Origin: Salegentibacter lacus
GTDB taxonomy: Bacteria > Bacteroidota > Bacteroidia > Flavobacteriales > Flavobacteriaceae
Reading direction: 5' to 3'
NCBI RefSeq assembly: GCF_020164555.1
Contig: NZ_JAIQZB010000003.1
Span: 62,001 to 126,000 of the forward strand
DNA length: 64,000 nucleotides
The translations under genes were made by a program, and so were the position numbers. Positions 1 through 64,000 of this stretch are shown here, piece after piece. Numbering within the stretch: position 1 is the first letter of the stretch; each line of letters begins with the position of its first letter. The notes under the pieces are model-generated. The model was not told the origin of the DNA. It did no database searches and saw nothing but the letters and a program-made list of their open reading frames with translations.

Positions 1-690
1 AGAAGGATATAAATATTCTCGACCTGACATATACAAATAATCAAGCGCAATGTTATAATTCTCTATGGCCTTATCATTCTCCTGCAATTCATTAAAAATT
101 ATTCCTAAATTATTATAAGCTGAATATAATTGTTTATATTTTTTTAGAGGTTTTAATAGAGTTATTGCTTTTATGGTAGTAACCTCACTTCCTGTATAAT
201 CCTTAACATTTTTTTGAACAAGAGCCATGTTCAGTAACAACCTGGCTGAATTGAAGTCATCTCCTAAATTTTGATATATCCTTTGGGCATTAGTATAATA
301 AAAATAGGCACTGTCTTTAGTTGAGGATTGATAAAAATTACCCAAATCCCAATATGTAGCTGCTACTCTGGCAGAGTCCTTTATTTTAAAGAAAATATTC
401 CTAGCTTCTAAATTAGAATGAAGAAATTTGAGTGAATCCCTGATTTTTAAATATTGGTAAGATATTTCCAGTAAATTCTCATTCTTTAGGCTATCGTTTT
501 CTATGGTAGAGATACTGGCGTAAGCACTGTCTAAAAAGTGCTTTTTTTGAGTTTTGTTTAAGGTAGTATCAGAAAATATTTCATCTAAGCTAGGTTTTGA
601 ATTTTTATGATCTACTTGATTATTATTCTTACAGGAAGCAAGTGATAGTAGCAAAACAAAAAGTAGTAAAAAGCTATATAGCGTTCGCAA
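1..690 (-). CDS. TPR sensor histidine kinase, N-terminal part (copy 1, cut by window edge)
   Basis: Reading the minus strand from a TTG at 690 gives a lipoprotein-type signal (LLSLASC), then TPR-like helices, running off the window start after about 230 residues. It aligns closely with the N-terminal third of the complete kinase at 10542-12542, including the same TTG start and the same upstream 300 bp, so it is the second copy of that gene. The complete copy carries a HisKA_3/HATPase module; here that part lies outside the window. Expected role is an envelope-anchored sensor kinase feeding a LuxR-type regulator, but no regulator gene is adjacent. Start choice rests on conservation of the TTG in both copies and lack of an in-frame ATG before the signal sequence. 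Confidence 0.85.
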   Translation of the reverse strand, partial: MRTLYSFLLLFVLLLSLASCKNNNQVDHKNSKPSLDEIFSDTTLNKTQKKHFLDSAYASISTIENDSLKNENLLEISYQYLKIRDSLKFLHSNLEARNIFFKIKDSARVAATYWDLGNFYQSSTKDSAYFYYTNAQRIYQNLGDDFNSARLLLNMALVQKNVKDYTGSEVTTIKAITLLKPLKKYKQLYSAYNNLGIIFNELQENDKAIENYNIALDYLYMSGREYLYPS

Positions 691-1000
691 ATGGGAATAA
701 ATTTAAGCTAAGTTCATTAAGTGCATTCTATATAAAGCTATCTGATCAATGTTTTAAAGGGTTAACTAATGCTAAACTACTATCAGACCGCAAAAACTCA
801 CGTTAAAATTATAAAGGTTAAACTTAATAAAATTTTTATCATTCCTCCCACAATTAAATTGTGGTTTTACCACGTAAATAATGTGGGAAAATTTTATTGC
901 TAAAAGATTTTTAAAATTAAATTCGTTAAAAATTTAACACAGCTCTATAAAAACTATTCAGACTTTACTTTAAGCTCGAATAAAAAAACCTAACTCAATC
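691..1000. repeat. Duplicated upstream region of the TPR kinase (copy 1)
   Basis: This stretch is an imperfect direct copy (by eye about 80-85 percent) of 12543-12830. Identity covers the kinase leader, a palindrome-containing element at 852-898, and the stretch ending near AACACAGCTC and TTTACTTTA. The two copies diverge at the next plus-strand gene, so the unit duplicated is kinase plus divergent promoter region, not the downstream gene. Confidence 0.8.
852..898. promoter_or_regulatory. Conserved GTGG-N5-CCAC element, copy 1
   Basis: The 13-bp palindrome GTGGTTTTACCAC (861-873) is followed by AATGTGG and an AAAATTTTATT tract. The same element, in the same orientation and about 85-155 bp before a plus-strand gene, occurs at 7354-7402 and 12692-12739. 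Conservation in otherwise diverged surroundings suggests a regulator binding site. The regulator is unknown; the neighbouring kinase's missing response regulator is a candidate by inference only. Confidence 0.6.
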
Positions 1001-1007
1001 ATCAATT

Positions 1008-1682
1008 ATGAAAAAATTACTTATCATCATCTTTTTTAGCGTACCATTTTTAGCTTTTTCCCAAACAATTGAAACCAGAAAGGGTCAATTGTTTTTTAAA
1101 ATAGGTACAGAATACAGAATCACACCATTACCTTATGATGCAGGAGAAAGTGATCCAAATATTGGTCTCACAAATGTTGGTATTCAAAATTCTGGGCTTG
1201 CTATTAATTATAGTTTAGATTATTTTATAACCAAAAATTTGACCTTAGGGTTTACAAATTCCTTTCGCTATGATTTATTACTATATAACAACGAAGTTTC
1301 CTTTGATAGTCCTGAAAATAATGAAGGATCTACACAAGTAGAAAAAACTCTAATAACCGATTTTCATTTTTATCTTAATTACCATTTTCAAATTTTCAAG
1401 AATTCCGAAATCTTCATAAGAGCAGGAAAATCACTTGCCAATAGAGGTACAGATTACGGTACAAAAAATTCGTTTTTTGACCAGGAAGGGAATCTCGTAT
1501 CAAAAAGTATCAGTCAAAATAATTTCCATTTCCAACCTGAAAATTTCGGTCTAGGATATAAAAAAGATAAAGTGGAGGTAATGGCCGGGGTACTGACAAC
1601 AACAGTGACAGAATACTTTTTGACCAACGAGCGATTCACAATTCCATATTTAAAGTTAAGTTATAATTTGGGAAAATTATAA
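1008..1682 (+). CDS. Predicted secreted outer-membrane beta-barrel protein
   Basis: A 224-residue protein with a clean signal peptide (KKLLIIIFFSVPFLAFSQ) followed by alternating hydrophobic/aromatic strands and a C-terminal strand ending YLKLSYNLGKL, typical of small outer-membrane barrels of Bacteroidetes. I do not recognise a specific family. It lies between the kinase copy 1 promoter region and attC site A (1774), whose left core implies a cassette start GTTAGCCA that is not found upstream. The left end of this cassette has therefore probably been replaced by the kinase module. Start ATG is preceded by an A/T-rich leader and fits the signal peptide. Confidence 0.75.
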   Translation: MKKLLIIIFFSVPFLAFSQTIETRKGQLFFKIGTEYRITPLPYDAGESDPNIGLTNVGIQNSGLAINYSLDYFITKNLTLGFTNSFRYDLLLYNNEVSFDSPENNEGSTQVEKTLITDFHFYLNYHFQIFKNSEIFIRAGKSLANRGTDYGTKNSFFDQEGNLVSKSISQNNFHFQPENFGLGYKKDKVEVMAGVLTTTVTEYFLTNERFTIPYLKLSYNLGKL

Positions 1683-1773
1683 AAATATAAACTGGTGAAA
1701 TAGCCTTATAATTTTCTAGAGTCGTTTTCCCAATCATCAAAAAAGAACTGACTTTAAAGCCGATAAAGTCCAG

Positions 1774-1880
1774 TGGCTAACAAAATATAAAAACAATGCT
1801 TAATCGAAAAATCGTGCTCGCTTGCATAGCGGACAATCACGCTCGCCAGCTCGCACAGTTTTTATACGGGACCTTACCAA
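1774..1880 (+). repeat. attC-like site A
   Basis: The left core TGGCTAAC (1774-1781) is followed by ATATAAAAAC. The centre has GTGCTCGCTTGC and CACGCTCGCC, and the right arm GTTTTTATACGGGAC runs into CTTACCAA (1873-1880). The right core has C where the other sites have G, perhaps a point mutation. This site lacks the CTGTCTC block and is about 20 bases shorter than site C. Confidence 0.75.
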
Positions 1881-1915
1881 CAATAGCTCCTAATTAAAAC
1901 TAAAACAAAATTTGA

Positions 1916-2095
1916 ATGAAAATTAATAAAGTAGGATTCTATATTTTAAATGTGATTTTATTATCTGCAATAATAATCGGACAATATGAATGGATTGAAC
2001 CAAGGACTGTAATTTCCATTTTAATAATAGCCGCGTTTATAATATCCGCATCATTGACTTATGGGGTAACAAAAAAAACGAAAAGAAATGAATAA
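1916..2095 (+). CDS. Small two-helix membrane protein (59 aa)
   Basis: ATG at 1916 begins MKINKVGFYILNVILLSAI and ends in a basic tail (TKKTKRNE) at TAA 2093-2095. Two hydrophobic segments (about residues 7-22 and 32-50) flank a short loop with a charged/aromatic stretch. No family is recognised. It is the first of two overlapping small genes in one cassette (1874-2378); the next gene starts inside its last codons. Coding status rests on start context, the hydrophobic pattern and the fit within the cassette. Confidence 0.6.
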   Translation: MKINKVGFYILNVILLSAIIIGQYEWIEPRTVISILIIAAFIISASLTYGVTKKTKRNE

Positions 2096-2237
2096 AGTTC
2101 GGATAATAGGGTTAGTTATGCTTCTTTTCGGCTTAGCAGCAAATTTTTTAATGGAAATGAATGGATTTTGGATTGGAATATTGATAGGACTTGGAATCGG
2201 ACTTCTGGTGACAGGAAAAGTCAAAAAAGTTTGGTGA
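2088..2237 (+). CDS. Small glycine-rich membrane protein (49 aa)
   Basis: This ORF overlaps the preceding gene by 8 bases in another frame, suggesting translational coupling. The peptide has a hydrophobic segment (VRIIGLVMLLFGLAANFL) followed by a glycine-rich second segment (FWIGILIGLGIGLLVTG) and the basic end KVKKVW. A similar GLGIG-type C-terminal pair is seen in the cassette protein at 16403-16858. The function is unknown. It is too small for domain calls, but hydrophobicity and position within the cassette support it. Confidence 0.6.
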   Translation: MNKVRIIGLVMLLFGLAANFLMEMNGFWIGILIGLGIGLLVTGKVKKVW

Positions 2238-2288
2238 CCGACTTGAACAATTTAAACGTTTCGTGCTTACTTTGTCGTGTCGCTAAAG

Positions 2289-2386
2289 TTGGTAACAATA
2301 TATAAAAACAAAGATGCTCAAACCTGTCTCAAGTCGAAAGTCCGTGCTCGCCAGCTCTCACTGTTTTTATACGAGATGTTGTAGCC
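2289..2386 (+). repeat. attC-like site B
   Basis: The left core TTGGTAAC (2289-2296) is the reverse complement of the TTACCAA that opens this cassette at 1874, showing that start and end belong to the same cassette. Arms TATAAAAACA and TGTTTTTATA follow, and the right core is GTTGTAGCC (2378-2386). The central GC-rich hairpin is shorter than in site C because the GGATTGTCC stem is missing. Confidence 0.8.
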
Positions 2387-2411
2387 AATATTTTAAAACA
2401 AAAATAATCAA

Positions 2412-2747
2412 ATGAAAAAATTCGCATATAGTTTTCCGATTTTAGAAGATAAAATTGACCAGTGGTTAAATTTTTCTGAAGAAATAAATACCACAAAAAG
2501 TGAGGAATTTAGTGCAATGCATAAACGAATTGGAGTAAGAAAAGAAAGTTGGTTTTTACAAAAATCAGCTGACGGTCATTCTGTTGTGGTCTATACTGAG
2601 GCGGACAGCGAAAACTTTTTAATTAATTTTAAAAATGACCAATCAGACTTTTCTTCTTGGTTTAGAAAAGAAGTTTCAGCATTGCAGGATATCGACTTAA
2701 ACAATAACACCCAAATGCCGATGAAAGTTTTGGACTGGGAAGAATAA
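2412..2747 (+). CDS. Small soluble cassette protein, DUF6176-like
   Basis: A 111-residue soluble protein without signal peptide or membrane segment. The order of features (a short N-terminal strand, a helix with charged residues, RIGVRKESWFLQ, then a strand with VVVYTEADS and a C-terminal helix with a WF pair) resembles the ferredoxin-like DUF6176 family as I remember it. No catalytic function is assigned. The gene is the sole occupant of the cassette whose complementary ends are GTTGTAGCC (2378) and GGCTACAAC (2752). The start ATG follows an A-rich leader (AATAATCAA). Confidence 0.65.
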   Translation: MKKFAYSFPILEDKIDQWLNFSEEINTTKSEEFSAMHKRIGVRKESWFLQKSADGHSVVVYTEADSENFLINFKNDQSDFSSWFRKEVSALQDIDLNNNTQMPMKVLDWEE

Positions 2748-2751
2748 TACA

Positions 2752-2884
2752 GGCTACAACAGTATATAAAAACAACACTTATCCTGTCTTGAATCGAAAG
2801 TCCGTGCTCGCTTGCTCAGCGGATTGTCCTGCGGACAATCACGCTCGCCAGATCGCACAGTTTTTATACGAGACGTTGTAGTGC
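2752..2884 (+). repeat. attC-like site C (reference copy)
   Basis: One of the best-kept sites. Left core GGCTACAAC (2752-2760) pairs perfectly with the cassette start GTTGTAGCC at 2378-2386. Arms are TATAAAAAC and GTTTTTATA. The inner stem is GGATTGTCC-TGC-GGACAATC, inside flanking GTGCTCGC and CACGCTCGCC. Right core is GTTGTAGTGC (2875-2884). Folded as single strand it would make a long interrupted hairpin, the substrate form recognised by integron integrases. Confidence 0.85.
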
Positions 2885-2902
2885 ATTAAAAAAAACGAAT
2901 AA

Positions 2903-3733
2903 ATGAAAAAAATATCTTTAATTTTCTTATCAATCATTATCCTTTCCTGTAGCAGCTCGACTCCGTTAAAAGAAAAAAAGATTATAGAATTTCAAAAAAC
3001 GTCTGAATTACAATTCTTTCAGTCTAAGAACCTTGATCATAATATTCCTTATAAAGTAATATTACCAGAAAAATTTCAATCAAACAAAGACAGTTTAAGC
3101 CTTTTAGTTCTTTTAGATGGTGATGATTATTCAGGAATTGCACAAGATGTGACTTCTCTTTATGAATTCGGTGATAAAATTTATCCGACCGTTATTCTTT
3201 CGCTTCCCAGTACAAAGGAAAGTAGATGGGCCTATTATACACCTACAAATGATACAACGAATGTAGAAGAAAGCTTTGAAGATTTGTATTCGAGAACTGG
3301 AAAATTTCCTCAATTTGCCGATTTTTTAGGCAACGAATTAATTCCTTCAATTGAAAAGGAGTTAGAAATTAAATTTAAACAAAAGACAATTTTCGGTCAT
3401 TCACTCGGTGGTTTAGGAGTTCTGTCTTTTGCAGTCATACGACCTGAGTTGTTTCAAAATTATATTTCAGCAAGTCCGAGCACAATGTATGACCAACATT
3501 TTATTTTCAAAACTATTGAGGAAAAAGGAAGTTTGCAATTTGATTCTATGTTTCTAACAGCTGGATTAAATGATGGGAATGGATATCGTGAAAATGTAGA
3601 ATGGTTAAAACAGTATTTGGATAACCATAAATTGGACAACCAAAATGTGGGAAGTAAAATTTACGAAAATGAAAGCCACGCGACTTCGGGTTTGAAAACA
3701 CTAATCGACGGACTGGAATTCATTGGAAAATAA
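2903..3733 (+). CDS. Putative esterase lipoprotein (PF00756-type alpha/beta hydrolase)
   Basis: A 276-residue protein with a lipoprotein signal (FLSIIILSCSSS). The alpha/beta-hydrolase core has the nucleophile elbow GHSLGG near residue 167, a dominating strand LLVLLDGDDY, an acid candidate in the TAGLNDGNG region and a C-terminal His in NESHATSG. This matches the Fes/IroE-like esterase D family, which cleaves ester bonds, sometimes of siderophores. The substrate here is unknown. The lipobox suggests an envelope location. It is the single gene of its cassette; the cassette ends GTTGTAGTGC (2875) and GCACAAC (3737) are partly complementary. Confidence 0.85.
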   Translation: MKKISLIFLSIIILSCSSSTPLKEKKIIEFQKTSELQFFQSKNLDHNIPYKVILPEKFQSNKDSLSLLVLLDGDDYSGIAQDVTSLYEFGDKIYPTVILSLPSTKESRWAYYTPTNDTTNVEESFEDLYSRTGKFPQFADFLGNELIPSIEKELEIKFKQKTIFGHSLGGLGVLSFAVIRPELFQNYISASPSTMYDQHFIFKTIEEKGSLQFDSMFLTAGLNDGNGYRENVEWLKQYLDNHKLDNQNVGSKIYENESHATSGLKTLIDGLEFIGK

Positions 3734-3736
3734 AAC

Positions 3737-3867
3737 GCACAACAAAAACATATAAAACAATTCTTAATTTGGTCTTGAGTCGAAACTCCGTGCTCGCTTG
3801 CAACGCTTGATTTTCCGCAGAAAATCAAGCTTACCATCACACAGTTTTTATACGGGACGTTGGAATT
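3737..3867 (+). repeat. attC-like site D
   Basis: Left core GCACAAC (3737-3743), arm ATATAAAACA, GTCTTGAGTCGAAA, GTGCTCGCTTGC, an inner stem TTGATTTTC-CGC-GAAAATCAA whose sequence differs from site C although the fold is kept, then CAGTTTTTATACGGGAC and right core GTTGGAATT (3859-3867). The compensated stem change argues for selection on structure. Confidence 0.8.
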
Positions 3868-3892
3868 AAGATTAAAAAATCAAAAAGTAAAA

Positions 3893-5317
3893 ATGAAAAT
3901 ATTTCTTTTAGCATTCTCGTTACTTAATTTCCAATTGGCGTTCACGCAAACAGTTGCAAATGATTCAATAAATGGAATTTGGAAAATGAACGGTTATGGA
4001 AAAATAATTGAGATTACGAAAAGTGAAGTAAACACCTTTGACATCACTAAAATTTCTTGCATTTTAAATTCCGAAATTCAGAGAAATCAAATTGGCCAAT
4101 TAGGGAAATTTAAAGTTATTAATGAAGATACTTTAAACCTGAAACTTGGTATAACAAACTATTACTTGCATAGAATTAAGGAGCTACCCAAGAATAAAAT
4201 AATTAATGATTCCATTAAAGCAAAAAATTTAAAACTCAATTTCGATGTTTTTTGGCACACATTAAATGAGAACTATGCGTTTTTTAAGGAAAGGAATTTA
4301 GATTGGCAGCATATTTATGAGGCTTATGGCCCCCAGGCGGATACAATAAAAAACGAACAAGAGCTTTATGAAATTTTTCGACAGATAACTGACCATTTGA
4401 ATGATGATCATACGTCTGTTATACCAACGGAAGATATAAGAATAGAATACGAAAAAAAATCGGATTCTCTTGAAGAGAGCAATTCAAGCACAAATCTTTC
4501 AATTGCTGAATTAGAGGATAAGATTTTATACCAATATGTCGAAAACCCTAGTAGATATGGCAAAAGTTTACATGGAAATGGGCTTATCAACTATGGTATA
4601 GCTTCAAACAACATAGGATATATTCAACTTAATAATATGCTATTCTTTGCAAATTATAAGGTTTCAGATTCTTTATCAGGATATGATTATTTATTTGCTT
4701 ATTTAAAAGAATCAAGAAAAAATCCAAACTATCAAGAAGATGAAATAAAAGGAATAAAGCGTATTATGGATACAATTGTAAATAAATTTAAAAATACAGA
4801 TGCAATAATTTTAGATTTACGTTTCAATTACGGAGGTTACGATGTAGTTTCTTTAGAGGTTTTAAAACATTTTATTGATTCGAAATCAAAAGTATTCAGT
4901 AAAAAAGCTAAAACTAGAACGGGTTTTACAAAACCCCAATCCTTTTATATTAGTCCAACAGAAGAAACTTACAATAAACCAGTATTTTTCCTGACAAGCC
5001 ACCAGACTTCAAGTGCACCAGAGTCTTTAACAATGGCTTCTATGCCCTTTGAAAATATTACAATCATAGGTTCCAGGACAATGGGAATTACATCAGATGT
5101 ATTAGAAAAAAAGCTGCCAAATGGATGGGACCTATATTTATCTAATGAGATCCAAGTAAATTATAAAGGTAATTGTTACGAAGGGGTTGGTGTTCCACCA
5201 GATATAGAGATAAATTATCCCGTGGATGAAAATTTGTTTATTGAAGATTTGGCATTAAAATTAAAAAATGGCGACGAGGCTATTGAGAAGGTATTTCATT
5301 TAATGAGAACTGAATAA
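3893..5317 (+). CDS. S41-family (tail-specific) secreted peptidase
   Basis: A 474-residue protein with a signal peptide ending near LAFTQT. The C-terminal half has the C-terminal-processing-peptidase fold: AIILDLRFNYGG, then the FLTSHQTSSAPE segment carrying the expected nucleophilic serine near residue 374, then a GNCYEGVGVPPDIEI region typical of S41 ends. The N-terminal 100 residues look like a lipocalin-type beta domain. It would degrade or trim proteins in the periplasm or at the surface. I chose the ATG at 3893 rather than an upstream one at 3860 because it gives a clean signal peptide and because 3860 lies inside attC site D. It is a single-gene cassette. Confidence 0.88.
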   Translation: MKIFLLAFSLLNFQLAFTQTVANDSINGIWKMNGYGKIIEITKSEVNTFDITKISCILNSEIQRNQIGQLGKFKVINEDTLNLKLGITNYYLHRIKELPKNKIINDSIKAKNLKLNFDVFWHTLNENYAFFKERNLDWQHIYEAYGPQADTIKNEQELYEIFRQITDHLNDDHTSVIPTEDIRIEYEKKSDSLEESNSSTNLSIAELEDKILYQYVENPSRYGKSLHGNGLINYGIASNNIGYIQLNNMLFFANYKVSDSLSGYDYLFAYLKESRKNPNYQEDEIKGIKRIMDTIVNKFKNTDAIILDLRFNYGGYDVVSLEVLKHFIDSKSKVFSKKAKTRTGFTKPQSFYISPTEETYNKPVFFLTSHQTSSAPESLTMASMPFENITIIGSRTMGITSDVLEKKLPNGWDLYLSNEIQVNYKGNCYEGVGVPPDIEINYPVDENLFIEDLALKLKNGDEAIEKVFHLMRTE

Positions 5318-5351
5318 TAATATTATCAAAATAGTTGAAAAAATTATTGGT

Positions 5352-5425
5352 TTAACACTTAATCTATAATACATTATAACTTTTGTTGACTCTGATTTTC
5401 TTTCCGAAAATCTGCTCACACAAGG
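5352..5425 (+). repeat. Decayed attC-like site E
   Basis: Only fragments remain: TTAACACTTAAT, GTTGACTCTGATTTTC, an inner stem GATTTTC-GAAAATC, and GCTCACACAAG. Outer arms are lost. It sits where an attC is expected between the S41 cassette and the broken lipoprotein cassette, so I read it as an eroded site. Confidence 0.45.
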
Positions 5426-5486
5426 CAAACTTTCTTTAGATAAATATTTTAATTTATTGATTGTGAAAACTATAAAAAAAATAAAT

Positions 5487-6118
5487 ATGAAAAATTACTG
5501 ATGCGTTTATTTGACTATTTTATCTATTGGTTTTGTGTCGTGCAGTAACGACGATTCATTAATTGATGATGAGCAAAAATTAAAATCTTACGAATTAATT
5601 TCCATAAAATGGAAGTTAAATGATACTGATGGACAAAGTATTGTAGAAAAAAATATTTCGGAGTTTCATTTTATAAATGATTCTGATACAATTCTGTCTG
5701 TGGTTATTGAACCACTTAAGGATTTAAAGGGGATGTCATCATTCACCTTTAATGACTCTTTAAGTTCTACAGATCTAAATTACTCTGAAGTGGAGGTGTC
5801 TATTCCAAAAGAATTAAACTTGTTATCTGAGCGTTGCACAAAACCCGGGTGGAGGAGTCAAAGCACCATTCATAAAAGAAGAATCATCCTTTGCTTTTTC
5901 ACTATAACGCAAAGATTCCATTAATCTTAAAAAAAAGAAGCCAACTGACTTCAATTTATACCGTGTTTTTAAGAAAGAATAAAGCTAGTTTTTTAGCGAC
6001 ATTTTGGGAAACTACTAGTGGTGAAACTTTAGAACTGGAAGGTAAATGGACAGGTCTGGTTTTTAGTAATTTCGAAGAGAAATCTCTAATAGAGGAGATC
6101 GAAATCACATTAAATTAA
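5487..6118 (+). pseudogene. Broken lipoprotein gene (nonsense codon and frameshift)
   Basis: ATG at 5487 opens MKNY, then a TGA at 5499 interrupts a signal peptide that continues in frame as CVYLTILSIGFVSCSNDDS. Further on, the reading frame is lost around 5830-5900 and the plausible C-terminal part continues in another frame to 6118 (ending IEEIEITLN). Together the pieces describe a roughly 200-residue lipoprotein. The TGA could be a one-base change from TGG. Two lesions in one gene beside decayed attC sites E and F indicate cassette decay. The original function is not recognised. Confidence 0.7.
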
Positions 6119-6283
6119 TTTTCTTATAAATCAACATCAGAAAATCAGAGAAAAAAATATAAAATTAAAATTGGATTGAAATTACGGAATACCAATCTTC
6201 AAAATAACAATTTTTTTGGAAACGCTGATTTGAAGTTTTAACAAGGTGAGGGGGCAAGTTACAGAGGGGATTAGAGAATGGAA

Positions 6284-6402
6284 AATATGTAAACAATGCT
6301 AAACCAGTCTCAAATCAAAAATTCGTGCTCGTTTGCATAGCGGATTGTCCTGCGAACAATCAAGCTCGGCCGCTTGCATTGTTTTTATATAGCACTTGCA
6401 CT
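6284..6402 (+). repeat. Partly decayed attC-like site F
   Basis: It keeps ACAATGCTAAACCAGTCTCAAATC, split here as ACAATGCTAAACC and AGTCTCAAATC, then GTGCTCGTTTGC, the stem GATTGTCC-TGC-GAACAATC and GTTTTTATATAGCAC. The left arm is reduced to TATGTAAACA, and the right core reads CTTGCACTATG instead of GTTG. Confidence 0.7.
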
Positions 6403-6439
6403 ATGTTTTACGAACTTTAAAACTGAATTATAAGGACTA

Positions 6440-7207
6440 ATGAATAAATTCATCTTAACTCTAGGTTTTTTACTTCTGTATTCAACCGTTTATTCGCAAG
6501 AGAAAATCATACTCGAGGGAAGGATAATCGCTGACTCACTTGAAAATTCTAGGATTAACATATTAAATATCACAAAGAATATTGGTACGACTAATTCTGA
6601 TCTAGGAGAATTTAAAATCGAAGTACAGGAAGATGATATCCTTTTATTTTCATCTGTTCAATATGAAAGAGTCCAAATAAAAATTTCGAAAAAAAATATT
6701 ATCCAGAAATTCCTAAAAGTAATATTAACAAAAAAGGTGATAGATTTAAATGAAGTTATGCTTAGCAAAATTGGCCTTACAGGAAATTTATCTGGAGATA
6801 TAGAAAATATTAAAACTTACGATTATTACGAAGGTATACCTCTTTCAAAAATACCTAGATTAACCAGTTTAGGCAGACAACTTTACACAGCAAGAGATGG
6901 AGATATTGATCCCCTCCTGAATATGATCATAGGAAGAATGCAAATGTTAGAGAAAGCTAATGAAAATGAGCAGTTGACTTTTGATGTTCAGGAAGGAATT
7001 GATGCCATTGAACCTTCAGTCTTTATTCTTGAGTTTCAAATACCTGAAGAAGAAATCATCAACTTCGTTTATTATTGTGCAACAAGTCCCATTTACAGAA
7101 AACTAATTGAAAATGATAGTTATTTAGAGCTCATAGAATTCTTCAGAGAAAAGGCTCCTGACTATAAGAAGCTTAGAGAAATAAAACAAGCTGCCAGCAA
7201 TGAATAA
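6440..7207 (+). CDS. Secreted protein with carboxypeptidase-regulatory-like N-terminal domain
   Basis: A 255-residue protein with a signal peptide (LGFLLLYSTVYSQE) and a beta-sandwich typical of CarboxypepD_reg-like domains: LEGRIIADSLENSRINILN, NSDLGEFKIEV, ILLFSSVQYE, IILTKKVIDLNEV. The rest is charged and helical without a recognised domain. Such proteins are common in Bacteroidetes envelopes, but no barrel follows here, so it is not a TonB receptor. It is the first gene after site F. No complementary cassette end was found, so its right boundary (before or after 7354) is unclear. Confidence 0.75.
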   Translation: MNKFILTLGFLLLYSTVYSQEKIILEGRIIADSLENSRINILNITKNIGTTNSDLGEFKIEVQEDDILLFSSVQYERVQIKISKKNIIQKFLKVILTKKVIDLNEVMLSKIGLTGNLSGDIENIKTYDYYEGIPLSKIPRLTSLGRQLYTARDGDIDPLLNMIIGRMQMLEKANENEQLTFDVQEGIDAIEPSVFILEFQIPEEEIINFVYYCATSPIYRKLIENDSYLELIEFFREKAPDYKKLREIKQAASNE

Positions 7208-7353
7208 ACAAATTGGAAGATACCTTTCAAAAATTCTATTTTTAGCTATCATCAGGTTGACAACTTTATATTTCAATTTCTATCACCCCTTATCAGCTAA
7301 TGCATTAGCCAGTCACTAGCTAATTCAATAATCAACCAAATTCTTTGCTTTGT
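7208..7353. other. Intergenic stretch, nothing recognised
   Basis: No ORF, repeat or hairpin of note lies here. This is the interval in which a cassette end or the edge of the third GTGG-N5-CCAC element copy should lie, but no attC remnant is visible. Confidence 0.4.
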
Positions 7354-7402
7354 AAATTAAAATTGTGGTTTTACCACGCTAACAATGTGGTAAAATTTTA
7401 TT
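7354..7402. promoter_or_regulatory. Conserved GTGG-N5-CCAC element, copy 3
   Basis: The palindrome at 7365-7377 is identical to those at 861-873 and 12702-12714, followed by AATGTGGTAAAATTTTATT. Unlike the other two copies, no kinase gene lies upstream, so the element is kept with its downstream gene (lipoprotein at 7488). It is probably a promoter-linked binding site. Confidence 0.6.
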
Positions 7403-7487
7403 GTTAATGAATCACTAGTATTAACTTCGCTAATTATTTGAAACAACCAACAAAGAATTCTATAAACTAAACGTTTAAACAATTAAA

Positions 7488-7775
7488 ATGAAAAAAATTT
7501 TATCCTTTTTGATTATTTTGTTATGCTTAGCATCGTGTAGTGAAAAGCCTGAACCCATTGCCGAGGCTCAAAATACTGTAGACAAGATTTTCGTTGCAAA
7601 TAAAAAGTTGGGTAAAAATCAAATGACAGAGTCGGACTATAACAAAGTGGCTGTACCACTGCACAAAAAATTAGATTCTTTGAAATTGTTGCTAAATCCC
7701 GATGAAAGACAACAACTTGAAAACTATGCTGAAAAACGGTTTGGTGAAATTTTCCAAACAGGAATAAAAAATTAG
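7488..7775 (+). CDS. Small lipoprotein (95 aa), unknown function
   Basis: Lipoprotein signal with lipobox LCLASCS, then a 75-residue helical, charged mature part (VDKIFVANKKLGKNQMTESDYNK and a C-terminal EKRFGEIFQTG). No family is recognised. It follows the third conserved palindromic element by 86 bases, so it may be controlled by the same regulator as the genes after the other two copies, two of which also encode envelope proteins. The start ATG is supported by the signal sequence. Confidence 0.7.
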   Translation: MKKILSFLIILLCLASCSEKPEPIAEAQNTVDKIFVANKKLGKNQMTESDYNKVAVPLHKKLDSLKLLLNPDERQQLENYAEKRFGEIFQTGIKN

Positions 7776-7809
7776 AAACCTTCAGCCTCCAAGATAATAC
7801 GGTCAAAAT

Positions 7810-7950
7810 ACGCTAACCTTAATTAATTCTAACTTAATGATTTATTGGGCGTGCGTGCTCAATGCTTAAGCTGATTGTGCTTTGCTATTCCCTTCTGTAC
7901 ACAATAAAGCTCACCAAATCGAACAGTATTTATGCGATAAGTAACCACGA
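7810..7950 (+). repeat. Decayed attC-like site G
   Basis: GCTAACC near the left end, GTGCGTGCTC, AATGCTTAAGC, a stem GATTGTGCTTTG with ACACAATAAAGC, CTCACCAAATCGAACAG, TATTTATGCGATA and right core GTAACCACG (7941-7949). The order matches intact sites but many positions have changed. Confidence 0.6.
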
Positions 7951-8003
7951 TTTAAGATTCTCAAAATGTATTCTAAATTTAACTAATCATAAACAATTCT
8001 AAA

Positions 8004-8582
8004 ATAAAAAATCTATTTTTAATTTTTTTACTTATTATTTTTACAGGCACTACAGTTAAAGCACAGGAGTCTGTTCTTTATGGCTTTAAGGCTGGGGTTA
8101 ATTTCACTAATATGAAATCGGATAATTTTTCTGAAAGTAATACTATGACAGGACTTAATTTAGGTCTTTTAGCCGAAATTCCTTTAACAAATAGATTTTC
8201 GCTTCAACCCGAAGTTTTATATTCTACTAATGGCACAGATGCGGACATTATTCAGTATGGAGGTGGTCCTATATCGAGAGAATACGTCCTTGAATATATA
8301 AAGGTTCCAGTTTTGGCTAAATTATTCCTTACAGAATCCCTTTCTCTTGAAGCAGGACCATCATTTAATTTTTTAGTAAATGGAAAAATAGATGGGGAAG
8401 AAGAGGAGTATGGAAGCAGTTTCGAACTTGGGGGAGCATTGGGAGCATCTTACAAATTTGGAGGAGGTTTTTTTGGAAGTGTTAGATATATGCAGGGGTT
8501 AACTGATGCTTTTGTCCGCGAGAATTATGAATATAATATATACAACTATGGATTCCAATTAGGAGTTGGAATGATGTTTTAA
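8004..8582 (+). CDS. PorT-family-like outer-membrane beta-barrel with a lost or non-canonical start codon
   Basis: The frame is open from 7983. A signal peptide (KNLFLIFLLIIFTGTTVKAQE) begins right after ATA at 8004, where ATG would be expected; the first in-frame ATG (8112) falls inside the mature part (NFTNMKS). The mature protein has the FKAGVNFTN opening, LQPEVLYSTNG, YIKVPVLAKLF and GGSVRYMQGL-type strands of PorT/outer-membrane-beta-barrel family members, ending GVGMMF. Either ATG has mutated to ATA, silencing the gene, or ATA is used as a weak start. It occupies the cassette between sites G and H. Confidence 0.7.
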   Translation: MKNLFLIFLLIIFTGTTVKAQESVLYGFKAGVNFTNMKSDNFSESNTMTGLNLGLLAEIPLTNRFSLQPEVLYSTNGTDADIIQYGGGPISREYVLEYIKVPVLAKLFLTESLSLEAGPSFNFLVNGKIDGEEEEYGSSFELGGALGASYKFGGGFFGSVRYMQGLTDAFVRENYEYNIYNYGFQLGVGMMF

Positions 8583-8602
8583 ATTTTATGTGGAGAAAAT
8601 AC

Positions 8603-8736
8603 GGTGGACAACACACTATAAACAATGCTTAAACCAGTCTCAGATCGAAAGTCCGATCTAGCTTTTAGAGCAAATTTGATTGCAAACAATCAAACTCTTT
8701 AAATCGCACTATTTTTGAGGACGGGAGGCTGGGATT
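8603..8736 (+). repeat. Partly decayed attC-like site H
   Basis: GGTGGACAAC (8603-8612), ACTATAAACAATGCTTAAACC, split here as ACTATAAACA and ATGCTTAAACC, CAGTCTCAGATCGAAAGTCC, a stem TTTGATTG-AAC-CAATCAAA, ATCGCACTATTTTTG, and GCTGGGATT where GTTG is expected. The inner stem again differs in sequence but is self-complementary. Confidence 0.7.
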
Positions 8737-8746
8737 AATTTTTATT

Positions 8747-9616
8747 ATGAGTGAACAATTCAAGATTGCAGGATGGGTGAGAATCTTATCTATTATAATT
8801 CCCTATTTACTTGTTGTAGGTATATTTCAATTAATCGGGGCTGCCTTAGTAGATTTCGATTATGGAAATCTAAATGTTAGTAAAACTTCGGAACAAAAAT
8901 TAATAATTCAATTCTTTTCCTTTTTAGGGACAAGTCTTGTCGTATTTATTTTCGTAAAATACATAGATAAAGAAAAGATCATTGATATAGGTTTTCAAAC
9001 CAGGAATAGAATTAATGAATTCTGGACCGGTTTACTTGTAGGCTTTGTTATCATGCTTCTCGCATTTGGATTGTTAGAAATAATAGATGAAATACAATTT
9101 CAAGAAATCATATTTAAGCCAAAGGAGATCATATTATCGATACTATTATTCATATTAGTATCCTTTACGGAAGAAATTTTACTTCGAGGTTATGTACTAA
9201 GAAATCTAATGTATTCCTTTAATAAATATATCGCACTCATTATATCTGCCATTCTTTTTTCTTTAATGCATGCCTGGAACCCAAACATTGATACAATAGG
9301 CTTCTCTAATATTTTTTTAGCAGGAATTTTATTAGGTATTACCTATATACACACAAAGAACCTTTGGTTCCCAATTGCACTTCATTTTAGTTGGAATTTT
9401 TTTCAAACCATCTTTGGATTTAATGTAAGTGGACAGAACACATATTCTGCTATTAAATTCAGTATGGATGAAAATACGCTCTTAAATGGTGGTTCATTCG
9501 GATTTGAAGGTTCTATATTATCCTTAATTGCAATCATAATTACAATCGTTGCAATAACAAAGCACTATAGAAGCAAAAAATTAATCCCGAAAAGGATATA
9601 TAAAACAAATGTCTAA
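8747..9616 (+). CDS. CPBP-family intramembrane metalloprotease (CAAX-protease-like)
   Basis: A 289-residue polytopic membrane protein. The family motifs are present: EEILLRGYV (EExxxR) near residue 142, FSLMHAW (FxxxH) near 175 and HFSWNFFQ (HxxxN) near 210. Family members are glutamate-type intramembrane peptidases, in bacteria often tied to bacteriocin immunity or signalling; the role here is unknown. It is the only gene of its cassette, and its stop lies within the start of attC site I. The next cassette encodes a paralogue, sharing the NGG-FG-EGS motif near the C-terminus. Confidence 0.88.
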   Translation: MSEQFKIAGWVRILSIIIPYLLVVGIFQLIGAALVDFDYGNLNVSKTSEQKLIIQFFSFLGTSLVVFIFVKYIDKEKIIDIGFQTRNRINEFWTGLLVGFVIMLLAFGLLEIIDEIQFQEIIFKPKEIILSILLFILVSFTEEILLRGYVLRNLMYSFNKYIALIISAILFSLMHAWNPNIDTIGFSNIFLAGILLGITYIHTKNLWFPIALHFSWNFFQTIFGFNVSGQNTYSAIKFSMDENTLLNGGSFGFEGSILSLIAIIITIVAITKHYRSKKLIPKRIYKTNV

Positions 9617-9700
9617 ACCTGTCTCAATCAAAAGCCTTTGTTAGCTCGCACCAGTCAATTATTTTTGCCAGCTCACACTGTTTTTATAAGGAAATTCTAA
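9596..9700 (+). repeat. Partly decayed attC-like site I
   Basis: ATATAAAACAAATGTCTAAACC, split here as ATATAAAACAAAT and GTCTAAACC, then TGTCTCAATCAAAAGCC, GTTAGCTCGCACC, GCCAGCTCACACTGTTTTTATAA, split as GCCAGCTCACACTG and TTTTTATAA, then GGAAATTCTAAAC. No clear GTT core remains. The preceding CDS ends inside the left arm. Confidence 0.6.
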
Positions 9701-9724
9701 ACAATTAGAATACATTAAATTTAG

Positions 9725-10462
9725 ATGGTATTTGTAGGTATTATTAATGTACTATTTTTTATTGCCTTTACAATAATTGGTATTATTTATTCTATAAAGC
9801 ATAGAACAAGGTTTGTTGAATTGACCAACTTTCAAATCAATAAAAAAACTTTGCTAGGTTTTTCTATTATGGGTATAGTAGGAGCTGCAATAATGTTTCT
9901 TATTTTCTTAACGAACAATTACCTCGGGTTTATTCAAATAGAATCGACTAATGAATGGTTTTCAAGTGTTAAGCAGATTCCAAAAGATTTTATTAGTGCA
10001 TTTGTTCAAGAATTTCTTTTTCGAGTAGCAGTTTTTATAGCATTAATTTATCTTACAGGAAATAAATTAATTACATTGATTTTAAGTTCTATTGTTTTTT
10101 GTTTTGTGCATGCTCCAACAGACTTAATTAGTGTTATAAGTTATTTTACAGCGGGAATAATGTATGGATTGACTTTCTTAAAGTTTAAATCTATATGGGC
10201 CGCTACTGGATTACATTTTACCTGGAATTACTTTCAAGGAGCAATTTTTGGTTTCCCGGTTAGCAAAGGAATTTCAACCGGACTTTTTAATCTTGAGATT
10301 GATGATAATTGGATTTGGAATGGTGGAGAAATAGGTCCCGAAGGCAGTGTTTTTGGAGTCTTATGTAGAATTATGATTATCATCATAATATTTTTGTTGT
10401 CAAAAAAATATGAAATCAAGCAATCAGTGAATTTCTTGGACATAAAGAAAAGGGAATGGTAA
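9725..10462 (+). CDS. CPBP-family intramembrane protease paralogue with altered first catalytic Glu
   Basis: A 245-residue polytopic protein, with segments VIFFIAFTIIGI-like at the N-terminus and about six more. It has CPBP motifs: QEFLFRVAVF in place of EExxxR (the first Glu is Gln), FVHAPTDL (FxxxH) and HFTWNYFQGAIFG (HxxxN). The loss of one Glu may reduce or abolish peptidase activity, though single substitutions are seen in the family. It resembles the preceding cassette's protein in the last third (NGGEIGPEGSVFG). The cassette's right attC is truncated at the kinase module. Confidence 0.85.
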   Translation: MVFVGIINVLFFIAFTIIGIIYSIKHRTRFVELTNFQINKKTLLGFSIMGIVGAAIMFLIFLTNNYLGFIQIESTNEWFSSVKQIPKDFISAFVQEFLFRVAVFIALIYLTGNKLITLILSSIVFCFVHAPTDLISVISYFTAGIMYGLTFLKFKSIWAATGLHFTWNYFQGAIFGFPVSKGISTGLFNLEIDDNWIWNGGEIGPEGSVFGVLCRIMIIIIIFLLSKKYEIKQSVNFLDIKKREW

Positions 10463-10480
10463 GTCCAAAACATATTTCAA

Positions 10481-10535
10481 GGATATATTATCAGTACTTA
10501 AACTGTCTCAATTGGAAATTTCTAAACTTCCCATG
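10481..10535 (+). repeat. Truncated attC-like site J
   Basis: GGATATATTATCAGTACTTAAAC, split as GGATATATTATCAG and TACTTAAAC, then TGTCTCAATTGGAAATTTC corresponds to the left half of an attC. The expected right half (CGCTCGCC, GTTTTTATA, GTTG) is absent and the 3' end of the kinase gene begins within a few bases. The junction marks where the kinase module entered or recombined with the array. Confidence 0.55.
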
Positions 10536-10541
10536 CAGCAA

Positions 10542-12542
10542 TTAATTTAGAGGAACCATCAATCTTAATATGGTTCCCTTCCGATTTTCGTTTAATGAAC
10601 TTATAGAAAATTTACCCTTTATTTTTTTAAGACGGGCATACATATTATTAAGGCCTATACCATTTTTGGTGTTCTCTGGATAAAACCCTATACCATCATC
10701 TGCTATTGAAATTATCAATTGATCACTTAAATTATCAAATATAATCCTGACTTCCGCAGCTTTAGAATGTTTATGGATATTGCTAATAGCCTCTTGAAGA
10801 ACGCGGTATAAGTTAATTTTAATATTATTATCCATTGTATTCCAATGAATAGACCCGTTAAAGTCAATATGAAATTTTATTCTTCCGGCATTTTGACTTT
10901 TTACAAGTTCTTCAAGTACCGTTTCAAAATTAACTTTGCTTAAGGTAGTTTTATTCAATCTATGGGAAAGCAAACGAATTTGATCTGATATTTTTTGAAT
11001 TTCCCTTATATATTTAAATCTTTCCCTCTTGCTTTCGCTATCATCTTGTTCGTTAAGGGAGTCCAAGTTCAGTCTAATACCAAAGAGTTTCCCTAAAACT
11101 CCATCGTGTAATTCTCTGGAAATGTATTGTTTCTCTAAATCACGTCCTTCTTCAAATCTTTTCTGCTGATCTATAACCAGATTGTAAATCTCCTGGTTTG
11201 CCGTTTGTTTTTGTTTGATAAGCTTATTTTTCCCTCTTTGATTGCTAATAATGTATAATAGAAAAATTATAAGAATTACTCCCCCAGAAATGAAGCTAGT
11301 TTGTAAAATACGGTCATTTAATCGCTTAGTTTCAGAAATATATTCGTCAGTCTCAAACCGGATTCTAGCAAATTTATTCCTAATAGCTCTTTCATCTTTT
11401 TGCAGGCTATCATTAATCTTTATGTATTCCTGCGAATAAGCTAAGGCACTATCTTTAACAGTATTAGATAGGAATTTCAATGAAGATAAATAATCTCTGA
11501 TGTTTTGAGTTTTTAAAGATAGTTCTTTAGTGGCAAGTGCATAATTAATAGCAGTCACAGAATCTTTTTTCTCCAAAAAATATTCAGCCAGGTGCAGTTG
11601 ATTTATTGTAATTCCGGACTTTTTATTTAATTGTTTTCTTATTTCTAAAGCTTCCAAAAAGTCCTTATGTATTCCTGTCGTATCCTTAGAAAGTAATTTA
11701 ACGTAAGCACTGTTATCTAATATCATTGCATACAACCTGGGATCAGTTGTTTTAATATTTTTGTTATGATTCATCGCTTTTTCAAAATAAAACAAGGCAT
11801 CTTTATACCGCGCACTTCTCTGGTATGCTACACCTATATTATTCCATAAAGAAGGATATGATTCTTCGTCTCCTGACTTTTTTAAATAATAGAAGGCAGT
11901 TTTAAAATATTTTAAGGCCTTGTCATACTGCTCCAATTCGTTGAATACTATTCCTAGATTATTATATGCTCTGTATAGCTGCCCGTATTCATTTAAAGGT
12001 TTCAATAAACGTATAGCATTAGTTGCCAATACCTCACTACCAGTATAATCTTTAACATTTTTCTGGATGATAGCCATGTTCAGAAACAAATTAGCAGAAT
12101 TTAATTCATCCCCTAAATTTTCATATATTCTCTGAGCACTATTATAGTAATAGTAGGCGCTGTCTTCCTTATTATAATTGTGATAGAAATGTGCTAAATC
12201 CCAGTATGTAGCAGCTATACCTACAGAATCCTCTACCTTAATCGAAAATTTCCTTGATTCCTTATTAGAACGAAGAAATTTAAGGGAATCATTGATTTTT
12301 AAATATTGGTAAGATATTTCCAGTAAATTCTCATTCTTCAGACTGTTATTTTGTATCGTAGAGATACTGGCATAAGCACTGTCTAAAAAATGCTTCTTTT
12401 GAGTTTTGTTTATGGTAGTATTAGAAAATATTTTATCTAAAGTAGGTTTTGCATTTTTCTGATCTAATTGATTATTATCCCTACAGGAAGCAAGTGATAG
12501 TAACAAAACTAAGAGTATTAAAGAGCTGTATAGCGTTCGCAA
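10542..12542 (-). CDS. TPR sensor histidine kinase, NarL/LytS-like HisKA_3 type (complete copy)
   Basis: A 666-residue protein: lipoprotein-like signal (LLLSLASC), TPR helices to about residue 390, one transmembrane segment (FISGGVILIIFLLYIIS) near 405, a coiled coil, HisKA_3 with the phosphorylation motif ELHDGVLGKL near 482, and HATPase motifs NLYRVLQEAISNIHKH and ADDGIGF with GIGLNNMYARL. Such kinases normally phosphorylate LuxR-type regulators; none is adjacent, so this is an orphan here. The start is TTG, conserved in copy 1 (1-690). It is on the opposite strand to all cassettes, and with its upstream 300 bp forms a module present twice within the array. Confidence 0.9.
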   Translation of the reverse strand: MRTLYSSLILLVLLLSLASCRDNNQLDQKNAKPTLDKIFSNTTINKTQKKHFLDSAYASISTIQNNSLKNENLLEISYQYLKINDSLKFLRSNKESRKFSIKVEDSVGIAATYWDLAHFYHNYNKEDSAYYYYNSAQRIYENLGDELNSANLFLNMAIIQKNVKDYTGSEVLATNAIRLLKPLNEYGQLYRAYNNLGIVFNELEQYDKALKYFKTAFYYLKKSGDEESYPSLWNNIGVAYQRSARYKDALFYFEKAMNHNKNIKTTDPRLYAMILDNSAYVKLLSKDTTGIHKDFLEALEIRKQLNKKSGITINQLHLAEYFLEKKDSVTAINYALATKELSLKTQNIRDYLSSLKFLSNTVKDSALAYSQEYIKINDSLQKDERAIRNKFARIRFETDEYISETKRLNDRILQTSFISGGVILIIFLLYIISNQRGKNKLIKQKQTANQEIYNLVIDQQKRFEEGRDLEKQYISRELHDGVLGKLFGIRLNLDSLNEQDDSESKRERFKYIREIQKISDQIRLLSHRLNKTTLSKVNFETVLEELVKSQNAGRIKFHIDFNGSIHWNTMDNNIKINLYRVLQEAISNIHKHSKAAEVRIIFDNLSDQLIISIADDGIGFYPENTKNGIGLNNMYARLKKIKGKFSISSLNENRKGTILRLMVPLN

Positions 12543-12830
12543 ATGGGAATTAAATTAAGCAAAGTTCATTTTGTGCACTCATTTTAAAGCATTCTGATCA
12601 ATGTTTTAAGGGATTAAATTATGCTAAACTACTTTCAGATCGTAAAAATTTATAGAGGTTAAACATAATAAAATTTTAATTATTCCCCTTGCAATTAAAA
12701 TGTGGTTTTACCACGTAATTAATGTGGGAAAATTTTATTTCTAATAGAGTTTTAAAATTAAATTCGTTAAAAATTTAACACAGCTCTAAAAAACTATTTA
12801 GAGTTTACTTTATGGGAAGCTTGAATAAAT
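12543..12830. repeat. Duplicated upstream region of the TPR kinase (copy 2)
   Basis: Imperfect copy of 691-1000. Shared blocks include ATCAATGTTTTAA, ATGCTAAACTACT, TAATAAAATTTT, the palindromic element, and AATTCGTTAAAAATTTAACA. Similarity fades at about AGCTTGAATAAA, just before the plus-strand gene at 12857. Confidence 0.8.
12692..12739. promoter_or_regulatory. Conserved GTGG-N5-CCAC element, copy 2
   Basis: Palindrome at 12702-12714, preceded by AATTAAAAT and followed by AATGTGGGAAAATTTTATT. It stands between the kinase (minus strand) and the beta-barrel gene at 12857, so it could control both. Same element as at 852 and 7354. Confidence 0.6.
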
Positions 12831-12856
12831 TTTATGACCACAACCGAATTTTTATT

Positions 12857-13498
12857 ATGAGAGAACATTACAGTCTGAAAAAAATCATCGCACTTTTCCT
12901 TTTTATCACCAGCATATCCTTTGCTCAGGAACAAACTCCCAAAAATCCAGTTAGTATTATTGGTGAATTTGGAATTAACAAGCACGGAACAGGAGATATG
13001 TCGGGATATTTATACGGTCTTAGAGTACATAAACCAATCTCAAAAAAATTCGAAATAATTGCTTCATTCGAGGCAAACTTAAATGACGGTGAAGATTCTC
13101 CGTTTATTTGGGAAGACCCTAACGGGAATATTTACGATAGCACCCTTCATGATGTACTGGCAGGTTTTCAACTAAATGCCGGTATAGGCTTTAATTTCAT
13201 AAACTCAAAGCGTAGTAAGTTCGGAGTTAACCCAAGTATTTTTGGAAGGTACCAGACGAACTCTGTGTTTTCAGAGAGTAGCATTGATTACCCTATTATA
13301 ACAGGCATGCCATTCCCTATACGTTATTTAATAAGGCATGAGCCGGGTAGGACCTATGCAGTAGGTGGAAGTATTCGATTATACTATCACTATAAAATTA
13401 ATGATAGATTTTTGCTCGGAATAAATCCTGGACTTCAGACGGATTCTCAGGGAGATACAATGCTTTTTACAAGCCTTTCATTTGGGATATTCTTGTAA
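12857..13498 (+). CDS. Secreted outer-membrane beta-barrel-like protein
   Basis: A 213-residue protein when started at the ATG at 12857, giving a signal peptide (SLKKIIALFLFITSISFAQ) directly; an ATG at 12812 would add 15 residues before it. The mature part has alternating strands (SIIGEFGINKHG, LAGFQLNAGIGFNF, RTYAVGGSIRLYYHYK, FTSLSFGIFL) and a C-terminal Leu after an aromatic strand, as in small outer-membrane barrels. No specific family is recognised. It follows the kinase copy 2 promoter as the 224-residue barrel at 1008 follows copy 1, though the two barrels are not clearly alike in sequence. Confidence 0.75.
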   Translation: MREHYSLKKIIALFLFITSISFAQEQTPKNPVSIIGEFGINKHGTGDMSGYLYGLRVHKPISKKFEIIASFEANLNDGEDSPFIWEDPNGNIYDSTLHDVLAGFQLNAGIGFNFINSKRSKFGVNPSIFGRYQTNSVFSESSIDYPIITGMPFPIRYLIRHEPGRTYAVGGSIRLYYHYKINDRFLLGINPGLQTDSQGDTMLFTSLSFGIFL

Positions 13499-13617
13499 TT
13501 TAAAAAGGAGTATTTGGAAAAATCCCCATGCAGTCTAGCACTTTTTCAAAAAGGGACGTTTTGAACTTTTACAAAAGAGAAATAAAATTTAAGATTATAT
13601 AATTAAATTATAGCTAA

Positions 13618-13740
13618 ATGAAGAAAAAACATCTCAAAGTTTTTAATGTAATTGCAATAATCTCATTAGTTATTTTACTCTTAATTATCTTTGATTATGC
13701 ACTAGAACAAGCAATCTACGGTTGGAATAATCCTATTTAG
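13618..13740 (+). CDS. Single-span membrane peptide (40 aa)
   Basis: ATG at 13618 gives MKKKHLKVFNVIAIISL followed by VILLLIIFDYALEQAIYGWNNPI and a TAG. It has a basic start, one hydrophobic helix and a short polar tail with a GW motif. A similar plan (basic start, helix, GW tail) is seen in the 44-residue peptide at 14725. Function unknown; very short, so the call is modest. Confidence 0.5.
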   Translation: MKKKHLKVFNVIAIISLVILLLIIFDYALEQAIYGWNNPI

Positions 13741-13819
13741 TTTATTTAAAAATGAAGGAAAATTAGGGTATTAGCTGCAATTTAAATCCTCAAATAACAA
13801 ATCCTTTAGATTTGTAAGG

Positions 13820-13871
13820 AGATATATAAAAGAAATAAATGTCCTGGTGCATTTATTACTACGTTGTAAAC
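13820..13871 (+). repeat. attC remnant K with intact right core
   Basis: GATATATAAAAG near 13821 and ATTTATTACTAC before the core GTTGTAAAC (13863-13871). The hairpin centre is missing, but the core is the perfect reverse complement of the next cassette end GTTTACAAC (14458-14466), so this is the left boundary of that cassette. Confidence 0.6.
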
Positions 13872-13922
13872 AAAAGCTAAAAACTATTCTGTCAATAATT
13901 TAAAATATCATCACTAAATAAA

Positions 13923-14396
13923 ATGAAAAAAACCTTTTTAAGTTTAGCTCTATTTTTAGTTTCTACTTATGCTTTTAGTTGCACTTGTGGACAATCGCTA
14001 AGCTCAAATTTTCTAAACCAAGTAAAGAAATTTGATGCTATAGTTGAGGGAAAATTTTATCGAGATCCTGTTACCTTAAGAGGGTATATAATCACTAATG
14101 AGGTATACAAAGGAAAAATTTCAAATGATACAATTAGAATATACGAAGGAGGAACAGATTGTACGGAAGTGTTTGATGAAGACCTCTACGAAACTTATAT
14201 AATAGGTTTATATAAAGTTCCAGATAGTAATATTTCGGATTATTATTTAGCTCCATCTTGTGTAACTTCAGTACTTACAGTTAAAGATGAGGTTGTACTT
14301 GCGGATCATAATCTTCATATAAAACCTAAAATAAGTTTTTTTAGGTCCAGGATGAAAAGAGATAGATTAGTAAAAAAAATATTGAATAGATTATAA
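13923..14396 (+). CDS. Secreted TIMP/netrin-like (NTR) domain protein
   Basis: A 157-residue protein with a signal peptide (TFLSLALFLVSTYAFS) and a mature part that opens with CTCG, as in TIMP-like proteins where the N-terminal Cys-x-Cys coordinates the target zinc. Strands KFDAIVEGKFY, YIITNEVYKGKI, DTIRIYEGGTDCTEV and a later PSCVTSV give four Cys for two possible disulfides. In animals TIMPs inhibit metalloproteinases; for bacterial members this is unproven. It is the only gene in a cassette with a 9/9 complementary pair of ends. An M16 metallopeptidase lies elsewhere in the window, but nothing links them. Confidence 0.65.
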   Translation: MKKTFLSLALFLVSTYAFSCTCGQSLSSNFLNQVKKFDAIVEGKFYRDPVTLRGYIITNEVYKGKISNDTIRIYEGGTDCTEVFDEDLYETYIIGLYKVPDSNISDYYLAPSCVTSVLTVKDEVVLADHNLHIKPKISFFRSRMKRDRLVKKILNRL

Positions 14397-14457
14397 AGAG
14401 GGATAATCCCTAGAAAATCGAACCGACTTTTAAAGAACAGTTTGTGTTATCGCTCCA

Positions 14458-14592
14458 GTTTACAACAACATATAAAAACAATGCTTAAACCTGTCTCGAA
14501 CCGAAACTCCCTGCTCGCTTGCTACGCTGGATTGTCCTGCGGACAATCACGCTCGACAGCTCGTACAGTTTTTACACGAGACGTTGTGAGTC
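14458..14592 (+). repeat. attC-like site L
   Basis: Left core GTTTACAAC (14458-14466), ACATATAAAAACAATGC, CTGTCTCGAACCGAAA, the stem GGATTGTCC-TGC-GGACAATC, CACGCTCG, ACAGTTTTTACACGAGAC and right core GTTGTGAGTC (14583-14592). Well conserved relative to site C. Confidence 0.85.
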
Positions 14593-14724
14593 ATTGAGGA
14601 ACACAAAAAGACCAATCGGTAATTTTTTAATTTTTTGTCAGCCTCAGGCAGCGCTCTTTTTTTTAAAATGAAAATTAATGTAAGAGCAATCTTAAAAAGT
14701 TAACATACAGTAAAGGAACAAATT

Positions 14725-14859
14725 ATGAATGTCAAGAATCAAAAAGTGAAAAAATTTAATCTAACTCCAGAGTTAATTATAAAAATAATATTCGTGATTA
14801 TTTTTATAATTATTATTAGTGATTGGGAAAATTTCAAACGTGGTCTTTTCGGATGGTAA
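14725..14859 (+). CDS. Single-span membrane peptide (44 aa)
   Basis: ATG at 14725 after AACAAATT. The peptide begins MNVKNQKVKKFNLTPELI, has a strongly hydrophobic IKIIFVIIFIIIIS segment and ends DWENFKRGLFGW at TAA. It is the only plausible gene in its cassette (14583-15061), whose ends match over CTCACAA. No family is recognised. Confidence 0.5.
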   Translation: MNVKNQKVKKFNLTPELIIKIIFVIIFIIIISDWENFKRGLFGW

Positions 14860-15048
14860 TACCTGAAAAGGTTTATGTAAAAAATCCAATTCAACAGAGT
14901 GAAAACACTTAAACCCTTAATTCATGGATGGCAGAATCCAATGTTGCTTTATTAAAGAATACTGACTTTTGACCAGAGTCGATCAGGAATATAACCTCCC
15001 AAAAAGGGCATTTTTGGAACCTCTTTGCAGTGGACTTTTAAATACAAC
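14860..15048. other. Cassette tail without a recognisable gene
   Basis: No ORF of note on either strand. It carries a run ending AATACAACGG before attC site M. An apparent minus-strand frame here reads through the attC and is not believed. Confidence 0.4.
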
Positions 15049-15182
15049 GGCTCACAATAACGTATAAAAACAATGCTTAATTTAGTCTCGAATCGAAATT
15101 TCGTGTCCGTTTGCTCAGCGGATTGTCCTGCGGACAATCACGCTCGCCGGCTCGCACTGTATTTATACGGGAAGTTACTGGC
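15049..15182 (+). repeat. attC-like site M
   Basis: GGCTCACAATAAC (15049-15061) matches the complement of the cassette start GTTGTGAGTC over CTCACAA. Arms are GTATAAAAACA and TGTATTTATAC, the stem is GGATTGTCC-TGC-GGACAATC, and the right core is GTTACTGGC (15174-15182). Confidence 0.85.
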
Positions 15183-15244
15183 AAGGTAAGACCAACTCAA
15201 CGAATAAAATGAAAATAAGGGCTTAACTGACAACATACTTAACA

Positions 15245-16171
15245 ATGAAAAATAATTATAAATTACTATTACTTGTATTAATATTAATTTACAGCTGTAA
15301 TTCTGACGATATTGAAGAAGAAATTATTACGGAGGAACCAATAAACAATAAGATAGAATTAAAAATTAATGGGCAACCTTCTCCCAATAGGATTAGAGGT
15401 TTGTCTGCATCTGTTTGTTGCTCCAAAGCATTAAATATAAGCTTCGATAATTTAGTTGATACAGAAAACGGTAATTACTACGGTGGTACAGGAATGTATT
15501 TAGAACTGGACACTAATGGTAATTTACTCTCATTATGGTATCAGAGCTATGGTCCAAGGAAGGAATATTATAGTCCGTTTTTTGATCCAACTTCAAAATT
15601 GAATGTTACTGGCTTTGAATTTATAGAAAATGAAATATTAAAAGTTAATGTTAGTGGAAAAATATTTAGAGAGTCGTATAACTTTTTCGACGCACCAGAA
15701 GCCGTCACAATTGATGCTGAAATTGAAATAAAAGATTTCCATACGTGTAATTGTAATTCATACTTAAGCAACATTTCAAATTTTAATGATTTTATTTTTG
15801 ATGGTTTAGCAAGGAGACAACAACCAAATGACATAAGTTATTACGCAAATACTAATAATGGTTATCAATTAGAATTTTTAAACTTTAATGAAACCTTTAA
15901 GAACATTCCTTTAGGCGTTTATGTTTTTGATGAAAATTCGACTTCACATCGAATAGATTTTAGAAAATTTATTGGTGTTCCAAGAGCATTTCAAAATTCA
16001 ATAGTTCCAGAAGAATGGTTACAATATGAAACCTCTGGAAGTTTTGAAATCATTGAAAAAGTACAAATAGGAGGTGAATTGGTAACAAAGATTAAATTCA
16101 ATTTAATTGCAAAAGAAAACAACGAAGTGGTTTTTGAGATTAATAATGCAATATTGCAAACCCAAATGTAA
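15245..16171 (+). CDS. Lipoprotein of unknown function (308 aa)
   Basis: Signal with lipobox LILIYSCNSDD, an acidic linker (EEEIITEEP) and a large beta-rich mature region. Visible points are a Cys-Cys pair (SVCCSKAL), a CNCNSY triplet and repeated aromatic strands such as YYGGTGMYLELD and NNGYQLEFLNF. No catalytic motif is seen. An acidic flexible spacer after the lipid anchor is typical of surface-exposed Bacteroidetes lipoproteins. It is the single gene of its cassette. Confidence 0.75.
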   Translation: MKNNYKLLLLVLILIYSCNSDDIEEEIITEEPINNKIELKINGQPSPNRIRGLSASVCCSKALNISFDNLVDTENGNYYGGTGMYLELDTNGNLLSLWYQSYGPRKEYYSPFFDPTSKLNVTGFEFIENEILKVNVSGKIFRESYNFFDAPEAVTIDAEIEIKDFHTCNCNSYLSNISNFNDFIFDGLARRQQPNDISYYANTNNGYQLEFLNFNETFKNIPLGVYVFDENSTSHRIDFRKFIGVPRAFQNSIVPEEWLQYETSGSFEIIEKVQIGGELVTKIKFNLIAKENNEVVFEINNAILQTQM

Positions 16172-16184
16172 AGCTAAAAAATCA

Positions 16185-16380
16185 GCCATAAACAACGTAT
16201 ATTAATTATAGTCAGGTAGTTGTTTAATCGAGGTTAAGGCATATTTACAAGTTCGCCAAATTTTTTAATCTGGCTTTTTGCGAAAATAAGATAAAAAGAA
16301 AATTAAAAAATTTGGCTCGTGCTTAACCAAAAAGTAATCGCCATTTTATACACTACGAGCCATAAACGAGACGTTAGCGG
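16185..16380 (+). repeat. attC-like site N, different family
   Basis: The left part (GCCATAAACAACGTATATTAAT) is split here as GCCATAAACAAC and GTATATTAAT. The centre is unlike the other sites: CCAAATTTTTTAAT pairs with ATTAAAAAATTTGG, then GGCTCGTGCTTAACC, TCGCCATTTTATACACTACG, AGCCATAAACGAGAC and right core GTTAGCGG (16373-16380). At about 195 bp it is the longest site. The core and outer layout match, so it is an attC of another lineage or a fusion of two. Confidence 0.7.
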
Positions 16381-16402
16381 TCAGCTGGTAAAAAAGAATA
16401 TA

Positions 16403-16858
16403 ATGTATATAATTGAATTAAAGGAGAGACAAGATATATCAACCCACAAAAGCTTGAAGTATGCTTATTCTCAATTTGACATACTTCTAAAAGATTTAAG
16501 AAAAAAAGAATTACCAGAAGATATCATCCAATCTATCAATCAAAATGTTAAAGAAATAAACTCTTCAACTGAGACGGATAAAAACTTAATGAAGCTACTC
16601 AATAAAGAACAAACGCAAATTCTTAGATTGGTTAGAAAAGAACTCCGATTAATTCCAAAAAATCATTACACATTTCTATGGATGGCACTAGGGATTGCAG
16701 TTTTCGGATTGCCTACAGGCATAATCTATGGAAAAATAAGTGGTAATATGGGATTATTGTCTCTTGGTTTACCTATCGGACTAGGTATTGGGATTATGGT
16801 AGGAATGTGGTTAGATAGCAAGGTTAAAAAGGAAGGTAGGCAAATTAATGCTGACTAA
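16403..16858 (+). CDS. Cassette membrane protein with C-terminal glycine-rich hairpin
   Basis: A 151-residue protein from ATG 16403; an upstream frame-compatible start at 16319 lies within attC site N and is rejected. Residues 1-85 are charged and helical (IELKERQDISTHKSLKYAYS). Residues 95-140 form two membrane segments (TFLWMALGIAVFGLPTGIIYG and LLSLGLPIGLGIGIMVGMWL, each cited only in part) and then DSKVKKEGRQINAD. Similar GLPIG-type hairpins with a charged end are common in flavobacterial small membrane proteins, in my memory. Function unknown. Cassette ends GTTAGCGG and CCGCTAAC match 8/8. Confidence 0.7.
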   Translation: MYIIELKERQDISTHKSLKYAYSQFDILLKDLRKKELPEDIIQSINQNVKEINSSTETDKNLMKLLNKEQTQILRLVRKELRLIPKNHYTFLWMALGIAVFGLPTGIIYGKISGNMGLLSLGLPIGLGIGIMVGMWLDSKVKKEGRQINAD

Positions 16859-16887
16859 ATTAAGTAAATCAAGATAATTAAGCCGAA

Positions 16888-16895
16888 CCGCTAAC
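16888..16895 (+). repeat. Left core CCGCTAAC of a deleted attC
   Basis: Exact reverse complement of the cassette start GTTAGCGG at 16373-16380. The rest of the attC is missing: only CACTATATCCT separates it from the next gene's ATG at 16906. Two cassettes appear to have been fused by a deletion. Confidence 0.65.
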
Positions 16896-16905
16896 ACTAT
16901 ATCCT

Positions 16906-17013
16906 ATGAAAAGCAAAAATATGTTTATTATTCTACTGATAATTTTATCGGTAGTTATGATTTTCGAATTTGGAGAAAGAGCTGGGCAGTTTTTTCATTA
17001 CCTTTTTAACTAA
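16906..17013 (+). CDS. Single-span membrane peptide (35 aa)
   Basis: ATG at 16906. The peptide has a basic start (MKSKN), a hydrophobic helix MFIILLIILSVVMIF, and the tail EFGERAGQFFHYLFN before TAA. It follows an attC core remnant by 10 bases and precedes site P, whose left core GGCACAAC implies a lost cassette start GTTGTGCC. Very short, so the call is modest. Confidence 0.5.
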   Translation: MKSKNMFIILLIILSVVMIFEFGERAGQFFHYLFN

Positions 17014-17022
17014 AGAAAACTT

Positions 17023-17151
17023 GGCACAACAGTATATAAAAACAATGCTTAATTCAGTCTCAAATCCAAACTCTGGGCTCACTTGCTCAGCGGATTATCC
17101 TACGGACAATCTCGCTCGCTCACACAGTTTTTATATGGGACGTTGTGAGAC
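17023..17151 (+). repeat. attC-like site P
   Basis: GGCACAAC (17023-17030), GTATATAAAAACAATGC, AGTCTCAAATCC, stem GGATTATCC-TAC-GGACAATC with one mismatch, CGCTCGCTC, ACAGTTTTTATATGGGAC and right core GTTGTGAGAC (17142-17151). Confidence 0.85.
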
Positions 17152-17184
17152 ATCAAATAAAATGAAATTATAAGATTAGTTCAA

Positions 17185-17313
17185 ATGAAAAATAAGAATA
17201 AAATTATTGTTAGTGCCTTAATTTTGGTACTTGCTATGGTGGTAATATTAGCATATAATGATGGAAGAAGTGATAAGGAAAACGTAACCGAATCCGTAGA
17301 AAATCGGAAATAA
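17185..17313 (+). CDS. Single-span membrane peptide (42 aa)
   Basis: ATG at 17185 after TTAGTTCAA. Basic start MKNKNK, hydrophobic helix IIVSALILVLAMVVILAY, then the charged tail NDGRSDKENVTESVENRK. It occupies the first third of a cassette whose ends match over TCTCACA. No family is recognised. Confidence 0.5.
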   Translation: MKNKNKIIVSALILVLAMVVILAYNDGRSDKENVTESVENRK

Positions 17314-17674
17314 TTTTTTTATCATATAGTTCGCACACCTACAAATGGATATCTGACAAATACTATGTAACCGGGACGGTATGAGTCATCAGAAACGGAT
17401 TGCAATCAGCAGATTTTAGTTTACCGGCAACTTTTCACTTGGATTTCTAGTTGCATTTATTTTTAATGTAATTCCTAATTAGGAAGAAATTGTTAACTCT
17501 ATCATAGAAGGGTATACTCACGGACAACAATTTTCCAGGCACATTTTAAACAAGGGCTTTTTGGGGATTAAGCGCCTAGTAGATCATCAGACCTGGCGAT
17601 TGCTCTACTCATAAGGACTAGGGTTTAAAATCCCATTTCAAGAACACCAGCCGCGTATTATTAATAAACAACGA
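17314..17674. other. Gene-free cassette tail
   Basis: About 360 bases without a credible ORF, attC or terminator on either strand. Possibly a decayed second gene, but no reading frame with sensible composition is visible. Confidence 0.4.
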
Positions 17675-17805
17675 TCTCACACAAGGAATAAAAACAACGC
17701 GTAAAACAGCCTCTAATCGAAATATTGCACTCGTTTGCAACGCAAGATTGTCCTAGGGTCGACCAAGCTCGCCAACTCATTCTCTTTTTAAATTGAAATA
17801 TTCTA
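17675..17805 (+). repeat. Decayed attC-like site Q
   Basis: TCTCACACAAG (17675-17685) matches the complement of the cassette start GTTGTGAGA. GGAATAAAAACAACGC, CCTCTAATCGAAA, CACTCGTTTGCAACGC, AAGATTGTCC and CAAGCTCGCC are recognisable, then TCTCTTTTTAAATTG without a GTT core. Confidence 0.65.
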
Positions 17806-17861
17806 TTCGATTAGACGCAACCATTTGGGCGAAAGTGCATCTACAATATAAAGCCTTTAGT

Positions 17862-18443
17862 ATGAAAAAAATATTAATTCTTATCTCATTTCTCGGAATT
17901 ATATATTCCTGCTCTAAAAACGTTGATTCGGAAATAGACAACCAGGAATTTGTACCTCAAGAAGTAGGGGTTGGGATTAAAAGTGGTACGGATATCAAAG
18001 AGATTTTCCACTTTATTAATAAATTTGATCATAAGGTTGATAACATCAATTCACTAAGCTTCAAATCAAACTTGCCATCAGACAGTCTACAGCATGTTTT
18101 AGATTTTCTTAATGAGAAAACATATACAAACGATGGATTAAATTGGTTTGTGACAGGTTACCTACATAACCAAACCAATGATATAACAATTTTTCCCAGG
18201 CTCTTTGAAATGGATAAAGTAGAATTTCAGAATGACTGGCTTATGTCTATGGAAGAACTGGAATTAAGTGAGAAACATAATATTGAATTGAATAGTGGTG
18301 TCATCCGTTTTTATGTGCCAAAAGGAAAAGAGCTGGTATGGAAAAATAGATTTGAAGATTATAGTATTGTTGAATGGTCAGAACTGAATTACATAGCTGA
18401 TATTGAACCTTTAGACCAAAATCTTGAAAATAAACCCTTATGA
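17862..18443 (+). CDS. Lipoprotein of unknown function (193 aa)
   Basis: ATG at 17862 gives a lipoprotein signal with lipobox SFLGIIYSCSKN; an ATG at 17793 would add 23 residues reading through the attC and is rejected. The mature part has VGVGIKSGTDIKEIFHFINKF and later a RFYVPKGKELVWKNR stretch. No known domain. Its stop overlaps the next start (ATGA), so the two lipoproteins form a translationally coupled pair, one of two cases in the array of a cassette with two coupled genes. Confidence 0.75.
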   Translation: MKKILILISFLGIIYSCSKNVDSEIDNQEFVPQEVGVGIKSGTDIKEIFHFINKFDHKVDNINSLSFKSNLPSDSLQHVLDFLNEKTYTNDGLNWFVTGYLHNQTNDITIFPRLFEMDKVEFQNDWLMSMEELELSEKHNIELNSGVIRFYVPKGKELVWKNRFEDYSIVEWSELNYIADIEPLDQNLENKPL

Positions 18444-18838
18444 AAATAAAATTTACCAAGTTAATTATTCTAGTAACCTTATTTATCTCATTTAGTTGTA
18501 GTACTGACGACAAAATAAAAGAAGGTGATTTACTTAACGGTTCCTGGAACTTGAGTGCGTTATACGGACAAATACCGGGAAGTGAGGAATTCTCTCCGGG
18601 AGAAGTAGTATGGACCTTTAGCGAAGAAAGTAACGAGTTGATTGTTGTTAATAATATAGAACAACGTCTATCAAGCCTGGAAAGCGGAACGTACAGTTAT
18701 GAAGTTTTAGAAAACGGAGAATCTCAGATTTTGTACGTTCAAGAGGAAAAAATTGGAAGTATCAAACTACAAAGTAACCTCCTACAGATTGATACTGGGC
18801 AAGCATCAGATGGAGTGCTTATCGAATTTCAAAGGTAA
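18440..18838 (+). CDS. Lipocalin-like lipoprotein
   Basis: A 132-residue lipoprotein (signal TLFISFSCSTDDK) with a lipocalin-like pattern: LLNGSWNLSALYG at the start of the barrel, VVWTFSEESNELIVVNN, SGTYSYEVLE and a C-terminal GVLIEFQR strand. Such proteins bind small hydrophobic ligands in some families; the ligand is unknown. It overlaps the upstream gene by four bases. It is the last gene of the array. Confidence 0.75.
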   Translation: MKIKFTKLIILVTLFISFSCSTDDKIKEGDLLNGSWNLSALYGQIPGSEEFSPGEVVWTFSEESNELIVVNNIEQRLSSLESGTYSYEVLENGESQILYVQEEKIGSIKLQSNLLQIDTGQASDGVLIEFQR

Positions 18839-18865
18839 AGGTTCTCTCCTAAGGTTTTTACCTAG

Positions 18866-18975
18866 GGTAAATAACAAAGTCAAAAACAAAAAAATTTTAA
18901 AACATTGCTAAAGTCAGTCTTAATTCTAATACGGTTCTTTCCAGTTTGCTCTGTTTTATGCGGAACGTTATAGCG
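18866..18975 (+). repeat. Terminal attC-like site R
   Basis: GGTAAATAACAAAG, AATTTTAAAACATTGC, AGTCAGTCTTAATTC, then a shortened centre, TCTGTTTTATGCGGAAC and right core GTTATAGCG (18967-18975). It is the last recognisable site; no complementary CGCTATAAC is found before 19200, so the array seems to end here. Confidence 0.6.
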
Positions 18976-19200
18976 AATCTCAAAAACCTTATTTTATTAA
19001 TTCTAACTACTTTTCTGTAACCCTGTTCGGATTCGAATCAAGCCAGGGATTAGGATGATAACAACAATTATCTTAAAAGGCTGTACAGTCCTAAATTTTA
19101 ATTTGATAAATTTAGCGAGAGCTAAATATTAAAATAACAAGTGAGGTTCGTAAAGAATACAGGAATGAGATATTTAAGTTGAAGAAAATCTCTTTAAATA
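18976..19200. other. Right flank of the cassette array
   Basis: No gene. It would hold the remains of a final cassette starting TTATAGCG, but nothing coding is seen. The adjacent gene is on the minus strand and unlinked to the array. Confidence 0.4.
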
Positions 19201-19821
19201 TTATAAAACTTCTGAAGCTATTAATGGCACTTCATAGGGAAAAGCAAAATTAGAAACTTCAGTCCCCGAGAGCCAGTTAGACTGATCTTCTTTTTTTAAA
19301 ACTACTGGCATTCTTTTTTTATTATTGTGAATCTCACTCATAAGTTCATTAGCCTCTGTTGTTATAATTGAATATGAATTGATAAGTTCATTAGTTTGTG
19401 GATTTGTCCAGGAAGAATAGATTCCTGCAAAAGTAAATATCTTTTGGTCTTTGGGATTAATCAAAAATTTTTGTTTTTCTTTTCCTTTGGAATCTTTCCA
19501 TTGCCATTCGTAATATCCATCAGCAATGATTAAACAACGGTTATCCACTGAATTTCTAAATGCAGGTTTTTCCTTTACAGTTTCAATTTTAGAATTGAGT
19601 GTCATTTTTTTAATCTTATCATCTTTAGCCCAAAAAGGAATAAGTCCCCAATTAAACATTTGAATTTCTCCCTGATTCTCGTTGGTGATGACTGGTGTTT
19701 TAGAAAAAGTAAAGGCGTTAATCTCTTGCTGTGGTTTATATAAATCCGGTTCAATGAAACTGGCGTCAAGACTGCGCTCTATTTCGCTAAGTTTTGAATT
19801 CAGTTTTGTTCGGTAGCACAT
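19201..19821 (-). CDS. SOS-response-associated peptidase (SRAP/HMCES-YedK family)
   Basis: A 206-residue protein with Met followed by the catalytic Cys2 (MCYRTKLN), which after Met removal forms a thiazolidine crosslink with abasic sites in single-stranded DNA. Other family landmarks: FNWGLIPFWAKD, NSKIETVKEKPAFR, CLIIADGYYEWQW (the Glu of the active site), FTFAGIYSSW, SIITTEAN and HNKKRMPVVL (the His). Length is normal for the family. It is a house-keeping DNA-damage protein just outside the cassette array. Confidence 0.92.
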   Translation of the reverse strand: MCYRTKLNSKLSEIERSLDASFIEPDLYKPQQEINAFTFSKTPVITNENQGEIQMFNWGLIPFWAKDDKIKKMTLNSKIETVKEKPAFRNSVDNRCLIIADGYYEWQWKDSKGKEKQKFLINPKDQKIFTFAGIYSSWTNPQTNELINSYSIITTEANELMSEIHNNKKRMPVVLKKEDQSNWLSGTEVSNFAFPYEVPLIASEVL

Positions 19822-19902
19822 AATTCAGGTTTTAAGTGAATTTACAAAAAATGCTAGAATGCTTTAATTTAATTTTAATCAAAGAAAAGCATAGGGGAAG
19901 GT

Positions 19903-20601
19903 TTACTGGCCAAACATCGCTTTGATCGATTTTCGATATGTCTCTCCAATAGGCAATCTTAAGTTGTCAGCTATCCATATTCTATTACCTTCTATTACTT
20001 TGATTCTTTTGAGTGGAATAATGTAGGACCTATGTATTCTGAGAAATTCATCTGTAGTCAATTTCATAATGATATCCTTCATATTCTCATACACGATGAT
20101 TTTATCATCAATAGTATGTATTCTGATATAATCTTTCAGGCCTTCGATATATAGTATCTCCTCTGGATTTATCCGATAGACCTTTCTATCAGCCTTAATA
20201 AAAATATCTTTACTTTTAGAATCAGTTTCAAAAGATTCCTGCCACCCCAAAAATTTCTCGACACTTTCATAAAATTTTTGAAAGGAAATAGGTTTGACTA
20301 GAAAATCAATTACTTTATACTTAAATGCGTCGAGCGCATATTCCTGATATGCAGAGGTTATGATAAAATTATGGGCGGAACCATTACTCATCTGCATAAG
20401 TTCCATTCCGCTCAGTTCCGGCATTTGTAAGTCTATAAACACCAAAGTACTTGGATTTCCTTTAAGTAGCTCAAGCACTTTATACACATCTCCACCTGCA
20501 TATATTACCTCTAAAAATGATATTTTTTCGGCATAATCCTTTAGTAAACGTACCGCAAAAGGCTCATCATCTAGGATAATAGTTTTAATGGGGTTTTCCA
20601 T
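19903..20601 (-). CDS. LytTR-type response regulator
   Basis: A 232-residue protein. Receiver domain 1-120 with acidic pair DD near residues 11-12, phosphoacceptor Asp57 in VFIDLQMPELSG, and Lys in LVKPI near 103. LytTR DNA-binding domain 135-230 with DYIRIHTIDDKIIVYENMK (cited in part) and FLRIHRSYIIPL. It overlaps the kinase gene by 17 bases and is its partner. A pair of direct repeats with 21-bp period upstream of the kinase (21690, 21711) matches how LytTR proteins bind. Confidence 0.93.
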   Translation of the reverse strand: MENPIKTIILDDEPFAVRLLKDYAEKISFLEVIYAGGDVYKVLELLKGNPSTLVFIDLQMPELSGMELMQMSNGSAHNFIITSAYQEYALDAFKYKVIDFLVKPISFQKFYESVEKFLGWQESFETDSKSKDIFIKADRKVYRINPEEILYIEGLKDYIRIHTIDDKIIVYENMKDIIMKLTTDEFLRIHRSYIIPLKRIKVIEGNRIWIADNLRLPIGETYRKSIKAMFGQ

Positions 20602-21652
20602 TTAGTTTTATTTTTAACTGGGCATTAAAGGTTTGTTCTTTCTGGTTAAAAGTTAAAGAATGGGTATTAGGGTAATGTATTTCTAAGTTTTTCTTCAAAT
20701 TATCCAGACCTATTCCACCTAGCTTATCCTTTTTCTTTGTATCAATTTTATTACTTATTTTAAAGCTAAGCGTATTGTCTGATTGCTTCAAACTAATGAG
20801 AATAGGATTGTCAGGGTCATTTTTGCCATGCTTCAGAGCATTTTCTACCAGTGGGCTAAGTAGAAACGGTGGTATGTGAGCAGCGGGGTTTTCGATAGCA
20901 ATTTTAAAATTGACGGTATTTTCATCCTCCTGCCTTAATTGGTCGAGCTCAATATAGGATTTTATATAATTGACTTCCTCTTCAAGGGCTATTTTCTCTT
21001 TGATCGTTTCATAGGTAGTGTAGCGCATAAGTTCTCCCAATTTTTCAATGGCTGGTAAAGCTTTCTCCGATTTGAAGTAAACAAGGGAGTAGATATTGTT
21101 GAGGGTATTGAACATAAAATGGGGATTAAGTTGAGCCTTAAGAAATTTTATTTCTGTTGCTTTTTTCTCCTCCTCAATATTTTTATTATGTTCTAGTAAT
21201 CGAATATTGAATACAATAATCCAAAAAATAGAGCTTATAATAAGTGGAAAACTGCCATAGTAAAGATTGTCATAAATATAATACAGCCACGAAGTACCTT
21301 CAAAGTAATTTCCGTTACCAATAAAACCTGCTATCAAAATTTCTTCAATCAGGTACCTAAAGGATATAAAGAAACCTAACACAGTTGCTATTCCTATCAA
21401 TACCCTAATCCAATTCAGATGCTCAAAGACTTTAGGTATGACCAAAATATAATTGAAATAGAATGTTGCTATAATGACCAAACCTCCGGAAAGCGCAAAA
21501 ACTTCTGGATCACTAATTGTAAAAAAGTAAGGATTTCTTAAATCAAATTGAATAAGCTCGAAATAAATAAATAGTAAACCTAATAAGCAATGAAAAAGAA
21601 ACTCCTTCCTCTTTGTTAATGTGAAAGTGTAGGTATTGGAAAATTTACTCAT
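20585..21652 (-). CDS. LytS/YehU-type sensor histidine kinase
   Basis: A 355-residue protein with four N-terminal membrane segments (residues about 17-150). The His_kinase domain has the phosphorylation motif LNPHFMFNTLNN (His178), and the ATPase motif FLLSPLVENALKHG near 265 and GGIGLDNLKKNL near 316. No extracellular sensor domain is apparent, so it probably senses in the membrane. First gene of a two-gene operon with the LytTR regulator; divergent from the gene at 21782. Confidence 0.93.
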   Translation of the reverse strand: MSKFSNTYTFTLTKRKEFLFHCLLGLLFIYFELIQFDLRNPYFFTISDPEVFALSGGLVIIATFYFNYILVIPKVFEHLNWIRVLIGIATVLGFFISFRYLIEEILIAGFIGNGNYFEGTSWLYYIYDNLYYGSFPLIISSIFWIIVFNIRLLEHNKNIEEEKKATEIKFLKAQLNPHFMFNTLNNIYSLVYFKSEKALPAIEKLGELMRYTTYETIKEKIALEEEVNYIKSYIELDQLRQEDENTVNFKIAIENPAAHIPPFLLSPLVENALKHGKNDPDNPILISLKQSDNTLSFKISNKIDTKKKDKLGGIGLDNLKKNLEIHYPNTHSLTFNQKEQTFNAQLKIKLNGKPH

Positions 21653-21689
21653 ATGGTAAAACTAAAACATTCTTAGGTTTAGCACTATT

Positions 21690-21718
21690 GGGTTTGTCGA
21701 AAACTAGCAGGGGTTTGT
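21690..21718. promoter_or_regulatory. LytTR-type direct-repeat operator
   Basis: GGGTTTGT at 21690-21697 and again at 21711-21718, each followed by a two-base step and AAAA. The 21-base period places both on one DNA face, and GTTTGT fits the GTTN(A/G)(T/G) core of LytTR sites. It lies in the 130-bp divergent region between the kinase operon and the gene at 21782, so may autoregulate the operon and drive the neighbour. Confidence 0.6.
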
Positions 21719-21781
21719 AGAAAAAAGTGTAGCAAATGGGGAATAAAAATGATTTTTGAGGAAACTATAAAACAAATTAGA

Positions 21782-22588
21782 ATGAAAACGACATTAGTGC
21801 TTATGATGCTTTTAAGCATCAAATTACAAGCCCAGGAGTTAAAAGGACCAGTAAAATTTAAAAATACAGTAAAGGTTTTGAATATGGGTACTTTTCATAT
21901 GGGATATACTCCCGATGCATCTACTACAGAATTTGATGAACACGATCAACGAAATATTGATAAAGTTCACGAAGTGGCCGAAGCTATTGCAGAATTTAGA
22001 CCTACCGTTATCCTTGTAGAGCAAGTTCCAGAAAAAAATGCAGAAGTACAGGAAAGTTATCAAGAATATACGCAAAATCCTGAAATGAAGTTTAAAAACC
22101 CTTCAGAACTTGAACTACTGGCTTTCGAAGTTGGTCGTTTGGCAGGTTCTGAAAGAATCTATGGAATAGATTATAGAGAAGGCTATAATTATAGAATTGC
22201 GGAGAAAATTAATAACAGCTATGGAATTGAAACCTATAAAAAATATTTTGCAGTTCTGGATTCATTACAAAAAGAATATCCAGAGGAAGATATGTCAGTC
22301 TTAGAAAAATTACAAATGAGTAACAATCCTAACTATAAAGATATGCTTCTCAATATAAATGCGGATATGCTTACCCATATCTCAACTGAGGGTAATGCAG
22401 AGGGAGCAGATGAAGCTTCAAAGTTGTACCATCGGAACCTGGTCATGTATTCTAATTTAAACCAAATAGAATTAAATAAAGATGATCGGGTTTTTATTTT
22501 GATGGGAGCAAGCCATACAGCCTTCTTTGATATGTGGTTAGAAAGAAGTCCTAAATATGAACTAATAGACACCAGTAAATACTTGTAA
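21782..22588 (+). CDS. Secreted DUF5694 / TraB-GumN-like protein
   Basis: A 268-residue protein from ATG 21782 with a signal peptide (TTLVLMMLLSIKLQAQ); an ATG at 21749 would put 11 residues ahead of it. Conserved-looking points are VLNMGTFHMGY, PTVILVEQVPE (Glu), and RVFILMGASHTAFF (a Gly-x-x-His near the C-terminus), the layout of the TraB/GumN/ChaN-like fold, with paired GxxH and E motifs proposed to bind metal. DUF5694 is my best family name. Divergent from the LytS operon, with LytTR repeats between. Confidence 0.8.
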   Translation: MKTTLVLMMLLSIKLQAQELKGPVKFKNTVKVLNMGTFHMGYTPDASTTEFDEHDQRNIDKVHEVAEAIAEFRPTVILVEQVPEKNAEVQESYQEYTQNPEMKFKNPSELELLAFEVGRLAGSERIYGIDYREGYNYRIAEKINNSYGIETYKKYFAVLDSLQKEYPEEDMSVLEKLQMSNNPNYKDMLLNINADMLTHISTEGNAEGADEASKLYHRNLVMYSNLNQIELNKDDRVFILMGASHTAFFDMWLERSPKYELIDTSKYL

Positions 22589-22665
22589 TAATTAAATTTC
22601 CAACTAATTAGAGATGTGCTAGGGAGCTATTTCATTTTCTATGATAAATTGATAATACTTTGAGT

Positions 22666-23535
22666 TTATCTTGCATCAGAAGGATTTACTCCATAGTGTT
22701 TTTTAAAGGCTCGAGAAAAATGAGAAAGACTTTTAAATCCGCATTGTTGAGCTACGATATTGAGCTTAGTATCAGTATCCAAAACCAGCTCTCTAGCTCT
22801 TTCTAACCTCTTTTCCCTGTGAAATTCTGCGATTGTTTTTCCGTGGATTACCTTAAACCCCCTTTTCAATAGGGTGGCATTAGTATTTAACTCATCTGCA
22901 ATTTGTGGTATTGGTTTTAGAGGAGAATCCAGATTATCCATTAAATAATGGTAAAGGCTTTCAATAAGCTTTTTATTTTTTGAAAGGTTAAATTGTCTTT
23001 TAGGATTTTGAGCTTTAATAAATAGCTTTTCTCTAGTCCATTCATCTTTAGCTATTGTCTTGACTGCTGACAGAATAAAAATATCATCCTGGTTTTTTTC
23101 AAAATGAGTAATTCTAGTATTCATTAGTAAAAATAAATTTTCCTTAAGTCTAAAATTTAAGTTGAAGGATCGGTTAAACTTTTTTGAGACTATAGCTTCT
23201 TTAACAATAGTAATTGAAGCATTATCAAGAATAAAATTCAGATTACGTAAGTGGTCTCCTTGAAAAAGTGTCGTAGAACCTGAATTATAGTCGAGGATTT
23301 GGAGTTTCTTATCAACTAGAAGTATAATATGATTGAGGTAGTTAAATTCATTTTCCGGGGAATGGGCTGGAATACTTTCTTTTAGGACACCGGCTAACAT
23401 ATTTAATAAAACACTGATAGTAGAGAGTTTATTATTTAGGTTACTGACTTTAATGCGTTTATCATAATCTCCATTTGCCAACGCAGTGATCAGGCGAGTG
23501 ATTTGATCGAATTGTTTATCATCTGGAAAGTACAT
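22666..23535 (-). CDS. Cytoplasmic HAMP-like/PAS-like AraC-family regulator
   Basis: A 289-residue protein without signal or membrane segment. Residues 5-50 look like a HAMP helix pair (ITRLITALANGDYDKRIKVS), then a PAS-like segment (LLVDKKLQILDYN), and a C-terminal AraC domain with two helix-turn-helix units (IAEFHREKRLERAR and LNIVAQQCGFKSLSHFSRAFKKHYG, cited in part). It is only two bases downstream of the STAS-like gene and clearly paralogous to 58853-59773, which has the same partner. Confidence 0.85.
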   Translation of the reverse strand: MYFPDDKQFDQITRLITALANGDYDKRIKVSNLNNKLSTISVLLNMLAGVLKESIPAHSPENEFNYLNHIILLVDKKLQILDYNSGSTTLFQGDHLRNLNFILDNASITIVKEAIVSKKFNRSFNLNFRLKENLFLLMNTRITHFEKNQDDIFILSAVKTIAKDEWTREKLFIKAQNPKRQFNLSKNKKLIESLYHYLMDNLDSPLKPIPQIADELNTNATLLKRGFKVIHGKTIAEFHREKRLERARELVLDTDTKLNIVAQQCGFKSLSHFSRAFKKHYGVNPSDAR

Positions 23536-23537
23536 AG

Positions 23538-23921
23538 CTACCTTTTTATGGGATGTTTTGCTAAAAAATCAAGTGCCTTTAATCTATTTTCAAATACTCT
23601 GGTGGGGACATTGGGAATACTGGTGGAAAGATAAAATTGAGCGGTAGATGTGGAATGGGGGTAGTTTACAAGCAAGGCTACTGCTGTAGCTTGAATGGAT
23701 CCTTCTTTTGCTAAGTAATCCATAGCATCTTTATCTGCCTGGATGACATTACGCAAATCACAAAGAATGGGATATTCTTTTTCGTTTTGAATGGATAATC
23801 TAAGTTTTAAGAGTTGTTTTGCTCGGGGCAGGTTCAGGGTTTCTATTGGAGCATAAATAAAGTGTAGGATATCTTTTTCAATCCAAACTTCCGCAAATTT
23901 ATTTTGTGCCCTTTTATTCAA
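23538..23921 (-). CDS. STAS-like protein (DUF7793-like)
   Basis: A 127-residue soluble protein with alternating strands and helices: FAEVWIEKDILHFIYAP, ARAKQLL-like helix, YPILCDLRNVIQADKDAMDYL, AVALLVNYP and VFENRLKALDFL. The layout resembles STAS/SpoIIAA-like folds used as switch proteins, without the usual phosphorylated Ser being certain. The paralogue at 58461-58829 aligns along its length (YAIFCDTSGIIEADFEALTYL). Cotranscribed with the AraC regulator; probably a partner or sensor for it. Confidence 0.75.
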   Translation of the reverse strand: MNKRAQNKFAEVWIEKDILHFIYAPIETLNLPRAKQLLKLRLSIQNEKEYPILCDLRNVIQADKDAMDYLAKEGSIQATAVALLVNYPHSTSTAQFYLSTSIPNVPTRVFENRLKALDFLAKHPIKR

Positions 23922-24017
23922 TGTAATAAGCTTTGCTATCGAATGTTGTAATTTAATGATTTCTACTTTATTAAATAATAAAAAAATTGACTTCGAGGGT
24001 CATTTAATTTCATTCAT

Positions 24018-24044
24018 AGTCAAAATTTAGGCTACTATTTGACT
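24018..24044. promoter_or_regulatory. Inverted repeat GTCAA-N15-TTGAC upstream of the STAS-like/AraC operon
   Basis: AGTCAA (24018-24023) and TTGACT (24039-24044) with 15 bases between. The same half-sites with the same spacing lie 73-97 bases before the paralogous operon at 58461. Here it lies about 98-122 bases before the minus-strand start at 23921 and 113 bases before the plus-strand gene at 24157. A second short inverted repeat, TGAC-N7-GTCA, is at about 23988-24002. Probably an operator for the AraC-family protein. Confidence 0.65.
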
Positions 24045-24156
24045 TTTTAGACTAAAATTTTACTTTACGGATCATTTCCCTGGTTAACTTAAATTCAAAT
24101 TGTTAAGTCTTTAAAAAGATTTTTTAGCTTGAGTTTGTTAATCAAAAAATAGGGCA

Positions 24157-26577
24157 ATGGCTAAAGTTAAACACAACAATTTTCTGGATACTGTCGATGA
24201 AGTTATCACAAGTGCTACACAAGAAGGAGTATTACATTTAAAAGCACAGGGAGAGCACTTAAATGGAAGAAAGATAATAATCAATGACAGGGAGTCTTTC
24301 CACTTCGGAACCACAGGTTATTTAGGTTTGGAGCAGGATGCACGGCTAAAGGCTGCTGCAATAAATGCAATACAAAAGTACGGGACCCAGTTTCCACTTT
24401 CCAAGACCTACATTTCCCATCCATTATATGCTCCTCTAGAAGAAAAAATTCATAGCATGTATAATCATCCCATCTTAATTACCAAAAACAGTACGTTAGG
24501 CCATCTAGCTGTAATTCCTACCGCAGTTCGGGATGGTGATGCCATTATTCTGGATCACCAGGTCCATTGGAGTGTACAAAGTGCTACGGAAGTTTTAAAA
24601 TCAAGGGGTATTCCAGTTAGAATGATCCGGCACAACAACATGGATATGCTAGAGCGATATATTATAGAATTTAGAAATAAGGTTGATAAGATTTGGTATA
24701 TGGCTGATGGCGTTTATTCAATGTATGGAGATTTTGCACCCTTAAAAGATTTAATGGATCTATCTAAAAAGTACCCGCAATTACATTTGTATATAGATGA
24801 TGTTCACGGTATGAGCTGGAAAGGTAGAAACGGAACCGGTTATGTTATGTCTGTGTTGAAGGATATTCCAGAAAATATGCTATTATTCGGCACCTTGAGT
24901 AAAACATTTGGTGCCAGTGGCGCAGTTCTGGTATGTCCTGACGTTAAATTACATAAGAAAATAAAAAATTTCGGAGGTCCTTTAACTTTTTCCGCTCAGT
25001 TAGAACCGGCTTCGGTAGCTGCTGCAACGGCTTCAGCTGATATTCATTTATCTCCTGAAATTTATGAATTACAGGAAGATTTACAGCTAAAAATAGGTTA
25101 CTTCAATGAACTGCTTGAAAAGACCGACCTTCCTTTGGTACACCAAAATACTTCACCAGTATTTTATATGGGTACAGGGCTTCCTGCCACCGGGTATAAT
25201 TTTGTAAGTAAATTAATGAAGGCTGGATTTTTTGTCAACCTAGGATTATTTCCTGCGGTACCAGTTAAAAATACCGGTGTACGGATTACTATTTCCAGAC
25301 ATAACGAATTGGAGGATATTAAAGCACTTGTAGATGCCATGAGCTTATATTTACCCAAAGCTTTAAAAGAGACACACAATGATTTACCTAAGATTCATCA
25401 ATCATTTGGTATGGAAACAGAAAAACGGAAAGCTGCTAAACCGAATGAGAAGGAGGAAGGTTTGAGTTTAGGCTACAAAAATACTATTGAACAGGTTGAT
25501 AAGAGGGAATGGAATGCATGTTTTGGGGGATTAGGAACCTTTGATTGGGAGGGTCTTTCTTTTTTGGAGAGTGTATTTACCAATAATGAACTTAAAGAAC
25601 ATAACTGGGCATTCCATTATATTATAATTAAAGATAAAAGTAGAAATATAGTTTTAGCGGCGCCCCTAACCAGCGGGATATTAAAAAGTGATATGCTTTC
25701 GAATGCACATACTTCCCGGGCAATCGAAGAAATCCGAAAAGAGGATCCTTATTATATGACTGATATTGTGCTTTCCTTAGGATCGGTTTTCTCGGAAGGG
25801 GAACACTTATATGTAGATTCCAACCATCCTCTGCAGGAAAAAGCAATCCGGTTATTTTTGGAAAAGGTAGAGGAGATAAAAAACCGAGTTAAGGCAAAAA
25901 TAGTTATTTTACGCGATTTTGATAAGGAGAATTCATTGCATAGTTTTTTTCACGACCAAGGATTTATCCCTATCGATATGCCTGATTCTTGCGAGATTTC
26001 CGAGCTAAACTGGAAAGACGAAGAAAACTATATTGAAACTTTAAGCAAACGCTCCAGAAAACACTTTAGAAAAGAAGTAAAAGCATTTGAGAATTCTTTT
26101 AAGGTTACAATACTACAACATCCCAAACCAGAAGAGATCGATTATCACTATGGGCTATTTGAACAAGTATGGCAACATAATTTAGGGATAAATACTTTTA
26201 AATTTCCTAAAAAACTCTTCCATACGATGGCCACCAATCCCAATTGGGAATTCCTTGTTTTAAAGTTAAATAAATTGGAGATGGAGACAAATGATAGACC
26301 GGTAGGGGTTATGTTTTGTTACCGGTCCGGAGATACTTATGTACCCAGTTTAGTAGGAATGGATTATACCTATAATGAGAAATTTAATACTTATCGCCAA
26401 TTACTATATCAAACCATAAAAAGGGCTGGAAAAAGTCAGTTTACCCATATCAACTTTGGCTTAAGTGCAAGTTTTGAAAAACGAAAATTAGGAGCCACCC
26501 TGATTCCCAAAGTCGCGTATATTCAAGCAGATGATAATTTTAGTTTGGAAGCGATGGATTGGATTAGAGCGGATTGA
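24157..26577 (+). CDS. Alpha-oxoamine synthase fused to a GNAT/FemAB-like acyltransferase
   Basis: An 806-residue protein. Residues 1-405 are a PLP-dependent fold-type I alpha-oxoamine synthase (KbL/BioF/Spt/CqsA group): FHFGTTGYLGLE, DHQVHWSVQ, YIDDVHGMSW and FGTLSKTFGASG with PLP lysine Lys249. Residues 430-806 form a GNAT/FemAB-like module with KRSRKHFRKEVKAFE and a C-terminal FGLSASFEKRKLGA. The first half would condense an amino acid with an acyl-CoA or acyl carrier thioester with loss of CO2; the second would acylate the resulting amine. Together this could make an amino-lipid in one enzyme. Product unknown. Divergent from the STAS-like/AraC operon. Confidence 0.85.
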   Translation: MAKVKHNNFLDTVDEVITSATQEGVLHLKAQGEHLNGRKIIINDRESFHFGTTGYLGLEQDARLKAAAINAIQKYGTQFPLSKTYISHPLYAPLEEKIHSMYNHPILITKNSTLGHLAVIPTAVRDGDAIILDHQVHWSVQSATEVLKSRGIPVRMIRHNNMDMLERYIIEFRNKVDKIWYMADGVYSMYGDFAPLKDLMDLSKKYPQLHLYIDDVHGMSWKGRNGTGYVMSVLKDIPENMLLFGTLSKTFGASGAVLVCPDVKLHKKIKNFGGPLTFSAQLEPASVAAATASADIHLSPEIYELQEDLQLKIGYFNELLEKTDLPLVHQNTSPVFYMGTGLPATGYNFVSKLMKAGFFVNLGLFPAVPVKNTGVRITISRHNELEDIKALVDAMSLYLPKALKETHNDLPKIHQSFGMETEKRKAAKPNEKEEGLSLGYKNTIEQVDKREWNACFGGLGTFDWEGLSFLESVFTNNELKEHNWAFHYIIIKDKSRNIVLAAPLTSGILKSDMLSNAHTSRAIEEIRKEDPYYMTDIVLSLGSVFSEGEHLYVDSNHPLQEKAIRLFLEKVEEIKNRVKAKIVILRDFDKENSLHSFFHDQGFIPIDMPDSCEISELNWKDEENYIETLSKRSRKHFRKEVKAFENSFKVTILQHPKPEEIDYHYGLFEQVWQHNLGINTFKFPKKLFHTMATNPNWEFLVLKLNKLEMETNDRPVGVMFCYRSGDTYVPSLVGMDYTYNEKFNTYRQLLYQTIKRAGKSQFTHINFGLSASFEKRKLGATLIPKVAYIQADDNFSLEAMDWIRAD

Positions 26578-26678
26578 TTCGCCCCTCTCAAGCATAATTT
26601 TTAATATATCCTCCTTAAAAAACCATATTGAAAATAGCGCAACAACGGTATTATTTGTTTTCCCTTAATACGAATCTC

Positions 26679-27512
26679 ATGTTCGAGAAGGCAATTTCTA
26701 TGTTTACTGACCAGGTAGACCGGATCATCAATTCGGAAAGTTCATCACTTAAAAAAGCCGAATCTGGGATCCGGCTATGCAACCGTACCCTATCTGAACT
26801 GCAGCATATGGTAGAAAAGGAGGATTTCGAGGATTCGGCTGCTGAGATCAACTTCTTTAAAAATATTAAACCCATACCCATGAGTTACCTGATCTACTTT
26901 ACGGAGGTCAGGACCTGTGAGCTCAGTATTCCCAAGGCCGGAAATAATCCAAAAATCCGGTTCCTGGAAAAGGAAGTAAAAAAGATTAATAAGTTTTTTT
27001 CTCAGACCAAGGATTTCGTGAACTACATGGAGCAGTCCCACAACTATATGGATCCCCAGTATTTTACGCGGAATAACCTCGATTATCATCCATTTGCACC
27101 TACGATCAATTATTATCAATACCCGGAATTCTCTACGAGTCACGATATGCTATGGGCAATGATTCAGGCGATGTACAAATTCATTCATTACATCCGTGAG
27201 AAACTTCAAAAATTACAGCCCGGGAATAAGTCGCTTTACGCGGAAAAACAGCCTAAACTTTTGCTTTGGTCAGGGTCGAAAACCGCGCTTGTAGAGCTTA
27301 TTTATGCCTTATATGCAGATGGTTCGTTGAACCATGGGAATGTGGAGATAAGTACAATCATCTCATCCTTTGAAGACTTCTTTAATACGAAATTAGACCA
27401 GGGGTATAAAACCTATTCTGATATCAAGGCCAGGAAAGGAGATAGGACAAAATACCTAAACCAACTCATTTTGAAACTGGAGAATAAGATGCGTAGGGAT
27501 GATGGCCTGTAA
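26679..27512 (+). CDS. rteC: RteC-family conjugative element regulator
   Basis: A 277-residue protein from ATG 26679; the frame can be extended to TTG 26628, but that adds a stretch unlike the family. Predicted all-helical with the RteC landmarks INFFKNIKPIPMSYLIYFTEVR, cited only as FFKNIKPIP, then CELSIPK, FVNYMEQSHNYMDP, YFTRNN and the C-terminal winged-helix-like LYALYADGSLNHG. In CTnDOT, RteC activates excision genes. It is the leftmost element gene and is followed by a strong terminator. Confidence 0.85.
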   Translation: MFEKAISMFTDQVDRIINSESSSLKKAESGIRLCNRTLSELQHMVEKEDFEDSAAEINFFKNIKPIPMSYLIYFTEVRTCELSIPKAGNNPKIRFLEKEVKKINKFFSQTKDFVNYMEQSHNYMDPQYFTRNNLDYHPFAPTINYYQYPEFSTSHDMLWAMIQAMYKFIHYIREKLQKLQPGNKSLYAEKQPKLLLWSGSKTALVELIYALYADGSLNHGNVEISTIISSFEDFFNTKLDQGYKTYSDIKARKGDRTKYLNQLILKLENKMRRDDGL

Positions 27513-27521
27513 TTTCGTACC

Positions 27522-27544
27522 AAACCGTAATTACGGTTTTTTTA
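27522..27544 (+). terminator. Rho-independent terminator after rteC
   Basis: AAACCGTAA-TTACGGTTT (27522-27539) makes a perfect short stem followed by a T run, 10 bases after the rteC stop. Confidence 0.75.
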
Positions 27545-27770
27545 TTTCAAATTTTCTCCACTTTGATTGCTACAATTCTTTCCATTTCATTCCTCAAAAT
27601 ACCCCAATTCTTACCAAGGAATATAAATGTTAAATTTTATAGTAACTACTATGGGCCTTGGGAAAGATCCAGCTAAAAGCCCTTCAACTTTGTACATACG
27701 AAAGTTAAACCAGTAGAATTCCATCTTTAAAAATTATAACGAGATGGGGCTTTACACAAAACGTATTGCA
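27545..27770. other. Intergenic region before the HTH gene
   Basis: No gene. It contains TATAGTAACTACTATG, a short imperfect inverted repeat (AGTAACTACT), and an A-rich leader. It probably holds the promoter for the accessory/tra operon. Confidence 0.35.
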
Positions 27771-28043
27771 ATGGCAACAAGTATTATCACCACGGAAGAC
27801 CTGGCATCATTTAAAAAGGAATTGTTAGGCGAAATCAAAGTATTACTACAGGAACAGGGAAAATTCTCTTCTAAAAAGTACCTCAAATCCACGGATGTAA
27901 TGAAAATGCTCAAAATCAGCCCGGGAACTCTGCAAAACCTGAGGGTCAATGGGACTTTGCCCTATAGTAAAATTGGGGGACTTATTTTTTATGAAGCGGA
28001 TAAGATTGCGGCAGTATTGGAAGAAAATAAGGTAGAATTTTAG
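27771..28043 (+). CDS. Excisionase/MerR-like helix-turn-helix protein
   Basis: A 90-residue protein from ATG 27771 (an ATG at 27744 adds nine residues). Residues 1-35 form a charged helix. The helix_turn_helix_17 domain follows: KYLKSTDVMKMLKISPGTLQNL, cited in part, then LPYSKIGGLIFYEADKIA. Family members serve as excisionase or element regulators in Bacteroidetes mobile elements. It is 11 bases ahead of the next gene. Confidence 0.85.
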   Translation: MATSIITTEDLASFKKELLGEIKVLLQEQGKFSSKKYLKSTDVMKMLKISPGTLQNLRVNGTLPYSKIGGLIFYEADKIAAVLEENKVEF

Positions 28044-28054
28044 AAACAGGCCTT

Positions 28055-28864
28055 ATGAATTACATCCGCCTTCTAACAGACGTAACTGAAAAGTTTAAAA
28101 CTGATGACCGGTTAAATGCCACCCACATCAGTATTTATTATGCGCTTTTCCAGTATTGGAACCTTTTCCGTTTTCGGAACCAGTTTTTTGTACAACGGGA
28201 AGAAATCATGCAAGCATCAAAAGTTGGTTCTCTGTCCACGTATCATAGATGTATTAATGACCTAAATAGGTGGAACTATATCGCTTACCTCCCTTCTAAA
28301 AATCCTTTAAAAGGAAGCCAGGTTAAGATGGCTGTGTTTTGGAAAAACAGAAAAAAAATCAAAGACCTGCCTCAATCGTATGAAGGGAACCCACCTGAGG
28401 AGTATGAGATAATTGATGAACAAGTTGTGGATGCTTTTGAATCTGGTGATGGAAGAGTGGACAAGCTTGAAACCACAAAGAAACAAGCGGTGGATATGCC
28501 TGGAACCAGTGATAGACAAGTAACAAAAAAGAAAGGGTCAAGTGATGAACAAGCACTGGTATGTGAAACAAACAATATAAAACCTACTAAAGAAACTAAA
28601 CAGACCAGACTTAGTCCCCCAAGCGAGGATGAAGTAGTTAAATTTTTTAATCAAAAAAAATGGTCGGTAAGGGAAGCTCTAAAATTTTATCACCACTACC
28701 AAGCTATCGGGTGGAAGATCGGTGGCAATACCCCAATTGAAAATTGGAAATCACTTGCACATCGATGGATGCTCAAAGCCGGAGAATTCAAGAATTTAAA
28801 CCGGAAAGAGCCGGAAGATTATTTGAAAACAACAAAAAATAAAAATTATGGTGAACCCCTGTGA
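28055..28864 (+). CDS. Element replication/regulation protein, winged-helix-like N-terminus
   Basis: A 269-residue protein. The N-terminal 100 residues resemble the conserved protein found ahead of DnaC-like ATPases in Bacteroidetes elements (NATHISIYYALFQYWNL, SKVGSLSTYHRCINDL, WNYIAYLP), a likely winged helix. A low-complexity charged linker follows (about 110-185), then a C-terminal helical module SPPSEDEVVKFFNQKKW. This is the DnaD/DnaT-like arrangement used to load helicase. Overlaps the ATPase gene by 17 bases. Confidence 0.65.
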   Translation: MNYIRLLTDVTEKFKTDDRLNATHISIYYALFQYWNLFRFRNQFFVQREEIMQASKVGSLSTYHRCINDLNRWNYIAYLPSKNPLKGSQVKMAVFWKNRKKIKDLPQSYEGNPPEEYEIIDEQVVDAFESGDGRVDKLETTKKQAVDMPGTSDRQVTKKKGSSDEQALVCETNNIKPTKETKQTRLSPPSEDEVVKFFNQKKWSVREALKFYHHYQAIGWKIGGNTPIENWKSLAHRWMLKAGEFKNLNRKEPEDYLKTTKNKNYGEPL

Positions 28865-29504
28865 AATTATCGAAGGTGGCGTGACCTATAGCATTGGCAA
28901 GGCGCGGGGCAAAAAAGTACGCTATGATTTTCCGAAAATGCTGGAGTACCTCGAGATCAAAGGAAAGCTTTTATTTCAAAAGGATTTCCGGTTGTTCCCG
29001 GAGGATGAAGCCTTGCTCTTCAAGCTCTGCAATTATATCATCGCAGACCAGGAGCAGTGTGAAAAATTGAAGCTAGACCCCAGAAAAGGCCTTTTGCTCA
29101 GTGGCCCTGTTGGATGTGGAAAGACCAGTTTTATAAAATTACTTCGATACCTGGTGCCGCATCAAAAAAGTTACCAGGTTATTCCCAGCCGGAATGTTGT
29201 TTTTTCCTTCAACCACCTTGGTTATAAAACAATCGAGGATTACGGAAATACAAGTTACCTGTGTTTTGATGATCTCGGGGTGGAGCCTATGGGGAGATAT
29301 TATGGACACGACTGTAATGTAATCGGAGAGATATTACTCTCTCGCTATGAACTTTTACTGAACCACAAAGTTAGAACCCACGCTACTACTAACCTCATTG
29401 CCGAGGAACTGGAGCAGCGCTATGGTAACCGGGTCAGGAGCCGAATGCGACAATTATTTAACCTGGTTGCTTTTGCTGAAAATGCAACCGATAAAAGAAA
29501 ATAA
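28848..29504 (+). CDS. DnaC/IstB-like P-loop ATPase
   Basis: A 218-residue protein with Walker A GPVGCGKTS near residue 88, Walker B YLCFDDLGVEP near 142 and an arginine-rich sensor region RYGNRVRSRMRQLFN near 200. It matches the short AAA+ ATPases related to helicase loader DnaC. Together with the preceding winged-helix protein it likely supports replication or maintenance of the excised element. The start overlaps the upstream gene. Confidence 0.85.
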   Translation: MVNPCEIIEGGVTYSIGKARGKKVRYDFPKMLEYLEIKGKLLFQKDFRLFPEDEALLFKLCNYIIADQEQCEKLKLDPRKGLLLSGPVGCGKTSFIKLLRYLVPHQKSYQVIPSRNVVFSFNHLGYKTIEDYGNTSYLCFDDLGVEPMGRYYGHDCNVIGEILLSRYELLLNHKVRTHATTNLIAEELEQRYGNRVRSRMRQLFNLVAFAENATDKRK

Positions 29505-29507
29505 ATC

Positions 29508-30629
29508 ATGAGAATAGCAAGTTATAATATTGAAAATTTATACTTCAGGGATGAATCCCTATTTGGAACAGGGCACAATAAAAACTTTATGGACTGGCTG
29601 GATGAGTTCGAAGCCATTTTACGAAAAGGTTTACGGCTTGATGATGATTACCGAAGACTAAGGGAACTATCCTTTCTTATGGGGCTTAACAAGGAGAACC
29701 CTCAAAAATACCTGGTACTTCGAAACCACAGTGGGCAATTACACGGTAAAATCGTAACCTCTGGCAGGTCTTTAGAAAAAGCATTAAAAGGCAGCCTGGC
29801 CTGGACCAAGATGACCAGTCAGATGATTCCCCAGGATGCAGTATTGAGTAAAGCCAGGGTAATTAGTGAGATCAATCCTGATGTGCTCTTACTACAGGAG
29901 ATCGAGGATCGTGCAAGTCTTTTAAGTTTCCGGGATAAGTACCTCGCTGATTTTAATTATAGGGAGTGTTACTATTTTGAGGGAAACTCCACAAAGGGCC
30001 TTGGCTTTGGGATTCTTTTACGAAAAGGTTTTTCCCTCTCCGTATGCAGGGCCTATTCTAATAAAGAAGACGTAGATGGAAAGCCACTTTTCGGTACGGG
30101 TATGCAAGTATTGTGGCTTCGGGATCCTAAAGGCCAGTTATTTCGAATTATTAATACCAATCTCTCATCTGGTGAAAAAGGAGAAAAGGCAGATCATAAA
30201 AGAAAAGCGCAGCTAAGATTTATCAGCCAGGTCTGGGAGGACCAACTGGATATGTTCCATGATCTTTTAATATGCTGTGGGAGTTTAGGCAGACCCTCCT
30301 ATTGTGAATCCCTCTCCGAGTTGATCTCTAAAACCGAAATTAGAAATATCCTGAAAAGTGGTTGTTTTAAAGCCGACCGGGATTATGGAAAGGCCGCAAC
30401 GTATTTTAGCCTGGGGGCTTATCAAAAAGGCATCAATCTACGGGAGACGGAGTATTTTTTATTCAACAATACCCCTAAAGCTGAAATTATGAGCTGTGGT
30501 CTTAGTCGTAGGGGCATTTGGTCGGGCAGGGATCGAAAATGGTTTTGCTATCCAGGTATCACCAGTGGAAAAAACCAGGCCAGTAGTCATCCCTTAATGT
30601 GGGCTGATTTTTTGTTAAAGCCTGATTAG
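29508..30629 (+). CDS. Endonuclease/exonuclease/phosphatase-fold protein with altered active site
   Basis: A 373-residue protein starting MRIASYNIENLY, the EEP signature with its Asn, and DVLLLQEIED with the metal-binding Glu. Other active-site positions are changed: the usual N-H-L is NTNLSS, the usual GDFND-P-S-L is CGSLGRPSYCESL, the usual D-Y-I is TEYFLF, and the terminal S-D-H is SSHPLMWADF. The fold is kept but His, Asp, Asn and Asp catalytic residues look replaced, so nuclease activity is doubtful. It is between the ATPase and the pilin gene, only three bases after the ATPase stop, so it belongs to the element. Confidence 0.75.
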   Translation: MRIASYNIENLYFRDESLFGTGHNKNFMDWLDEFEAILRKGLRLDDDYRRLRELSFLMGLNKENPQKYLVLRNHSGQLHGKIVTSGRSLEKALKGSLAWTKMTSQMIPQDAVLSKARVISEINPDVLLLQEIEDRASLLSFRDKYLADFNYRECYYFEGNSTKGLGFGILLRKGFSLSVCRAYSNKEDVDGKPLFGTGMQVLWLRDPKGQLFRIINTNLSSGEKGEKADHKRKAQLRFISQVWEDQLDMFHDLLICCGSLGRPSYCESLSELISKTEIRNILKSGCFKADRDYGKAATYFSLGAYQKGINLRETEYFLFNNTPKAEIMSCGLSRRGIWSGRDRKWFCYPGITSGKNQASSHPLMWADFLLKPD

Positions 30630-30761
30630 GAAAATTCATTTTTATAACACGCTGAATTATATATCCGTAATAATGATTAAATGAAGCGTTAAACTATTGT
30701 ATTTAAGTATTATAGATGTCGATAAGAGTTTAGTTTTCAAAAGAATTTAAAACTATACTTT

Positions 30762-31049
30762 ATGAGAAATCGAATCTACCCCAGCCTTTTTTTGTCCCTG
30801 TTCAGTATCCCGATGTTCGCGCAGATCGGTGGGATCGAACAATCCGTAGCGGATATTTCCGATACGATTAGGAGTGTTTTCCCCATCATTCTGGGTATCA
30901 TTTTCCTGGTAGGTTTTCTTTTTAATGCAGGTCATTTCTTTGGAGAGAATTCAGACCTTAAAAAGGGAATAACCCGCGTTCTGGTTTTCGTGCTTATCGC
31001 CGGGGCGGTAGTGGGAATCTTTACCTATCTCATTGGCATAGTAGTCTAA
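30762..31049 (+). CDS. traE: TraE (DUF4134, VirB2-like) conjugation protein
   Basis: A 95-residue protein with signal sequence (LFLSLFSIPMFAQ) and two membrane helices (FPIILGIIFLVGFLFNAGHF and VFVLIAGAVVGIFTYLIGI, each cited in part), the layout of VirB2/TrbC pilins. First gene of the tra operon after a 132-bp gap; the next gene overlaps by one base. Confidence 0.85.
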   Translation: MRNRIYPSLFLSLFSIPMFAQIGGIEQSVADISDTIRSVFPIILGIIFLVGFLFNAGHFFGENSDLKKGITRVLVFVLIAGAVVGIFTYLIGIVV

Positions 31050-31330
31050 TGAAAAGCTACCAGGTGTACCGAAATATCCGTAAGAATGCCATGATCTTCG
31101 GATTGGTTGTCAGCAGTTTTGCGATCCAGATGGGATCTGTGGTCGCATCGCTGCTACTGATCATTTTTTCTTTCAAACTAATCCTTCTTTTAGCGGTAGT
31201 GGTTTGGAACCTTGGACTCTACATCGTCTTATTACGATTGCGGAGTTTCGATTTTACACAATTAAGCAGTAGCCTTCCGCTACTTATTTCAAATAAAAAA
31301 ACAGGTTTAAGTAAGTATTATGAGTATTAA
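31049..31330 (+). CDS. traF: TraF (DUF4133, VirB3-like) conjugation protein
   Basis: A 93-residue protein with two close hydrophobic segments (FGLVVSSFAIQMG and LLLIIFSFKLILLLAVVVW, cited in part) and a polar tail. Size, topology and place between TraE and the VirB4 ATPase fit VirB3-like TraF of Bacteroidetes elements. The start overlaps TraE's stop (TAATG). Confidence 0.82.
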   Translation: MKSYQVYRNIRKNAMIFGLVVSSFAIQMGSVVASLLLIIFSFKLILLLAVVVWNLGLYIVLLRLRSFDFTQLSSSLPLLISNKKTGLSKYYEY

Positions 31331-33731
31331 CCTTCAACATTTTTACCCGATAATAGACCAACAAAATAACCTTGTCTTTCTGGCTAATGGTAATATCAGT
31401 CTTGGCTATGCTTTAGAATTACCCGAGATCTTTTCCCTTTCGGAAAAAGCTTTTGAAAAACTACACAATAGCTGGTTTCAGGCTTTAAAAGCCCTTCCTG
31501 TTGGGACGGTTGTTCATAAACAGGATGTTTATCTGAAAAAGGAATTTGATGCTAAAGCTTTAACAGGCACTAGTTTTCTTTCTAAAGCAACTTCAAAACA
31601 CTTTGAGGGGAGGCAGCGATTAGAGCATCGTAGCTACCTGTTTTTCACCTGGCCCATGAACAGGACATTTTCCAGACCCAGAATGGCTAATCCTTTTGTG
31701 AAAACTCCTAAGACACTTCCAACTCAGCTCAATACCAATACACAGCACTTTATCGCTGCGGTCGGCGATGCTGTAGGGTATTTAAATAATACAGGCAACC
31801 TGGAATTAAAAGCGCTTTCTCCTGAATATACCCTAACCATTACCAATCAATATTTTAATGGATTTCAGATGGATAGTGATACCGATATCCGTTTAAAAGA
31901 TGGAGAACTTCGCATCGGAAACCGCCGGTTCGGGATGCTTGCCGTTAACCATGAATCTTGTTTTGGTGAGGGTGTACAAAGCAGTAAACCAAATCCCAGG
32001 TTCACCTCGGATGAGATTAGTTTTCACCAGGGCTTTTTGGATGATCTTGGGCTGGAACTGTATGAAGACCATGTGGTTAACCAGATTCTTTACCTCGATG
32101 ACCGAAACCGGTGGATGGCAATTTTAAATAAGAAAAGAGAAGAACTATTAAAGAGTGTCAATTTTGGAACTCAGAATAGGATTTTTCTAGATCAAATCGA
32201 GGAAACCCTGGAAACCATTAGTAAAGATGACCAATCCCGTCTCATTAGGGGGCAGGTCAATATTTTGTTTGCAGGTGAGGATGGGAAAGAAGTCAGCCGG
32301 ATCAGTTCCGTTATAAAAACCGGGTTTAAGGAGCTTGATATTAAACCCTATGAACCAGCCGGACCATTATTATATCAATATTTTTTAAATAGTTATTTCG
32401 GCCATAGTGCAGGGTTTTCCAATGATGATCTCTATGTCACCGACATAAAACATGCTTTATGTTTATGGATCAACAATACCGGATATCATAGTGATAAAGA
32501 AGGTATATTATTCAATGATCGCATCTTTAACTCCCCGGTGATTAAAGATGTTTGGGATAATGATAAAAAACGCATAAAGGCAAGAAATTTCGCCATCTTT
32601 GCGCCCACCGGGGAGGGTAAATCATTTTTAGCCAATAATATTTTACGCCAGTTCTATGAAGCGGGTACGCGCCTGGTGATCATTGACCTGGGAGGTTCCT
32701 ATTCCAAGTTTGCCAAACTCTATCCCGACGACCATATTATCCTGCGTTATGAGCACGGAAAGAATTTAGGGATTAATCCCTTTTATATTGAAAGACCAGA
32801 TGACCTGGGCCCGGAGCGAATTGAAGACCTGTGTGGTTTTTTATTGGAGCTCTACGCTTCGGGACTCAAGGTCGCCAAAGAAGGACAGGTCGCTTTAAAA
32901 AAGATTCTACAGTTTTATTATGAACAAAACTCATCCCCATACTCATTACATGGATTTTATGAGTTCGTTACACAAAATCACGAAGATTTTGAAAGCAGAC
33001 TAGGCATCGGTAGCGACTATTTCAACCCCGGTCAATTTCTACACATTATGTCAGAGTATGTAGGAGATGGAATGTATGGATTTCTATTTGAGAGCAGTTT
33101 GGATCAGGCGTATAAATTAGAGGATAAGCGGATGATCATTTTTGAACTGGACGAAGTCAGGGATAATAAAGAGATCCTTTCGGTGATGCTCAAACTGATC
33201 AAATCAGCAGTGCAACGAACGATCTGGAAAAATCGTGATGAACGGGGAATCATTCTCTTCGATGAATTTGCTAAGCAGCTTAAGTTCGAAAATGTGCTGG
33301 AGAGTGTAGAATTCTATTACCAGGCGATCCGTAAACAGGAGGGAGCTATTGGAATTATCCTGCAGTCCATTAACCAACTTCCTGAAAATGCCACCGCGGC
33401 TAGTATCCTTGAAAACACCCAGGTAATCTATAGCCTGCATAATGAGAAGGGTTATAAGGATCTTAGCCGTCGCCTTAATTTATCGGCGCACGACCTAAAC
33501 CAATTACATTCAATCCGCAACAATCTTAAGGGTAAACGAAAGTACACCGAGATCTTTATCAAGATCGGTAAGGAGAGCAATATATTCAGGTTAGAAGTAC
33601 CCCCAGAAGTCTACGCGGCCTATCTCACCGATGGTAAAGAAAACCAGGCCATTATGGCCATTTACAATAAAACTCAAAATATGGAGAGAGCTATCACAGA
33701 ATTTTTAACCACTAAAACAGCAACATTATGA
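31320..33731 (+). CDS. traG: TraG, VirB4-type conjugation ATPase
   Basis: An 803-residue protein. N-terminal half matches the VirB4/TraG N-domain (EFSL-type strands); Walker A APTGEGKSFLA near residue 430, Walker B IILFDEFAKQ near 643, and ILQSINQLPENA near 680. It powers pilus assembly and substrate transfer. Start overlaps TraF by 11 bases and its stop overlaps the next gene (ATGA). Confidence 0.95.
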   Translation: MSINLQHFYPIIDQQNNLVFLANGNISLGYALELPEIFSLSEKAFEKLHNSWFQALKALPVGTVVHKQDVYLKKEFDAKALTGTSFLSKATSKHFEGRQRLEHRSYLFFTWPMNRTFSRPRMANPFVKTPKTLPTQLNTNTQHFIAAVGDAVGYLNNTGNLELKALSPEYTLTITNQYFNGFQMDSDTDIRLKDGELRIGNRRFGMLAVNHESCFGEGVQSSKPNPRFTSDEISFHQGFLDDLGLELYEDHVVNQILYLDDRNRWMAILNKKREELLKSVNFGTQNRIFLDQIEETLETISKDDQSRLIRGQVNILFAGEDGKEVSRISSVIKTGFKELDIKPYEPAGPLLYQYFLNSYFGHSAGFSNDDLYVTDIKHALCLWINNTGYHSDKEGILFNDRIFNSPVIKDVWDNDKKRIKARNFAIFAPTGEGKSFLANNILRQFYEAGTRLVIIDLGGSYSKFAKLYPDDHIILRYEHGKNLGINPFYIERPDDLGPERIEDLCGFLLELYASGLKVAKEGQVALKKILQFYYEQNSSPYSLHGFYEFVTQNHEDFESRLGIGSDYFNPGQFLHIMSEYVGDGMYGFLFESSLDQAYKLEDKRMIIFELDEVRDNKEILSVMLKLIKSAVQRTIWKNRDERGIILFDEFAKQLKFENVLESVEFYYQAIRKQEGAIGIILQSINQLPENATAASILENTQVIYSLHNEKGYKDLSRRLNLSAHDLNQLHSIRNNLKGKRKYTEIFIKIGKESNIFRLEVPPEVYAAYLTDGKENQAIMAIYNKTQNMERAITEFLTTKTATL

Positions 33732-34315
33732 AAAACAGGAACAAACTCAAATCCTTAATTATTGTATTGGCCATTACCTTTTTCCCATCCGGGCACATTG
33801 TAGCCCAGGGGATGCCGGTGTATGATAATACCAATTTTTTAGCCCTAGGTCAATCTCTTATCGAATCGGCCAAGCAAACCTCGGAACTTTTAAAAACTGC
33901 CCGGTTTTTAAAAGAGCAAAAGGAGCGGATCGAAAAAGTAAATGCAGTCATTAACCAGCTAAAAGCAGTTCGAGAAATCGTCGAAAACAACCAACACTTA
34001 TACGAAACCGTTAGGGAGGATCTCAGACAAATAATTTCCTCCCCCTATATCAGGGCTCAGGAAGTTGACCGCATTAGTGAATCTTTCAATAGCCTTATGG
34101 AAAATGCTTTGGAAGACCTGGACTTTATGCAGCAATTACTTACCAATGATATTTTAAATATGGACGATGCTCAGCGAATGGAGGTGCTGGAGACCCAACG
34201 TATGCGTTCCCGGCAGGTCATTCGGGAGATCGATTTAAAAAAGCAACGCTATGAGACCCTGATCGAATTCCGGCGTATCAAAGACCTAATCAATCAGCGT
34301 CAAACCCAATACTAA
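33728..34315 (+). CDS. TraI-like (DUF4141, VirB5/TrbJ-like) conjugation protein
   Basis: A 195-residue protein with signal peptide (SLIIVLAITFFPSGHIVAQ) and a long coiled-coil body (LIESAKQTSELLKTARFL and INQLKAVREIVENNQ). TrbJ/VirB5-like proteins are periplasmic and sit at the pilus tip or help mating-pair formation. Position between TraG and TraJ fits. Confidence 0.8.
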   Translation: MKNRNKLKSLIIVLAITFFPSGHIVAQGMPVYDNTNFLALGQSLIESAKQTSELLKTARFLKEQKERIEKVNAVINQLKAVREIVENNQHLYETVREDLRQIISSPYIRAQEVDRISESFNSLMENALEDLDFMQQLLTNDILNMDDAQRMEVLETQRMRSRQVIREIDLKKQRYETLIEFRRIKDLINQRQTQY

Positions 34316-34318
34316 GCA

Positions 34319-35143
34319 ATGGATCTAGGACTGGAATATGTAGACGCGGTATTTACCACGATAAAGGAAACCGATTTCTCCCAGTATACCATAGCGGGAA
34401 TGAAAGGGCTGGCGATACTCTTGTTTTTAGTTAATATCATCAAGAAATACCACGAGGGGGCAGTTACAAGGGATGGCTATACCTGGGGACTAAGTCCCGG
34501 GGAGCTTATAAAAAACTTTATGGTAGTTCTTTTGGTTATATTTTCCAGCCAGATCTTGACGGTTTTTGATGGCATCCTGGTAGGCATCGAATCTAATTTC
34601 CGCGATACGGCACCCGCATTGGTACCCCTGCAATTGCAGGATATAGAGATCGATAGAGACGTTGGCTTTTTGGAAGCTGGGAGTAAAGCTTTAGGCTTGC
34701 TCTTTGAATACCTGGTGACCCCGTTTTATGCGTTAAAAATGATTGCTTTTATCCTGGGTTTATTTCTCTGGATCATGGATTTGTTCATCTATCCCTTATT
34801 TCTGGCGGAGCGATTTTTTATCCTGGGTTTGCTACAGGTATTTTTCCCGCTGGTCATAAGTTTATCGGTATTTGAAAAATTCCGGGATATGGGCTATCGC
34901 TTTTTTAAGCTCTATGCAGCGGTATATATGATCGTACCTGCATTTTTCCTGGTTAATATATTCATCAACCAACTCTACAGTGCCATTAATACCGAGTTTT
35001 GGCCCAGCCTTATCGGAAGTGCGGGCGAGGATAGTATCCTGGCACCGGTCATTCAACTGGGATCGGTAGCCTTTATTGTCCTTTTAAAATTCAAATTATA
35101 CCACCGGGCAATTAGTTTCACCTTCCGGTTATTCGCTACTTAA
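34319..35143 (+). CDS. traJ: TraJ, VirB6/TrbL-like inner-membrane channel protein
   Basis: A 274-residue polytopic protein with about six membrane segments, including GLAILLFLVNIIKKYHEG, FMVVLLVIFSSQILTVF and FLAERFFILGLLQVFFPLV. VirB6-like proteins line the inner-membrane part of the transfer channel. Start lies three bases after the preceding stop. Confidence 0.85.
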   Translation: MDLGLEYVDAVFTTIKETDFSQYTIAGMKGLAILLFLVNIIKKYHEGAVTRDGYTWGLSPGELIKNFMVVLLVIFSSQILTVFDGILVGIESNFRDTAPALVPLQLQDIEIDRDVGFLEAGSKALGLLFEYLVTPFYALKMIAFILGLFLWIMDLFIYPLFLAERFFILGLLQVFFPLVISLSVFEKFRDMGYRFFKLYAAVYMIVPAFFLVNIFINQLYSAINTEFWPSLIGSAGEDSILAPVIQLGSVAFIVLLKFKLYHRAISFTFRLFAT

Positions 35144-35155
35144 AATCTATCATTT

Positions 35156-35773
35156 ATGAAAACACCATATACCCATATTTACAAAGTACTCCGTTTAAAC
35201 CGCTTCATAGTTTTAAGCGTACTTTTAATTGCTTTTGCCAGTAGCTTGATTTCCCTATACCAGGTAAGAAAGGTACAGCAGGATTTTCTTAACAAAGCTT
35301 TTGCCATAGGGCAAGAAGGAACGGTGCTTCCCTTAGAACTGGTAAATCAACAAGACCAGTTAGAAGTAGAGGCCAGGTCGCATTTAGATCGTTTTCACCG
35401 TTACTTTTATGATCTTAATACGAGCAATTATAAAGATAATTTAGAAAAGGCTTTATGGCTAGGCAATAGTTCCGTCGACCAGGTTTACCGACAGAAAAAA
35501 GCTGACGGGGTATATAACCGGCTCTTGCAGTACTCCCTGGTTCAGAAAGTAACCCAAATAGAATCTTCAATCGATCTATCCCAATCGCCTTATTCTTTTG
35601 AAGTGACAACGGGGTTTGAGATCAATAGGGGAAGTACCACTGAGCGCTACCAGCTTATCACCAGTGGAGAATTGTTAAGGGTTGACCGCAATTTTCCTCA
35701 TAATCCGCACGGGTTATTGATCACCAATTTTTTTGAAAACCAATTAATAAAGCAAAACGATGAACATAAATAA
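35156..35773 (+). CDS. traK: TraK, VirB8/TrbF-like conjugation protein
   Basis: A 205-residue protein with one N-terminal membrane anchor (FIVLSVLLIAFASSLISLY) and a periplasmic NTF2-like domain (YDLNTSNYKDNLEKALWLG). VirB8-like proteins bridge inner-membrane and outer-membrane subassemblies. It overlaps the next gene by 14 bases. Confidence 0.85.
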   Translation: MKTPYTHIYKVLRLNRFIVLSVLLIAFASSLISLYQVRKVQQDFLNKAFAIGQEGTVLPLELVNQQDQLEVEARSHLDRFHRYFYDLNTSNYKDNLEKALWLGNSSVDQVYRQKKADGVYNRLLQYSLVQKVTQIESSIDLSQSPYSFEVTTGFEINRGSTTERYQLITSGELLRVDRNFPHNPHGLLITNFFENQLIKQNDEHK

Positions 35774-36674
35774 GAAAAAGGCAGGTTTTATAGGCGTTGT
35801 AGCGCTACTACTTAGCTTTATCATAGGCTACGGACTATGGGGATTGGATAAGGGAGTAGAAGAAGAAGAAAAAATGATCAACCCGGCCGTGCCTTCTCTT
35901 TCTGAGGAATCCGAGGAATATCAGAGTAGAATGGAAGCTGTAGATGGGTTACGGGAAGAGCGTCAAAGTATTCCGCCAAGTCTATATCCGAACAAAAGCT
36001 TTGAAGAAACGGGGGAATATGACCCTTATTTGGAGGAAAAAGAGAAGAAAGCCCTTATGGACAGTATTCTTAAGCAAGGGCCTGACGTGGAAGAATACGG
36101 ATTTGAAAAACCGGATACCATCCGTATTGCCCAAAACAATATCAAGTTTGATACGCTTAAGAGCTTACCAGAACCTCCGGATATAAACCCGGGCCAGGGA
36201 CATTTGGATTTCTTTTTTGTATCAAAGGAACCAGTTAAGCAAATAGCGAGTGAAAACCAGGATGGTTTCTTAGCCAGTGTCAATGGTGACCAGGTAGTAC
36301 GTAAAGATGAGCGATTGGAGCTTCGGGTAGAGAAACAAGTGATCATTGCCGGAGATACTCTTCCCAGAAACACCATTCTTTATGCCGGCTGTAGTTTTAG
36401 GGCTAACCGGTTACTTTTAGAAATTACAGGGAATGCGATCCCGGGAGAGAAGCTCGTTGCTTATGATCTCTCCGATGGCCTGGAGGGTATTTATATTGAA
36501 AACTCATTCCGGAGCCAGGTAACAACGGAGGTACTTGATGATGTCATTCAGGATATTAATATTTCAGGAGTTCCCCAGGTAAGGGGATTAAAAGGCATTT
36601 TCCAACGGAACAACAGGAACGTGAAAGTCAAAGTTTTAAACCAACATCAATTAATTTTAAAAACAGCATCATGA
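35760..36674 (+). CDS. traM: TraM, VirB10-like conjugation protein
   Basis: A 304-residue protein with a short N-terminal anchor (AGFIGVVALLLSFIIGYGLW, residues 8-27), a proline- and charge-rich linker (to about 150), and a C-terminal beta-rich domain with VNGDQVVRKDERLELRVEK, cited in part, and NTILYAGCSFRANRLLLEI. The arrangement matches VirB10/TraM. The stop overlaps traN. Confidence 0.85.
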   Translation: MNINKKKAGFIGVVALLLSFIIGYGLWGLDKGVEEEEKMINPAVPSLSEESEEYQSRMEAVDGLREERQSIPPSLYPNKSFEETGEYDPYLEEKEKKALMDSILKQGPDVEEYGFEKPDTIRIAQNNIKFDTLKSLPEPPDINPGQGHLDFFFVSKEPVKQIASENQDGFLASVNGDQVVRKDERLELRVEKQVIIAGDTLPRNTILYAGCSFRANRLLLEITGNAIPGEKLVAYDLSDGLEGIYIENSFRSQVTTEVLDDVIQDINISGVPQVRGLKGIFQRNNRNVKVKVLNQHQLILKTAS

Positions 36675-37465
36675 AATCTCTTTTTCAAATTTACTTATTT
36701 TTAATATTACCCGGGATACTTACAGCGCAGGCAGAAACCATTTATTGCAATGAATTTCAAAACGTGGTAGTAATGAGTCCCAGTCCTATTTCACAGGCGG
36801 TTACTGGTTCAGAGCATTTTGTGTTTACGTATGATAAAACGAGGTCTGACAGCATAGGGCTCTTACAGGGAAAGCCCGGGCATCCGAGCAATTTGGTGGT
36901 AAGGACTATGGACGGGGCGGTATATACCTACACATTAAAATATCGGGATAGTCTTTTGGATTATACCTATCAAATAAATAGGGCTAATAAAATCTCGTTA
37001 ATCGATTCAGTAACATCTAATAAAAAGCCTACTTTAAAAAAGAAGGAAATCTTTAATGAGAGAAAGCAGAAATATTATCAAAAACTATCAACCTACTTTG
37101 CCACAAAGGCTAAAAAGCGGTTGGCAGTTAAAAGAAAAGATGAGATGCGTATTGAAGTGTTGGGGTTACAGCACCACCGGGACGAAGTTTATGTGACTTT
37201 TAGCATCAAAAACAGGTCAACGATAAATTATGAAATTGGTAGTTTGGCGCTATTTAAAGTCCAGGGTAAGAAATCCCGTAGAAGTTCTTTTCAGAAAATC
37301 CGGTTAGAACCCCTTTACACAAAGAAACAACCTGAGATAATATTGAAAGAAGAGCTGCGACAATTTACAGTAGTCTATCCAAAGTTCAGTTTAGGGGAGC
37401 ATCAAAAACTGAGACTGGAATTAAATGAAGATCAGGGTTCCCGGTTTATTGGTCTGAATTTTTAA
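36671..37465 (+). CDS. traN: TraN, DUF4138/VirB9-like conjugation protein
   Basis: A 264-residue protein with signal peptide (FQIYLFLILPGILTAQ) and an all-beta mature region (FQNVVVMSPSPISQAV, NLVVRTMDGAVYTYTLKY) as in VirB9-like TraN. It ends the recognisable tra operon; TraO, TraP and TraQ are not seen downstream. Confidence 0.85.
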   Translation: MKSLFQIYLFLILPGILTAQAETIYCNEFQNVVVMSPSPISQAVTGSEHFVFTYDKTRSDSIGLLQGKPGHPSNLVVRTMDGAVYTYTLKYRDSLLDYTYQINRANKISLIDSVTSNKKPTLKKKEIFNERKQKYYQKLSTYFATKAKKRLAVKRKDEMRIEVLGLQHHRDEVYVTFSIKNRSTINYEIGSLALFKVQGKKSRRSSFQKIRLEPLYTKKQPEIILKEELRQFTVVYPKFSLGEHQKLRLELNEDQGSRFIGLNF

Positions 37466-37611
37466 GGCAGTCGCATATACCTTACCTTTCAGGGTTTATT
37501 GACCTAAACTATTCCTTTCTTTTTTTCTTTAAATGAAATCAATTAGTTTAACTGCAGTTTCTGTGAAAGAATATCGAGGAAAAATAAATTATGAATTAAA
37601 ACACCTAACAA

Positions 37612-37782
37612 ATGTCTTATATGTTCCTTCATTATTTAGCAAGCTATATATACTGGATTTTCATCAAATTCTGTCGGACTAAAATCGAAGATGAACAGGA
37701 GCGTCAACATATTGAAAGAAATATTTTAACGCTTATATTAAGTATTTTTGTTTTAGGATTTATAATAACTAAGCTTTTTTAA
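37612..37782 (+). CDS. Small membrane protein, tandem copy 1 (56 aa)
   Basis: ATG at 37612, ending TAA 37780-37782. A hydrophobic start with YWIFIKFCRTKIEDE and a second helix LTLILSIFVLGFIITKLF. It aligns with the next small protein (FWICIKFGRTDYEEE), both 56 residues, so they are tandem duplicates. Function unknown; part of the element's accessory segment. Confidence 0.6.
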   Translation: MSYMFLHYLASYIYWIFIKFCRTKIEDEQERQHIERNILTLILSIFVLGFIITKLF

Positions 37783-37830
37783 GTTGAACTGAGTCTAGCC
37801 GTTTCAAATTAAAATTTAATTCTAAATAGT

Positions 37831-38001
37831 ATGTTTCACAGCCTTATTTCTGATATAGGTGCATTTATATTCTGGATCTGCATAAAATTTGGAAGAACAG
37901 ATTATGAAGAGGAAGCTAAAGAAAAAAATTATGGGAGAAATTTTCTTGTATTTATAATAGCCTCTTTTTTAATGGCATTCGTTGTAATAAAAATTTTATG
38001 A
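37831..38001 (+). CDS. Small membrane protein, tandem copy 2 (56 aa)
   Basis: ATG at 37831, ending TGA 37999-38001. Same length and topology as the protein at 37612: aromatic first segment with FWICIKFGRTDYEEE, a charged middle, and second helix FLVFIIASFLMAFVVIKIL. Conservation between the duplicates supports that both are translated. Confidence 0.6.
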   Translation: MFHSLISDIGAFIFWICIKFGRTDYEEEAKEKNYGRNFLVFIIASFLMAFVVIKIL

Positions 38002-38049
38002 TATTCTAAGGTCGAAAGGTTTTTGAGAGCATTGAAAAATACATCCTTG

Positions 38050-38433
38050 ATGGAAATTGAATTCAAAAGAGCGTATAATTATATCATTTTATTATTCCTT
38101 ATAATGGGCTTTAAAAATGAGAAAGGTGGTTTGAAATTATATGAGCAGGAAATATCTAGATCATTCGAAGGGGTTGTAGTGGATAAAGTGGCTACGAGAC
38201 CTAATATGAATGAAACGCATATTAAAATTAGGACCCAAAACAATGAGGTCTTTCTTGTGAGTGTGTTTTTATCTACAATAGAAAAGCTAAAAATTTCTGA
38301 CAGCGTATACAAACTCAAGGACGAAAATTTTATTTATTTGACCAGGAATAATAAAAAATTGAAATACCGATTTATAAATAAAACTACAGAAGAGAAATTA
38401 AAAGAAAAATATCCCAATTTAAAATTAAATTGA
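38050..38433 (+). CDS. Uncharacterised membrane-anchored protein, copy 1 (127 aa)
   Basis: ATG at 38050 (a TTG at 38023 is possible but less likely). One N-terminal hydrophobic segment (YNYIILLFLIMGF), then a beta-rich soluble domain: ISRSFEGVVVDKVATRP, THIKIRTQNNEVFLVSV, ISDSVYKLKDENFIYL. It aligns with the protein at 38652 (IEDSFKGEIIEIYAVR, THIKLKSSDKIIKI, VGDSVIKKGDETSIYL), another tandem duplication. No known domain. Confidence 0.65.
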   Translation: MEIEFKRAYNYIILLFLIMGFKNEKGGLKLYEQEISRSFEGVVVDKVATRPNMNETHIKIRTQNNEVFLVSVFLSTIEKLKISDSVYKLKDENFIYLTRNNKKLKYRFINKTTEEKLKEKYPNLKLN

Positions 38434-38651
38434 GGTTTGAATGACAATTATTGTTCCGAACTATTCCTAGTATAAAAACTAAATTTTTAAGTTAAGAAAT
38501 ATCATTAAATAACTTGGATCGAGAAAAAATGGGGGGTGTTTATTTCGATTGAAGCAACATCTTTTTTTAGACGCTCAAATTGAACAAATTAAAACTTTTG
38601 AAAATTTGCTTTTTGTCTTATGAAACTATTTACTAATTCTTAGAATTTTGA
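38434..38651. other. Spacer between duplicated genes
   Basis: Gene-free, A/T-rich, with no notable repeat. It probably contains the promoter of the next gene. Confidence 0.35.
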
Positions 38652-39059
38652 ATGAAGAGATTTTTAAATCATACAGGTGCGATAATTGGGATTATAGCAT
38701 TTTATTTCTTGATGGAGTATTTTATTTTTCAGCCTTCCATAATAAATTCTAAAGTAGAAAAAATTGAAGACAGTTTTAAAGGCGAAATAATAGAAATTTA
38801 TGCCGTTAGAAATACACCTCCAACGCATATTAAATTAAAATCCAGTGATAAGATCATAAAGATCTCCCCTTCAAAACAGTTCATTGAAAATGCCGAAGTA
38901 GGAGATAGTGTTATAAAGAAGGGTGACGAAACAAGTATTTATTTAAAGAAAGACAATCAAATTGAAGAATTTACTTTCATAGAACTAAGTCCTGACAATT
39001 TTGATCACAGAGATTTTCCTAAGCATCTGAAGAAAAAATTATATAATGAATTTGAATAG
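38652..39059 (+). CDS. Uncharacterised membrane-anchored protein, copy 2 (135 aa)
   Basis: One N-terminal membrane helix (TGAIIGIIAFYFLMEYFIF) and the same soluble domain as 38050-38433, ending in a basic/charged tail. No family is recognised. The duplicated pair plus the 56-residue pair make a four-gene accessory block in the conjugative element, converging on the minus-strand lepB. Confidence 0.65.
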   Translation: MKRFLNHTGAIIGIIAFYFLMEYFIFQPSIINSKVEKIEDSFKGEIIEIYAVRNTPPTHIKLKSSDKIIKISPSKQFIENAEVGDSVIKKGDETSIYLKKDNQIEEFTFIELSPDNFDHRDFPKHLKKKLYNEFE

Positions 39060-39197
39060 AATATTTGTGATAAGCATACCAGGTATCAATTTTTTTCAGA
39101 CTTCAAAATGTCTTTAATTAATGGGCTAAAAACCTGCCTGCAATAGGAATTTCATTAATAATTTGAGTATCTCAGAAACTCATTATTATGTATATGA

Positions 39198-40796
39198 CTA
39201 ATCACGTTTATTTTTTAGAAATTTTTGAATTCCTACAATGAATAATATTAGAATGATAAAATAAATGAAGTACGACCGTGGTTTACCTTCTCCTCCCACC
39301 GTAGTAAACATTCTCTCCCATCTGATTTTATCCAATCCACTAGCCATATTATCAAGACTTAACCAAATAAAGACAGGTTTCCCAACCACGTGGTCGAATG
39401 GTACAAAACCCCATTTTCGAGCATCTAGAGAGTTCTGACGATTATCACCCATCATCCAGTAATAATCCTGTTTAAATGTGTAATTATCGGTTTGACTACC
39501 GTTTATAAATATCTTATTATCCTTGATTTCTAATTGGTTATTTTCATATTCTCCGATAATTCGTTTGTAAAAAGGTAAAGTATTGCGGTTTAGGTTTACG
39601 GTCTCACCTTCTTTAGGGATATAAATAGGTCCGTAATTATCCAAATTCCACGTTAAGGAGTCTATATATGGAAAAACGTTTTGAGCTTCCTCTGGATTAC
39701 TCAAGGATTTTTTAACCTCTTTAACTACGGGATGTTTTCTAATTAAATCTGCTTCAGAATCGGTAAGGGTTAATAAATACCCTCCTTTTTGATGCATTGC
39801 AAAATTTCCATTTGGATATTTCAGCCCATCACGAGCACCATATCTTTTGGTCAGTAATCTTTGATCTATGGCCTGACCTTGAGTATTTACAAAAAAGTTA
39901 TATTGAGGTTTTGCCCGATCCGGTAAAACTGTTCGGTCTCCATTGATAAAAATATATCCTTCCTTTATTTCTAAAGAATCTCCGGGTACACCCACGGCTC
40001 TTTTTACTAAATTGGTTTTTTTATCGACAGGCTTATAGTAGTTACGATCTGGGGAAAAATCATTCATATCTAAAAGAGTATCTGCCGGCTGGTTGAAAAC
40101 CACCAGATCATTTCTTTCGATTTGTTCTAGACCGGGAAATCTTAGGTAAGGGAATTGAAATATATTGATCCATGATGAATTCTTTTCCTCCTTCTCATCA
40201 TTAAATAGATATGATTTACCTAAACCTGGAATAGTATCATGAACCATTGGTGCAGCAATCGTAGTCATAGGTATTCTTGCTCCGTAATTGATCTTACTTA
40301 CTAATAAGAAATCACCTACTAATAGAGTTTTTTCTAAAGATGAGGATGGTATAGTATAAGGCTGTATAAAATAAGTGTGCACAATTGTGGCGGCAATAAT
40401 TGCAAACAAAATAGAACTCACCCACTCGCCAACAGAGGTTCTTGGTTTAAGACTTCTGTCTTTTACAAAGGAAACATCCAGGAAATAATTGAGATAATAA
40501 ATATAAAACCCAAAGGTTAAGATAGCCAACCATGTATCCAATATTGAATGTTTTCCAAAACTCCTAACCGTCTCCACCCAAATGACCGGGAACATAATAA
40601 GGTTTACAACCGGTATAAATAATAATAATGTCCACCACCATGGCCGGTTGATAATTTTCATTAAAACCACCGCATTATAAATAGGAACTATGGCTTCCCA
40701 GGGGTTTCTACCAGCTTTTTGATATAATTTATAAGTACCTAAGAAATGAATAAATTGAATTACTACAAATAGTAGAAACCATTGAAAAAATGTCAT
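39198..40796 (-). CDS. lepB: Signal peptidase I (long Bacteroidetes form)
   Basis: A 532-residue protein with four N-terminal membrane helices, then the S26 catalytic domain: IPSSSLEKTLLVGDFLL with the nucleophilic Ser (usual Ser-Met is Ser-Leu), the general-base Lys in KRAVGVPGDSLEI, and GDNRQNSLDARKWGFVP. The long insert between boxes is typical of flavobacterial LepB. It sits between the accessory block and the mob genes, so it is cargo or a resident gene caught in the element. It could help export pilin or cargo lipoproteins, but that is speculation. Confidence 0.88.
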   Translation of the reverse strand: MTFFQWFLLFVVIQFIHFLGTYKLYQKAGRNPWEAIVPIYNAVVLMKIINRPWWWTLLLFIPVVNLIMFPVIWVETVRSFGKHSILDTWLAILTFGFYIYYLNYFLDVSFVKDRSLKPRTSVGEWVSSILFAIIAATIVHTYFIQPYTIPSSSLEKTLLVGDFLLVSKINYGARIPMTTIAAPMVHDTIPGLGKSYLFNDEKEEKNSSWINIFQFPYLRFPGLEQIERNDLVVFNQPADTLLDMNDFSPDRNYYKPVDKKTNLVKRAVGVPGDSLEIKEGYIFINGDRTVLPDRAKPQYNFFVNTQGQAIDQRLLTKRYGARDGLKYPNGNFAMHQKGGYLLTLTDSEADLIRKHPVVKEVKKSLSNPEEAQNVFPYIDSLTWNLDNYGPIYIPKEGETVNLNRNTLPFYKRIIGEYENNQLEIKDNKIFINGSQTDNYTFKQDYYWMMGDNRQNSLDARKWGFVPFDHVVGKPVFIWLSLDNMASGLDKIRWERMFTTVGGEGKPRSYFIYFIILILFIVGIQKFLKNKRD

Positions 40797-40959
40797 GGGG
40801 TAATTAATTTTACGGATAAGTATGAAAAAAGGACAATTTGTTACAAATTCTATTGCTTTACTGGTCTTTACAGACTTCTGACCAGTGCTATAATAAGCCT
40901 CAAAAATTTACCAGTCGTTGTTAAATGAACTGATAAGCTAAAATGTTTCAAATCGCGAG

Positions 40960-42549
40960 TTATTTAATCTTTAAAGAATTTAAGAGCATTTCAACTTCGG
41001 TATAGATATTTAGAAAGCTTGTATTGATTTCTTCAGGAGTGTAGTGCTGGAATTTTTTAGGTAGGTCTTTTTCCAGTTTTTGATACTTAAATTGCACCTT
41101 TTTCTCCTTACCATCCGCATAAGCTACAAATTCACCGGGTTTCAGTCTAAAAAAAAGATCTGCCCGTAATTTGGATACTTCTCTTTTGGTTCTTGTTATC
41201 CGGGTATCAAAATTAAGTCCTTCTCCTTTGCTGATACTCAGGACATCTCTTTTTACAAGTTCAAAAAACTTCTCATAATAGGCTGCTGTAACCGGGTCGT
41301 TGGTTTTACCAAAAAACTGGTAAGATAGGTTGGCCAGGATCGCCTTACTGGCTTTCTCTCCATAGAGTAAATCATTTTGCACCTTGTCCTGCAAGATATA
41401 GAGGGTGGCGATATCATAACTTCTAAGAGTGGCCGGAACACGATGCATATGTAATAGCCGAATGGTAGGCGCTTCTTCCATAAGCACAAAAGCACTTTCA
41501 CGCTCTCTGACACTCATTTGTTTAATAACGGTGTGCAATATCATCGCAATGACCGGAGAATAAGCAGACTCGTTCTTTGGATTATTGACGATGGTTACTA
41601 CTGATGGGTTTTGGGGATTATTGAGATCCAGTGACACCTCATGCGCAGAAAGACAGAAGAAAATTTTACGGGTAGTGATCTTTTTAAAAGCATTGGCGAG
41701 AGTTCCCCGAACCGCAGCTGTTTGTCTCTCTGAATCGATCCCGCTTATAAAGGCATCGGCCATCGCTCTAGAAGTAACATCAGAACTTAGAAACTCAATG
41801 AGTTGATCAGAAGTCATCCGCTGGTATAGAGCGATAAGATGAGGAAGCGTGCAGAATTTAGGATGGTAGGTTTTCAACTTCCAGATCAATCCGCATAGAA
41901 TTCCTTCCACGGCATCATTAAAGAACCGGTTGGTACCACTGGCAAACTGTTCTTTTTGCTCAAGCAGGTTTTCCATTAATACGCGTGCAATTTCATTGAC
42001 GCTTTCTTCATCAGGAAGGTAGTGCGGTGCAATGGGATTTACTTTATGGTAGACAGGGTCAAAAGAAATGATCTTAAAAGGGATAGGAGAATCTTTAAAT
42101 AAGGGGTAGGCAAGTTCGGTGAGTTCAAAATTTTTATAATCATGGATGATACCACAGAATTGATGTTTGGACAAGTGCTTTAGGAAATTATAGACAACGC
42201 TTTCTGTTTTTCCGCTTCCGGCAGCGCCGGTAATGGAAACGCCTCTTCTTAGGTTCTGGATGGAAAGACTCCCTGATTCCAGGGTAAATTTAACCCTGTA
42301 TTTTGAGTTCAGTCCTGCGGCCATGGCTTTTAATTGGCAGATGTAGTGCCACAACAAAATGAGTAATAGGGGCAAAGCCACGTAAAGTAAAATGATTTTT
42401 TCGTTACTGGGAAATTGAAGATAAAGGGCATACCAACAAATAGCAATGATACTTAAGCCTTGTAATAGTCCATGGCGTTTAAGATTTATAAGAATGCTAA
42501 TAAAGCTGGCAAACAGAAGATAAGCAAAAATATAGTAGAGTATCATCAT
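40960..42549 (-). CDS. mobC: Type IV coupling protein (VirD4/MobC-type)
   Basis: A 529-residue protein with three N-terminal hydrophobic segments and a TraD/VirD4 ATPase domain: Walker A GAAGSGKTES near residue 105, Walker B FVLMEEAPTIRL near 353, and RVPATLRSYDIATLYILQD. It brings the relaxase-DNA complex to the secretion channel. It is eight bases downstream of mobB. Confidence 0.92.
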   Translation of the reverse strand: MMILYYIFAYLLFASFISILINLKRHGLLQGLSIIAICWYALYLQFPSNEKIILLYVALPLLLILLWHYICQLKAMAAGLNSKYRVKFTLESGSLSIQNLRRGVSITGAAGSGKTESVVYNFLKHLSKHQFCGIIHDYKNFELTELAYPLFKDSPIPFKIISFDPVYHKVNPIAPHYLPDEESVNEIARVLMENLLEQKEQFASGTNRFFNDAVEGILCGLIWKLKTYHPKFCTLPHLIALYQRMTSDQLIEFLSSDVTSRAMADAFISGIDSERQTAAVRGTLANAFKKITTRKIFFCLSAHEVSLDLNNPQNPSVVTIVNNPKNESAYSPVIAMILHTVIKQMSVRERESAFVLMEEAPTIRLLHMHRVPATLRSYDIATLYILQDKVQNDLLYGEKASKAILANLSYQFFGKTNDPVTAAYYEKFFELVKRDVLSISKGEGLNFDTRITRTKREVSKLRADLFFRLKPGEFVAYADGKEKKVQFKYQKLEKDLPKKFQHYTPEEINTSFLNIYTEVEMLLNSLKIK

Positions 42550-42556
42550 TCATAGA

Positions 42557-43576
42557 TTAATAGCCGATTGAGCTTGATTTTAAGCCCAACTCGATGGCTT
42601 TTTGAAATTGTTTTACAGCAAACCTAATCCGGGCATCTGGAATATTGGATACCCCGATTCCCGCAGTATTAAGTAGCCCCATCGCCATTTTTCGTTCGCT
42701 GGTAGGAAGTTTAAGTAAGAGCGAATAGTATTTTTTAGGGGATTGTATATAAGTTTTCCTGGAATTGTATTGCTCCACAAAGTTTCGTTTATAATTAAAC
42801 TGCTTGTCAAAGGTCTTTTCGGCTTTGCTAAAAAAGGTATCCCTGTCAAACCCGCGCTTGATAGTTTTACCGTGCAGGCTTACTTCTGAAGCTTTGTATT
42901 TACTACCGGGAGAAAGGCTCACGGAGTTCGTCCTATCTTTCCTGCTAACGATAAGGTGCAAATGCGTTTGATTACCGGGTTTGGAGATGCCTTCATCAAT
43001 TAATTTTTCACCGATTTTATGAGGAGCTTCTTTTTGAAGGTATTGGATTTCCTTCCTGATATTTTCAGGTGAACCTTTAATTTCTCCACGCTCTATTTTA
43101 CGCAAGTCATTATTGAGTTTAGCTATTTGTTTATTATAGGAAGCATTTTCCAGCACTTCTTTGTCACGGGGGCCGAAGGTTCTGGAGAATTCCATTTTTG
43201 CATAATATTTAATATCCGAAACCTGTACGGGTCTGCCATTAATTTCGCGATTAAAGGAGCTGGCATAATCTTTCATCACCTCCCGGGTATAAGCTTTTAG
43301 TTTCTCCGGATCATTTTGGATATGTTGAAGCTCTCGCTGGGAGGGATTGATAGTCAGGGAATAATACCGAGGTTCAGTTGTTTTGAGTTTAGCGGTATTG
43401 CCATCAATTTCTTTAATCACTTCTTCCCGGGTAATATTTTCATTGGACTGGTCAAAGAAATACTCCTGGGCTTCAGGAGATCGATCGGTATTTTCTTTTT
43501 CCAGGTAATCTACAAAGTCTGAAACGCTCGAGGAAAAAGCAGGTCCAAGTTTCTGTGGGCTAATGGTGATGTACAT
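42557..43576 (-). CDS. mobB: MobB-type relaxase (DUF5712-like)
   Basis: A 339-residue protein starting MYITISPQKLG. The relaxase core has YSLTINPSQREL, and the histidine motif THLHLIVSRKDRTN, which would coordinate the metal at the nic site. The usual MobB/BmgA family length is similar. Its start overlaps the accessory gene by 17 bases. Confidence 0.82.
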   Translation of the reverse strand: MYITISPQKLGPAFSSSVSDFVDYLEKENTDRSPEAQEYFFDQSNENITREEVIKEIDGNTAKLKTTEPRYYSLTINPSQRELQHIQNDPEKLKAYTREVMKDYASSFNREINGRPVQVSDIKYYAKMEFSRTFGPRDKEVLENASYNKQIAKLNNDLRKIERGEIKGSPENIRKEIQYLQKEAPHKIGEKLIDEGISKPGNQTHLHLIVSRKDRTNSVSLSPGSKYKASEVSLHGKTIKRGFDRDTFFSKAEKTFDKQFNYKRNFVEQYNSRKTYIQSPKKYYSLLLKLPTSERKMAMGLLNTAGIGVSNIPDARIRFAVKQFQKAIELGLKSSSIGY

Positions 43577-44099
43577 GATATTTCTGTTTTAGTGATTCAA
43601 TTTCAGAGAGCGGCAACTCGATTTTCAGGTAAGGTTTTCCGAAGGCTGGTTTCACCTGTTCAATTTGGTCCAGAAGGAATTTTAAGTCTCTTTCTTCCTG
43701 TCGAATTTCGGGTACATCTAATATTATTGGTGTGTGGGCTAGGGTATTTTGTAAGGCCTTTTCAAAGGAAGGAGGTAATTTCTTTTTGGCATTATCCGGT
43801 AGGTTTTCAAAAAGAGCCGCCAGCATTGCCTGGGTAGGTTTGGTCTGGGTAGTTTCAATATCCCTGACGATAGCTATAGAAGAGTCAATTCGTTTTTTAA
43901 GTACGTGTTCCAAAGATTTCATATTAGGGCCCAGATCCTGGAAAGGGGAGAGCTTATTCCTCTCGAAAAAATTAAGCATAAGATCAAGACTTGCTGATTG
44001 CGACCTGGAAATGCTTTTACAAAACTTCCGAAATTTCCGGGCGACTGAAGCTTTAATTTTCAGTCCTTCAAATGCTTCTTTTTGATAGTTTTTATCCAT
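43560..44099 (-). CDS. BfmA/BtgA-like mobilisation accessory protein
   Basis: A 179-residue protein with an N-terminal ribbon-helix-helix-like segment (FEGLKIKASVARKFRKFCKS), then SQSASLDLMLNFFERNKLS, and a coiled middle. BfmA/BtgA family proteins bind oriT and help the relaxase. It is the first gene of the mob operon and starts about 120 bases from the candidate oriT. Confidence 0.78.
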   Translation of the reverse strand: MDKNYQKEAFEGLKIKASVARKFRKFCKSISRSQSASLDLMLNFFERNKLSPFQDLGPNMKSLEHVLKKRIDSSIAIVRDIETTQTKPTQAMLAALFENLPDNAKKKLPPSFEKALQNTLAHTPIILDVPEIRQEERDLKFLLDQIEQVKPAFGKPYLKIELPLSEIESLKQKYHVHHH

Positions 44100-44220
44100 T
44101 TTTTCATAAAAAATTTAGCGTCTTTACTGGCTTCCCAGTCTTTTTTCATAAAAAAGTAAGACAGTAGTTCAGCCTTATCATATAAATTGATATTGGTTGA
44201 TGGCCTTTAGCCTCAAATCC

Positions 44221-44290
44221 CACGCAAAAAAGGACTTAACATCGCTCTGCGTGTTACCCTCTTGCTGTCCCGTCCCGCCGTGCGGGACAA
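44221..44290. other. Candidate origin of transfer (oriT)
   Basis: Two neighbouring inverted repeats just upstream of the mob operon: CACGCA (44221) with TGCGTG (44248), and GTCCCG (44272) with CGGGAC (44283), separated by ACCCTCTTGCTGTCC. This is the usual oriT layout, near the relaxase genes. Alternative: the second repeat with following T run could be a terminator, but no plus-strand gene precedes it. Confidence 0.5.
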
Positions 44291-44794
44291 TTTTTTCATT
44301 AGTTTTCCTGGTTTTAATTATACCGGCTAAAAGCTGAAATAATTAAAAAGAAAATTTTTTCAAATGCTATAAATTCGGTTTATAAAGAGATCAGTGAAAG
44401 TCAAAAAATTGAATCCTAAGAATTATAAACCTTAAAATATCAGCCTTATAAAGGTAAAATTCTAAGAACATTTAATAGGCTTGAAGGAGTGTAAAATAAT
44501 AGTGTAATAGCCTTTAAAATCAATATGTAGCAAGGGATATTACTTTGGAAAGATTGGATGATTTCTTAAAAATATATCCTTTCATTTGATATCAAATCAT
44601 TGCTGGAAAATCAGTTAGGAAATCTAAAATCAACTCCAAAAATGTTAAATTTTTATGGTCTAGGATTTTTAGAGTTTTTTTAATTGAACTTTTTATGATC
44701 GGGAAGAAAATGTAGAAGCCGGATAAAGTAGGGAAAAATTGATTTTTTTTAAATTATAATTAGCACGGGAAGTTTTAGAAGGCTCAGATATTTC
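44291..44794. other. Gene-free stretch between oriT candidate and radC-like gene
   Basis: About 500 bases with no credible ORF. It is A/T-rich, with several short direct repeats of AAAATT type but no clear iteron set. It may hold promoters for the mob operon. Confidence 0.35.
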
Positions 44795-44800
44795 ATAAAA

Positions 44801-44827
44801 AAGCCCTTTTAAAAATTAAAAGGGCTT
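44801..44827 (-). terminator. Terminator after the radC-like gene
   Basis: AAGCCCTTTTAA and TTAAAAGGGCTT form a stem; on the minus strand a T run follows. It lies 25 bases beyond the radC-like stop. Confidence 0.75.
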
Positions 44828-44852
44828 ATTAGCAGGCTAAATTTAAATGGTA

Positions 44853-45302
44853 TTATAAGATACCTTCATCGGCAAAACTAAAGAAATTTCCTTCTGGATT
44901 TATAATAAGGTGGTCCAAAACTTTAATATCAAAAAATGCGGCTGCTTCTTTGATTTTACGGGTGAGCGATTTATCTGGATGGCTTGGGCTGAGGGTTCCG
45001 GATGGGTGGTTATGAGCCAGGATTACGGCGGTAGTTAGGCTTTTTAAAACAACTGCAAAAAGTATACGTATATCTACTAAAGTTCCTGTAATACCACCGG
45101 TTGAGAGTGTATAAATACCTTTTACCCGGTTATTGTTATTCAAAAGCATTAGTTTAAAGCTTTCGTGGAGTTCAATATTGTCTTTATTCCAATTTTCATA
45201 AAAGACAGTCGCGGCTGTAACGGAGGAATTTATTTTAGGTAGTTCACTTACTTTGATATTCCCTGTATAGCTTACATTAATTTCATTAACTTTGATATTC
45301 AT
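44853..45302 (-). CDS. RadC-like JAB-domain protein
   Basis: A 149-residue protein with the JAMM/MPN motif: ILAHNHPSGTLSPSHPD near residue 100 with the two His and the Asp, and KVLDHLIINPEG after it. It lacks the N-terminal helix-hairpin-helix of long RadC. Such short versions are frequent in mobile elements, role uncertain. Second gene of an operon with ssb. Confidence 0.88.
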   Translation of the reverse strand: MNIKVNEINVSYTGNIKVSELPKINSSVTAATVFYENWNKDNIELHESFKLMLLNNNNRVKGIYTLSTGGITGTLVDIRILFAVVLKSLTTAVILAHNHPSGTLSPSHPDKSLTRKIKEAAAFFDIKVLDHLIINPEGNFFSFADEGIL

Positions 45303-45327
45303 TATAATCAGTTTAAAGTTTTTAAGA

Positions 45328-45362
45328 GAAGAGGGCCTATTTTCGACGATGAAGCCCTCTTC
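45328..45362. other. Stable hairpin between ssb and radC-like genes
   Basis: GAAGAGGGC (45328-45336) and GCCCTCTTC (45354-45362), followed by TTTTTT on the plus strand. Not oriented as a terminator for the minus-strand genes; may slow readthrough from the other strand or shape mRNA. Confidence 0.5.
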
Positions 45363-45370
45363 TTTTTTAA

Positions 45371-45715
45371 TTATGCTTCATTTGATTTACTGCCTAAAAG
45401 CAGAACTTCCTGAATAATCACTTCGGTTACGAATTGTTTTTTACCATCTTTATCCTCATAGGATCTTGAGGTTAGTTTTCCAGAGATAGCGATCTCTTTA
45501 CCTTTATCTACATACTTTTCGATAATGTCGGCTTGTTTTCCCCAGGCTACAAGGTTGTGCCAGTAGGTTTGTTGTGTTTTCTCGTCTTCCACGTAGTAGA
45601 ATTCATTGGTAGCCAATGAAAAACGGGTTACTTTTTTTCCACTTTCAAAAGTGGTTGTTTCGGGAGTGTTTCCCACATTTCCGATTAACTGAACATTGTT
45701 TTTTAAAGTACTCAT
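45371..45715 (-). CDS. ssb: Single-stranded DNA-binding protein (short, mobile-element type)
   Basis: A 114-residue OB-fold protein: NVQLIGNVGNTPE, TRFSLATNEFYY, YWHNLVAWGKQADIIEKYV, GKEIAISGKLTSRSY. The acidic C-terminal tail of chromosomal SSB is missing (ends GSKSNEA), typical of plasmid and element copies. First gene of the ssb-radC operon, the last gene of the element on this side. Confidence 0.92.
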   Translation of the reverse strand: MSTLKNNVQLIGNVGNTPETTTFESGKKVTRFSLATNEFYYVEDEKTQQTYWHNLVAWGKQADIIEKYVDKGKEIAISGKLTSRSYEDKDGKKQFVTEVIIQEVLLLGSKSNEA

Positions 45716-46741
45716 AATTGAAAAGATTTATAGCCTTATCAAGGCGTGGTTAAAATAAATCCCTGAACCCTTCAGAGATTTTTTAAAAAAATCATTTACT
45801 TTTTTTATCCGGAGCGTTTTCCTTTTTTGATTTTCCTTTTTTACTGCGGATGATATGTACGTTGACTTTTTCATTTTCTATTAATTTTCATTTACTTCTT
45901 TTAGAGCCGTTTGCTGTTTCCTTTTTTGATGCTTATACATTTTCAAGATTTAGAATTAGGGAAGACTTATAAAAAGGAGGGCGGAGCCTGACTGGCTTAT
46001 GCAGTCTGCACTAACTTCTAAATATTGGTATTTTGCATCTCGAAAAAGGTAAAGGACAGTACACGGCGGGAAGGGAATGAATGGGAAAAGAATTATTACA
46101 ATATCATTTAAGCAACAGGAAAAAACTACTTCCTATTGAAAATAATATTTGCCTAAACTTATTTAATATCGGTTTTGCGAATAAAGAGTTGTATTATTTG
46201 AGCTTCAACTGAATATTTATGGGGTATAACAGAATCATACATCGCAAATGAAAACTTAAAAAAGAAGGAATAATTTTCGAATGTAAAATAATTTACGAGC
46301 TGAAGTTCTATGAAGGAACTATAAAATATTTTTAAAGCTTCAAGAAGGATAAACAAAATGCAGGTAGGAAACTGCATTTATATTTGTATGAGAGAGAATT
46401 GGATAATGCTACTTTTAAACAAGGGAGTGTTGATGTAGTGAGAATATATTTGGTGTCCACACAAAATGTTGAATTAAAGTATTTTTCCCATGCATACAGA
46501 AATAAGTCCACCTTTATACGAATTTTAGCAACAAAGTGTAAAACAAATATTATCTACTATTTTAAACTAAAATTTAAAAAATTCAAACTTTATTTTGTGA
46601 GTAATGGCAAACTTACAAACTCTTGAATTTTCATAATAAATTACAAAATATAATTAAAATTAGTATACGAGATTGTCTTTGGTTTTACGCCTGCAAACCG
46701 TTAAAATTTCTTAAATTCGCAGCCGTAAAAAGAGTTACTTC
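45716..46741. other. Right border region of the element, no confident gene
   Basis: About 1 kb without a convincing gene. A short minus-strand frame near 45720-45874 is lysine-rich and may be a decayed or tiny element gene. Frames at 46159-46377 (minus) and 46384-46626 (plus) lack good composition and starts. The element's right end should lie here but I could not place it. The last 60 bases are the ccsA leader. Confidence 0.4.
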
Positions 46742-49700
46742 ATGCAGGATAAAATAGCCTCTGTCATATTTTCTACACGTATTATGGCAGTCTTATTTGT
46801 GGTCTTTTCAATGGCCATGGCGTTCGGAACATTTATTGAAAGTTGGTATAGCATCGAAACCGCTAGAGTGTTAATTTATAACACCTGGTGGTTTGAGGGT
46901 ATCATGGTGTTTTTTGTTATTAATTTCGCCGGAAATATTAAACGTTATAAGCTTCATAAGCGCGAAAAATGGTCTTCACTATTAATCCATTTATCTTTTG
47001 TACTTATTCTGGTAGGCGCATTTATAACTCGTTATATTAGTTATGAGGGTGTAATGCCAATTACGGAAGGTGAAACTACCAATGTGATGCTTTCAGAAAA
47101 AACCTATTTCACCACTTTTATAGATGGAGAAATTGAAGGTGAGCCTCGTCGGAGAGTTTTAGAAGAACCGGTACTTTTTGCTCCGGAAACAGAAAATAAT
47201 TACGTACTCAACACCGATTATAACGGGCAACCGGTAACTATTGAAGCTACTAATTTTATATATGGAGCAAAGGAGGAGTTAGTACCAGCCGAAGATGGTG
47301 TAAATCATCTTAAAATTGTTGAGGCTGGAGGCGGAGAACGTCACGATCATTATCTAAAACAGGGTGAAGTTCAGAATATTCATAATGTTTTATTTGCCTT
47401 GAATGAACCTACCGATGGGGCTATTAATATAACTTTTGATAAAGAAAGCGGGGAATACACTATAAACTCGCCATTTGAAGGAGATTATATGCGCATGGCA
47501 GATCAGGAAAAAGGAAATTTGGTAAAAGATTCTACACAAAACCTGATGCTGCGTTCCCTCTATAATATCGGAGCTATGCAATTTGTAATTCCTGAGCCGG
47601 TGGTGAAGGGAAAATATGATATTATAAAAACCCCGGAAAAAGCTGATGGGCAAAGTGACGCCTTGAGTGTAAGAGTTACTTCTGAAGGAGAATCAGAAAC
47701 CGTTACCTTAATGGGAGGGAAGGGAATTCCCAGCGAACCTCAAAAATTAGAACTCGCAGGGCTCGAATTTTATTTGAATTACGGTAGTAAGGAGATAGAA
47801 TTACCTTTTGCTTTAAAGCTCAATGATTTTATAGCTGATAAATATCCCGGTACTGAGAGTAGTTACTCTGCCTTTAAGAGTAAAGTTGAAATTGTAGAAG
47901 AAGGAAAAGAAAATGTGCCTTATGAAATTTATATGAACCACGTACTGGATCACAAAGGTTTCAGGTTTTTCCAGGCCAGTTTTATGCCTGATGAAAGCGG
48001 GACAGTATTGTCGGTTAATCACGATTTCTGGGGAACCTGGATTACCTACATTGGTTATTTTCTATTGTATTTAGGTTTGATGCTTATTTTATTCGATAAA
48101 GGATCACGATTTGGAAATCTTAAGGAAATGCTTGAGAAAGTGAAGGAAAAAAAGAAAAAACTAAGTACAGTTCTTATTTTCTTTATGGCCACGGGTTCGA
48201 TGTTTGCTCAAATTCCGGGAGACGAGCACGAGCATGCCGAATCAGCTAAAAGAGAAGTAGATTCTATTATTAAAAGTAATGCGATAAGCGAAGAGCACGC
48301 GGCAGAATTTGGACGTCTGGTAATTCAGGATGCAGGCGGTAGAATGAAACCGGCTAATACCTATTCTTCAGAATTGCTTCGGAAAATAAGTAAATCTGAT
48401 TCCTACGAAGGTTTGAGTTCAGACCAGGTTTTGGTGTCACTAACCCAAAATCCGATGATTTGGTACAACGTACCTATTATTTATGTGGAAAAGCATAACG
48501 ATAGTATACATAATCTTCTTGATGTACAAGAAGGAAAAAAATACCTAACCTTAAGTAGTTTCTTCGACGAAACGGGGAATTATAAGCTTTCTTCAGTACT
48601 GGATAAAGCCTACAAAGCTGCTGTTCCCAATAAATTTCAGAAAGATTTTATCAATACCGATAAAAAGGTGAATCTATTATATCGTGCGCTTCAGGGTAAG
48701 ATTTTAAGAATTTTCCCAATTCCTGATCACGAAAATAATAAATGGATTTCCTATCCTGAATTAGAAGATGAAGGAGTGGTATTTAAAGGAATGGATTCGG
48801 TATATACCAAACAAATCCTCCCGCTTTATATGACATCCCTTTCTGATGCGGTCGAAACCGGAGATTATTCTAAAGCAAATCAGTATTTAGAAAGTATAAA
48901 AGGTTTTCAGAAAAAATTTGGGTCCGAAGTATTGCCTTCAGAAGATAAAGTTAATGCAGAAATCGCTTATAACAAATATGATATTTTTAGGAATATCTTC
49001 TGGATGTACATGCTTGCCGGCCTTCTTATGTTGGTTTTTGTCATTTTCCAAATATTCTATAATAATAAGATTGTCCTTTACCTTATAAACTCAAGTATAG
49101 CAATTATTGCGATACTATTTGCTTTACATACTGCCGGGCTTATTGCCCGCTGGTATATTTCGGGTCATGCTCCCTGGAGTGACGCTTATGAATCGATGAT
49201 ATATGTGGCGTGGGCAACGATGTTTTTTGGGCTAGCTTTCGGCAGGAAGAGTAATCTAACTATTTCTTCAACCGCCTTTGTGACTTCCATGATTTTAATG
49301 GTTGCACATTGGAACTGGATGGACCCTGCAATCGCTAATCTATCACCAGTGCTAGATTCCTATTGGGTAGTTATCCACGTTCCGGTAATTGTAGGTAGTT
49401 ACGGCCCGTTTACTTTAGCAATGATTCTCGGGGTGGTTGCTTTACTGCTAATGATTATGACCACCGAGAAGAATAAAAAGAAAATGGACCTTAATATAAA
49501 GGAAATCACCATTATTACCGAAATGGCGATTACCGTGGGATTGGTCATGTTAACTATAGGTAACTTTCTTGGTGGCCAATGGGCTAATGAGAGTTGGGGA
49601 CGTTACTGGGGTTGGGATCCTAAAGAAACATGGGCATTGATCAGTATTATGGTATACGCATTTATTATACATATGCGTTTGGTTCCCGGGCTTAGAAGTA

Positions 49701-49930
49701 GATGGTTTTTTAACCTAATGGCGGTAATAGGTTATGCCAGTATTATGATGACGTATTTTGGAGTTAACTTCTATTTGGCCGGTTTACACTCTTACGCAAG
49801 CGGAGATAAAGTGATTACCCCAACATTTGTTTATTACTGTATTGCTGGTGTTACCATTTTGGGAGCACTTTCTTATTGGCGTTTTCAGAAATTCTATTCA
49901 AAAAATAACAAAAAAAGTATTCGTAAATAA
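46742..49930 (+). CDS. ccsA: Cytochrome c biogenesis fusion protein CcsB(ResB)-CcsA
   Basis: A 1062-residue membrane protein. N-terminal part (1-480) is ResB-like with membrane segments and a large periplasmic domain (GVMPITEGETTNV). A middle periplasmic domain (about 490-740) begins after a signal-like ATGSMFAQIPG. The C-terminal CcsA part has about eight membrane segments, with the haem-handling motif WGRYWGWDPKETWALI near 960. It attaches haem to apocytochromes c in system II. Chromosomal core gene; marks the end of the mobile element. Confidence 0.94.
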   Translation: MQDKIASVIFSTRIMAVLFVVFSMAMAFGTFIESWYSIETARVLIYNTWWFEGIMVFFVINFAGNIKRYKLHKREKWSSLLIHLSFVLILVGAFITRYISYEGVMPITEGETTNVMLSEKTYFTTFIDGEIEGEPRRRVLEEPVLFAPETENNYVLNTDYNGQPVTIEATNFIYGAKEELVPAEDGVNHLKIVEAGGGERHDHYLKQGEVQNIHNVLFALNEPTDGAINITFDKESGEYTINSPFEGDYMRMADQEKGNLVKDSTQNLMLRSLYNIGAMQFVIPEPVVKGKYDIIKTPEKADGQSDALSVRVTSEGESETVTLMGGKGIPSEPQKLELAGLEFYLNYGSKEIELPFALKLNDFIADKYPGTESSYSAFKSKVEIVEEGKENVPYEIYMNHVLDHKGFRFFQASFMPDESGTVLSVNHDFWGTWITYIGYFLLYLGLMLILFDKGSRFGNLKEMLEKVKEKKKKLSTVLIFFMATGSMFAQIPGDEHEHAESAKREVDSIIKSNAISEEHAAEFGRLVIQDAGGRMKPANTYSSELLRKISKSDSYEGLSSDQVLVSLTQNPMIWYNVPIIYVEKHNDSIHNLLDVQEGKKYLTLSSFFDETGNYKLSSVLDKAYKAAVPNKFQKDFINTDKKVNLLYRALQGKILRIFPIPDHENNKWISYPELEDEGVVFKGMDSVYTKQILPLYMTSLSDAVETGDYSKANQYLESIKGFQKKFGSEVLPSEDKVNAEIAYNKYDIFRNIFWMYMLAGLLMLVFVIFQIFYNNKIVLYLINSSIAIIAILFALHTAGLIARWYISGHAPWSDAYESMIYVAWATMFFGLAFGRKSNLTISSTAFVTSMILMVAHWNWMDPAIANLSPVLDSYWVVIHVPVIVGSYGPFTLAMILGVVALLLMIMTTEKNKKKMDLNIKEITIITEMAITVGLVMLTIGNFLGGQWANESWGRYWGWDPKETWALISIMVYAFIIHMRLVPGLRSRWFFNLMAVIGYASIMMTYFGVNFYLAGLHSYASGDKVITPTFVYYCIAGVTILGALSYWRFQKFYSKNNKKSIRK

Positions 49931-50391
49931 AAATTGACAACATTCTTATACCAAATGAAGCTTTTAAAAGATTAAATAATAAAGTTTAAGCTAAAGCTGT
50001 ATTTGAATCTTAATTCTCTTTGAAGCGATTAAAGAACAAACAAGTTTGCTAGAGCTTGCTAAAATACTTCGCCATTTTATAATAAAATTGGCCTAGAACG
50101 GATGGAAACGATTTTTTAAACAAAGTCTTGGTCAAATGATTGCTATCAAAGGAAGAGATAAGCAGTAAAATCCAATTCAACGGTTCTTCTTTTTAAAAAA
50201 TGCAAAATTCTTAATATTCATTGATTTGAAATCAATTACGAGTTTAAATGCGTGTTTTAATATGTTTAAGAATAATGAAGGATTGAGATGTTTAATTTTT
50301 GAAAGACTCCTGCAATGGTGTAGAACGTAGATCTGATATGTGAAACTTGATCTTGAGTATGCATCTTAATAAAAAATTCAAACCAATGTAA
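49931..50391. other. Gene-free interval
   Basis: About 460 bases without a believable ORF, hairpin or repeat. A/T-rich; contains an unremarkable leader for the next gene. Confidence 0.35.
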
Positions 50392-50862
50392 ATGAACCAA
50401 AAAACTAAATTCAGCTTTCTCTCGATATTTGTTTGTGTAGTATTAACAGGATCAGCAATTGGATTTTTGTTTATAACCATAGATTCAAAAGAAGCTGGTA
50501 TCGTTCTTCCAATACTTTTCTTATTATTTGTAACTTATTTCTGGCTCACAGAATTCAGGACAAGGGCGCATAAAATTGCAGTTTTTAAAGAAAAAATATC
50601 AAAAAAAGAATATTTTGGCTTAGGAAAAAGAAAGGAATACAGTTATAAAGAATTTGATGGTTATATAATAATCCAGCAACCTAATAAGGGAAGCACCTCA
50701 GAGTATATATTCTTAATAAAAGGCGATAGAAGAATAATCTGTTTATCAGAGTTCTATCACGTTAATTATGATAGAGTTAAATTAGAGATAGATAGTAAAT
50801 TAAAATCCCTGGGACAAACGGAATATAATTTTAAAAGTGAATATCGAGAAATGTTCAGGTGA
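50392..50862 (+). CDS. Small membrane protein with PH-like cytoplasmic part
   Basis: A 156-residue protein with two N-terminal membrane segments (FVCVVLTGSAIGFLFIT and GIVLPILFLLFVTYFWL), followed by a beta-rich domain (YFGLGKRKEYSYKEFDGYI, cited in part, SEYIFLIKGDRRIICLSEFYH) like bacterial PH-type domains. No specific family. It stands alone between ccsA and the minus-strand lipoprotein. Confidence 0.7.
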   Translation: MNQKTKFSFLSIFVCVVLTGSAIGFLFITIDSKEAGIVLPILFLLFVTYFWLTEFRTRAHKIAVFKEKISKKEYFGLGKRKEYSYKEFDGYIIIQQPNKGSTSEYIFLIKGDRRIICLSEFYHVNYDRVKLEIDSKLKSLGQTEYNFKSEYREMFR

Positions 50863-50896
50863 ATCAGAACCTTCCTAATTAAGCTTTTGTAAATAA

Positions 50897-52522
50897 TTAC
50901 TTCTCGATAGTTTTATGAAATATATGTATTTCGTCATTATCTAATGAGCTTAAATGAAATGTGAAATTTCCCTTGGGTAAATAAAACATCCAATTATTGC
51001 CAGAATCTGTTCTCAAAGTTGCTTGAATGGGAACACTCTGAGTTTTGTAAATATCATACTCAGATTTTTTATAAATCTTTATCAGGATCTTTTCAGTTTC
51101 TAATGCGGCAAAGCGCTGAGGATTAATGGTAACTTTTCGCAAGTTTTCCTTTCCGAGACTGTTTAAAGTACTTACTTCTAAATTATTGATTATAAAGTAA
51201 TCTACGGCTTTATCTAATTTTTTATAGCTATTGACTTGGCTACTGGGGACTAGAGTTAATTCACTCTGGGTATTACCAATAATATCTGCCTGGTTAATAG
51301 TGAGCGGATCTATTCCGGTTAGTTCTTTAAAGTAGGCTGCCATTCTCTTACCGGATTTTATTTCTTCTTCGATGATATGATCCAGACCGGCATAAACAAA
51401 AACCTTATGATCCGGATTTTGTTCAAGTACTTGGGCAATGTTCTGAGCCTGTCCAAGCTCTCTATTGATGTCCTGGTTTTGATTCTCATAACCTACCAAT
51501 ACAAACCCTAATTCTTTAGCCTTTCGGATAAACTGTCCAAAATTCGGCTCTCTTATATAATAACCAGAATTAAAGGTGGGATATCCCCTTTGATTTATTT
51601 TCCTATCCTGATTTTGATTTAGGGCTTCTAAAGCCAAATGGGTATAACCCACTTGTTTTAATTCTTCCAATAATTTTACAGCCAATACCCTGTGTTTAGG
51701 ATACCAGTGGTTCTCATTGAGCATTACAACCCTGGTATTACTGGCCATTTGGGATATAGTATCAATAGCCTCTTTATTTATTTTAATCCCGGGATTTTGT
51801 AAGAGCGTATCAAGAATTGGTTTCAATTGTTTTTTTCTCTTGGATTCAAACTGTTCAATATATTCCTGATTATCGGAAAAAAGGGAATTTATAGTAGCTA
51901 AATATTGGAATTGCATCCACTCATTAGCATCAGTTTTCTCAACAGGGGCCATAATTATTTCTTCTTTAGCTTTGAGGTAATTGGGAGAATCCTTTACGGC
52001 ATTGAATATCTTAGCATAAGTAAGTTTTTCTTTTACATCAGAATCTGTTGTTAGGGAATTTATGATAGATTCACCATCGGTGATAAGGGAACCTAGATTA
52101 TTATTTAATTTTTCTGCCTCCATATATAAATAGGCAATTTTATCAGGGGTAACCTTTTTGAATAGCACTGTATTTGAAGCAGTATCTTTAGCTATTAATT
52201 TTCCTTTAGTATCAGGGTTATTACCATGGTTCTCCTTAAGAAACAAGTAGACCTTATATTCCGGGTTTACATTGGTAGCGCCATAGGATACAAGGTTTCT
52301 TACTTTAAAACCTTCAAAATGATCAATTTTTCTCTTAATATCTTTTGACCTTAATTCTTTTAAAGATTTCATTTTAACATCTCCAAAGTACTGGACTTGT
52401 AGACTAAGTGGTTCATTATATAACCTACTTTGATTGTAATAGTTGTATTTGCTTAACGGGTGATAGGATTGACAGGAAACAACAAACAAAATCACGCCTA
52501 ATAGGATGAATAATTTTCTCAT
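50897..52522 (-). CDS. Lipoprotein with EreA/ChaN-like domain
   Basis: A 541-residue lipoprotein from ATG 52522 (signal LFILLGVILFVVSCQSY); three residues earlier is another ATG (52531). The central part (about 260-430) has RVVMLNENHWYPKHRVLAVKLL with a Glu-x-x-His pair, THLALEALNQ and KVFVYAGLDHIIEEE with GxxH, the EreA/ChaN/TraB-like metal-binding layout. It may hydrolyse or bind an unknown ligand at the outer membrane. The same fold class is represented by the secreted protein at 21782. Confidence 0.75.
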   Translation of the reverse strand: MRKLFILLGVILFVVSCQSYHPLSKYNYYNQSRLYNEPLSLQVQYFGDVKMKSLKELRSKDIKRKIDHFEGFKVRNLVSYGATNVNPEYKVYLFLKENHGNNPDTKGKLIAKDTASNTVLFKKVTPDKIAYLYMEAEKLNNNLGSLITDGESIINSLTTDSDVKEKLTYAKIFNAVKDSPNYLKAKEEIIMAPVEKTDANEWMQFQYLATINSLFSDNQEYIEQFESKRKKQLKPILDTLLQNPGIKINKEAIDTISQMASNTRVVMLNENHWYPKHRVLAVKLLEELKQVGYTHLALEALNQNQDRKINQRGYPTFNSGYYIREPNFGQFIRKAKELGFVLVGYENQNQDINRELGQAQNIAQVLEQNPDHKVFVYAGLDHIIEEEIKSGKRMAAYFKELTGIDPLTINQADIIGNTQSELTLVPSSQVNSYKKLDKAVDYFIINNLEVSTLNSLGKENLRKVTINPQRFAALETEKILIKIYKKSEYDIYKTQSVPIQATLRTDSGNNWMFYLPKGNFTFHLSSLDNDEIHIFHKTIEK

Positions 52523-52807
52523 TAAAGTCATATAAAAATAAATCTTATACGTCCAATATAAAACTAATTATTTAGTTTGAAATAATTTAAATTGGAAATT
52601 TTTATCTCGAGGAATTTGAAATTGAGAATCGGAGTGTAATATAAATACAATCAGAAATAAATCAGAATAGGGGATAGCCTAATTATTAAGCAAAATTGTT
52701 CTCCATCAGGATCAACTGAATTCCTTTAGGGAAAAAAGTAAATGCATTAGATTTTTAATTATTTAAAAAACCGTATTAACTTTAAACTTTATCTTTTTTC
52801 TATTAGT
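52523..52807. other. Divergent promoter region
   Basis: Between the minus-strand lipoprotein and the plus-strand LuxR gene. A/T-rich with no strong inverted repeat. Probably carries both promoters. Confidence 0.35.
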
Positions 52808-53605
52808 ATGAATCAGGTTACCTTATTTATAATTGCCTCAATATCTTATTTATCTATAAATGGATATAGTATCAATTCAGAGACAACATCTCAATTTTAT
52901 GATGTGAAGGAGAATAAATCACACTCCACAGTAACTTCTGAACAAAAACAAGTCCTCCAAGATACCCTTAACAAATTTGAGCAAACAATTTCAAAAGGTA
53001 AATTCCCTGATACGAAAGTTTGGGATTCTAAAGCTGAGAAAGCCTGGATTGATTACCGTCTTTTCGAAAGTGATTTAAGGACAGATTACGATCCTGATAA
53101 GTACTTGGATAAGACCAAGGCCTTTCTAAAAGATTCAACAAAAATTTTAATAGTCAAACTCAAAGGCCTGCAAACTTTGGATGAAAAAGGACTGCTTATA
53201 AAAGATATTATCCAAAACGAAAATTATTATTTAGCATTACTGGAGGAATTTGAAAAAAGTGAATTACCGCCAAGAAGTTACCTCTATTTTGAAAATAAGA
53301 TTAGAAAAGTTTGTCTTGACCAGGCAAACGGTAAATTTCAAACCAGCCTAATCCTGAATTTTGTAGGACTTGTTGCCATTGGAGGCTTGACTTTTGGCTT
53401 TATCAAAAATAAAAAAGTAAAATCTTCTGTGAGCATTTTGAGTAAACAAGAAAAAAAGGTCAATGACCTTATCATTGAAGGTAAAACTAATAAAGAAATA
53501 GCTGGCGAACTTTTTATTAGCGTAAGCACCGTAAAAACACATACCACCAATATATACAATAAGTTAGGAGTTAAAAATCGAAAGGAGTTACAGGCTAATA
53601 ATTAA
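52808..53605 (+). CDS. Membrane-tethered LuxR-type transcription regulator
   Basis: A 265-residue protein with an N-terminal hydrophobic stretch/signal (LFIIASISYLSINGYS), a helical extracytoplasmic part (to about 180), one membrane helix (NFVGLVAIGGLTFGFI), and a C-terminal LuxR helix-turn-helix (INDLIIEGKTNKEIAGELF-like, VSTVKTHTTNIYNKLGV). DNA binding would occur from the membrane. It is 86 bases ahead of an outer-membrane receptor gene it may control. Confidence 0.82.
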   Translation: MNQVTLFIIASISYLSINGYSINSETTSQFYDVKENKSHSTVTSEQKQVLQDTLNKFEQTISKGKFPDTKVWDSKAEKAWIDYRLFESDLRTDYDPDKYLDKTKAFLKDSTKILIVKLKGLQTLDEKGLLIKDIIQNENYYLALLEEFEKSELPPRSYLYFENKIRKVCLDQANGKFQTSLILNFVGLVAIGGLTFGFIKNKKVKSSVSILSKQEKKVNDLIIEGKTNKEIAGELFISVSTVKTHTTNIYNKLGVKNRKELQANN

Positions 53606-53691
53606 TTTCCTACTGGTACTAGTCCTTTTTTCAAACCCGTAATTCAGGTGATAAAGGATTTGAGATAGTTTCTTCGTTTCAAATTTATGAA

Positions 53692-55992
53692 ATGAAAACT
53701 ATCGTCTTACTTATCTGTTTGATAACTGGAATTTCCGGTTATAGTCAAAAGGAATTTACCGTATCTGGCACTATTTCTAATGAACAGCATAAGAAAATTT
53801 CCATGGGCCAGGCCTATCTCCTAAACCAGGAAGGACAGCTTATTGATTTTGGTATTTTAGAAAATGGCAATTTTACGATTAGGGCTGAGAGCGGTAAATA
53901 CCAGTTAAAAATTGAAGTACTGAATTATGAAGTTCATCAGACTCCTATTGATTTAAATAAAAACATAAATTTAGATATTAAATTAACTGATCTCCCGCAG
54001 CAATTAGATCAAGTCGAAATTGTCTCGAAACGAAAAACAGTATCCTATAAAAATGGAAATATTAATATCAATGTCGAAAATTCCATTTTAGAAACACTTC
54101 CCCAAACCAAAGATCTACTCACTAGGCTTCCAAAAATACAAGTGAGTCCTGATGGAGAGAATCTAAGTATTATTGGGAAAGGAACTCCACTGATTTACTT
54201 GGGAAACCAACAAATACAATTTGAGGAACTCAATTCCATTCCCGTTACCAATATTAAGAATATTGAAATTATAAATAATCCTGGTGCTCAATTTGAGGCT
54301 GAGGGAAGTAGTGCCATTGTAGTACACCTAAAGGATAACCTGGAAGAAGGCGTCCATGTGAACATAGCTGAAACAGCATCTTTTAAAAGAAGATTTAATA
54401 ATTATGCATCTACCGCTGTCAATTATAGAAAAAACAATATAGGGGTTACTGCTAATTTTGAATATAACCAGCTTCATCATTGGGAAAGTAATCAATCCGA
54501 ATTCACACTTCTCAACGAGGATATTTATTCGAAGTATCTTGTGGTAACTTCAGCTCCACGACCGCAGATCATATCCGGGCTTCTGTTATCTTATAACTTC
54601 GACAAGGACACGGAACTTTCAACAAGTATCAATTACAGGACCCATTACGAAGATTTCCCGATAGAGACAGAAACATTGTTTCGAAAAGATTTTCAGAACG
54701 TAGATATTACCACGCTAACCCAGAATAAAACAAAAAAAAGCTATTTAAGCTCTCAGTTGAATTTTAATAAATCACTTTCAAAAGAACAAAACCTATTTTT
54801 AGGTGCTCAATACTCCTGGTATGGACAGGATTTAAAAACAGAAATTTATAACAGTATTAACCAACAGGGATATGAATTTTTAGATTTCAGGGATCAGGAT
54901 TTTGGGATCCGAAGGGGTAGTATGCGCGTTGATTATGAAAATAAATTCAGCACATTAATAGACTTTTCATTAGGAGCCAATCTGAGCTTAGCCGGAGCTA
55001 ACGCATACACATTCATTGATTCACAAACCAAAAACTACCGATATGAAGAATCCATTTATGCCACCTATGCTGATTTTTCGGGAAGTCTAAAAAGATTTGA
55101 GTATCAAATGGGTTTGAGAATGGAAAAAAGTCTGGTAAAAGGTGCTTATGCAAGTGAAGAGAATTTGCTAATAAACCGGGACAACATTAATTGGTTGCCC
55201 TCACTTCAAATTAATTATTCTACAAAAAATGATAGCCAATTATCTTTAAATTATAAGAGAAGTGTACAACGGCCTAATTATTCTAATGCCAGTTCTATTA
55301 CTGCTTATTTAAATCCATTTCTGGAGTTCTCCGGAAATATTAATTTAAAACCAACTTATACCGACGAAATTTCCCTGAGTTATCATTGGGACAAATTCAC
55401 TTTGGGCTTTAGTTATTATACCCAGAAAGACCCTGTGTATTATACCGCCTATTTTAATGAAAATATGGAACGCTTAATTATGGCACCTAATAATTTGGAA
55501 AGAGAAAATGGAATGTACCTGGAACTTACCGCACCTTTTACTTATAAATTTCTGACTTCTTATAATACGGCATTGTTAGCTTATACCAAGATACAAGATG
55601 CCGAAGGAATACAGTCATTTAACGCAAAGCCTTTTCTATATTACTATTCCAATAATGAATTCAATATATTACCCAAAACTAAATTTGCCATTAACTTTTG
55701 GGGGCAAACTACCCGGTTTGAAGGAATTTACAAAAGGAATGCCATGGTTGTGGTAGGTGCATCCATTTCAAGAACTTTTTTTGAAAAATGGCAGCTAAGT
55801 TTAAACCTGAATGACCTTTTTAAGCAATTGAATTACCGAGAACGCTATCAGATCAATAATATCCGAACTGACAGTATTTTCTTTGCAGACGGTCAGGAAA
55901 TAGCCATCGGTATAAAGTATTCATTCGGAAAAGAATTAAAAGATCTAATCCAGCAGGAAATGGTAGATGAGGAATTGGATAGGGTCAATTGA
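53692..55992 (+). CDS. TonB-type outer-membrane beta-barrel receptor
   Basis: A 766-residue protein with signal peptide, a carboxypeptidase-regulatory-like domain (EFTVSGTISNEQHKKIS to about 100), a plug-like domain (LLTRLPKIQVSPDGENLSI and INIKNIEIINNPGAQFEAEG-type motif at about 180-205) and a large outer-membrane barrel with an aromatic C-terminal section. Length is shorter than SusC and fits the outer-membrane beta-barrel family (OMP_b-brl_3). Cargo unknown. Downstream of the LuxR gene. Confidence 0.88.
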   Translation: MKTIVLLICLITGISGYSQKEFTVSGTISNEQHKKISMGQAYLLNQEGQLIDFGILENGNFTIRAESGKYQLKIEVLNYEVHQTPIDLNKNINLDIKLTDLPQQLDQVEIVSKRKTVSYKNGNININVENSILETLPQTKDLLTRLPKIQVSPDGENLSIIGKGTPLIYLGNQQIQFEELNSIPVTNIKNIEIINNPGAQFEAEGSSAIVVHLKDNLEEGVHVNIAETASFKRRFNNYASTAVNYRKNNIGVTANFEYNQLHHWESNQSEFTLLNEDIYSKYLVVTSAPRPQIISGLLLSYNFDKDTELSTSINYRTHYEDFPIETETLFRKDFQNVDITTLTQNKTKKSYLSSQLNFNKSLSKEQNLFLGAQYSWYGQDLKTEIYNSINQQGYEFLDFRDQDFGIRRGSMRVDYENKFSTLIDFSLGANLSLAGANAYTFIDSQTKNYRYEESIYATYADFSGSLKRFEYQMGLRMEKSLVKGAYASEENLLINRDNINWLPSLQINYSTKNDSQLSLNYKRSVQRPNYSNASSITAYLNPFLEFSGNINLKPTYTDEISLSYHWDKFTLGFSYYTQKDPVYYTAYFNENMERLIMAPNNLERENGMYLELTAPFTYKFLTSYNTALLAYTKIQDAEGIQSFNAKPFLYYYSNNEFNILPKTKFAINFWGQTTRFEGIYKRNAMVVVGASISRTFFEKWQLSLNLNDLFKQLNYRERYQINNIRTDSIFFADGQEIAIGIKYSFGKELKDLIQQEMVDEELDRVN

Positions 55993-56130
55993 AATTAGTG
56001 TTCTAAACTTTTTAGCTATCTTTAATTTCTGACCCATCCGAATGAAAGATTATTACTTACTATTTTCGCACGACTTTTTTTACTTAGATTCTTATCCGAA
56101 ACTTATGATTATTCTAAATAGCTGATTAGT

Positions 56131-57219
56131 ATGCAAAAAATTAAATATGTAGGGCTTTTGTGTTTACTTCTTTCCCCTATGCTTATTCATTCTCAAAGTA
56201 CTTCAATTGAAAAAAATATCAATTCATTTTTTGACAGCCTAACCGAGGAAGATTTTTCCGGCTCCATCTTGGTTGCAAAAGATGATATTGTCTTACAACA
56301 TCGCGCTTATGGCCTGGCCAACATAGAATTTGATGTAAAGAATGAAATTAATACAAAGTTTAATATAGCATCTATAACCAAAACATTTACTGCCGTTGCG
56401 ATTCTCCAACTTTATGAAGCTGGAAAAATTGATTTAAAAACCCCGATAGGAAAATATCTGGAAGACTACCCAAACAAGAAAGTAAGAAATTCAGTAACTA
56501 TATCCCAGTTATTAACCCATACTGCCGGTTTGCCAAATTTCTATGTTACTAATTTTTTAGATAGATGTAAATTTGGTTTTAAAGAAGTTAAGGATTTTGT
56601 ACCACTTTTTGTAAATGACTCCTTGCTTTCTGAGCCAGGAACCGAATACAACTATGATGCGGCTGGATATGTTTTACTAGGTTTAATTATTGAAGAAGTA
56701 ACCGGCTCAACTTATTATGATTACCTAACAGAGAATATATTTCAAATAGCTAAAATGCCAAATACTGCAGCTTTTGAGGTTGACGCTATTGTAAGAAATA
56801 AAGCCAACGGATATACTTTTGCCGGCGATACCACGAAACCTTTAAAAAATAATATTTATTATTTGTCTAAAGCTTCACCAGGAGGTTTTCATTATTCCAC
56901 AGTTGAAGATTTATTTAATTTCAACAAAGCACTTTTTAACCATACATTACTAAGTGAAAAAACTTTGAACCTAATGATCGAGCCAAGAGTGAAAGGTTAC
57001 AATACACATTTAGGTTATGGAATAGATGTAGATCAACGTTATGATGAAATTATTTTAGGTCATAGCGGGGGTTGGTATGGAATAAGTGGGGAGATAATAT
57101 ATTTCCCAGAATCTGATTATACGATAACAATTTTGTCTAATGTTGATTCGAGTATGGATACTGGTCAGGCAATGGTATCTGAATTTTTCAAAACATTAAT
57201 TGCAGGAGGAACTAAATAA
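56131..57219 (+). CDS. Serine hydrolase, beta-lactamase class C fold
   Basis: A 362-residue secreted protein with signal peptide (YVGLLCLLLSPMLIHSQ). Active-site motif S-x-x-K is SITKTF near residue 80; the Tyr-x-Asn motif is YDAAGY, where Asn is replaced; the third motif is LGHSGGWYG near 308. Probably a D-aminopeptidase or esterase-like member rather than an antibiotic beta-lactamase. Confidence 0.88.
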   Translation: MQKIKYVGLLCLLLSPMLIHSQSTSIEKNINSFFDSLTEEDFSGSILVAKDDIVLQHRAYGLANIEFDVKNEINTKFNIASITKTFTAVAILQLYEAGKIDLKTPIGKYLEDYPNKKVRNSVTISQLLTHTAGLPNFYVTNFLDRCKFGFKEVKDFVPLFVNDSLLSEPGTEYNYDAAGYVLLGLIIEEVTGSTYYDYLTENIFQIAKMPNTAAFEVDAIVRNKANGYTFAGDTTKPLKNNIYYLSKASPGGFHYSTVEDLFNFNKALFNHTLLSEKTLNLMIEPRVKGYNTHLGYGIDVDQRYDEIILGHSGGWYGISGEIIYFPESDYTITILSNVDSSMDTGQAMVSEFFKTLIAGGTK

Positions 57220-57292
57220 ATTATATTTCCAAAAAACGAATCCCGCACTTTCCAAATCCTTTAAATAGAAGCTTGGATACTCTAGAATCGAA

Positions 57293-57928
57293 CTATTCCA
57301 CCTCCAGGCTAAAGCTGTTTTGGGTATTATATTTTTCTGGTTTTCCAATGGAAACCATATAGCGATCGTAAGCTGCTTTTTTGAGCCATTGTGCCTGGTA
57401 ATCATCCTTCAATATAGCACTTTCTGCTGCCTCGGCTGACAGGATAGACGCCAATTTGTAATCCTTAGTATTATCGCTGTGATGATAAATAAAAGCAGCG
57501 TAGAACTTATCACTAGGCTTTTTTATCAGACCATCATTATAAAGGTCTTTTGTAAGCTTTAATCTTTTTGAATCCCGTTGTTCTAACTTACTTAAATAAG
57601 GTATAAAGGATTTTAATTGTTTTCGGTCTTGTTGGTCCGTTTTATATGCATATTCCAGTTTTTCACTGACGTTTCCAGAAGTTATGACTGCATTTTCATA
57701 AGGTCTAAAAATGGAAACAACCATGCCAAAAACACATATAACGATAATTAGCAAAGGGAATTTAAAATAGCGAAAATTCACTTTTCTAAAAACCTGAATT
57801 AGGCCAGCGATTATTATAAAAATTAAAGCTACCGCACTAATGGGAAGTAAAATCAATTCGAAGGAATTTGAAAAAAAGCATATTAGCCCAATTATTATAA
57901 GGAGGATAAAAAATAAAATTTTCTTCAT
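57293..57928 (-). CDS. Membrane-anchored protein of unknown function (211 aa)
   Basis: Three N-terminal hydrophobic segments (FFILLIIIGLICFF, ILLPISAVALIFIIIAGLI, FPLLIIVICVFGMVVSIF) followed by a helical soluble domain (LSKLEQRDSKRLKLTKDLY, cited in part, KAAYDRYMVSIGKPEKY). The soluble part resembles the DUF6624-like domain found in Bacteroidetes, tentatively. Convergent with the serine hydrolase. Confidence 0.7.
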   Translation of the reverse strand: MKKILFFILLIIIGLICFFSNSFELILLPISAVALIFIIIAGLIQVFRKVNFRYFKFPLLIIVICVFGMVVSIFRPYENAVITSGNVSEKLEYAYKTDQQDRKQLKSFIPYLSKLEQRDSKRLKLTKDLYNDGLIKKPSDKFYAAFIYHHSDNTKDYKLASILSAEAAESAILKDDYQAQWLKKAAYDRYMVSIGKPEKYNTQNSFSLEVE

Positions 57929-58363
57929 TGTTAATTATGGTTAGTATTTTTTCTTAATAATCTAATTAAAGAATTTATAAGTTAAATAGCCTCTTACAAG
58001 TGCTTGCCATCATTTAAAAGACGATAGGAAATTGTGGAAGTTGCAAAACTCATTGGTTCAATAGGTTTAATTTTACAAAAAATCAATCTCACCGGAGAAT
58101 AAAAAGATACTTTTAAAATATAAGCTTTTATTGCTAAAAACATTGTCAATAATACGATGAGCTACTCCTAAAGCGGTAATCAATATTGACGAGTAATATA
58201 GATTAGTTCATTTTTATCTACTTAATTAAAGTCGATTTTTTTAGTAAGATCAAGGAACAATTTGCCTTAAAAATTTTGAATTTGCTTTAGAAGTCTATTT
58301 TTCTTAGAAAAAATTAACAATACTTTAAAAAAGCACTTCAGGGTAAAAAGTTTTGTTGATTAG
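57929..58363. other. Long intergenic region
   Basis: About 430 bases, A/T-rich, without a credible gene. The right end leads into the inverted repeat and the STAS-like gene. Confidence 0.35.
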
Positions 58364-58388
58364 GTCAAATCCATTTTTGTTACTTGAC
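58364..58388. promoter_or_regulatory. Inverted repeat GTCAA-N15-TTGAC upstream of second STAS-like/AraC operon
   Basis: GTCAA (58364-58368) and TTGAC (58384-58388), spaced 15 bases exactly as at 24019-24043 before the paralogous operon. It lies 73-97 bases before the ATG at 58461. Shared half-sites, spacing and position suggest the same type of operator, perhaps bound by the AraC-type proteins. Confidence 0.65.
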
Positions 58389-58460
58389 TTTAAATTAAAG
58401 AAAATAGTTTTTAAAATAGAATAATGTAATTTCTAACGACTTTCTGTAAAAACGGAAGTA

Positions 58461-58829
58461 ATGTATGAAGATGAATATGCGAGAATTTGGATTGAAAACG
58501 ACATTCTATTTCTGGAATACCAGCATGGACTTGAGCTCACCCAGAAAGTAGCTCGTGTGGTAGTAAATAGTCGCATCACCTATCAACAGAATAGGGAGTA
58601 TGCAATATTTTGTGATACCTCCGGTATTATTGAAGCTGATTTTGAAGCCCTTACTTATCTTGCCCTGGAAGGCTTACTTCTTATAAAGGCTATAGCATTT
58701 TACCCAAAATTCCCTCCAAATATACTTCTAACTAAATTCTTCCTGGAAACCCTTCAAGAAAATATACCGGCTGATATTTTTGAAACTAAAAACCAAGCTA
58801 TAAACTTTCTTATACCCTACAGTAAATGA
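58461..58829 (+). CDS. STAS-like protein (DUF7793-like), second copy
   Basis: A 122-residue soluble protein, colinear with that at 23538: EYARIWIENDILFLEY, ITYQQNREYAIFCDTSGIIEAD, cited in part, FEALTYLALEG, AIAFYPKFPPN, FETKNQAINFL. The predicted fold is alternating strand/helix as in STAS domains. 23 bases ahead of the AraC-type regulator. Confidence 0.75.
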   Translation: MYEDEYARIWIENDILFLEYQHGLELTQKVARVVVNSRITYQQNREYAIFCDTSGIIEADFEALTYLALEGLLLIKAIAFYPKFPPNILLTKFFLETLQENIPADIFETKNQAINFLIPYSK

Positions 58830-58852
58830 AATAGCACCTAAAGTGGAGAGTT

Positions 58853-59773
58853 ATGGAACGTGAATTAACTAGGGAGAGTCTAGCAGGTGTGCACCGTATG
58901 CTGTATGAAATAGCAAAAGGAAATTTTGCGTATCAAATTAAGCGTACGAACCATCGCGATGAATTGGAGGGACTAATAGCCCTTCTAAATATAACCGTCC
59001 AAAAATTAAATAAGAATAGGAACCAATTTTTATGGTTTAAAAGGTACAATGAAATTGTAACGATAAGAACTTCAAGCTTCTTACTAAGTAACGATCTTAA
59101 AATAATTGATTATAAGTGGGAGGGAAGTGCTCTTAAAAAAAACACCCAGTCACTGGATATTAGAGGCAATGATTTTGAAATGTTACTGATGTCGGGATAC
59201 AGGCGGCAATGGCGGAAGGACATCCAAAAGTTCATTAAGGGAGAACCTACTTTTATAAAACTTTTACTGAGGTATGAATTCTACAAACATTTAGAGATTA
59301 AACAACCATCAGTACTAACCAAAGTAGGCGGAAAAAATGAAATAAAGTTTATCGTCACCTCTTCGTATTTAGATATTCAAAAAGATGAATTATTCAATGT
59401 CACAGAAAACTCCAGGATAAATAAGATTTCTATCTGGAATCAGCAACTCTTCCGGAATATTGAAGAGTATATCCTGGACCATATTAAGGAGCCTCCAAGG
59501 AAAAATTACGAACTGGCCAGGATTTTTAATACCAATGAACATAAAATTAAAACAGGCTTTAAAAAAGTAGTAGGACTAACTCCTGCCCAATACCATAAAA
59601 AACATCGTATCATACAGAGTAAAATCCTGATTGAAAATACCGACTATTCATTGCAGGACATAGCTGTTAAAATGGGCTTTAAAACCTATCCAAAATTTTC
59701 CAGGTATTTTAAAAGGGAGGTGAAAATGACGCCCAAAGGATACCGGAAACGCAGAAAAAATCCTAGCATTTAA
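58853..59773 (+). CDS. Cytoplasmic HAMP-like/PAS-like AraC-family regulator, second copy
   Basis: A 306-residue protein, no membrane segment. A HAMP-like start (LYEIAKGNFAYQIKRTNHRDEL), a PAS-like middle (FLLSNDLKIIDYKW), and AraC helix-turn-helix pair at the end (LARIFNTNEHKIKTGFKKVVG, cited in part, LQDIAVKMGFKTYPKFSRYF). Alignment with 22666-23535 is clear over the whole length. The combination HAMP without membrane anchor is unusual. It may control the DUF6520/M16/SusD locus that follows. Confidence 0.85.
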   Translation: MERELTRESLAGVHRMLYEIAKGNFAYQIKRTNHRDELEGLIALLNITVQKLNKNRNQFLWFKRYNEIVTIRTSSFLLSNDLKIIDYKWEGSALKKNTQSLDIRGNDFEMLLMSGYRRQWRKDIQKFIKGEPTFIKLLLRYEFYKHLEIKQPSVLTKVGGKNEIKFIVTSSYLDIQKDELFNVTENSRINKISIWNQQLFRNIEEYILDHIKEPPRKNYELARIFNTNEHKIKTGFKKVVGLTPAQYHKKHRIIQSKILIENTDYSLQDIAVKMGFKTYPKFSRYFKREVKMTPKGYRKRRKNPSI

Positions 59774-59981
59774 TCCATTTTCTACCGATTTGATATGTTT
59801 ACCTCCACTTCTGTCATGTTTTATTCTGCAACTTTACACCATTGATAATCAATGAGGTGTTGAAGAAGCTTCTTCTAAAACAGTAAAATAAGAAAAAGAA
59901 ATTTTGTTGCAGCAATTTTAGGGTGCACCGCCACCTGAAATAAAAAACGGGAATTTTTTATTAATCTTTAAATTTAAAATT

Positions 59982-60248
59982 ATGAAAACTAAAGTTTTGT
60001 TACCCATGTTGGCGTTTATATGTGCCATAGGGATGATGTTTGCCAACCCGTTTGTAGAAGCTGATCCGACTTTGGATTATGTTGAAACTGAGAATGGAAT
60101 AAGATCTATTCAAGAATTGGAGTGTGGTAGTGGAGATGAACAATGTAGAGTTCAATTCTCTGAAAATGGACCGATTTATGAAGTGTACGACGACATGAAT
60201 CTTCAAACACCAAAATTAGGTAGTGGGCAGGTGATTCAATTATTTTAA
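59982..60248 (+). CDS. DUF6520-like small secreted peptide precursor
   Basis: An 88-residue precursor with signal peptide (LLPMLAFICAIGMMFANPFVEA) and a 60-residue mature part with two Cys (LECGSGDEQCRV) and a C-terminal hydrophobic end (GQVIQLF). DUF6520 family members are small exported peptides of unknown function in Bacteroidetes, as I recall, often near TonB/SusD and redox genes. It has its own terminator. Confidence 0.72.
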   Translation: MKTKVLLPMLAFICAIGMMFANPFVEADPTLDYVETENGIRSIQELECGSGDEQCRVQFSENGPIYEVYDDMNLQTPKLGSGQVIQLF

Positions 60249-60270
60249 TTCTAATCATTTTTTAAAATTT

Positions 60271-60294
60271 GACAAGCCGGGAATTTCCCGGCTT
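60271..60294 (+). terminator. Terminator between DUF6520 gene and M16 peptidase gene
   Basis: ACAAGCCGGGAA and TTCCCGGCTTGT make a 10-12 bp stem, followed by TTAT. It serves the plus-strand DUF6520 gene, and probably also the convergent minus-strand peptidase gene. Confidence 0.8.
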
Positions 60295-60317
60295 GTTTAT
60301 CCCTTAAAAAATAAGGA

Positions 60318-63185
60318 CTATAAATTTTTTCCTATTACAAATTCGTATAGATATTCATCTTTGAATAACACATTTGCAGATTCCTTAATATCTTCGGGAC
60401 TCAGTGTTTTTATAAAATCAAACTTTTTCTTTGGATCTATCCATTCCGTATCATATCTATAGTGTGAGTATAATCTATTTTGCATTTCTCTATTCGATTT
60501 AATTCTTCCATCTGGTACTGATAAAAACCTTAAACGCTTTAAACTTTGTTCTAGTAATTCTTCTGTAATCAAATCAGATTTTAAATTATTTATTATTTGA
60601 GAAAATTCTTTACGTAGTAAAGGATATTCTTCAGGTAAACAATTAAAACTAGCACCAATTGAATATTGGTTTATTTTTTCATTAAACTCTCCTACTGCAC
60701 CGGTTACGTATAATGCATATCCTTTTTCGAATCGTAAATCCCAAACCAATTTATTCACCACAGCTCCTAAAGCCTGAATCCTTAATTTTTCTTTCCAATC
60801 AGGTTTTATGTTAGTTGCTTTTATATATTTTGGTTTATAAAGCACGTTACTTTTATTGTAATTTCCTGGAAAAACAAATTCCTTATAAAAGGGGCCTTTT
60901 GGTAAAGAGTTCTTAGTTAATTGTTTAGATTCAGGCGATGATTCAGTATGGTCATTAGGTAGATTTCCCAGATATTTATTAAATATTGGAAGGACTGAAT
61001 CTTTCTTAAATTCCCCACTTACGATAAACGTAAATTCATTCGAGGCTTGAAATATATTCCGATAGATTTCGTGTCCGCGGTTCATATTGGTTTTCTCCAA
61101 ACCTTTAAAACGCTCTGTGCCCGTTAACACCTCAGATGAATCTCCGAGAACTTTTCTAATCAACACTCTCAAATCGGTATCTTTTAGGTCACTAGAAGGA
61201 TTTTTATAAAACCTTTTCTGATCTTTTTTCCAATCTTGAAAGGCATCTTTACTTTTATTTGGCTGGGTAAAATATAGGTAAATAACCTGCAACATTTTTT
61301 CCAGGTCTGTAGGGGAAGCTCCTATTTTTATTCCGCTTTCTAAATTGTCCAAGTATAAATGAATACCTCCCCACCATAGACTACTATTGGCTAGATAGCG
61401 CTGTATTTGAAATTTATCAAATCCTCCTGCGCCACTATTTTTAATGAAGCCTGGGGCATTAACAGCAGAGAAATAATCTTCGTGAGGAAAATCCAGGGCA
61501 CCAATAGGTGCAATACCGTGAATCAAGATATTATCCTGCTCTACACCAGGTGAGGGTTTAAAAGGTTTCAGAATTAGATTAACTCCGTTTTTTAATTTGA
61601 ATTTCATTGCTCCAGATGCTCCTACACCCATATCTTCGATTTTTCCTTCTTTAAATTCATTAATTTTATTAGGACTTAAAAGATATTTAGGAACGGGGGG
61701 AGGTGAATAGACATGGATGCTTTCTTTATCAATTTCTTTTATCCAATTCCGAATTTCATTCTCCTTATACAGTAATTTTTGATGATCTGAAGAAGCTATT
61801 ATTCCAATGTCCTCGGGCATCGAAAAGTTTTCTTGTCGAATAAACTGGTTAAAATCATCTAATTTGAAATTTGAGGCCCAATTTGAAAAATTTTCCAGAC
61901 TATCAATTTGGATGGTTTCTTCGTTAAGAAAATGAGTTTTTATTGCCTCTATCCAATATTCCTGCTCATTATTATTTGAAATAGCATGGAGCTGTCTTTC
62001 CATTGCTTCCTTAAATTCGGAACCAGAAACACCGTATTTCTGAAGCTGCTTTAAAATTTGAAAAGTCTTTTTCAAAGCTTCCTCTTCCTTACCGTTTTTG
62101 ATGGATAATTTTAGTCTTAAAGATAATGGCAGAATCCCTCTCTGAAACATATTGGCGCTGAAGGGACTATTATAAACATTCGATGCTTCTCTAAATCTTT
62201 TATTTAATATATCCTGAAAAATACTCCACTTATATTTTCGCTTAAGGACTTCAAAGTTACTGCTAAGATTGAGCATTGATTTATCTCTAAAATGTAGATT
62301 AAAAAGCGTAGTAGACGCTTCACTATTTTTATGTTTAGTGTTACCGTTCACTACCACAAACCTGGGAGGCTGATTCAAAAAAATAGAATCATAATTTACA
62401 GGTTGTTTGGGATTTTGTTTTACCGGAATATCTGACAAACGTTTTATTATCTCTTGTTCAATTTTATCAATGTTATCCAACGAACCAACAACAATAACTC
62501 CCATCAAATCGGGTCGGTACCAGTCTTTATAAAAATTTTTTAATTTTTCAGGTTCAAAATTTCTGAGATGCATAGAAATATCGGTCAAGTTTTGGTGCCC
62601 AGGAAGGAGTTGCCTTTTTAGTTTATTTCTCACTATGGATTTATCCAAATTATCTCCGCTTCGCTCAATAAACTCCTGAATCATAACCTCACGTTCACTG
62701 TCTATATCTTGAGGTGTCATTTTAAGTCTAACTGCAATATCTTCAAACCATAATAAACCTGTTTTTAAAGCTTCGATATTTTCGTCGGGAGAAAGATATA
62801 TGTATTCAGTAAATCTCTGGCCGTAATGAGCTTTAAGATCAAAACGAGACATGTTATTTCTATTTAAAAGTTCAGTATGATTTTGAATTCCCTTAGGAAA
62901 ATTTTCAGTTGTTTTAAAAGCCATATGCTCCACAAAATGAGCAATATCAGCCTGACTACTATCCTGGTTATGCACTCCCACCCGTACTAAAAGCTTCAAA
63001 TGAATAGTTGGCTGTGAATTCGGTACTGACTTTATATAATATTTCATACCGTTTTTTAACTTTCCCTCCCTGAAATTTCTTTCAGTCGTTAGGCTGGTAT
63101 CTAGAGAGGTTTGCCCAAACCCTAAAAATGATAGAATCATGAAAGAATGGGGAATGAGCTTATATATATTTTTAAATAAAACCAT
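60318..63185 (-). CDS. M16-family (insulinase-type) zinc peptidase
   Basis: A 955-residue protein from ATG 63185, one base after the SusD stop; a longer frame to 63287 would overlap SusD and is rejected. Signal sequence (HSFMILSFLGFGQTS), then the inverted zinc motif HFVEHMAF near residue 83 with the downstream Glu in EREVMIQEF, and four M16 domains of the pitrilysin type, the second pair inactive. It would degrade peptides in the periplasm, perhaps those imported by the SusCD pair. Confidence 0.9.
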   Translation of the reverse strand: MVLFKNIYKLIPHSFMILSFLGFGQTSLDTSLTTERNFREGKLKNGMKYYIKSVPNSQPTIHLKLLVRVGVHNQDSSQADIAHFVEHMAFKTTENFPKGIQNHTELLNRNNMSRFDLKAHYGQRFTEYIYLSPDENIEALKTGLLWFEDIAVRLKMTPQDIDSEREVMIQEFIERSGDNLDKSIVRNKLKRQLLPGHQNLTDISMHLRNFEPEKLKNFYKDWYRPDLMGVIVVGSLDNIDKIEQEIIKRLSDIPVKQNPKQPVNYDSIFLNQPPRFVVVNGNTKHKNSEASTTLFNLHFRDKSMLNLSSNFEVLKRKYKWSIFQDILNKRFREASNVYNSPFSANMFQRGILPLSLRLKLSIKNGKEEEALKKTFQILKQLQKYGVSGSEFKEAMERQLHAISNNNEQEYWIEAIKTHFLNEETIQIDSLENFSNWASNFKLDDFNQFIRQENFSMPEDIGIIASSDHQKLLYKENEIRNWIKEIDKESIHVYSPPPVPKYLLSPNKINEFKEGKIEDMGVGASGAMKFKLKNGVNLILKPFKPSPGVEQDNILIHGIAPIGALDFPHEDYFSAVNAPGFIKNSGAGGFDKFQIQRYLANSSLWWGGIHLYLDNLESGIKIGASPTDLEKMLQVIYLYFTQPNKSKDAFQDWKKDQKRFYKNPSSDLKDTDLRVLIRKVLGDSSEVLTGTERFKGLEKTNMNRGHEIYRNIFQASNEFTFIVSGEFKKDSVLPIFNKYLGNLPNDHTESSPESKQLTKNSLPKGPFYKEFVFPGNYNKSNVLYKPKYIKATNIKPDWKEKLRIQALGAVVNKLVWDLRFEKGYALYVTGAVGEFNEKINQYSIGASFNCLPEEYPLLRKEFSQIINNLKSDLITEELLEQSLKRLRFLSVPDGRIKSNREMQNRLYSHYRYDTEWIDPKKKFDFIKTLSPEDIKESANVLFKDEYLYEFVIGKNL

Positions 63186-63186
63186 A

Positions 63187-64000
63187 TTAATAGCCTGAAT
63201 TTTGAGATAGGTTTGGATTCTTCGAACGCTCTTCAGCTGGTATAGGGTACAACACATCTGTGTCTTGCCAATTGGGCTTGATATCACTTAAAATATTAGT
63301 AGCCATATTTGTTCGTGTTAGGTCAAGCCAACGGTGTCCCCATTCGGTAAAAAGTTCTTTCCGGCGCTCTATAAGAATCTGATTCATTAGATCCTCCTCA
63401 GAAATTTCAGGATTCATTTCTGATATTAAATCTAATCCAGCTCTTTTTCTAATGATATCCAAATCAGCAATGGCACCGGGTAGGTCTCCTTGATTTAATT
63501 TTGCTTCTGCTCTTATAAGAAATTGTTCTGAAAGGCGTAAAACCATAGAATATTCTGTAATGTTATCTATACTATTTCCATCTTTATATTTATAGGCGAA
63601 ATAGCTATCACTGCCTTCGAAATATCCTATCCAGTCAGTAAGGCGCTTATCTTCCTCTTCAAAGGAACTCACCAGGTTTCTGTGTAACCTAAGCTGTGTA
63701 AAAAATGGAACAAAGGGATCGATTATAAAGGTCAAACCTTCATTGGTATATGTTAACCTACCACCGCCTCCTATTGGTGAAATTTGCCAAATTGCTTCCT
63801 GGCTATTGGCAAGAAAAACCTGATTCAAATCTTCCAGGATTTGATAAGAATTAGACTGAGCAATCACTTCACTACTTAATTCCTGAGCCATTTCCCAATT
63901 TTCAAGGTATAAATGTACTCTGGCTAATAAGGCTACGGCCGCAAAACGGTTAACCCTTGAGCGGTCATCTTCCCGGTACTCAGGACTGAGTAAGGCTATC
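63187..64000 (-). CDS. SusD/RagB-family outer-membrane lipoprotein, C-terminal part
   Basis: The minus-strand frame is open to the window edge, so this is the C-terminal 270 residues. SusD landmarks: RFAAVALLARVHLYLENWE (TPR-like), then VLRLSEQFLIRAEAKLNQG, cited in part, AIADLDIIRKRAGL, ILIERRKELFTEWGHRWLDL (cited in part) and LYPIPAEERSKNPNLSQNSGY at the end. SusD caps a TonB-dependent SusC channel and binds the cargo; SusC should be further right. Cotranscribed with the M16 peptidase. Confidence 0.9.
   Translation of the reverse strand, partial: IALLSPEYREDDRSRVNRFAAVALLARVHLYLENWEMAQELSSEVIAQSNSYQILEDLNQVFLANSQEAIWQISPIGGGGRLTYTNEGLTFIIDPFVPFFTQLRLHRNLVSSFEEEDKRLTDWIGYFEGSDSYFAYKYKDGNSIDNITEYSMVLRLSEQFLIRAEAKLNQGDLPGAIADLDIIRKRAGLDLISEMNPEISEEDLMNQILIERRKELFTEWGHRWLDLTRTNMATNILSDIKPNWQDTDVLYPIPAEERSKNPNLSQNSGY

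Follow-up and report, generated by a model that had tools for sequence, protein, structure and literature searches.

HAMP modules relay signals from membrane sensors, and textbook AraC members carry a sugar- or ligand-binding head; the sites of the AraC/XylS family are direct repeats lying about two helical turns apart. The regulators described here share the C-terminal AraC DNA-binding domain of these one-component proteins, and the 20-21-bp spacing of the direct repeats found upstream matches the habit of the family. Unlike the textbook members, they carry a HAMP-like and PAS head instead of a sugar- or ligand-binding one and, in the group with strong DUF7793 matches, are accompanied by the gene of a STAS-fold partner. 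The partner is similar in fold to the partner-switching proteins SpoIIAA and RsbS; unlike in those systems, its neighbour is a transcription regulator or a histidine kinase.

Downstream of the regulators, the parallel is to the Fus-type import systems of Proteobacteria (FusA/FusC, YddB/PqqL), in which, according to PMC6793856, a M16 peptidase gene lies beside that of a TonB-dependent outer-membrane receptor. The same neighbourhood, seen from gene order alone, is found in Salegentibacter lacus, in the 64,000-nt stretch analyzed here (the window). Compared with those systems, the receptor here is a SusC with SusD, the hosts are Bacteroidota, and the locus additionally encodes a small secreted-type protein together with its regulator. 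In the open literature searched, no papers on DUF7793 or DUF6520 were found, nor was the combination of DUF7793, HAMP-PAS-AraC regulator and cassette, in searches which mostly required all terms at once and are weak evidence. The preliminary description of this DNA had considered the design unmatched to any described system: the combination, on such weak evidence, likewise appears unmatched, and the parts are of known kinds.

The reading preferred here, with a probability of roughly 0.55, is that of a STAS-gated HAMP-PAS-AraC regulator controlling an exchangeable cassette of secreted peptide, peptidase and importer, for which we infer the contact between the partners, the DNA binding, the direction of control and the use of the payload.

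Two DUF7793-AraC pairs and their relatives

The genes of the two pairs are reported below, with the matches supporting each assignment.

22666..23535, minus strand: AraC-type regulator of the first pair, 289 aa (HTH_18 3e-20); in the model, HAMP-like helices within residues 7-54, PAS at about 65-162, AraC DNA-binding domain at about 185-289
23538..23921, minus strand: DUF7793 STAS-like protein of the first pair, 127 aa (PF25056 2.2e-37, 128 bits)
58461..58829, plus strand: second DUF7793 STAS-like protein (PF25056 2.5e-30, 105.2 bits)
58853..59773, plus strand: AraC regulator of the second pair, built like the first (HTH_18 1.3e-18)

Both DUF7793 proteins exceed the Pfam gathering cut-off of 26 bits, and open reading frames and Pfam matches bear out the two-gene unit which had been proposed at 22666 and its repetition at 58461-59773. 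Identity between the pairs is 34% for the DUF7793 proteins and 24% for the AraC proteins. The DUF7793 frame of the first pair starts with TTG, as do the ORFs of L011 and L012, two related loci. The S. lacus genome contains four DUF7793 genes, each followed by an AraC gene. In Salinimicrobium marinum (L013 5001-8580) two pairs adjoin, with a reverse gene between them which, by sight, resembles window 57293-57928.

Searching named genomes through DUF7793 gave a sample of 35 related loci. An AraC gene lies downstream of DUF7793 in all 34 evaluable loci, a count which cannot show that this AraC type needs DUF7793, since the loci were found through the latter. The divergences of the two proteins correlate (rho 0.83, in the 23 loci with all four genes compared below), and their conservation as neighbours, on which the preliminary description depended, is thus supported. 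In Salegentibacter tibetensis DUF7793 and AraC are separated by a gene that occupies two frames (L015 5430-6323); a near-threshold match to the IS1595 transposase ribbon suggests that it is probably an IS1595-like element.

A structure model of DUF7793, based on 38 related sequences, has a STAS fold (pLDDT 90). This predicted model aligns to the STAS chain 4xs5_A with Z 12.6 (rmsd 2.4, 109 residues), and both to the SpoIIAA complex chain 1tid_B and to RsbS 6jhk_A with Z 11.2, in line with the STAS-like partner originally supposed. Unlike SpoIIAA and RsbS, the residue which we take, by motif, to correspond to the SpoIIAA phosphosite is Ser in only 7 of 38 DUF7793 sequences and Asp in the first-pair protein, a composition not fitting a SpoIIAA-like phospho-switch, and Cys54 is invariant (38/38).

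The model of the first AraC protein, built from 37 sequences, has a mean pLDDT of 80 and a pTM of 0.43, so that the relative placement of its domains is not reliable. HAMP-like helices are located at residues 7-20 and 36-54; residues from about 65 to 162 align to PAS-fold chains with Z of about 10-11, and the AraC domain to 6swi with Z 15.7. Pfam HTH_18 was found in all 37 family members, HAMP in 12 (E up to 0.5; best 2.5e-5) and PAS_10 in 13 (E up to 0.5); for PAS_10 the L001 relative scores 22.7, narrowly exceeding the cut-off of 22.1. Neither window AraC protein matches Pfam HAMP at E up to 1, and the term 'HAMP-like' is used for this reason; Pfam PAS gave no match in them either. Hydropathy over 19 residues reveals no clear membrane segment in the two proteins (best values 1.35 and 0.72), and reaches at least 1.6 in only one of the 37 family members. 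Model helices, family Pfam matches and hydropathy together uphold the HAMP-like start without membrane anchor that had been read from the translation.

Some relatives depart from this arrangement. AraC proteins with a similar head, identified by a HMM built from the first 62 residues of the AraC proteins, occur in the DUF6520 loci L052 and L058 (7.8e-9 and 1.3e-4), with no DUF7793 within the stretch examined. In a weaker subgroup of ten loci (L069-L078) DUF7793 is found with PAS histidine kinases, PAS sigma-54 activators and/or CheY-like receivers, mostly judged by sight, with Pfam run on L074; the head HMM has no match there. Tandem copies of DUF7793 were observed at several loci of this subgroup. 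Among ten distant loci of the phylum, the head HMM matches histidine kinases directly 3' of DUF7793 at L079, L080 and L087 (1e-14 to 1e-17); at E up to 1 it hits nothing else in these ten loci. Hydropathy in the three kinases peaks at 1.52, 0.87 and 1.84, and the peak of 1.84 falls at residue 416, past the head. At the other seven (L081-L086, L088) neither a HAMP-like head nor AraC lies beside DUF7793, and the neighbours are unrelated.

These departures weaken the STAS-gated reading, as DUF7793 is not obligate at L052 and L058, the head HMM has no match at L069-L078, head and AraC are both missing at the seven distant loci, and the phosphosite Ser is rare. The AraC relatives lacking DUF7793, the kinases, activators and receivers beside other DUF7793 proteins, the proximity of the fold to SpoIIAA- and RsbS-type proteins and the Ser, where present, would also suit an anti-anti-sigma-type DUF7793 operating via a kinase or sigma pathway elsewhere, its adjacency to AraC being due to co-transcription, with no contact. 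This explanation is considered unlikely, since DUF7793 of the strong group was never seen without AraC, with which it co-diverges, and since the protein replacing AraC at the three distant loci again bears a HAMP-like head. At those loci the HAMP-like head remains next to DUF7793 and a different output follows it; this pattern suggests that STAS and HAMP form a control unit that can be transferred.

Palindrome and direct repeats as candidate operators

Three sequence elements upstream of the two pairs were evaluated as binding sites.

24019..24043: GTCAA-N15-TTGAC before the first pair, exact
58364..58388: GTCAA-N15-TTGAC before the second pair, exact
24026..24066, minus strand: 20-bp direct repeat in two copies, candidate AraC operator (lag 20, z 5.2)

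The palindrome, a motif picked after inspecting the sequence, has two exact copies in the window for 0.05 expected, and none of 100 shuffles had two; when one mismatch is allowed, the copies are 2 for 2.02 expected by chance. Across the S. lacus genome the motif is found three times, compared to five for the reversed pattern, and is therefore not enriched; what is notable is its two positions, before both pairs. The identical spacing that had been claimed for the two operons applies to the arms, and not to the distance from the start codon (-122 and -97). At L011 and L012 the variant GTCAA-N15-TTGAT, with one mismatch, is located at the same place. The palindrome is absent before the two other DUF7793 copies of the genome (L001, L003), and in a set of 88 loci exact copies are confined to those of S. 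lacus. Its role as a conserved operator, as put forward in the preliminary description, did not hold, the repeat missing before orthologues. The half-site GTCAAAT is present in 9 copies in 27 upstream regions (shuffle mean 0.84, maximum 4 in 300), and in 8 copies, for 0.27 expected, in eight regions picked after GTCAA had been seen there.

Direct repeats of 20-21 bp are commoner than the palindrome upstream of the pair throughout the family. Of 40 upstream regions, 27 were chosen by eye so as to leave out near-identical ones, and their self-similarity at lag 21 gave a combined z of 14.2, with 17 of 27 regions above 2; lesser peaks are found at lag 40 (z 5.8) and lag 20 (z 3.9). Many loci are closely related, so that these z-scores, and the counts over loci in general, are not independent. 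The repeat at 24026-24066 contains in its second copy the GTCAAAT arm of the palindrome, and a repeat with equal lag and place is found at L011. The reading is weakest at the second window pair, where the best 20/21-bp repeat lies at about -202, away from the palindrome.

The latter observation, along with the exact copies at both window operons and the variant at L011 and L012, would favor an operator consisting of the palindrome itself, bound head to head. This is judged very unlikely: as a family-wide operator, the palindrome is ruled out by the lack of exact copies outside S. lacus in the 88 loci and by the prevalence of direct repeats, and it is missing even at L001 and L003.

The repeat from the pair's promoter is also present in front of the following operon at 15 of 31 loci, when at most 1 of 60 shuffles is allowed to score as well, and at 21 of 31 on a looser level (at most 3 of 60). 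This shared repeat was not seen in the remaining ten, the second window pair, L011 and L012 among them, where 4 to 56 of 60 shuffles were as good; the lack of a shared promoter repeat at these ten loci also weakens the STAS-gated reading. The score is 42.1 with the promoter of the own locus and 37.2 with those of loci having an AraC below 30% identity; the own promoter ranks first in 18 of 31 loci.

Control of the SusC promoter by AraC through the same repeats was considered and rejected: no clear sign was detected in the two SusC promoters examined, the best case being the second window locus, where 2 of 60 shuffles were as good. Separately, the SusC leaders of two S. lacus genes (L066 9595-9944, L067 4792-5141) have an exact stretch of 30 bases in common (z 13) and, by sight, much further likeness, including a GC-rich inverted repeat just ahead of SusC; the L066 leader gave no Rfam match at E up to 1.

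The downstream cassette and its exchange between loci

Beyond the second window pair the locus continues with DUF6520, M16, SusD and SusC.

59982..60248, plus strand: DUF6520 small protein, proposed payload of the second pair (PF20130 2.9e-22)
60318..63287, minus strand: M16 peptidase, longest ORF (PF00675, PF05193; motif HFVEH)
63187..64000, minus strand: SusD, 3' part of a gene that leaves the window, with SusC next to it (L066); SusD and TonB-receptor families

This cassette, to which MauE is often added, was missed in the earlier reading, as was its absence at the first pair. The DUF6520 protein has a hydrophobic, signal-like N terminus (peak of 1.96 at residue 3), judged from hydropathy, and two Cys in its putative mature part. 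For the M16 gene, an internal ATG near 63185 is the likelier start, as the ORF end overlaps, by sight, the next gene.

In 149 genomes of the family, 24 DUF7793 genes over 100 bits and 17 weaker ones were retained, leaving out nine below the Pfam cut-off. DUF6520, counted at E up to 0.001 and on the same strand, follows 23 of the 24 within 8 kb, the exception being the pair at 22666-23921, and none of the 17. It is present in all 17 genomes with DUF7793 over 100 bits, compared to 25 of 149 overall (Fisher 1e-16), and each of the three DUF6520 genes found in the S. lacus genome is downstream of a pair. In the named loci, DUF6520 was detected by a HMM built for the purpose in 28 of 33 evaluable ones; MauE was found in 16 of 35 and a convergent M16 in 21 of 35 within the stretch examined. 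Because L036 and L020 are cut short, the downstream counts exclude them. Eighteen of the 24 places having DUF6520 and no DUF7793 were also examined: MauE is present in 16, M16 peptidase in 9 and SusD in 16, with other regulators upstream, by sight, in many. In the Flavobacterium locus L025 (6805-7878), a part fused behind MauE has no Pfam match at E up to 0.01.

A known RNA, DUF805b (RF02914), scores above its gathering threshold in the DUF6520 leader of five of eight sources, the window, L003 and L045 not being among the five; in the window and L003, the only matches to known RNAs are far under gathering scores.

L001 352-385, minus strand: DUF805b RNA in the DUF6520 leader
L014 6382-6415: the same
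L016 6467-6500: the same
L019 6485-6518: the same
L033 6467-6500: the same

The four genes were compared in the 23 loci having all of them, L068 contributing only a C-terminal piece of the peptidase because of a contig end. Divergence of AraC and M16 is hardly correlated (rho 0.13), which rules out a tight match between regulator and peptidase. Between peptide and M16 rho is 0.30 (partial 0.27), and between peptide and AraC 0.52; co-divergence is thus only moderate as an indication of mutual specificity of peptide and peptidase, and the argument is carried more by individual swaps. L067 and L045 are 25% identical in AraC and 33% in DUF7793, and 86% in the peptide and 90% in M16. Conversely, L068 and L044 share 96% of AraC and 97% of DUF7793, and 24% of the peptide and 25% of M16 (C-terminal piece); in L035 and L037, from one genome, the values are 93%, 96%, 42% and 18%. 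DNA identity shifts at the start of the DUF6520 gene or inside the gene in L035/L037, L021/L022, L018/L017 and L067/L045; for L044/L068 the far part of the comparison is spoiled by the contig end. On these alignments, peptide and peptidase are exchanged between loci independently of the regulators.

Beside the first pair (22666-23921) no DUF6520, MauE or M16 was found; the related loci L011 and L012 carry all three. The pair could be a decaying leftover of cassette loss, a rather unlikely account given that both its reading frames are intact and that dN/dS of its DUF7793 is 0.124 against L011 and 0.141 against L012; these values are averaged over the whole divergence and compatible with a recent release, and dS of the orphan AraC is saturated. 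The orphan pair may have its targets at promoters elsewhere in the genome.

Proposed mechanism and meaning

Pairing, folds, domain order, repeats and the mosaic of the cassette are computed features. In the STAS-gated reading preferred here, the DUF7793 switch would bind the HAMP-like, or the PAS, head of the neighbouring AraC protein and set its activity. An AraC dimer would then bind the tandem 20-21-bp direct repeats before its own operon and, at about half of the loci, also before the next one, which encodes a cysteine-containing small DUF6520 protein with a signal-like start, often together with MauE. Farther on, many loci carry M16 peptidase, SusD and SusC as a convergent block. Peptide and peptidase form a cassette that passes from locus to locus by recombination and leaves the regulator pair in place; the first pair lacks this cassette, and its two genes are intact.

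Placed next to a STAS-fold partner, in a DNA-binding protein with no clear membrane segment, the HAMP-like head departs from the membrane-sensor role of this module. DUF7793 and DUF6520 gain a link to peptidase and importer through the cassette, whose pattern of swaps offers a direct route to testing the matching of peptide and peptidase. A wider interpretation is put forward tentatively and is somewhat doubtful: the loci might represent a new envelope module of Bacteroidota, in which a STAS and HAMP-PAS-AraC switch drives an exchangeable cassette, with a secreted, cysteine-bonded peptide matched to its own M16 and SusCD. Strains would swap peptide specificities and keep the control circuit, and the peptide might serve as a shuttle, signal or competition factor that the cell produces itself, takes up again and cleaves with the partner peptidase.
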